Positions 1 to 21,796 of a stretch of 21,796 bases of DNA are shown one piece after another (within the stretch, counting starts at the first letter, position 1; each line of letters starts with the position of its first letter). The notes beneath the pieces were generated by a model. That model worked only from the letters and a program-made list of their open reading frames with translations. It searched no databases and was not told where the DNA came from. The DNA is taken from positions 1 through 21,796 of IMG/VR virus record IMGVR_UViG_3300032287_000909. One strand, written 5' to 3'. A program made the translations under genes and the position numbers. The DNA is from a virus.

Positions 1-158
1 CCAAGGCAGAGCGCGCGGCATGCCGGCGTTGATTTTGGGCAGAGATTGAAGCCGGACAAGCTGGCTGGCGCCATGTAGTGGATGGCGTTCAAATACCCGT
101 AATTTTGCGCCTTCGCGGCCTTGGCGCTTTCCATAGAGAAAATCCGGTTTTTCATCAT
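1..158 (-). CDS. Gp88/DUF7227-like phage protein, partial
   Basis: This minus-strand gene starts at 158 and runs off the left edge, so only 52 codons are visible. The start is supported by an AAAGGA ribosome site nine bases upstream; a second ATG follows immediately. The visible protein begins MMKNRIFSMESAKAAKAQ, continues with GYLNAIHYMAPA and then a cysteine-rich segment of the form CPxxxxxCxxxCL. From memory, that pattern (a GYLxAIxxxAP stretch followed by spaced Cys residues) is typical of the phage Gp88/DUF7227 group, whose biochemical role is not established. The spaced cysteines could bind a metal or an Fe-S cluster, which is inference. It is the only minus-strand gene seen and probably belongs to an early or replication operon extending to the left, transcribed away from the virion genes. 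Confidence 0.7.
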   Translation of the reverse strand, partial: MMKNRIFSMESAKAAKAQNYGYLNAIHYMAPASLSGFNLCPKSTPACRALCL

Positions 159-237
159 GATGTGACATCCTTTGTGTCGGTGTTGACAATCAATCTGTGA
201 CAGACCGGCGGGATACTGTCAAACACTTTTTTACAAA

Positions 238-648
238 ATAGTCAAATAGTCATGGGGCGGCAATTTCAATTGCAGCATATAGTATTGCAAATGGAATTGA
301 AAACAGATGACTAGCGTGACTAGATTGTGGCGGTTTTGCCTTAATAGGAATTTATACGGGCGACTAATATGTGGCGAAAATGTGGTGTATGAGATGTCAA
401 TAATATCAGATGTAAATATTAAAGAAAGTGTTGTGGTTTTCGGTTGTTGATAGTCATGGAATGGGTTGGCGGATGACGGCGCCGTTGCCTAGGGAAATTG
501 GCGGTAAACCAATGGTTTTTTGCTGTTATAGTCAAATAGTCATTACTCTACTTATACGGTCTAGTAGATAGGTATAAATGTTATAGTGTAACAGTAGCGT
601 ATATTGGCCGATTGGAAAGGTCATGACTATTTGACCTAAATGACTATA
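238..648. repeat. TAGTCA/TGACTA iteron-like motif cluster
   Basis: The 16-mer ATAGTCAAATAGTCAT occurs exactly at 238-253 and 528-543. Thirteen bases of its inverse, ATGACTATTTGAC, lie at 623-635. Each full copy is itself a tandem of ATAGTCA with an 8-bp period. Further half copies are ATAGTCATGG at 450-459 (the same 3' flank as the first copy), TGACTAG at 308-314 and 317-323, and ATGACTAT at 640-647. That makes nine TAGTCA/TGACTA hexamers in about 410 bases, against roughly 0.2 expected by chance on both strands. All lie in non-coding sequence. This looks like an array of protein-binding sites. Confidence 0.65.
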
Positions 649-739
649 AGACTAATTTCCTGCCCCTCCGCGGCGGCGCCGTCTTTGCGCGCCAAACAAA
701 ACAGCACAAAATATTTTCGCCATTTTGTAAAAAACTGTT

Positions 740-767
740 TTGCGTAAAGGCGGCCCTGTGCTATCCT
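740..767 (+). promoter_or_regulatory. Putative sigma70-like promoter for the small ORF
   Basis: A TTGCGT -35-like hexamer at 740-745 and a TATCCT -10-like hexamer at 762-767 are separated by 16 bases. Transcription would start near 774, about 40 bases before the ATG at 813. The match is moderate. Confidence 0.35.
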
Positions 768-812
768 TTTTGTGTTGGTGATTCGCCGACAAAAACAAAC
801 GGGGTAAAGACA

Positions 813-968
813 ATGGTAAAGCGCTGGGCTTTCTCTTTCGATGGTATCGCTGGACGCGTAGAGCGCACACATAGCGCGGTATTCGTTTTTTGGGGCGGTA
901 TGGGTTTTCATCTCAATTGCGCCGACGACAATCTCCGCAACGCAATACTGGCGGCCGAACCCGCGTAA
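813..968 (+). CDS. Small hypothetical protein (51 aa)
   Basis: The 51-residue product begins MVKRWAFSFDGIAGRVER, contains the aromatic run AVFVFWGGMGFHL and ends AAEPA. I do not recognise the family. Support for a real gene is indirect. There is a promoter-like sequence upstream (740-767), a weak purine-rich site (GGGGTAAAGACA) before the ATG, a plausible amino-acid composition, and a strong hairpin starting ten bases after the stop. It stands alone between the AT-rich region and terS. A longer antisense ORF covers the same bases but looks like a by-product of GC-rich sequence. Small orphan proteins next to a regulatory region are often regulators or host-takeover peptides, but nothing in the sequence shows this. 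Confidence 0.4.
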   Translation: MVKRWAFSFDGIAGRVERTHSAVFVFWGGMGFHLNCADDNLRNAILAAEPA

Positions 969-978
969 CCCACTACCG

Positions 979-1004
979 CGCGTGGCGCCCACAAGCGCCA
1001 CGCG
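979..1004 (+). terminator. Strong hairpin after the small ORF (terminator-like, no U tract)
   Basis: A perfect 10-bp inverted repeat, CGCGTGGCGC (979-988) and GCGCCACGCG (995-1004), has a 6-nt loop. It starts ten bases after the stop codon at 968. No T run follows, so if it ends transcription it is not a classical intrinsic terminator; it could instead protect a 3' end. Confidence 0.4.
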
Positions 1005-1084
1005 GCCGCGCGCCAGGCGGCACACACGATCGCGCTACCGGCTACCGGCCACACGCGCCGAGAGAGAGAGGGGGGGGGCGGGGG

Positions 1085-1116
1085 CCCTGCGCCCGGAGGT
1101 GTCCGGTCACGCAGGG
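1085..1116 (+). terminator. Second hairpin upstream of terS (terminator-like)
   Basis: CCCTGCG (1085-1091) pairs with CGCAGGG (1110-1116), and inside it CCGGA (1093-1097) pairs with TCCGG (1102-1106) around a GGTG loop. A T-rich stretch follows, but only from about 1129, which is too far for a standard intrinsic terminator. It lies between a purine tract (1060-1084, with nine consecutive G) and the AT-rich promoter region of terS, so it may insulate the late operon. Confidence 0.35.
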
Positions 1117-1135
1117 TCCGCAAAAACTTTTTTAT

Positions 1136-1187
1136 TTTTTATGCAAACCGCAAACGTAAAAAATTTTTATGCAGACCGCAAAACGTT
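1136..1187. repeat. Direct repeat pair upstream of the late promoter
   Basis: Two near-identical copies with a 28-base period are seen: TTTTTATGCAAACCGCAAAC at 1136-1155 and TTTTTATGCAGACCGCAAAA at 1164-1183, each followed by a CGT within two bases. They lie just upstream of the putative terS promoter (1203-1231), at a place where an activator of late transcription could bind. That role is inference. Confidence 0.45.
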
Positions 1188-1202
1188 ACAAACCATAAAA
1201 CA

Positions 1203-1231
1203 TTGCCAAACATCCAGACCGGCGCTATCAT
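1203..1231 (+). promoter_or_regulatory. Putative late promoter, start site at or near the terS ATG
   Basis: TTGCCA (1203-1208) and TATCAT (1226-1231) are separated by exactly 17 bases, each one mismatch from the sigma70 consensus. The usual 6-8 base distance puts transcription start at about 1238, which is the A of the terS start codon. No ribosome binding site precedes that ATG, consistent with a leaderless message. Confidence 0.55.
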
Positions 1232-1237
1232 CTCGCA

Positions 1238-1672
1238 ATGAGCTTCCACTCACTCCCGCTCGCCCCCCGCAAAAAACTGGCCGCCACCGAGGCGCGGCTA
1301 GAGGCGCTGTACAACGCGGCCAAGCGCGGCCTCAAGAATGAGGCGCTGGCGCTGGCTGCCGGAATGCACCCGGGCGAATACCGCATGCTTCGCGAGTTCG
1401 ACCCGCTGGTCGAAATGGCCGAACAAAAAGGCCGCGCCGACGCCGAGCGCGAAATGGCCGACGTGCTGTACACCGCCGCCAAGGCGGGCGACACCAAGGC
1501 GGCGCTGGCTATGCTGCAGCACCAACATGGCTGGGTCGCCAAGCAACAGATCAGCGTGGACGTCGAGCAGCGCATCTCGATCACAGCCGCCCTGGAGCAA
1601 GCGCAACAGCGCGTGCATGACCTTATCGACGTAACGCCCACGACCGTGACACATGCAAACGACGATTTATAG
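1238..1672 (+). CDS. terS: Terminase small subunit
   Basis: The 144-residue protein is likely the DNA-recognition subunit of the packaging motor, which selects phage DNA and hands it to the large subunit. The identification rests on its position directly before the large terminase and on its architecture. A helical DNA-binding-like segment (about residues 14-55, LYNAAKRGLKNEALALAAGM) is followed by a helical oligomerisation-like part (AKAGDTKAALAMLQHQHG, about 81-98) and a segment with QISVDVEQRISITAALEQA. The length is close to P22 gp3 (162 aa). The last 20 bases overlap terL, indicating translational coupling. No Shine-Dalgarno sequence precedes the ATG, and a promoter-like sequence ends six bases before it. 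The family assignment is by context more than by a diagnostic motif. Confidence 0.75.
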   Translation: MSFHSLPLAPRKKLAATEARLEALYNAAKRGLKNEALALAAGMHPGEYRMLREFDPLVEMAEQKGRADAEREMADVLYTAAKAGDTKAALAMLQHQHGWVAKQQISVDVEQRISITAALEQAQQRVHDLIDVTPTTVTHANDDL

Positions 1673-3179
1673 CGCCGAGGAAGAGCAGCTCCTGATGTCC
1701 CGGCTATGGTCGCCGGCGCTCAAGGACGATCCGCTCAAGTTCGTGCTGTACGTCTTTCCGTGGCACCAGCGCGGTACGCCGCTGGAACATTACCACGGCC
1801 CGCGCAAATGGCAGCGCGAGGTGCTGGCGCAACTGACCGAGCACATCCGGCAAAACAACGGCAAAGTGGACTTTGACACGTTCCGGATGGCCGTGAGTTC
1901 CGGACGCGGCATCGGCAAGTCGGCGCTGGTCAGCTGGCTGGTGATCTGGTTCATCTCCACCCGGATCGGATCCACGACCATCGTGTCGGCCAACTCCGAG
2001 GCGCAGCTGCGGTCGATCACATGGGCCGAAATATCCAAGTGGTTGAGCATGGCCATGAACAACCACTGGTTCGAGATCAGCGCCACGCGCGTCATGCCGG
2101 CCAAATGGCTGGCCGAGCTGGTCGAGCGCGACCTGAACAAGGGCACGCGCTACTGGTACGTCGAGGGGCGGCTGTGGAGCGCCGAGAATCCGGACGCATA
2201 CGCGGGCGCGCACAACGTGGACGGCATGATGCTGGTGCTCGACGAGGCGTCGGGCATCGTGGACGCCATCTGGTCGGTCGCGGCGGGGTTCTTTACCGAA
2301 AACACGCCGCACCGGTTCTGGCTGGCCTTCTCGAACCCGCGCCGCAACAGCGGGTATTTCTACGAGTGCTTCAACTCCAAACGCGACTTCTGGCGCAACA
2401 TGATGGTGGACGCGCGCGAGGTCGAGGGCACCGACAAGCAGGTCTATCAGCAGATCATCGACGAATACGGGCCGGACAGCACGCAAGCGCACGTCGAGGT
2501 GTACGGGCAGTTTCCGAACGCCTCGGACGACCAATTCATCGGCTCGCGCACGGTGGACGAGGCCATGGCGCGGGCGCCGTACAAGGACGTCAGCGCACCC
2601 ATCGTCATCGGCGTGGACCCGGCGCGGTTCGGGTCGGACAGCACGGTCATTGCCGTGCGGCAAGGCCGGGACATCGTGGCCATCCGCAAGTACCAAGGCG
2701 ATGACACCATGACGGTCGTGGGCTACGTCATTGACGCCATCGAGGAGTTCAGCCCGGCGCTGGTCGTGATCGACGAGGGCGGCGTCGGCGGCGGCGTCGT
2801 GGACCGGCTCAAGGAGCAACGGTATAAGATCCGCGGCGTCAACTTTGGGATCAAGTCGCGCAACCCGCTGATGTGGGGCAACAAGCGCGCCGAGATGTGG
2901 GGGGCAATGCGCGAATGGCTGAAGACGGCGAGCATACCGAAGGATCGCTACCTCAAATCGGACCTGATTGGACCCCTCATGAAGCCGGACAGCAAGGGGA
3001 CGATCTTTTTGGAAAGCAAAAAGGACATGCGAAGCCGGGGGCTCGCCTCGCCCGACGCCGCCGACGCCATAGCGGTTACTTTCGCTTTCCCCGTCGCGCA
3101 CAGGGAGGCCCGGCCTACCGTTGACCGCCGCCCGCGTCAGGGGTATGGTTCCGTCTCCACGTCATGGATGGGCTCGTAG
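1653..3179 (+). CDS. terL: Terminase large subunit (ATPase-nuclease)
   Basis: This 508-residue protein is the packaging motor ATPase and headful/end nuclease. The ATPase half shows a Walker A-type loop SSGRGIGKS at residues 82-90 and a Walker B strand MMLVLDEA at 192-199 with the catalytic glutamate, followed by a coupling-like FSNPRR at 226-231. The RNase H-like nuclease half shows GVDPARFGSDST (320-331, first Asp at 322), VVIDEGGVGGGVVDRL (371-386, second acid at 374) and SPDAADAI (466-473, third acidic site). The length is close to P22 gp2 (499 aa). It begins inside terS with a 20-base overlap and acts on the portal vertex encoded downstream. All key motifs are intact, so the enzyme should be functional. 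Confidence 0.95.
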   Translation: MQTTIYSAEEEQLLMSRLWSPALKDDPLKFVLYVFPWHQRGTPLEHYHGPRKWQREVLAQLTEHIRQNNGKVDFDTFRMAVSSGRGIGKSALVSWLVIWFISTRIGSTTIVSANSEAQLRSITWAEISKWLSMAMNNHWFEISATRVMPAKWLAELVERDLNKGTRYWYVEGRLWSAENPDAYAGAHNVDGMMLVLDEASGIVDAIWSVAAGFFTENTPHRFWLAFSNPRRNSGYFYECFNSKRDFWRNMMVDAREVEGTDKQVYQQIIDEYGPDSTQAHVEVYGQFPNASDDQFIGSRTVDEAMARAPYKDVSAPIVIGVDPARFGSDSTVIAVRQGRDIVAIRKYQGDDTMTVVGYVIDAIEEFSPALVVIDEGGVGGGVVDRLKEQRYKIRGVNFGIKSRNPLMWGNKRAEMWGAMREWLKTASIPKDRYLKSDLIGPLMKPDSKGTIFLESKKDMRSRGLASPDAADAIAVTFAFPVAHREARPTVDRRPRQGYGSVSTSWMGS

Positions 3180-3183
3180 AAAC

Positions 3184-3345
3184 ATGCCCTTGATCAAATC
3201 CGCTAGTAAAAACGCGTTTCGGGCCAACGTAAAGGCCGAAGTGGCCTCCGGCAAACCGCAGAAACGCGCTTTGGCCATCGCCTACGCGACTAAGCGGGCT
3301 GCGGCGGGCAAGTCGGCATACGCGCCGCCAAAGAAGGGCAAGTGA
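3184..3345 (+). CDS. Small basic conserved phage protein (53 aa)
   Basis: The protein starts MPLIKSASKNAFRANVKAEV, continues SGKPQKRALAIAYATKRAA and ends in a basic PPKKGK tail. Small proteins of this pattern (MPLxKS..AFxxNVKxE...GKPQKQAxAIAY) are common next to terminase and portal genes in phages, from memory of such genomes; their function is unknown. I chose the ATG at 3184, four bases after the terL stop, because it gives the usual MPLIKS N terminus; an in-frame upstream start would lie inside terL. Its stop shares one base with the portal start (TGATG), so the two are translationally coupled. The strong positive charge suggests nucleic-acid contact, which is inference. Confidence 0.75.
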   Translation: MPLIKSASKNAFRANVKAEVASGKPQKRALAIAYATKRAAAGKSAYAPPKKGK

Positions 3346-5510
3346 TGCGGGATGACGACAAGCTGGCGCTGATGCGCAGCCGCTTTACGATGGCGATGGC
3401 GGCGTATAGCGAAAGCCGCGAGGACGAGCTCGACGATCTGCGTTTTATGGCGGGGTCGCCCGACAATCAGTGGCAGTGGCCAGCAGACGTACTGGCGACG
3501 CGCGGCGCGGTGCAGGGCCAGACAATCAACGCTCGCCCGTGTTTGACCATCAACAAGCTGCCTCAGCACGTCCGGCAGGTGACCAACGAACAGCGACAGA
3601 ATCGGCCGACCGGCAAGGTCATCCCAGCGGACGACAAGGCCGACATCGAGGTCGCGCAGGTCTTTGACGGCATGGTCCGGCACATCGAGTACATCTCGGA
3701 CGCCGACGTCGCTTATGACACGGCCTGTGACAACCAGGTCACGTATGGGGAAGGCTACATCCGCATCCTGACCGAGTACTGCCGCGAAGACAGTTTCGAT
3801 CAGGATATCAAGATCGGGCGCATCCGCAACTCTTTTTCGGTCTACATGGACCCCATGATCCAAGACCCCTGCGGCGCCGACGCACGGTTCTGCTTCATCA
3901 CTGAGGACATCGACAAGCGCGATTACGAGCGCATGTTCCCAAAAGCAGCGCCAATCAGCTCGCTAATGGCGAACGGCGTTGGCGACCCCAGCTTGAGTGC
4001 GTGGATCAATCAAGACACGGTGCGCATCGCGGAATATTTCTACTACGAGACCAAGAAACAGACGCTGCGACTGTACCCGGGCAACATATCGGTCTGGAAA
4101 GACAGCCCGCAGGACAAGCAGCTCATGTCCATGTTTGGCAAACCTCTGCGCGAACGCACGGCGGAGCGCAAGCAGGTCAAGTGGCTCAAGACCAACGGCT
4201 ACGAGGTGCTGGAAGAGCAGGACTGGGCAGGCAAGTGGATTCCGGTCGTCCGCGTCGTGGGCAACGAGTTTGAGGTAGACGGCCAGATTTATCTGTCCGG
4301 GCTTGTGCGCAACGCCAAAGACGCCCAGCGCATGTACAACTACTGGACCAGTCAAGAAGCCGAGATGCTGGCGTTGGCACCCAAAGCGCCGTTCATCGGC
4401 TACGGAGGCCAGTTTGAAGGCTACGAGCAGCAGTGGAAGACGGCCAACACGAACAATTGGCCGTATCTGGAGGTTAATCCGGACGTTACTGACGGCGCCG
4501 GCGCGCCTCTTCCGCTGCCGCAACGTGCTGCGCCTCCGCTGCCCCAGACAGGGCTTATTCAAGCCAAAATGGGCGCGTCTGACGACATCAAATCGACCAC
4601 GGGTCAGTACGACAGTTCACTTGGCGCTACCAGCAACGAACGGTCGGGCAAGGCCATCCTGGCACGCGAAAAGCAGGGGGATACGGGTACATATCACTAC
4701 GTTGACAACCTGTCCCGCGCCGTCCGCCACGTCACGCGGCAGCTTGTAGACCTGATCCCCAAGATATACGACACCGAGCGCGTTGCGCGCATTGTCGGCC
4801 TCGACGGCGAGGTCGGCATGGTCAAGATCAACCCGCAACAGCCCGAGCCGGTGAAAGAGATCCGGGACCAGAACGGCGGCGTAATCGAGAAGATCTACAA
4901 CCCCAGCGTCGGCGTGTACGACGTGTGCGTCACGACCGGCCCCGGCTACATGACCAAGCGGCAGGAAGCGCTCGACGCCATGTCGATGCTGCTGCAATCC
5001 AACCCGCAGCTCTGGACGGTCGCTGGCGATCTGTTCATCAAGAACATGGATTGGCCAGGCGCACAGGAGATGGCCAAGCGGTTTGCCAAGATCATCGACC
5101 CCAAGGTCATGGACGGCGAAGACCAGTCGCCCGAATTGGCGGCAGCCAAGCAGCAGCTTGAGGCGCTGACGCAAGAGCTGAACCGCATGACCGACATGAT
5201 CCAGCACATTCAGGACGGCATGGAAGCCCAGAAGATTGAGACGGACAAGTTCAAGGCCGAAATTCAGGCTTATGACGCGGAAACCAAGCGAATTTCAGCT
5301 GTGCAGAACAGCATGACGCCCGAGCAGATCCAAGACATCGTGATGGGGACCATTGCGGCCGCCATCGACACTGGCGATTTGATCGGAAACTTGCCCGAAA
5401 GAGAAGAAATGATGGGCGAAGAACCCGTCGAGATGCAAGAATCGCCAGAAATGCTGCAAATGCCCGCTCCAACCGGCGAAATGCCGCCAGATATGGTGCC
5501 ACAACCATGA
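3345..5510 (+). CDS. Portal protein, P22 type
   Basis: The 721-residue protein is nearly the same length as P22 gp1 (725 aa) and sits just after the terminase genes. It forms the dodecameric ring through which DNA enters and leaves the head. The N terminus (MRDDDKLALMRSRF...), the INARPCLTINKLPQHVRQV segment and the YDTACDNQVTYGEGYIRI segment are typical of the P22-like portal family. A long helical coiled-coil region (about residues 594-650, with LEALTQELNRMTDMI) fits the C-terminal barrel seen in this family. The extreme C terminus is rich in Met, Glu and Pro. A GTG lies three bases upstream, but the ATG at 3345 overlaps the previous stop as TGATG and follows AAGGG at a good distance. Confidence 0.9.
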   Translation: MRDDDKLALMRSRFTMAMAAYSESREDELDDLRFMAGSPDNQWQWPADVLATRGAVQGQTINARPCLTINKLPQHVRQVTNEQRQNRPTGKVIPADDKADIEVAQVFDGMVRHIEYISDADVAYDTACDNQVTYGEGYIRILTEYCREDSFDQDIKIGRIRNSFSVYMDPMIQDPCGADARFCFITEDIDKRDYERMFPKAAPISSLMANGVGDPSLSAWINQDTVRIAEYFYYETKKQTLRLYPGNISVWKDSPQDKQLMSMFGKPLRERTAERKQVKWLKTNGYEVLEEQDWAGKWIPVVRVVGNEFEVDGQIYLSGLVRNAKDAQRMYNYWTSQEAEMLALAPKAPFIGYGGQFEGYEQQWKTANTNNWPYLEVNPDVTDGAGAPLPLPQRAAPPLPQTGLIQAKMGASDDIKSTTGQYDSSLGATSNERSGKAILAREKQGDTGTYHYVDNLSRAVRHVTRQLVDLIPKIYDTERVARIVGLDGEVGMVKINPQQPEPVKEIRDQNGGVIEKIYNPSVGVYDVCVTTGPGYMTKRQEALDAMSMLLQSNPQLWTVAGDLFIKNMDWPGAQEMAKRFAKIIDPKVMDGEDQSPELAAAKQQLEALTQELNRMTDMIQHIQDGMEAQKIETDKFKAEIQAYDAETKRISAVQNSMTPEQIQDIVMGTIAAAIDTGDLIGNLPEREEMMGEEPVEMQESPEMLQMPAPTGEMPPDMVPQP

Positions 5511-5869
5511 AATGCGCCGAATTTATAGGCTGCCTGTTTCTCGCCCGCGACGTTGCACATTCAGTGCATCTGAACACGCGGTCGTTCGCCAAGCACAGCG
5601 CGCTCAACGGCTTCTATGACGGAATCATCGACCTCGCGGACAATTTCGCCGAGGCGTACCAAGGCCGGCACGGCTTGATCGGGCCGATTTCGCTGCATTC
5701 GGCCAAGAAAACGACCAACATTGTCGAGTTCTTGGAAGACAGCCTCGCCGAAATTGAAAAATCGCGATATACTGTCTGCGACCGCAGCGACACTGCGCTG
5801 CAAAACATCATCGACGAGATTGTCGGGTTGTACCTAAGCACCCTGTACAAGCTCAAATTCCTCGCGTGA
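5507..5869 (+). CDS. DUF5856-like phage protein
   Basis: The 120-residue protein begins MKCAEFIGCLFLARDVAHS and includes HSALNGFYDGIIDLADNFAE, EAYQGRHGLIGPISL and a C-terminal DEIVGLYLSTLYKLKFLA. From memory this matches a small phage family annotated as DUF5856, found in many tailed phages of different types. It looks all-helical, with conserved His, Asp and Glu residues arranged rather like a small ferritin/Dps-like bundle; that comparison is inference and no function is established. Its ATG overlaps the portal stop (ATGA), so it is coupled to the portal gene. It opens a block of genes that separates portal from scaffold, an insertion relative to P22. Confidence 0.7.
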   Translation: MKCAEFIGCLFLARDVAHSVHLNTRSFAKHSALNGFYDGIIDLADNFAEAYQGRHGLIGPISLHSAKKTTNIVEFLEDSLAEIEKSRYTVCDRSDTALQNIIDEIVGLYLSTLYKLKFLA

Positions 5870-5876
5870 GGTTATC

Positions 5877-6152
5877 ATGGGCCTGAAATACACCACAGTT
5901 TGCCTTGGCTATCAAAGGATTACTAGTCTTAGCTCGGCAACGGCGCTGACTGTACCTACGGGCGCGACACGGGCCTTGATTGTCGCAGAATCACAGGCCG
6001 TGCGCTGGCGCGATGACGGTACGGACCCCACGGCCAGCGTGGGGATGCCCGTGGCGACCAGCACGTATCTGAGCTATGACGGCGACCTCAGCCGCATAAA
6101 GTTTATCGAGCAGACAGCCAGCGCCACGCTGAACGTCACTTATTACGCATGA
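5877..6152 (+). CDS. Small virion-associated-like protein (91 aa)
   Basis: The protein begins MGLKYTTVCLGYQRITSLSS and contains VPTGATRALIVAESQAVRWR followed by DDGTDPTASVGMP. This motif is widespread among small beta-rich proteins encoded in phage structural regions; I know of no proven function. A GAGG ribosome site lies just before the ATG. It is followed after 13 bases by the fibre-like gene, so it may bind to or help assemble that product. The predicted composition (short alternating hydrophobic and Thr/Ser stretches, no signal peptide) fits a small beta-sandwich. Confidence 0.6.
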   Translation: MGLKYTTVCLGYQRITSLSSATALTVPTGATRALIVAESQAVRWRDDGTDPTASVGMPVATSTYLSYDGDLSRIKFIEQTASATLNVTYYA

Positions 6153-6165
6153 CGAGGACGCACGC

Positions 6166-7737
6166 ATGAGCATCCAGGCAAACCAGGGTGGCGGCGTCAC
6201 CATTTTCAGCGCGGGCGGCACCGGTGGTGGCGGAGGCGGCACGCCGGGCGGCTCGTCGGGCCAGCTTCAGTATAACGCTAGCGGCTCGTTTGCCGGCATG
6301 TCGGGCACGTCGTGGAACGACACAACTCGCAGCTTGACGCTCACGGGCGCTACGGTCACGACGTCCGCGCCGCTGTTTGACGTTACCCAGACGTGGAACG
6401 CTGGCGCAACCACGTTCACGGCTATCAAGATGAACGTCACCGATACGGCATCCGCCAGCGCCTCGCTGCTGCTGGATTTGCAGGTGGGCGGGACGAGCCA
6501 GTTCAGTGTCAGCAAATCTGGGCAAGCAATTGCGGCAGATGGGACTGCTGCTGCGCCTGCGCTAAGATTTTCATCAGATAGTGGAATGGGGTTTTATAGA
6601 GTTGCGACTAATACGCTCGGAATTTCTTTTTCCAGTGCTGTAGCGCATGTTTTGACGGCCGCTTCATATCGGTTACGCGCAAATAGCGGCATATATACGC
6701 TGGGAACATCTGATGATGTTCTTTTAAGCCGCGCTGCTGCGGCCTCTCTTCAACTCGGAGCAGCCGACGCTGCCGCTCCCGTCGCGCAGACGCTGGGCGT
6801 TCAGTCTGTTGTTGCTGGCACGACGAACACAGCAGGCACGAACTTCACGATCAAGGGCAGTGCTGGCACCGGCACGGGCGCGGGCGGCTCGATTATCTTT
6901 CAGGTCGCTCCGGCTGGTAGCTCAGGCACTTCACAGAATGCGCTCTCAACGGCGCTGACGATTGCAAGCGACTTGAGTGCTACGTTTGCTGGGTCAGTTA
7001 TAGCCAATACACTTGGCAGTTCGTCTGGTGGGACGTCTATTCTTTCATTTAATACAGCGAGATTCTCGTTTGGTGGCGGCGGGTCTGGTGCGAACGCAGT
7101 CCAATTAAGGTCTGACGGTTTGGTTACATGGGCGGCCGCCGCCAGCATAGGGGGCGCATCTGACACCATCCTTCTCCGCGACGCCGCGAACACCCTCGCG
7201 CTGCGGAATGGGACGGCGGCGCAGGCGTTTCGTGTGTACGGGACATATAACGGCACAAACGATGAATGGATACAGTTAGATCACGGCGTAACATCCGCCA
7301 ACACGGCAACAATTCTCAGTACCAAAACTGGAAGCGGCGTCGCTCGTGCTATTGAAATGCAGGTTGGCACTGCCCGAAAGATTCGTTTCAGTACGACAGG
7401 TGGGTGGGAGTTGATCAATGGAGCAACTCGCGAAGGTTATTTCAATTGGGACGCATTTACTGTTCGGTCGGATGCCTATGTCGGCTTTGCCTCTAGCACA
7501 ACCGTGCCGGGCGGCCAAGGCGATACGAACTTGATTCGCGTTGGCGCAGCCATCATGGGTATCCGTGGTGGCAGCACAACGACAGGCGGCGTCCTCAGCC
7601 TCATTGAGCAAACCGCACCAGCCGCACCAGCAGCAAACGGCGTTTACATCTACGCCGAAGACAACGGCAGCGGCAAGACGCGCCTGATGGCGCTCTTCGC
7701 CACGGGCGCAGCGCAGCAAATCGCCATAGAACCGTAA
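6166..7737 (+). CDS. Fibre-like virion protein (head or tail fibre)
   Basis: The 523-residue protein has a Gly-rich start (GGTGGGGGGTPGG at about 18-30). It is followed by a module common in phage fibres (SSGQLQYNASGSFAGMSGTS, then LLLDLQVGGTSQFSVSKSG), long Ala/Ser/Thr/Gly-rich beta-repeat-like sequence, and a C-terminal part ending EDNGSGKTRLMALFATGAAQ. No enzyme motif is seen. GAGGA precedes the ATG at a good distance. Its position between portal and scaffold is unusual for a tail fibre and suggests a head fibre or an independently acquired receptor-binding module. Base composition is uneven: segments near 6530-6740, 6960-7130 and 7250-7480 are visibly richer in A and T than the flanks, as expected for mosaic fibre genes. 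The fibre call is by sequence style, not by a diagnostic domain. Confidence 0.65.
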   Translation: MSIQANQGGGVTIFSAGGTGGGGGGTPGGSSGQLQYNASGSFAGMSGTSWNDTTRSLTLTGATVTTSAPLFDVTQTWNAGATTFTAIKMNVTDTASASASLLLDLQVGGTSQFSVSKSGQAIAADGTAAAPALRFSSDSGMGFYRVATNTLGISFSSAVAHVLTAASYRLRANSGIYTLGTSDDVLLSRAAAASLQLGAADAAAPVAQTLGVQSVVAGTTNTAGTNFTIKGSAGTGTGAGGSIIFQVAPAGSSGTSQNALSTALTIASDLSATFAGSVIANTLGSSSGGTSILSFNTARFSFGGGGSGANAVQLRSDGLVTWAAAASIGGASDTILLRDAANTLALRNGTAAQAFRVYGTYNGTNDEWIQLDHGVTSANTATILSTKTGSGVARAIEMQVGTARKIRFSTTGGWELINGATREGYFNWDAFTVRSDAYVGFASSTTVPGGQGDTNLIRVGAAIMGIRGGSTTTGGVLSLIEQTAPAAPAANGVYIYAEDNGSGKTRLMALFATGAAQQIAIEP

Positions 7738-7748
7738 GGAACAACCCC

Positions 7749-8123
7749 ATGCCCACACTTAAAATCCTGTGCGAAGGAATGCCTGATGCCCCTGATGGCA
7801 TCTACGGCACGCTAACCGTCTCCGACTCCGATTGGCCTGACGTCAAGGGCGCTCTCTTGCGCCATGAAACCTACGGCTACGTTGTCGAAACAAAGACCGT
7901 ATCCGTTCAGGAAGGCACGGACGCGGACGGCAAGCCGATCATGGTTGACCGCGAAGTCACCACACGCAACCCGGCCACACTGGCACAAGCCATGCAGAAC
8001 TACGCCGACAAGGTAAAGGCCGACGTTGTGCAGGGTGCGAACGCCTACCGCAAGGGCAAGCTCGAAGCGCAGAAACTGGCCGAAGCTGCTGCTGCTTTCA
8101 AACCGATTAACCCGGCAGACTAA
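7749..8123 (+). CDS. Hypothetical protein (124 aa)
   Basis: The protein begins MPTLKILCEGMPDAPDGIYG, has a beta-rich N-terminal half containing YGYVVETKTVSVQEG, and a helical C-terminal half (about residues 75-118) ending in an Ala/Lys-rich segment. I do not recognise the family. AAGGA lies eight bases before the ATG. It directly follows the fibre-like gene by 11 bases and may be a fibre assembly or attachment partner; this is a guess from position only. No membrane segment or signal peptide is visible. Confidence 0.6.
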   Translation: MPTLKILCEGMPDAPDGIYGTLTVSDSDWPDVKGALLRHETYGYVVETKTVSVQEGTDADGKPIMVDREVTTRNPATLAQAMQNYADKVKADVVQGANAYRKGKLEAQKLAEAAAAFKPINPAD

Positions 8124-8142
8124 AACCAAGGTGGAGAGACCT

Positions 8143-8322
8143 TTGATCAAGATCGAACTAACCGCAGAAGAAGCGCAAGTGCTGACGAACATGATTGACG
8201 TTGCTGTGAAGGCGGCGGGCCTTCAGGCGGCGGAAGCTGGCGTTCACTTCGTCAAGAAGATCAAGGAAGCGCAGGAAGCGGCTAAAGCGCCGGCTCCTCC
8301 GGCTGAAGAGCCTGCGCCGTAG
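8143..8322 (+). CDS. Small helical hypothetical protein, TTG start (59 aa)
   Basis: The product reads IKIELTAEEAQVLTNMIDVA after the initiator, followed by a helix with VHFVKKIKEAQEAAK and a Pro/Ala tail (PAPPAEEPAP). Similar short proteins with an ExxAQVLxxxxDxAVKxxGL helix occur in phage structural operons, from memory; their role is unknown. The start is a TTG at 8143 with GGAG six bases upstream. The only ATG in frame (8026) lies deep inside the preceding gene and would add an unlikely N terminus. It is followed by an 80-base gap with a hairpin before the scaffold gene. Confidence 0.6.
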   Translation: MIKIELTAEEAQVLTNMIDVAVKAAGLQAAEAGVHFVKKIKEAQEAAKAPAPPAEEPAP

Positions 8323-8324
8323 CA

Positions 8325-8351
8325 TTGACCAAAATCCTAAACTATGGTCAA
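8325..8351. promoter_or_regulatory. Inverted repeat before the scaffold gene
   Basis: TTGACCA (8325-8331) and TGGTCAA (8345-8351) form a perfect 7-bp inverted repeat with a 13-nt loop in the 79-base gap before the scaffold gene, one of the longer gaps in the late operon. No T tract follows. It could be a protein-binding site or an mRNA-processing hairpin that separates scaffold and coat expression from upstream genes. Confidence 0.35.
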
Positions 8352-8401
8352 TTATCCTCTGACCGTACCGGCGAGGTTCACCGGGTCCGAAAGGAAGCAC
8401 C

Positions 8402-9190
8402 ATGAGCGATGAAGCTCTGAATACCCTAGCGGGTGCGCCCGCGCCAGACCAGGCTCCTACGGCAGCGCCTGCACCTGAAGAAACCAAGCCGGAAGGACAA
8501 ACGACCGAAGCCTCCAAGACTTTCACACAGGAAGAATTGGACGCCATCGTCGGCAAGCGCCTTGCCAGAGAACAGCGGAAATGGGAACGCGAGCAAGCTC
8601 AGCGAATTGCCCAACAGCAAAGTGCTTCCCGCGCAAGCGCAGCACTGCCGCCCGTCGAGCCTAACGATTTCGAGAATGCACAGGCATACGCCGAAGCATT
8701 GGCGGAACGAAAGGCTCAGGAGCTCTTGGCTCAACGGGATGCTGCACGGCAACAGTCTGAGTTTTTGTCGGCCTATCACGAACGCGAAGAGGATGCACGG
8801 GGCAAGTACGACGACTTTGAACAGGTCGCCTACAACCCGAATCTTCCGATAACTGACGTGATGGCGCAGACAATCCAGGCGTCCGAGATTGGTCCTGACG
8901 TCATCTATTGGCTAGGGTCCAACCCGAAGGAAGCCGGACGTATCGCCAACCTGCCGCCCATCCTGCAAGCGCGAGAGATCGGTAAGATTGAGGCCAAGCT
9001 GGCCGCCAATCCGCCGGTCAAGAAAACTTCAACCGCCCCAGCGCCCATCGCGCCGGTAGCAGCTCGCACGGCAGGTTCGCCCGCCTATGATACGACCGAC
9101 CCCCGCTCGCTAAAAACCATGAGCACGTCGGAGTGGATCGAAGCCGAGAGGCAACGGCAGATCAGGAAGTTGGAGGCTCAACGTCGCTAA
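8402..9190 (+). CDS. Scaffolding protein
   Basis: The 262-residue protein lies immediately before the coat gene, as in P22 (gp8, 303 aa). It begins with an acidic, Pro/Ala-rich disordered region (to about residue 38) and continues with FTQEELDAIVGKRLAREQRK, a helical start very common in phage scaffolds. A long charged helical segment rich in Gln, Glu and Arg follows (about 50-135). The C terminus ends in basic EWIEAERQRQIRKLEAQRR, like the coat-binding basic helix-turn-helix of P22 scaffold. It guides coat assembly into the procapsid and then leaves. The ATG has AAAGGA six bases upstream. No protease gene is seen next to it, so release without cleavage is likely. Confidence 0.85.
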   Translation: MSDEALNTLAGAPAPDQAPTAAPAPEETKPEGQTTEASKTFTQEELDAIVGKRLAREQRKWEREQAQRIAQQQSASRASAALPPVEPNDFENAQAYAEALAERKAQELLAQRDAARQQSEFLSAYHEREEDARGKYDDFEQVAYNPNLPITDVMAQTIQASEIGPDVIYWLGSNPKEAGRIANLPPILQAREIGKIEAKLAANPPVKKTSTAPAPIAPVAARTAGSPAYDTTDPRSLKTMSTSEWIEAERQRQIRKLEAQRR

Positions 9191-9210
9191 CCCACTGAAA
9201 GGACAGGGTT

Positions 9211-9307
9211 ATGAGCAATAGTCTACTTACGATTGACATGATAACAAGAAAAAGTCTCGAAATCCTCGAGAACTCTCTTGTGATCACCCGCACCGTGAAC
9301 CGTCAGT
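9211..9307 (+). CDS. Major coat protein, exon 1
   Basis: AAAGGA lies seven bases before the ATG at 9211. Thirty-two codons follow (MSNSLLTIDMITRKSLEILE and then a segment ending TRTVNRQ) plus the first base of codon 33. This is the usual N terminus of P22-like coat proteins, which run on as ..NRxYDDSFA... Here the frame is cut at that point: the next two bases (AA) complete a TAA stop in unspliced RNA, while the rest of the protein resumes at 10045. Joining T9307 to A10045 gives codon TAT (Tyr33) and restores the expected Q-Y-D-D-S-F-A-V-E. The exon's last seven bases form the P1 helix with the intron guide sequence. Confidence 0.9.
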
Positions 9308-10044
9308 AAACGAAAGTCTAGCTGACGTTAAACCCCGCTAATTGCTGGAAACCCCTTAGCGCCATAGCACCACAGCGTAGTTAGAAATGACAAGCGCGAC
9401 GGTTTGAAAAGTCTGTGGATTGGGCAATCAGCAGCCGAGCATCTTATCGTTAATTGCGGTATGATGAAGGTTCAACGACTAGAGCGCAAGCTCGTAGGGC
9501 CAAGCGGCCCGAAATGCGGGGCAGACATGAAACGTGACTTGAGACAGCGTTTTTTCGCAAAGGTGGTCGAAAAAGAGAACGGATGTCATGAATGGATGGG
9601 TTGTTTAATGCCTAACGGCTACGGACAGTTCCATAAGAACGGAAAAACCGCTTACGCTCACCGCGTAGCATACGAGTTAGCTAACGGTGACTTAAGCGGG
9701 GCGTATGTTCTCCATTCTTGCGACAACCGAAAGTGTGTAAACCCAGCGCATTTGTTTGCTGGTGATTTTGACGCCAACATGCAGGACATGGTGGCAAAAG
9801 GTCGCCAAGCACACGGAACGCGGAACGGACATGCTAAACTCTCAGAAGACCAAGTACGTGAGATACGCGCTTTCTTAGGCACAAACCGCGAAATTGCGGC
9901 GCAGTACGGTGTTACACCTTCTTTGGTGTCAATGATACGTACTGGTCGAATTTGGCGAAATGTCTGAAGATATAGTCTGATCTGCCGTGAAAGCGGCAGC
10001 CGCGCAAGCGGGGGCGGGTGTAGCGGCCAGTCCTGAACGTGGTG
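9308..10044 (+). ncRNA. Group I self-splicing intron in the coat gene
   Basis: The 737-nt intron removes itself from coat mRNA. The exon end CGTCAGT (9301-9307) pairs with GCTGACG (9321-9327) to form a 7-bp P1 with the canonical U-G pair at the 5' splice site, and the intron ends in G (10044). Core motifs match phage group I introns such as T4 td: a Q-like AATTGCTGGAAA (9340-9351), GGCAATCAGCAGCCGAGC (9423-9440), an R-like TTCAACGACTA (9471-9481) and an S-like AAGATATAGTC (9967-9977). GACTA and TAGTC in the last two form P7. Two stacked hairpins follow, with a GAAA loop (9982-9999) and a GCAA loop (10000-10011). An HNH ORF fills the loop between R and S (P8 region). A short P10 (GAC 10047-10049 with GTC 9316-9318) is possible but weak. 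The subgroup was not determined. Confidence 0.93.
9527..9967 (+). CDS. Intron-encoded HNH homing endonuclease
   Basis: The 146-residue protein would cut intronless coat genes and so spread the intron. Residues 20-80 hold an HNH fold of the HNH_3 type: CHEWMGCLMPNGYGQF, then AHRVAYELA, then VLHSCDNRKCVNPAHLFAGD with the H63/N72/H75 triad and Cys65/Cys70 as likely structural zinc ligands. The C-terminal part (about 104-146, AKLSEDQVREIRAFL to the end) looks like a helix-turn-helix that reads DNA, ending VTPSLVSMIRTGRIWRNV. The ATG at 9527 follows a GGGG run; an in-frame upstream start at 9404 would be translated through conserved intron core and is rejected. The stop codon TGA (9965-9967) touches the conserved S motif. 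All key residues look intact, suggesting an active element. Confidence 0.9.
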   Translation: MKRDLRQRFFAKVVEKENGCHEWMGCLMPNGYGQFHKNGKTAYAHRVAYELANGDLSGAYVLHSCDNRKCVNPAHLFAGDFDANMQDMVAKGRQAHGTRNGHAKLSEDQVREIRAFLGTNREIAAQYGVTPSLVSMIRTGRIWRNV

Positions 10045-11144
10045 ATGACGATTCGTTCGCGGTCGAAGGCGCCAAGATTGGCTCCACTCTCCGCATCCGT
10101 CTGCCCGACCGCGCGCTGGTCACGGACGGCGCGGCGCTTCAAGTGCAGGACGACAACGAGCAGTACACCACGCTCGCCGTCTCCAGCCAGAAGCACATCG
10201 GCGTCAACTTCACGACCGCCGAGCTCACCATGCAGCTCGACGATTTCGCCGAGCGCGTGCTCAAGCCGCGTATTTCGCAGCTCGCCGCGTCCATCGACGC
10301 CGACGTCGCCAACTCGTTCCGGTTCATCGGCAACTCGGTCGGCACGCCGGGCACAACGCCGGCAACTTCACTGGTCCTTCTCCAGGCCCAGCAGAAGCTG
10401 AACGAGAACGCGGCCGTGATGTCGCCCCGCTACGCCACCGTCAACCCGGCCGCCAACGCCGCGCTGATCGAAGGCATGAAGGGCCTCTTCAATCCGGTCT
10501 CGGCAGTCTCCAAGCAGTTCAAGAACGGCATGTTCGGCGAAGGCATTCTCGGCTACGACGAGATCAGCATGTCGCAGTCGATTAAGCAGTTCACTACGGG
10601 CTCCCGCACGGGCACCCTGACAATGAACGCTTCGGTCACGACTGAAGGCGCAACCAGCCTTGTGATCACGGGCCTCGGCTCCACGGTCATCAAGGCCGGC
10701 GACGTCTTCACAGTGGCGGACTGCTACGCAGTCAACCCGCAGACCCGTGAAAGCACGGGCTCGCTCTTCCAGTTCGTCGCGCTGGCCGACGTCACGGCGT
10801 CCACGACCGCTACGGTCACGGTCGCCGCGATGTATTCCGCTTCGCACGCGCTGGCCACGGTCGATGCTCTGCCGCAGTCCGGCAAGACGGTGACCTTCCT
10901 TGGGTCGCCCTCGACGCAGTACCCGCAGAACTTGATCTACCACAAGGACGCCATCGCGTTCGCCACCGCCGACCTGCTCATGCCGCAGGGCGTCGATATG
11001 GCCTCGCGCCAGGTTCACAACGGCATCTCGCTGCGCATTGTCCGCCAGTACGACATCAACAACGACCGTCTCCCGTGTCGTATTGATGTTCTCTACGGCT
11101 ACAGCGTCATCCGTCCGCAGATGGCCGTGCGCCTCTGGGGCTAA
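10045..11144 (+). CDS. Major coat protein, exon 2 (main body)
   Basis: Exon 2 completes a 398-residue coat protein (spliced CDS 9211-9307 joined to 10045-11144), close to P22 gp5 (430 aa). It builds the icosahedral shell. The segment after the junction, DDSFAVEGAKIGSTLRIR, then GAALQVQDDNEQYTTLAVSS, VNFTTAELTMQLDDFAERVL and KPRISQLAASIDAD, is typical of the P22-like HK97-fold coat family. A Thr/Val-rich domain in the middle (TLTMNASVTTEGATSLVITG) may correspond to an inserted beta domain. The C terminus is DVLYGYSVIRPQMAVRLWG. An in-frame GTG at 9987, inside the intron's P9 hairpin, would give a spurious 385-residue protein and should not be used as the start. A hairpin with a short T tail follows nine bases after the stop. 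Confidence 0.93.
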
Positions 11145-11152
11145 GCTAACTG

Positions 11153-11174
11153 GACGCCCTACGGGGCGTCTTTT
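11153..11174 (+). terminator. Terminator after the coat gene (UACG loop)
   Basis: GACGCCC (11153-11159) pairs with GGGCGTC (11164-11170) around a TACG loop closed by C-G, the very stable UNCG tetraloop class, followed by TTTT. It probably ends or protects much of the coat transcript so that coat is made in excess of downstream genes. Confidence 0.75.
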
Positions 11175-11198
11175 CCCCTCTTTTCAGGAGCTATCACT

Positions 11199-11612
11199 AT
11201 GGCACTTCCCAACGGCGCCGGCGGCTATCAGGTCGGCGATGGCAACCTCAACGACCCGATCATTGATCTGATCTCGGCCCCCACGTCTCTGACTGCTACG
11301 GCCACCCTCACGGCAGCGCAGATTCTGGGCGGCCTGATTCTGGCCAACAGCGGCGTCACGTCCACGCAGACGTACACGCTGCCGACAGTCACGGATCTTG
11401 AGGCGACGCTCATCAACTCTGATCGTATCGGCACGAGCTTTTCGTTCCGCGTTGTTAACCTCGGCACGTCCTCGGGCACTGCGGTCATTGCCGCTGGCAC
11501 GGGCTGGACGGTTTCGGGCTCGCTCACCATGACGATTCCGGTCACGACCGGCGCCATGCTGATCGCGCGCAAGACCACTGCCACCACATGGACGCTCTAT
11601 CGCGTGGCTTAG
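11199..11612 (+). CDS. Decoration-like or capsid-associated protein 1
   Basis: The 137-residue protein begins MALPNGAGGYQVGDGNLNDP and is otherwise rich in Thr, Ala, Val and Gly with a beta pattern (TYTLPTVTDLEATLIN, GTGWTVSGSLTMTIPVTTGA, TTWTLYRVA). Small beta-rich proteins directly after the coat gene are often head decoration or stabilising proteins; that role is inferred from location and composition. AGGAG lies eight bases before the ATG. The gene is flanked on both sides by UACG-loop hairpins, so its mRNA segment may be handled as a separate unit. No signal peptide or transmembrane segment is convincing. Confidence 0.65.
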   Translation: MALPNGAGGYQVGDGNLNDPIIDLISAPTSLTATATLTAAQILGGLILANSGVTSTQTYTLPTVTDLEATLINSDRIGTSFSFRVVNLGTSSGTAVIAAGTGWTVSGSLTMTIPVTTGAMLIARKTTATTWTLYRVA

Positions 11613-11620
11613 CCAGCCTC

Positions 11621-11640
11621 GGGCGACCTACGGGTCGCCC
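11621..11640 (+). terminator. UACG-loop hairpin after decoration-like gene 1
   Basis: GGGCGACC (11621-11628) pairs perfectly with GGTCGCCC (11633-11640) around TACG. No T tract follows (ACCACC), so it is more likely a weak terminator or an RNA-stabilising 3' structure than a full stop. Confidence 0.6.
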
Positions 11641-11661
11641 ACCACCTATGGAGTGACTTAC

Positions 11662-12180
11662 ATGCCGAATCAGAAGCCTGTCGGCGTCGCCTACTCCGAT
11701 CCGGAGTTGACCAGCGGCACGACCATCACGGGCGCCACTATCGACAGCACGTCGCGCATTCTGTCCAACATCGCCACCGGTGTAACCGTAGGCCAGCAGG
11801 GTGCGACCATCACTACCACTGGCAACAGTGACGTCTTCGTCATTGTGCCGGCTGCGGGGGTGTTGGCTACGGCCCAGTTCTCCGGCGTTGACGCCCTCGC
11901 GGCGAACGACACCAACTTCATCACGTTCACGATCACCAACCTCGGCCTCGCCGGGGCGGGCTCGACGGCCATGCTGGCGGCTACCGACGCCAACACGACC
12001 AAGGCTACAGGAGGCACAGCGCTCGCGGCTAACACTCTGCGTTCTCTGTCGCTCAACGGTACGGCGGCCAATCTGGTCGTGGCTGCGGGCGACCGCCTCC
12101 GCATTCGTGCGGCGGCCACCGGCACGCTGGCCAACACGGTCACGTTCCCGGTTTACCGGCTCAGCTTTACGGTATCCTGA
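11662..12180 (+). CDS. Decoration-like or capsid-associated protein 2
   Basis: The 172-residue protein begins MPNQKPVGVAYSDPELTSGT and is a Thr/Ala/Asn-rich beta protein (QQGATITTTGNSDVFVIVPA, FITFTITNLGLAG, TGTLANTVTFPVYRLSFTVS). Its composition resembles the preceding protein, but I see no clear sequence duplication. I chose the ATG at 11662, eight bases after GGAG (11650-11653); a GTG at 11653 lies inside that ribosome site. The likely role is shell decoration or a short virion surface protein, inferred from location after coat and before the tail adaptor. It too is followed by a UACG hairpin. Confidence 0.62.
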   Translation: MPNQKPVGVAYSDPELTSGTTITGATIDSTSRILSNIATGVTVGQQGATITTTGNSDVFVIVPAAGVLATAQFSGVDALAANDTNFITFTITNLGLAGAGSTAMLAATDANTTKATGGTALAANTLRSLSLNGTAANLVVAAGDRLRIRAAATGTLANTVTFPVYRLSFTVS

Positions 12181-12191
12181 TACAATATAAC

Positions 12192-12211
12192 AGGCGGCCT
12201 ACGGGCCGCCT
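12192..12211 (+). terminator. UACG-loop hairpin after decoration-like gene 2
   Basis: AGGCGGCC (12192-12199) pairs perfectly with GGCCGCCT (12204-12211) around TACG, eleven bases after the stop. It is followed by GGCCCTTTCC, with only a poor T tract. It is the third hairpin of identical loop design in about 1.05 kb. Confidence 0.6.
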
Positions 12212-12232
12212 GGCCCTTTCCATAGGTGTTAA

Positions 12233-12568
12233 ATGGCTGTAATTTATCTGCGCCACCCGGTCCACGGCACCAAGGTCGCCACGATGGATCTGGAGGCCGA
12301 CTACGACGTGGAGAACGGGTGGGAGATATTCACCCCGGAGACTATTGATGGCGACAGCGGGCGACCAGATCAATCGAGCCCTGCGGCTCCTCGGCGTGCT
12401 GGCCGAAGGCGAAACGCCTTCAGCCGCGACGTCACAGGACGCGCTGACGGCAATGAACCAGATGATCGACAGTTGGAACACGGAACGGCTGTCGGTGTTC
12501 TCAACGCAGGATCAGGTGTTCACGTGGCCGGCGAGCCAACGCAGCCGGACGTTGGGGCCAACGGGTAA
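12233..12568 (+). CDS. Small phage protein overprinting the tail adaptor gene
   Basis: The ORF encodes 111 residues. The first part, MAVIYLRHPVHGTKVATMDL followed by EADYDVENGWEIFTPET, is a pattern I know from small proteins that precede the tail adaptor gene in P22-like podoviruses. It has an AGGTG site just before the ATG. The rest, from about residue 39, lies entirely inside the next gene in another frame (221-base overlap) and is Arg/Pro/Gly-rich (RRAGRRRNAF). The conserved front part is likely real. The tail is either a true overprinted extension or a read-on caused by a lost stop codon in GC-rich DNA. Function is unknown. Confidence 0.55.
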   Translation: MAVIYLRHPVHGTKVATMDLEADYDVENGWEIFTPETIDGDSGRPDQSSPAAPRRAGRRRNAFSRDVTGRADGNEPDDRQLEHGTAVGVLNAGSGVHVAGEPTQPDVGANG

Positions 12569-13058
12569 TTTTGTCGGCAATCGGCCTGTCTATTTCGACG
12601 ACAGTACCTATTTCCGCGACCCGTCCACAAATGTCTCCTACGGCATAAAGTTTATCAACCAATCCCAGTACGATGGTATCGCCGTCAAGACGGTCACCAG
12701 CACTTACCCGCAAGTGATCTTCGTCAATATGGCGTACCCTGACGTCGATATGTACGTTTACCCAGTGCCGTTTCGTGATCTGGAATGGCATTTCATCTCG
12801 GTTGAAGAGCTGACGCAGCCTGCCGGGCTAGCGACTACGCTTGCGTTTCCGCCAGGATACCTTCGCGCGTTTACGTACAATCTAGCGTGCGAGATCGCGC
12901 CGGAGTTCGGCGTCGAGCCTTCGCCGCAAGTGCAGCGCATCGCCATGACGAGCAAGCGCAACTTGAAGCGCGTCAACAGCCCCGAAGACGTCATGTCCAT
13001 GCCGTACAGCATCGTTGCTACTCGCCAGCGGTATAATATTTTTGCGGGTAACTACTGA
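12348..13058 (+). CDS. Head-to-tail adaptor, P22 gp4-like
   Basis: The 236-residue protein begins MATAGDQINRALRLLGVLAE and continues SAATSQDALTAMNQMIDSWN, a signature of the P22 gp4-like tail accessory factors, which bind the portal ring after packaging and open the platform for the tail hub. It is longer than P22 gp4 (166 aa). The second half contains FPPGYLRAFTYNLACEIAPE and a C-terminal segment with RVNSPEDVMSMPYSI. I chose ATG 12348 with GGAG seven bases upstream; a TTG lies one codon earlier. The 5' part overlaps the preceding small ORF in a different frame, and the stop shares one base with the gp10-like start (TGATG). Confidence 0.88.
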   Translation: MATAGDQINRALRLLGVLAEGETPSAATSQDALTAMNQMIDSWNTERLSVFSTQDQVFTWPASQRSRTLGPTGNFVGNRPVYFDDSTYFRDPSTNVSYGIKFINQSQYDGIAVKTVTSTYPQVIFVNMAYPDVDMYVYPVPFRDLEWHFISVEELTQPAGLATTLAFPPGYLRAFTYNLACEIAPEFGVEPSPQVQRIAMTSKRNLKRVNSPEDVMSMPYSIVATRQRYNIFAGNY

Positions 13059-14488
13059 TGCAGACGCCTATTCTCGGCTCCGCGTACGTTGCTCGCAGCG
13101 TCAATGCGGCCGACAACCGGATGGTCAATCTGTTTCCGGAAGTGCTGCAGGAAGGCAAGACCGCCGCGTACCTGCAGCGTGTCCCCGGCTTGGTTCTGCG
13201 CGCGACGCTGGGCGTCGGGCCGATTCGGGGCATGAATGCTTTTGGCGAATACCTTTATGTGGCATCCGGCAGTTCGCTTTACCGCGTCGATCAAGCCTAT
13301 ACCTCAACGCTGATCGGCACGCTGGCCAACGACGGCCCGGTGTCTATGGCCAATAACGGCACGCAGCTATTCATCGCGTGCAATGGCCCCAGCTACATCT
13401 ACAACACCAGCACGCTGGCCTTTCAGCAGATCACCGATCCAGACTTCCCCGGCGCGTTGACGGTCTCGTACCTCGACGAATATTTCGTCTTTATTGAGCC
13501 CAACAGCCAACGGGTGTGGGTGACCAGCCTGAACGATGGCACGATGATTGACCCGTTGGACTTCGCCAGCGCCGAGGGCGACCCCGACGGGCTAGTGTCG
13601 TCGATCGTAGACCATTCGGAGGTTTGGCTGTTCGGCACTAACTCGGTCGAAGTCTGGTATAATTCCGGCGCCGCCGATTTTCCGCTGCAGCGCATTCAGG
13701 GCGCGTTTAACGAAATCGGTTGCGCGGCGACGTTCTCGGTCGCCAAGCTCGACAACGGCCTGTTCTGGCTGGGCGCGGACGCGCGCGGCAAGGGCATCGT
13801 CTATCGCGCCAACGGCTACACCGGCCAGCGCATCAGTACGCACGCCGTCGAGTGGCAGATCCAAGGATACGCCAACATCGACGACGCAGTGGCGTACACC
13901 TACCAGCAGGACGGCCATTCGTTCTACGTGCTGAATTTCCCCTCGGCCAACGCTACGTGGGTCTACGACGTTGCCACCGGCGCGTGGCACGAACGCGCGG
14001 GTTTCGACAACGGCATCTTCACGCGCCAGCGGGGAACGTGCCAGGCTTCGTTTGCGGGCGACATCCTCGTCGGCGACTATCAGAATGGGCGCGTGTACGC
14101 CTACGATATTAACTACCATCAGGATTACGACCGCCCGCAGCGCTGGTTGCGGTCGTGGCGGGCGCTGCCCACCAACGCGAACAACTTCAAACGCACCGCG
14201 CAGCACAGCCTGCAGATCGACATTGAGAGCGGCGTCGGGCTCGACGGTTTGGTGCAGGGCTCCGACCCCCAGATCATGCTGCGCTGGTCCGACGATGGCG
14301 GGCACACATGGTCAAACGAGCACTGGGCGGAGATGGGCAAGCTTGGCCGGTACAACACCCGCGTGTTCTTCCGCCGGCTGGGCATGACCATGAAGCTGCG
14401 CGATCGCGTCTACGAGCTCTCCGGCACCGACCCGGTCGAGATCAACATCATGGGCGCGGATCTGATTCTCGGGCAGACCAATGCTTAA
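13058..14488 (+). CDS. Tail hub / packaged-DNA stabilisation protein, P22 gp10-like
   Basis: The 476-residue protein matches P22 gp10 in length (472 aa) and position. It begins MQTPILGSAYVARSVNAADN and contains NLFPEVLQEGKTAAYLQRVP, then VNAADNRMVNLFPE-type repeats of a beta-propeller style (GEYLYVASGSSLYRVD, EYFVFIEPNSQRVWVTSLND, HSEVWLFGTNSVEVWYNSG). The C-terminal part holds GSDPQIMLRWSDDGGHTWSN. It should form the hexameric hub on the gp4 ring that plugs the head and carries the needle and fibres. Its last 8 bases overlap the next gene, so the two are coupled. Confidence 0.88.
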   Translation: MQTPILGSAYVARSVNAADNRMVNLFPEVLQEGKTAAYLQRVPGLVLRATLGVGPIRGMNAFGEYLYVASGSSLYRVDQAYTSTLIGTLANDGPVSMANNGTQLFIACNGPSYIYNTSTLAFQQITDPDFPGALTVSYLDEYFVFIEPNSQRVWVTSLNDGTMIDPLDFASAEGDPDGLVSSIVDHSEVWLFGTNSVEVWYNSGAADFPLQRIQGAFNEIGCAATFSVAKLDNGLFWLGADARGKGIVYRANGYTGQRISTHAVEWQIQGYANIDDAVAYTYQQDGHSFYVLNFPSANATWVYDVATGAWHERAGFDNGIFTRQRGTCQASFAGDILVGDYQNGRVYAYDINYHQDYDRPQRWLRSWRALPTNANNFKRTAQHSLQIDIESGVGLDGLVQGSDPQIMLRWSDDGGHTWSNEHWAEMGKLGRYNTRVFFRRLGMTMKLRDRVYELSGTDPVEINIMGADLILGQTNA

Positions 14489-15215
14489 CGACACGCAGAT
14501 TCCCGCCCCCCGCGTGGCCATCGCCGACGAACGGCAGGCGCCGACACGAGAATGGTTTCGCTTTTTCGCCAATCTGTACGACTTCATTGGCCTCGGCAGC
14601 GGCGCGGTCCCCGCCACTAGCGGGGGCACTGGCCAGACGACGTACGTCGCGGGCGATCTCTTGTACGCCAGCGCGGCCAACACTTTGTCGCGGCTGCCGG
14701 TGGGCGCGGACCACTGCTATCTGGGTACCGACGCGACTAGCATGCCGCAGTGGGTGCCTGTCGGCTACGGGGCCTACTATGACACTACCAGCCCATCGTT
14801 TACCGCCGATACGCCCACCATCATCCCGGTTGGCTCCGTTCAGTTTCAGCGCAATATGGCTTTGTCGGCCAATCGCGTAACTATTGCGCAGACGGGCACT
14901 TACACCATCACGTTCAGCATTCAGCTTACAAACGCTTCCGCTAATGACGACCGGTTTACTGCGTGGCTGCGCGTCAACGGCGCCGACGTGGCCGACTCGG
15001 CCAGCTACGTGTCGGTTTTGAAAAAGCACGGGGTTGACAACGGATCGGCGCTTGTGACTGTCAACCTGTTCTACCAGTTCACCGCAGGCCAGTATTTCGA
15101 ACTGTACGGGCTATCCAAGCTGGGGTATGCTCAGGTGAACACTTATGCAGCAAGCTCTTCGCCGGCGTACCCGCGTTCGCCCAGCGTAATCCTCACAGTG
15201 GCACAGGTGGTGTAG
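14481..15215 (+). CDS. Fibre or needle-like tail protein with jelly-roll-like tip
   Basis: The 244-residue protein begins MLNDTQIPAPRVAIADERQA and has EWFRFFANLYDFIG, a short N-terminal segment common in phage fibre adaptors. A modular stretch with SGGTGQTTYVAGDLLYASAA follows (about 46-66). The C-terminal half (about 95-244) is a beta-sandwich-like sequence (NRVTIAQTGTYTITFSIQLT, VNLFYQFTAGQYFELYGLSK) resembling TNF/C1q-like tips. It occupies the place of the P22 needle gene 26; the Sf6 needle tip is known to have a TNF-like knob. No coiled-coil shaft is visible, so a small fibre is as likely as a needle. Confidence 0.65.
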   Translation: MLNDTQIPAPRVAIADERQAPTREWFRFFANLYDFIGLGSGAVPATSGGTGQTTYVAGDLLYASAANTLSRLPVGADHCYLGTDATSMPQWVPVGYGAYYDTTSPSFTADTPTIIPVGSVQFQRNMALSANRVTIAQTGTYTITFSIQLTNASANDDRFTAWLRVNGADVADSASYVSVLKKHGVDNGSALVTVNLFYQFTAGQYFELYGLSKLGYAQVNTYAASSSPAYPRSPSVILTVAQVV

Positions 15216-15218
15216 CCA

Positions 15219-16409
15219 ATGGTCGCCTATAACCTATCTTCCTTCGCAGGCGCCGGGGCGCAGTTTTTCGACAATAACGGCGACCCCCTGACCGGCGGCA
15301 AGCTATACTCCTACACGGCGGGCACGACAACGCCCAAGGCGACGTACACCACCAGCACCGGCGCGGTTGCCAACCCCAACCCGATCATTTTGGACGCTGC
15401 CGGGCGCACGCCGGATGAAATCTGGCTGGAGGTCGGCGTCCAGTACAAATTCATTTTGAAGACGTCGGCCGACGTCACGATCGGCACTTACGATAACCTG
15501 CCGCCCATCAACGACCCGTACAGCATCAACAGCCTGCTGTCGAACGTGACGGGCACTAACACGATCGCCGCCACCGCCACGCCGACGCTGACAGCCTACG
15601 CCGCCGGGCAGACGTACAGCTTCGTGGCCGCCAACAGCAACACGGCGGCCGCCACGCTGTCCATCGACGGATTGACCGCCAAGAGCATCACGAAGAATGG
15701 CTCGGCAACGCTAAGCGCCGGCGACATCCAGGCCGGGAAGCTGACCTGGGTCGAGTACGACGGCACGACGTTCCAACTTATCAATAACATTGTCTACAAT
15801 GGATCGGTCTTTGGCTCGACCATGACCAACGTGACCATTGTCAACGGCACTGTCACCAGCATGGCTTCGCCGGTTCCCGTCGCGGCGGGCGGCACCGGCG
15901 CGGCATCGCTGACGTCCAAGAGCGTTCTGGTCGGTAACGGCACCAGCGCCGTCACCGGCGTCGCCCCCGGCACAAGCGGCAACGTGCTGCTGTCTAACGG
16001 TACGGATTGGGTGTCTACCGCCAACCGGGCCGTCCCCTCGGTAACGGGCAACGCCGGGCGGCTGCTGTATACTGACGGATCTACGCCGTCGTGGTCCTCG
16101 GACAGTACGGTGCGCGCGCGCGCGACTATCCTGACGCCTTCAGGTACGCCAGCCTTTCAGACCGGCGCTGTCAACGGGTCTACAGTCACTCGGTCTGGCA
16201 CGGGTGTTTTTTCGGTGACTTTTACGAGCGCACTGACCTCAGCCAACTATCAGGTGCTGGTCACTCTAGCCGAGCTGGGCCTAGTCGGCTGGGCGGACAC
16301 CACCACATTCACGACGGCTGGTTTCACCATCAAGACGAACAACACCGCAACCGGCGCGCCGCAGACCCCTACGACGCCGATCATGTTCGTCGTTTACGGC
16401 GGCTTCTAG
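15219..16409 (+). CDS. Tail fibre/spike with P22-type head-binding-like N terminus
   Basis: The 396-residue protein starts MVAYNLSSFAGAGAQFFDNN and continues DPLTGGKLYSYTAGTTTPKA, NPNPIILDAAGRTPDEIWLE and YKFILKTSADVTIGTYDNLP, a pattern like the head-binding domain of P22-type tailspikes (about residues 1-95). A repetitive Thr/Ser/Gly region follows with VPVAAGGTGAASLTSKSVLV, similar in style to the preceding gene, and a beta-rich C-terminal domain (VTFTSALTSANYQVLVTL ... PTTPIMFVVYGGF). No polysaccharide-lyase or hydrolase motif is apparent, so receptor binding without cleavage is likely. It starts three bases after the previous stop. Confidence 0.72.
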   Translation: MVAYNLSSFAGAGAQFFDNNGDPLTGGKLYSYTAGTTTPKATYTTSTGAVANPNPIILDAAGRTPDEIWLEVGVQYKFILKTSADVTIGTYDNLPPINDPYSINSLLSNVTGTNTIAATATPTLTAYAAGQTYSFVAANSNTAAATLSIDGLTAKSITKNGSATLSAGDIQAGKLTWVEYDGTTFQLINNIVYNGSVFGSTMTNVTIVNGTVTSMASPVPVAAGGTGAASLTSKSVLVGNGTSAVTGVAPGTSGNVLLSNGTDWVSTANRAVPSVTGNAGRLLYTDGSTPSWSSDSTVRARATILTPSGTPAFQTGAVNGSTVTRSGTGVFSVTFTSALTSANYQVLVTLAELGLVGWADTTTFTTAGFTIKTNNTATGAPQTPTTPIMFVVYGGF

Positions 16410-16420
16410 GAGCGACGGGC

Positions 16421-16780
16421 GTGGCGACACACCTCACCGACGACCGCGAGACCGCCCTTAAAATCGGGTACGCCGCGACTGACTGGACGCAGCCGATTGA
16501 CTACGACGTCTACGAGGCGGCTATGCGCGAGTGGGATGTCAAACTCGTCGTGCGCGACGGCGAGCCTATTGGCGCGGCGTATTTCCGCAATGGCGAGGTG
16601 CATGCGTCAATCCTGCCCGCTTGGCGGCGGCGCTGGGCGACGCGGGGGATACTGGCGCAGCTGTTTGCGGCGGATAATGCTTTCACGCGGGTTACGGCGG
16701 GGCACGAGCACATGTATGCTATACTGGCGCGGCTTGGTTTTGCCCAGTGTGACGACGGTACAGTGGCGAGGATACACTGA
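16421..16780 (+). CDS. GNAT-like small virion protein, GTG start
   Basis: The 119-residue protein reads ATHLTDDRETALKIGYAATD after the initiator, has a segment with VRDGEPIGAAYFRNGEVHAS, and a helix with RRRWATRGILAQLFAADNAF followed by YAILARLGFAQCDDG. That order (beta strand, RGxxxxL helix, then a C-terminal strand near GF) resembles GNAT acyltransferase-fold proteins found in podovirus virion operons, including T7 gp13-like proteins; the match is by eye and moderate. The GTG at 16421 has AGGAG eight bases upstream. It sits where P22 has gene 14. Its stop shares one base with the next start. Whether it acetylates anything is unknown. Confidence 0.62.
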   Translation: MATHLTDDRETALKIGYAATDWTQPIDYDVYEAAMREWDVKLVVRDGEPIGAAYFRNGEVHASILPAWRRRWATRGILAQLFAADNAFTRVTAGHEHMYAILARLGFAQCDDGTVARIH

Positions 16781-17577
16781 TGGGTATAGAAACAGCACTT
16801 GCGGTCAGCGCAGGCGGGTCCATTCTGGGCGGCCTGATGGGTGCCAGCAGCTCTGAAAAGGCCGCCAAAGCGCAGATCATTGCGGCGCAGATCGCGGCGC
16901 AGCAGCAACAGAAGATGTTCGACAAACAGGTCGAGCTGCAGGAGCCTTTCCGGCAAGGCGGCCTCACGTCGCAGAACCGGCTGATGACGCTGCTGGGCTT
17001 GACGCCAGCGGCAGGCAGCGGGCTGACGGTGGACCCGGCCAGCGCCGACTACGGCAAGTACGCCCGCGATTTTGGCATGGCCGACTTTCAGGCCGACCCC
17101 GGCTACGACTTCCGTATGTCGGAAGGCATGAAGGCGCTGGAGCGGTCGGCAGCGGCGCGCGGCGGTCTGATGTCCGGGTCCATGATGAAGGGGATCCAGC
17201 GGTTCGGACAGGATCTGGCCAGCAACGAATACCAGAACGCGTTCAATCGCTATCAGGTCAATCGCTCGAATCAGCTCAATCCGTTGCAGAGCCTGATGGG
17301 ATCCGGCCAGACCAGCGCAAACACGCTGACAAGCGCTGCCGGCCAGCTCGGGCAAGGACTGGCGCAGTCTGCGGTGGCGCAGGGCGCGGCGCGCGCATCC
17401 GGGTACATGAACCAAGCCAACGCCTTGAACAATGCGCTGCAGGGCGTCGGCAACGCGTACATGATGAACAACATGATGAGCCGGTTTGCGCCTGCGGCCA
17501 CGTCATTCGGCGGCGCGGCGGGGTCCCCCTACGCGTATGGCGCCGGCGGCTACACCGGCATGGGCCCGTTTGTTTGA
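16780..17577 (+). CDS. DNA-ejection (injection) protein, P22 gp7 position
   Basis: The 265-residue protein begins MGIETALAVSAGGSILGGLM and has a hydrophobic Gly/Ala-rich start, then a Gln/Lys-rich helix (AQQQQKMFDKQVELQEPFRQ). The middle has DPGYDFRMSEGMKALERSAA, ARGGLMSGSMMKGIQRFGQD and NEYQNAFNRYQVNRSNQLNP. These are hallmarks of the phage DNA-transfer protein family that is stored in the head and ejected ahead of DNA. The C terminus is Gly/Ala/Met-rich with several MM pairs. Position and size agree with P22 gp7 (229 aa). Its ATG overlaps the previous stop (TGATG). Confidence 0.82.
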   Translation: MGIETALAVSAGGSILGGLMGASSSEKAAKAQIIAAQIAAQQQQKMFDKQVELQEPFRQGGLTSQNRLMTLLGLTPAAGSGLTVDPASADYGKYARDFGMADFQADPGYDFRMSEGMKALERSAAARGGLMSGSMMKGIQRFGQDLASNEYQNAFNRYQVNRSNQLNPLQSLMGSGQTSANTLTSAAGQLGQGLAQSAVAQGAARASGYMNQANALNNALQGVGNAYMMNNMMSRFAPAATSFGGAAGSPYAYGAGGYTGMGPFV

Positions 17578-17590
17578 CAGGAACTAGATA

Positions 17591-19111
17591 ATGGTAGACT
17601 ACAACCTCCAAGTTCCCGGCATCCAGCCAACGCAGGCGCCGCAGTTCAATCCGCTGCAGATGATTCCTATGCTGCAACAGCAGCAGCTAAATAACATGCT
17701 CATTCAGGAGCGCGCGCGGGATCTGCAAGAGACCAACGCGCTGCGGCAGTATCTGCGCGACCCCAACCTTGATTTGACATCGCGGCAAGGCATGCTGGGC
17801 GCGCTCAGTGTGGCGCCAAAAGCAGGCGCGCCGGTCATTGGCGCTGCGGCTACGGCGACCCGCGAAGCGCGCACGGCAGAAGCGCAGCAGGCGCAAACTG
17901 AATTAACACGCCAGCAGCTTCGGTCCAGCGTCATGGAAATGGGCACAAAGCGGTTTGCCGACCTTCGTGATCGGCTGGCGACTGTCGATCCATTAGACCC
18001 CAAATCCTACGCCGAATGGTACAAAGAGGCGGCCCCAAATCTGCCCGGCATCCGCTTGCCCACAGCACAGGAGTGGGCGTCCTTGCAGCCAGATCAACGT
18101 AAGCAGGTCACTCAGCGGCTAGTCAATTCGGCGGACGCCATCCGCAAAGAAGTCGAAGAGATGGGCCGGCCAAGAAAACAGACGACCGTGGACCGCGGCG
18201 GCGTCACTTACTCAAGGCCCGAAGCACTTCGCCCCGGCGAACAGCTTATTGAAACGCCGGTCTTGCGCAGGCAACCGGGCGCCGCGCCCTTCGTCGGCAA
18301 CCCTGCGGAAGGCGCGCCTTCCTACCCGGTCCCGCCTAACCGCATGGCCGACATTAACCGGCGCTCGGCGCTGTACGGCGGTTTGCCCGGGCAGATCGCG
18401 GCTGCGGGCGAGCCGCCGAACGCGCTTGTACAAAGCGACACGTTCCGCGCGCAGCAGCCCGCGCTGCCCCGGTCACCGACAGGCGAGAAATTCACAAACC
18501 GTGTCGAAGCACCTTTGACGATTGCGACCGCGCCCACTGAAATTGAGAAGTCTGCCGCTGCCGCTTATGGGACCGCGCGAGGTCAGCAAGCCGCGCAACT
18601 GCAAGAACAAGAACGTAAAACGGACGTGGATCTGACGCGCGCGGTTACCGAACTGGAAGCCGCCACAAAGAAGGGCGGCTTGCTGGACAAGTCAACAGGC
18701 AGCCTTGTGGGCACGCTTATAGATAAGGCGGCCGCTACCATCGGCGTGTCCACGCCCGGCGCGCAGGCAGGCGCTAAACTTGCGCCTATTGCGGACATGG
18801 CGCTTAAGATGGTCCCCCGATTTGAGGGCCCGCAATCTGACGCAGACCGCCGCAGCTACGAAACGGCAGCGGGCCAGCTGGCGGACACCACGCAGCCGAT
18901 TGAGACACGCCGCGCAGCAGCGCAAACCGTGGCCCGTCTTATGCGTGAGCGGGCGGGGCAGTTTGAGACGCGCAAGTCAGCATTGTCAGAGGGCGAGCGC
19001 AACGCGCCACCTGCCACTGGTCCGGTCACAGTTCCGGTTCCCGGCGGTCGCGTGTTTACGTTCCCCGACCGCGCCGCTGCAGACAGATTCCGGCGGGAGG
19101 CAGGTCTCTGA
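17591..19111 (+). CDS. Internal virion/ejection protein, P22 gp20 position
   Basis: The 506-residue protein begins MVDYNLQVPGIQPTQAPQFN and is mostly helical and disordered: Gln-rich near the start (MIPMLQQQQLNNML), with long charged helices in the middle and a Pro/Gly/Arg-rich section (about 195-290). A C-terminal domain includes LLDKSTGSLVGTLIDKAAAT and ends with VPVPGGRVFTFPDRAAADRF. The ending is a pattern often seen in phage internal proteins. I cannot assign a domain family. AGGA precedes the ATG by eight bases. Order and size fit P22 gp20 (471 aa), so a role in forming the conduit through the host envelope is inferred. It overlaps the next gene by one base. Confidence 0.68.
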   Translation: MVDYNLQVPGIQPTQAPQFNPLQMIPMLQQQQLNNMLIQERARDLQETNALRQYLRDPNLDLTSRQGMLGALSVAPKAGAPVIGAAATATREARTAEAQQAQTELTRQQLRSSVMEMGTKRFADLRDRLATVDPLDPKSYAEWYKEAAPNLPGIRLPTAQEWASLQPDQRKQVTQRLVNSADAIRKEVEEMGRPRKQTTVDRGGVTYSRPEALRPGEQLIETPVLRRQPGAAPFVGNPAEGAPSYPVPPNRMADINRRSALYGGLPGQIAAAGEPPNALVQSDTFRAQQPALPRSPTGEKFTNRVEAPLTIATAPTEIEKSAAAAYGTARGQQAAQLQEQERKTDVDLTRAVTELEAATKKGGLLDKSTGSLVGTLIDKAAATIGVSTPGAQAGAKLAPIADMALKMVPRFEGPQSDADRRSYETAAGQLADTTQPIETRRAAAQTVARLMRERAGQFETRKSALSEGERNAPPATGPVTVPVPGGRVFTFPDRAAADRFRREAGL

Positions 19112-21096
19112 TGGATTACGAAGCGCTCGCCAAGAAATACGGCGGTTCGGTCGCCGAAACCCCGCCCGCGGCCAAGACCGATTACGAGGCGCTGGCCAAA
19201 AAATACGGCGGGCGTATTGGCGACGCCATCCCCGGCGCACGCACCGGTGAGCCCGACAACAGCGCAGCCCAGTGGACCGCGGTGGCGGCGCGCGCGGCCG
19301 CTCCCTACGCCGCTGCAATGGGTGCCGGCGCTGCGGGCGGCGCAGTGGTCGGCGGTCCTGTGGGTGCGGGATTGGGTGCTGCTGCTGCGCCTATTGCGCT
19401 TGGCGTCGGCGATATTGGCACGGGGCTATATAACGTCGTGGCGACGCCGTTCGGCGCTCGTCGCGTGCCGTTGCCGTCCGAAACCATTCAAGGGTTGGCT
19501 GAACGCGTCGGGATTGGCCGCCCGGCGCAGACGCCAGAACAGCAAGTATTTGAGGCTACCGTTCAAGGAGCGCTGGGTGGCGGGCTGGGCGCACGCGCAG
19601 CCAGCGCGCTTGCGCCCGCGCTGACGTCGCCTGTCGCGCGCGGCGTGGCGTCCACTATGGGGCAGGCCCCCATACTGCAAACGGCGGCCGGCGGCGCCGG
19701 GGCCGCAGCGCCTGCGGCGGCGTCTGTTTACGGCAATGTTGATAACCCGCTAGTGCTTATGGGCGCAGGGCTTATGGGCGGTAGCGTGCCTGCGTTTGTG
19801 CGCGGCGGTGGCGATTTGGCGCGGCGCGGGTTTAACCTTGGCCTGAACCGCCTCGCGGACATCGCAGACCCGAAAGCCGCTGCGTACATGCAAGCTGTCG
19901 AGGGGCGCGGTCCCGAAGTCATTAACGCTTTGCGCCAGTCGGCTGTCAGCCCTGTACCTGGATATGAGCGCACGGCCATGCAGGCGGCTACAGAGGCGGG
20001 CGCGCCGGGGTTCCAGTCGCTCGGTCAGCAGGCCGCTAAACTGCGCGCCGCGTCCGCGTTTGAGCGCGGCGAAGAGCAACGCGGAGCGTTGCAGAAGCAG
20101 ATGCGGCGCGTCGGCGGCACAGATGAAGAATTGGCGGCGATGAAAGCGGAGCGCGAGGCCATTACAAGCCCCATGTACAAGCGCGCCGATCAAGTTCGCG
20201 TTCAGGTAGACGAAGAGCTTGGCGACATGCTGATGCGTCCGGACATGCGCAAGGCTGTAGACCTGGCGCGTCGCGCGGCCGAAAACAAAGGCCAGACATT
20301 CGGACAAGTGGACCCTGACGGAACAGAAACATTTACTGGTGCGGAACTGCACCGTATCAAGAAGGCGCTGGACGACTTAAAGCGTAGCGCCGAATCACCC
20401 GGCACCGACACGGGGCGCAGTCTAGGTCGGTCTATTGGCGAAATGCAGGATGAGTTTTTGGGGTGGGTCGGCAAGCGTATCCCCGAATACGACGCCGCCC
20501 GCGGCTCATTTGAGAACCAATCCAAGCTCATATCGCAAGTCGAGGCCGGGCGCTTCTTGGAGCAGTCTTTGTTCCCCGCGCTGGAGGGCCAGCCTATGCA
20601 ACCGGCGTCGTTTGCGCGCGCGCAGCGTGCGCCGCCAAAGGAAATGGAGGCCAAGCTGGCTGAATTGACGCCTGTGCAGCGCCAGCAGATTGGTGAAGTA
20701 ACCGCAGAATTGGCGCGTGACCTGCAAGCGCAGCGCATGGCGTCGCAGGGGCGCGGCGTCGCGCCTAACATAGAATCGCTGGCCAGCGATGTCGCGGGCG
20801 AACGCGTCAACCTGCTGAACCGCTTCGCTACGATTGCGAACACTATCATGCGCCGGCTGGAGGGCGCGGTGGACAAGAAACTGGCTATGGAGATTGCGCG
20901 GGAGCTTATGGATCCTGAAACGGCCGCGCGCGCGCTTGAGCGCGCCGCCGCGCAGCAGCAGTCGTGGCAGTCGTGGCGGCAGACGCCAAAAGGCGGCGCT
21001 GCGCCGATCTTTACCCAAGGCCAAATTCAGAACGTGCTGGCGGGCCAACGCCCCGTAGATGAACAGAACCGGCTGCGCGCGCAGCTGATGCATTGA
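19111..21096 (+). CDS. Large internal virion/ejection protein, P22 gp16 position
   Basis: The 661-residue protein starts with two copies of DYEALAKKYGG (residues 2-12 and 24-34). It is followed by a Gly/Ala-rich hydrophobic stretch (about 57-112, with AGAAGGAVVGGPVGAGLGAA) that could enter a membrane. The remainder is helical and charged, with MKAEREAITSPMYKRADQVR near 343-362 and LARDLQAQRMASQGRGVAPN near the C-terminal third. It ends in an Ala/Gln-rich helical region. No peptidoglycan hydrolase motif is visible. Size and order match P22 gp16 (609 aa), the protein needed to move DNA across the inner membrane; that function is inferred. It is the last gene of the virion block. Confidence 0.7.
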   Translation: MDYEALAKKYGGSVAETPPAAKTDYEALAKKYGGRIGDAIPGARTGEPDNSAAQWTAVAARAAAPYAAAMGAGAAGGAVVGGPVGAGLGAAAAPIALGVGDIGTGLYNVVATPFGARRVPLPSETIQGLAERVGIGRPAQTPEQQVFEATVQGALGGGLGARAASALAPALTSPVARGVASTMGQAPILQTAAGGAGAAAPAAASVYGNVDNPLVLMGAGLMGGSVPAFVRGGGDLARRGFNLGLNRLADIADPKAAAYMQAVEGRGPEVINALRQSAVSPVPGYERTAMQAATEAGAPGFQSLGQQAAKLRAASAFERGEEQRGALQKQMRRVGGTDEELAAMKAEREAITSPMYKRADQVRVQVDEELGDMLMRPDMRKAVDLARRAAENKGQTFGQVDPDGTETFTGAELHRIKKALDDLKRSAESPGTDTGRSLGRSIGEMQDEFLGWVGKRIPEYDAARGSFENQSKLISQVEAGRFLEQSLFPALEGQPMQPASFARAQRAPPKEMEAKLAELTPVQRQQIGEVTAELARDLQAQRMASQGRGVAPNIESLASDVAGERVNLLNRFATIANTIMRRLEGAVDKKLAMEIARELMDPETAARALERAAAQQQSWQSWRQTPKGGAAPIFTQGQIQNVLAGQRPVDEQNRLRAQLMH

Positions 21097-21158
21097 CGTC
21101 ACGCGGCGTCAGTAAGATATTGGTAAGGTAGCTGGTTACAAACATGAGACGCCCGATC

Positions 21159-21413
21159 ATGGACTTGCAGACTGCTTTTAACATTGCCGCTGGCATTGCC
21201 GGCGCTCTCGGCAGCGTCGTGCTGAAGACTGTATACGATAGCATCCGGACGCTTGAGCGGTCGGATGAAAAGCTGGCCGCCAAGATGATTGAAATCGAAG
21301 TGCTGGTTGCCGGTCGATACATGACCCGCGACGAGTTTACCACGGCAATGGTGACCGTGTTTACCAAGCTCGACCGCATACAGGATATCCTTAGCCATAA
21401 GGCGGATAAATGA
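21159..21413 (+). CDS. One-helix membrane protein, lysis-associated
   Basis: The 84-residue protein begins MDLQTAFNIAAGIAGALGSV with one short hydrophobic segment (about residues 6-23). A charged cytoplasmic-like part follows (SIRTLERSDEKLAAKMIEIE, VLVAGRYMTRDEFTTAMVTV, DRIQDILSHKADK) with helical heptad character. Similar MDxQTxFNxA...YxxRDEF...LDRIxxxLxxKAD proteins sit next to endolysin genes in many phages. A holin or holin-like role is inferred; the hydrophobic stretch is short and single. An alternative ATG at 21144 adds MRRPI. The stop overlaps the amidase start as ATGA, so both are made together. Confidence 0.65.
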   Translation: MDLQTAFNIAAGIAGALGSVVLKTVYDSIRTLERSDEKLAAKMIEIEVLVAGRYMTRDEFTTAMVTVFTKLDRIQDILSHKADK

Positions 21414-21796
21414 TTCGCGCATCAACGTCCTTCATCGTCATCCACTGCGCCGCCACCCGCCCGTCACAGGACGTCGGCGTCGCCGAGATCCGCAAATGGC
21501 ACAAGGCTAAAGGCTGGGCCGACATTGGCTACCACTGGGTGATCCGGCGCAACGGCAAGGTCGAGAGGGGCCGCGCCGAGAACCTCGTCGGCGCGCACGA
21601 GCCGACGCGCAATCGTAACAGTGTCGGGATCTGCCTCGTTGGCGGCGTGAGCGAGAAAGATTTCACCAAAGCCGAAAACAACTTCACGCCCGAACAATGG
21701 GCGGCGCTGTCAAAACTTGTCAAAGACGTGCAGACTCGCTACCCTAAGACCAAGGTCATGGGCCACCGCGATTGCCCGAACGTGAAGAAGGCATGC
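21410..21796 (+). CDS. Endolysin, N-acetylmuramoyl-L-alanine amidase, partial 3'
   Basis: The 129 visible codons encode an amidase_2/T7-lysozyme-type enzyme that cuts the bond between muramic acid and L-alanine in peptidoglycan. Zinc ligands are visible: His12 in FIVIHCAATRPSQ, His119 in GHRDC and Cys129 at the very edge, matching T7 lysozyme His17, His122 and Cys130. Tyr41 in GYHWVIRRNGKVERGR and Lys127 match the T7 catalytic Tyr46 and Lys128 positions. HxxxNRNSVGICLVGG is the usual core strand. No signal peptide is seen, so export through a holin is expected. The gene is cut by the right edge just after the zinc cysteine; perhaps a few tens of codons are missing. Confidence 0.92.
   Translation, partial: MIRASTSFIVIHCAATRPSQDVGVAEIRKWHKAKGWADIGYHWVIRRNGKVERGRAENLVGAHEPTRNRNSVGICLVGGVSEKDFTKAENNFTPEQWAALSKLVKDVQTRYPKTKVMGHRDCPNVKKAC

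Follow-up and report, generated by a model that had tools for sequence, protein, structure and literature searches.

The window analysed here is a stretch of 21,796 nucleotides that comprises positions 1 to 21,796 of the IMG/VR virus record IMGVR_UViG_3300032287_000909. It encodes a P22-type gene neighbourhood, in which a portal protein (Pfam P22_portal, E=2.4e-172), a P22-like coat protein, a scaffold, Hc3 and a DNA ejection protein were detected, in agreement with the original prediction of a P22-like podovirus. The coat gene of this virus is split within codon 33 by an intron of 737 nt (9308-10044; Table 1). Its reading frame opens at ATG 9211, upstream of which GAAAGGACAGG resembles a ribosome site, and continues for 32 codons until it meets a TAA at 9307-9309. 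This border stop codon is composed of the final base of exon 1 (T 9307) and the first two bases of the intron. The frame reopens at 10045 and ends at 11144. A coat frame broken after 32 codons and resuming 737 nt further on is what the original prediction had described, and its coordinates are exact.

In silico excision of 9308-10044 yields a single coat frame of 398 aa that contains ITRTVNRQYDDSFAVEGAK and reads TVNRQ-Y-DDSFAVE across the spliced junction. Intronless relatives align without interruption over residues 1-398, with up to 94% identity among the IMG/VR matches listed, and the phage records MW202483 (90.5%) and OR003940 (76%) do the same. This alignment had been suggested at the outset as a check on the proposed junction at Tyr33, which was expected to restore the family motif NRQ-YDDSFAVE. 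Because the intronless relatives align from end to end, and the 398-aa frame agrees with them, the junction is correct.

Base composition offered one further candidate signal. The GC content of exon 1 (9211-9307) is 43%, compared with 57-68% in the remaining coat gene, and this dip was considered as a scar of co-conversion. The candidate was rejected, since intronless relatives share the dip (45% vs 59%), which makes it a property of the 5' end of the gene and not of the intron.

Table 1. Coordinates of the coat exons, the intron, its helices and its reading frame in the window, and carriers of the codon-18 intron. Pairing percentages refer to cells of the alignment of 33 intron cores.
Feature	Position	Strand	Support
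Coat exon 1 (codons 1-32 and first base of codon 33)	9211..9307	+	Spliced frame fits intronless relatives
P1 exon strand CGUCAGU, U-G at splice site	9301..9307	+	Covariation across exon/intron border
Group I intron, 737 nt, terminal G	9308..10044	+	RF00028 match; boundaries same in 38 other distinct loci; covariation
Candidate P10 strand GUC, could pair with exon 2 GAC (10047-10049)	9316..9318	+	Paired 98%
P1 intron strand (internal guide) GCUGACG	9321..9327	+	7-bp pairing, covariation, fold
P3, 5' strand	9333..9338	+	Paired 100%; double changes in two pairs
P4, 5' strand (3' strand 9428-9433)	9343..9348	+	Invariant
P7, 5' strand	9477..9481	+	Paired 100%
P7.1 hairpin, GCAA loop	9482..9493	+	Paired 86% vs 58% shuffled
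P7.2 hairpin	9497..9510	+	Paired 87% vs 62% shuffled
P3, 3' strand	9516..9521	+	Covariation alignment
P8, 5' strand, overlapping HNH start codon	9523..9528	+	Paired 89% vs 68% shuffled; double changes in 6/6 pairs
ORF of putative HNH homing endonuclease, 146 aa, intact, in P8 loop	9527..9967	+	Pfam HNH_3 (PF13392), E=2.3e-8
P8, 3' strand, overlapping HNH stop codon	9960..9965	+	Covariation alignment
P7, 3' strand	9973..9977	+	Covariation alignment
P9.1 hairpin, GAAA loop	9982..9999	+	Paired 100% vs 68% shuffled; double changes in 6/7 pairs
P9.2 hairpin top, GCAA loop	10000..10011	+	Paired 91% vs 90% shuffled
Coat exon 2 (remainder of codon 33 through stop)	10045..11144	+	Pfam P22_CoatProtein (PF11651), E=2.2e-31
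Codon-18 intron carriers	L243 1687-2454; L294; other coat-bearing loci of L404-L457		

Fold and covariation of the intron

The Rfam model Intron_gpI (RF00028), with a cut-off of 50 bits, matches positions 9270-9999 with 73.2 bits (E=3.7e-17) and is the sole Rfam match within the window. Folding of the 5' half of the intron gives z=-2.93 against shuffles, and the minimum-energy fold contains P1, P3, P4, P5, P6, P6a, P7.1 and P7.2. For covariation, 33 distinct intron cores of the family were aligned without their ORFs, and the helices were named by hand. Covariation is seen in P1, P3, P6a, P7, P7.1, P7.2, P8 and P9.1. Within this alignment P1 is paired in 97% of cells and its U-G is invariant, and one intron (locus L179) shows a change in the exon strand of P1 that is matched by the guide, from G-C to C-G. 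The same intron has three of the five pairs of P7, the pseudoknot helix, altered on both sides. P10 is almost invariant among the 33 cores and thus has no covariation support, P9.2 is present as a hairpin but likewise without covariation support, and the hand-chosen registers of P5 and P9.2b fit poorly. No P2 helix was identified in the intron.

These results recover the structural elements on which the original prediction was built, namely a 7-bp P1 with a U-G pair (9301-9307 with 9321-9327), a terminal G (G10044), Q, R and S core sequences (P3, P4, P6 and P7) and two GNRA-capped P9 hairpins (GAAA and GCAA loops), and the covariance-model match accords with its group I assignment. Judged by sequence and covariation, 9308-10044 is a group I intron, and it would be expected to splice itself out of the coat transcript. 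Hairpins P7.1 and P7.2 between P7 and P3 define subgroup IA, and the presence of both suggests that the intron belongs to this subgroup.

An HNH gene in the P8 loop

The intron contains an HNH reading frame (9527-9967) that was absent from the first account of this locus. The gene fills the loop of P8, with its start codon on the 5' strand of the helix and its stop codon on the 3' strand, a placement which suggests that the folded ribozyme hides the start codon. Given an HNH gene in P8, the intron is probably a mobile element. In addition to HNH_3, the product has a weak match, short of the model's cut-off, to zf-His_Me_endon (E=2e-4), the loop that binds zinc in His-Me homing endonucleases, and residues H45, H63, C65, C70, N72 and H75 are invariant across 13 members of the family. 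The median dN/dS of the HNH gene is 0.21 over 122 pairs, near the 0.18 of the coat gene, and by this measure purifying selection acts on the family. Sequence comparison detected no relative with a solved structure. Cellular genomes hold 21 relatives with 34-47% identity, none of which adjoins a P22-like coat gene. At four loci (L099, L100, L115 and L117), another HNH gene about 40% identical to that of the intron lies roughly 200 bases past the coat stop codon.

Distribution of the codon-33 intron

An HNH query of IMG/VR returned 80 loci, 42 of which (L083-L123 and L126) have the HNH gene just upstream of a P22-like coat exon 2. A junction pattern made of five exon bases and the intron core retrieved 58 viral contigs from many samples, all of them (58/58) with the junction in P22-like coat genes. 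Coat sequence lies beside the junction in 56 of the 58 stretches; the remainder, L169 and L210, belong to the same contigs as L122 and L106, at which coat sequence is seen. An earlier junction pattern had produced three matches, with a coat gene detectable in none. The detailed comparison used 39 distinct and nearly complete loci, the window included. In every one of these the insertion follows the first base of codon 33 (phase 1), T and AA form the border TAA, and the intron ends in G, a base that the site finder required. The coat proteins that bear the intron range from 97% down to about 35% identity to that of the window.

This recurrence bears on two other accounts of the broken frame. 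The first takes the insertion for an assembly error or a chimera, to which the window, as a single virus record, would be open; its probability is negligible, because the junction is common to 58 further contigs from many samples that show independent sequence divergence and compensatory changes, and such independent contigs exclude misassembly. According to the second, which is very improbable, nothing is spliced and an N-terminally shortened coat protein is made from exon 2 through an internal start. The window itself would permit this, as no in-frame stop separates GTG 9987 from exon 2, but 18 of the 39 distinct loci lack any ATG, GTG or TTG in the interval from the nearest upstream in-frame stop to exon 2, and a separate start for exon 2 is thereby excluded in much of the family. 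Retention of exon 1 as the coat N-terminus across loci and the covarying group I structure also speak against it.

The alleles at codon 33 differ in content. Most of the introns have an HNH gene of the window type in P8. Those at L171 (320 nt) and L192 (347 nt) are without HNH, and both score above the Rfam cut-off. The intron of L207 (IMGVR_UViG_3300012964_000248) occupies the same site and keeps the 5' half of the ribozyme, but its P6 region houses an HNH-like ORF unrelated to the HNH gene of the window and similar to the ORF of the codon-18 intron described below; ribozyme and endonuclease can therefore be recombined. This intron falls below Rfam significance, and the probable cause is that its ORF divides the core model in two. 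Within the clade of L220, for which the listing was complete, 4 of 79 loci have the intron, the query's own included. The intron was found in no cultured phage and no cellular genome among those searched.

Evidence on mobility and the proposed cycle

Comparison of alleles indicates that the intron is probably mobile by homing through its putative endonuclease. One clear pair, L198 and L214, shows the traces expected of transfer between diverged alleles. Their introns are identical (738/738), as are the first 150 bases of exon 2, and the later 75-base bins of exon 2 are 71-100% identical. On the other side of the intron, identity is 80% over the final 75 bases of exon 1 and 41% over the 61 bases that precede them. 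Synonymous divergence between the two is 0.26 in the coat gene and 0 in the HNH gene. Such a pattern would be left by homing in which the conversion tract was short and confined to one side. Across the family, intron-bearing alleles are more alike than distance predicts both at third codon positions in the roughly 70 bases that precede the site (p ~0.0005) and in the exon downstream (p ~0.0035); these p values come from label permutation that ignores relatedness and are suggestive statistics. Moreover, the same sample ids, such as 3300011114, yield both intron-plus and intron-minus contigs.

Inheritance is also partly vertical, because presence and absence of the intron cluster on the coat tree: on a tree built from exon 2 far from the site, at least 5 changes of state are required, compared with 23 in shuffles. 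The dS of the HNH gene is below that of the coat gene in 152 of 402 pairs, so recent transfer is a minority pattern. Such clustering would be expected if the intron still splices but no longer moves, with an inactive HNH protein in the window virus and purely vertical inheritance. The ORF-less copies at L171 and L192 lend this reading some support, as does the window's intron, whose closest counterpart among those compared (L193) is 82% identical and which has no near-identical partner there. We nevertheless consider loss of mobility unlikely, as the HNH frame of the window is intact, selection on the family is purifying, and other family members include near-identical introns whose host coat genes have diverged.

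Taken as a whole, the evidence makes it very likely that this P22-like podovirus carries a mobile group I intron in its coat gene, one that would be spliced to give an intact mRNA and would home by means of its HNH protein. In the late transcript, P1 would pair the end of exon 1 with the guide sequence of the intron, guanosine would attack after U9307, and exon 1 would be joined to exon 2 after G10044 to give intact coat mRNA. The border stop codon may serve to halt ribosomes on unspliced mRNA before they can enter the ribozyme core and unfold it. The HNH protein would be translated from the unspliced RNA. Where a relative without the intron infects the same cell, the protein would cut or nick its coat allele near codon 33, and the intron and some flanking exon would then be copied into that allele during repair.

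Further insertions in the same coat gene family

A second group I intron is inserted after the second base of codon 18 (..GAGAT/TAACTAA..), 44 bases upstream of the codon-33 site. Of the 54 stretches that a pattern for this junction retrieved, 52 lie in P22-like coat genes. The two introns are alike in being group I, in residing in the same gene family and in having a P1 that ends in U-G. In contrast, the codon-18 intron has another site and another guide sequence, and it contains either no ORF or an HNH-like ORF of the L207 type, which is unrelated to the HNH gene of the window and lies in the P6 region rather than in P8. This ORF is called HNH-like by motif and similarity, its Pfam match being not significant. 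Four copies without an ORF (L407, L417, L418 and L430) reach 64-75 bits with Rfam, above the cut-off. No contig with both introns was seen, a weak indication given that both are rare.

A third insertion, of about 250 nt, splits the P22-like coat gene of MW202674.1 (L082, about 1762-2021) near codon 87; it has no Rfam match, yet looks group I-like.

As a tentative possibility, the 5' end of the coat gene may be a homing hotspot in uncultured podoviruses, where at least two group I lineages (codons 18 and 33) would compete for a stretch of 44 bp, swap (L207) or lose their endonucleases, and spread among viruses. Since few late genes are expressed as heavily as the coat gene, the yield of virions would be set by how efficiently the intron is spliced, and it might be kept partly as a control on coat output.

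Relation to known phage introns

Introns of the SPO1/HMU and Bastille type lie in DNA polymerase genes and have an HNH gene in a peripheral loop. The intron of the window resembles them in this placement of an HNH gene within a group I ribozyme, and differs from them in its host gene. HNH-encoding group I introns of phages are also named in titles cited in PMC10580990. Passages of PMC12363816 describe group I introns that interrupt essential genes of Jug phages, with splicing supported by metatranscriptomes. The likeness to the window is again an essential phage gene with a group I intron; the Jug phages are huge gut phages, and the host genes named in those passages are terL, nrdD and DNA polymerase genes, with no P22-like coat gene.

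The nearest precedent lies in a capsid gene. Mycobacteriophage LittleE has an intron, most likely of group I, in its major capsid gene, for which RT-PCR and the N-terminal sequence of the protein gave proof of splicing (Pope et al. 2013, PMC3706429). Like the intron described here, it has an endonuclease gene, a U at the exon end and a G at the intron end. However, LittleE is a siphovirus with a T=13 capsid and another capsid gene, and its endonuclease is LAGLIDADG-like and encoded on the opposite strand, whereas that of the window is of the HNH type and on the + strand. Furthermore, the LittleE intron was described from one phage (PMC3706429), whereas the codon-33 intron forms a lineage that occupies one codon in at least 58 contigs. 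A passage of the same paper cites an earlier capsid-gene intron in the lactococcal phage Tuc2009. The original prediction regarded a coat gene as an unusual home for such an intron. It is indeed an uncommon one, but not a new one, as both LittleE (where splicing is proven) and Tuc2009 precede it, and to that extent the claim of novelty is overstated. A full-text literature search of open-licence papers gave no report of an intron in the coat gene of a P22-like phage. The interest of the present case lies in its spread, its range of alleles and the second intron nearby.

A selfish intron can thus persist and spread in a viral gene whose expression is among the highest, and can do so at one exact codon in many viruses. 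Empty, full, ORF-less and ORF-swapped alleles, together with the nearby second intron, provide natural material for studying the cycle of gain, decay and loss of homing introns, and the same set is suited to asking what splicing costs a virus. In such genomes, automated annotation is likely to split the coat gene or to drop its first 33 residues.
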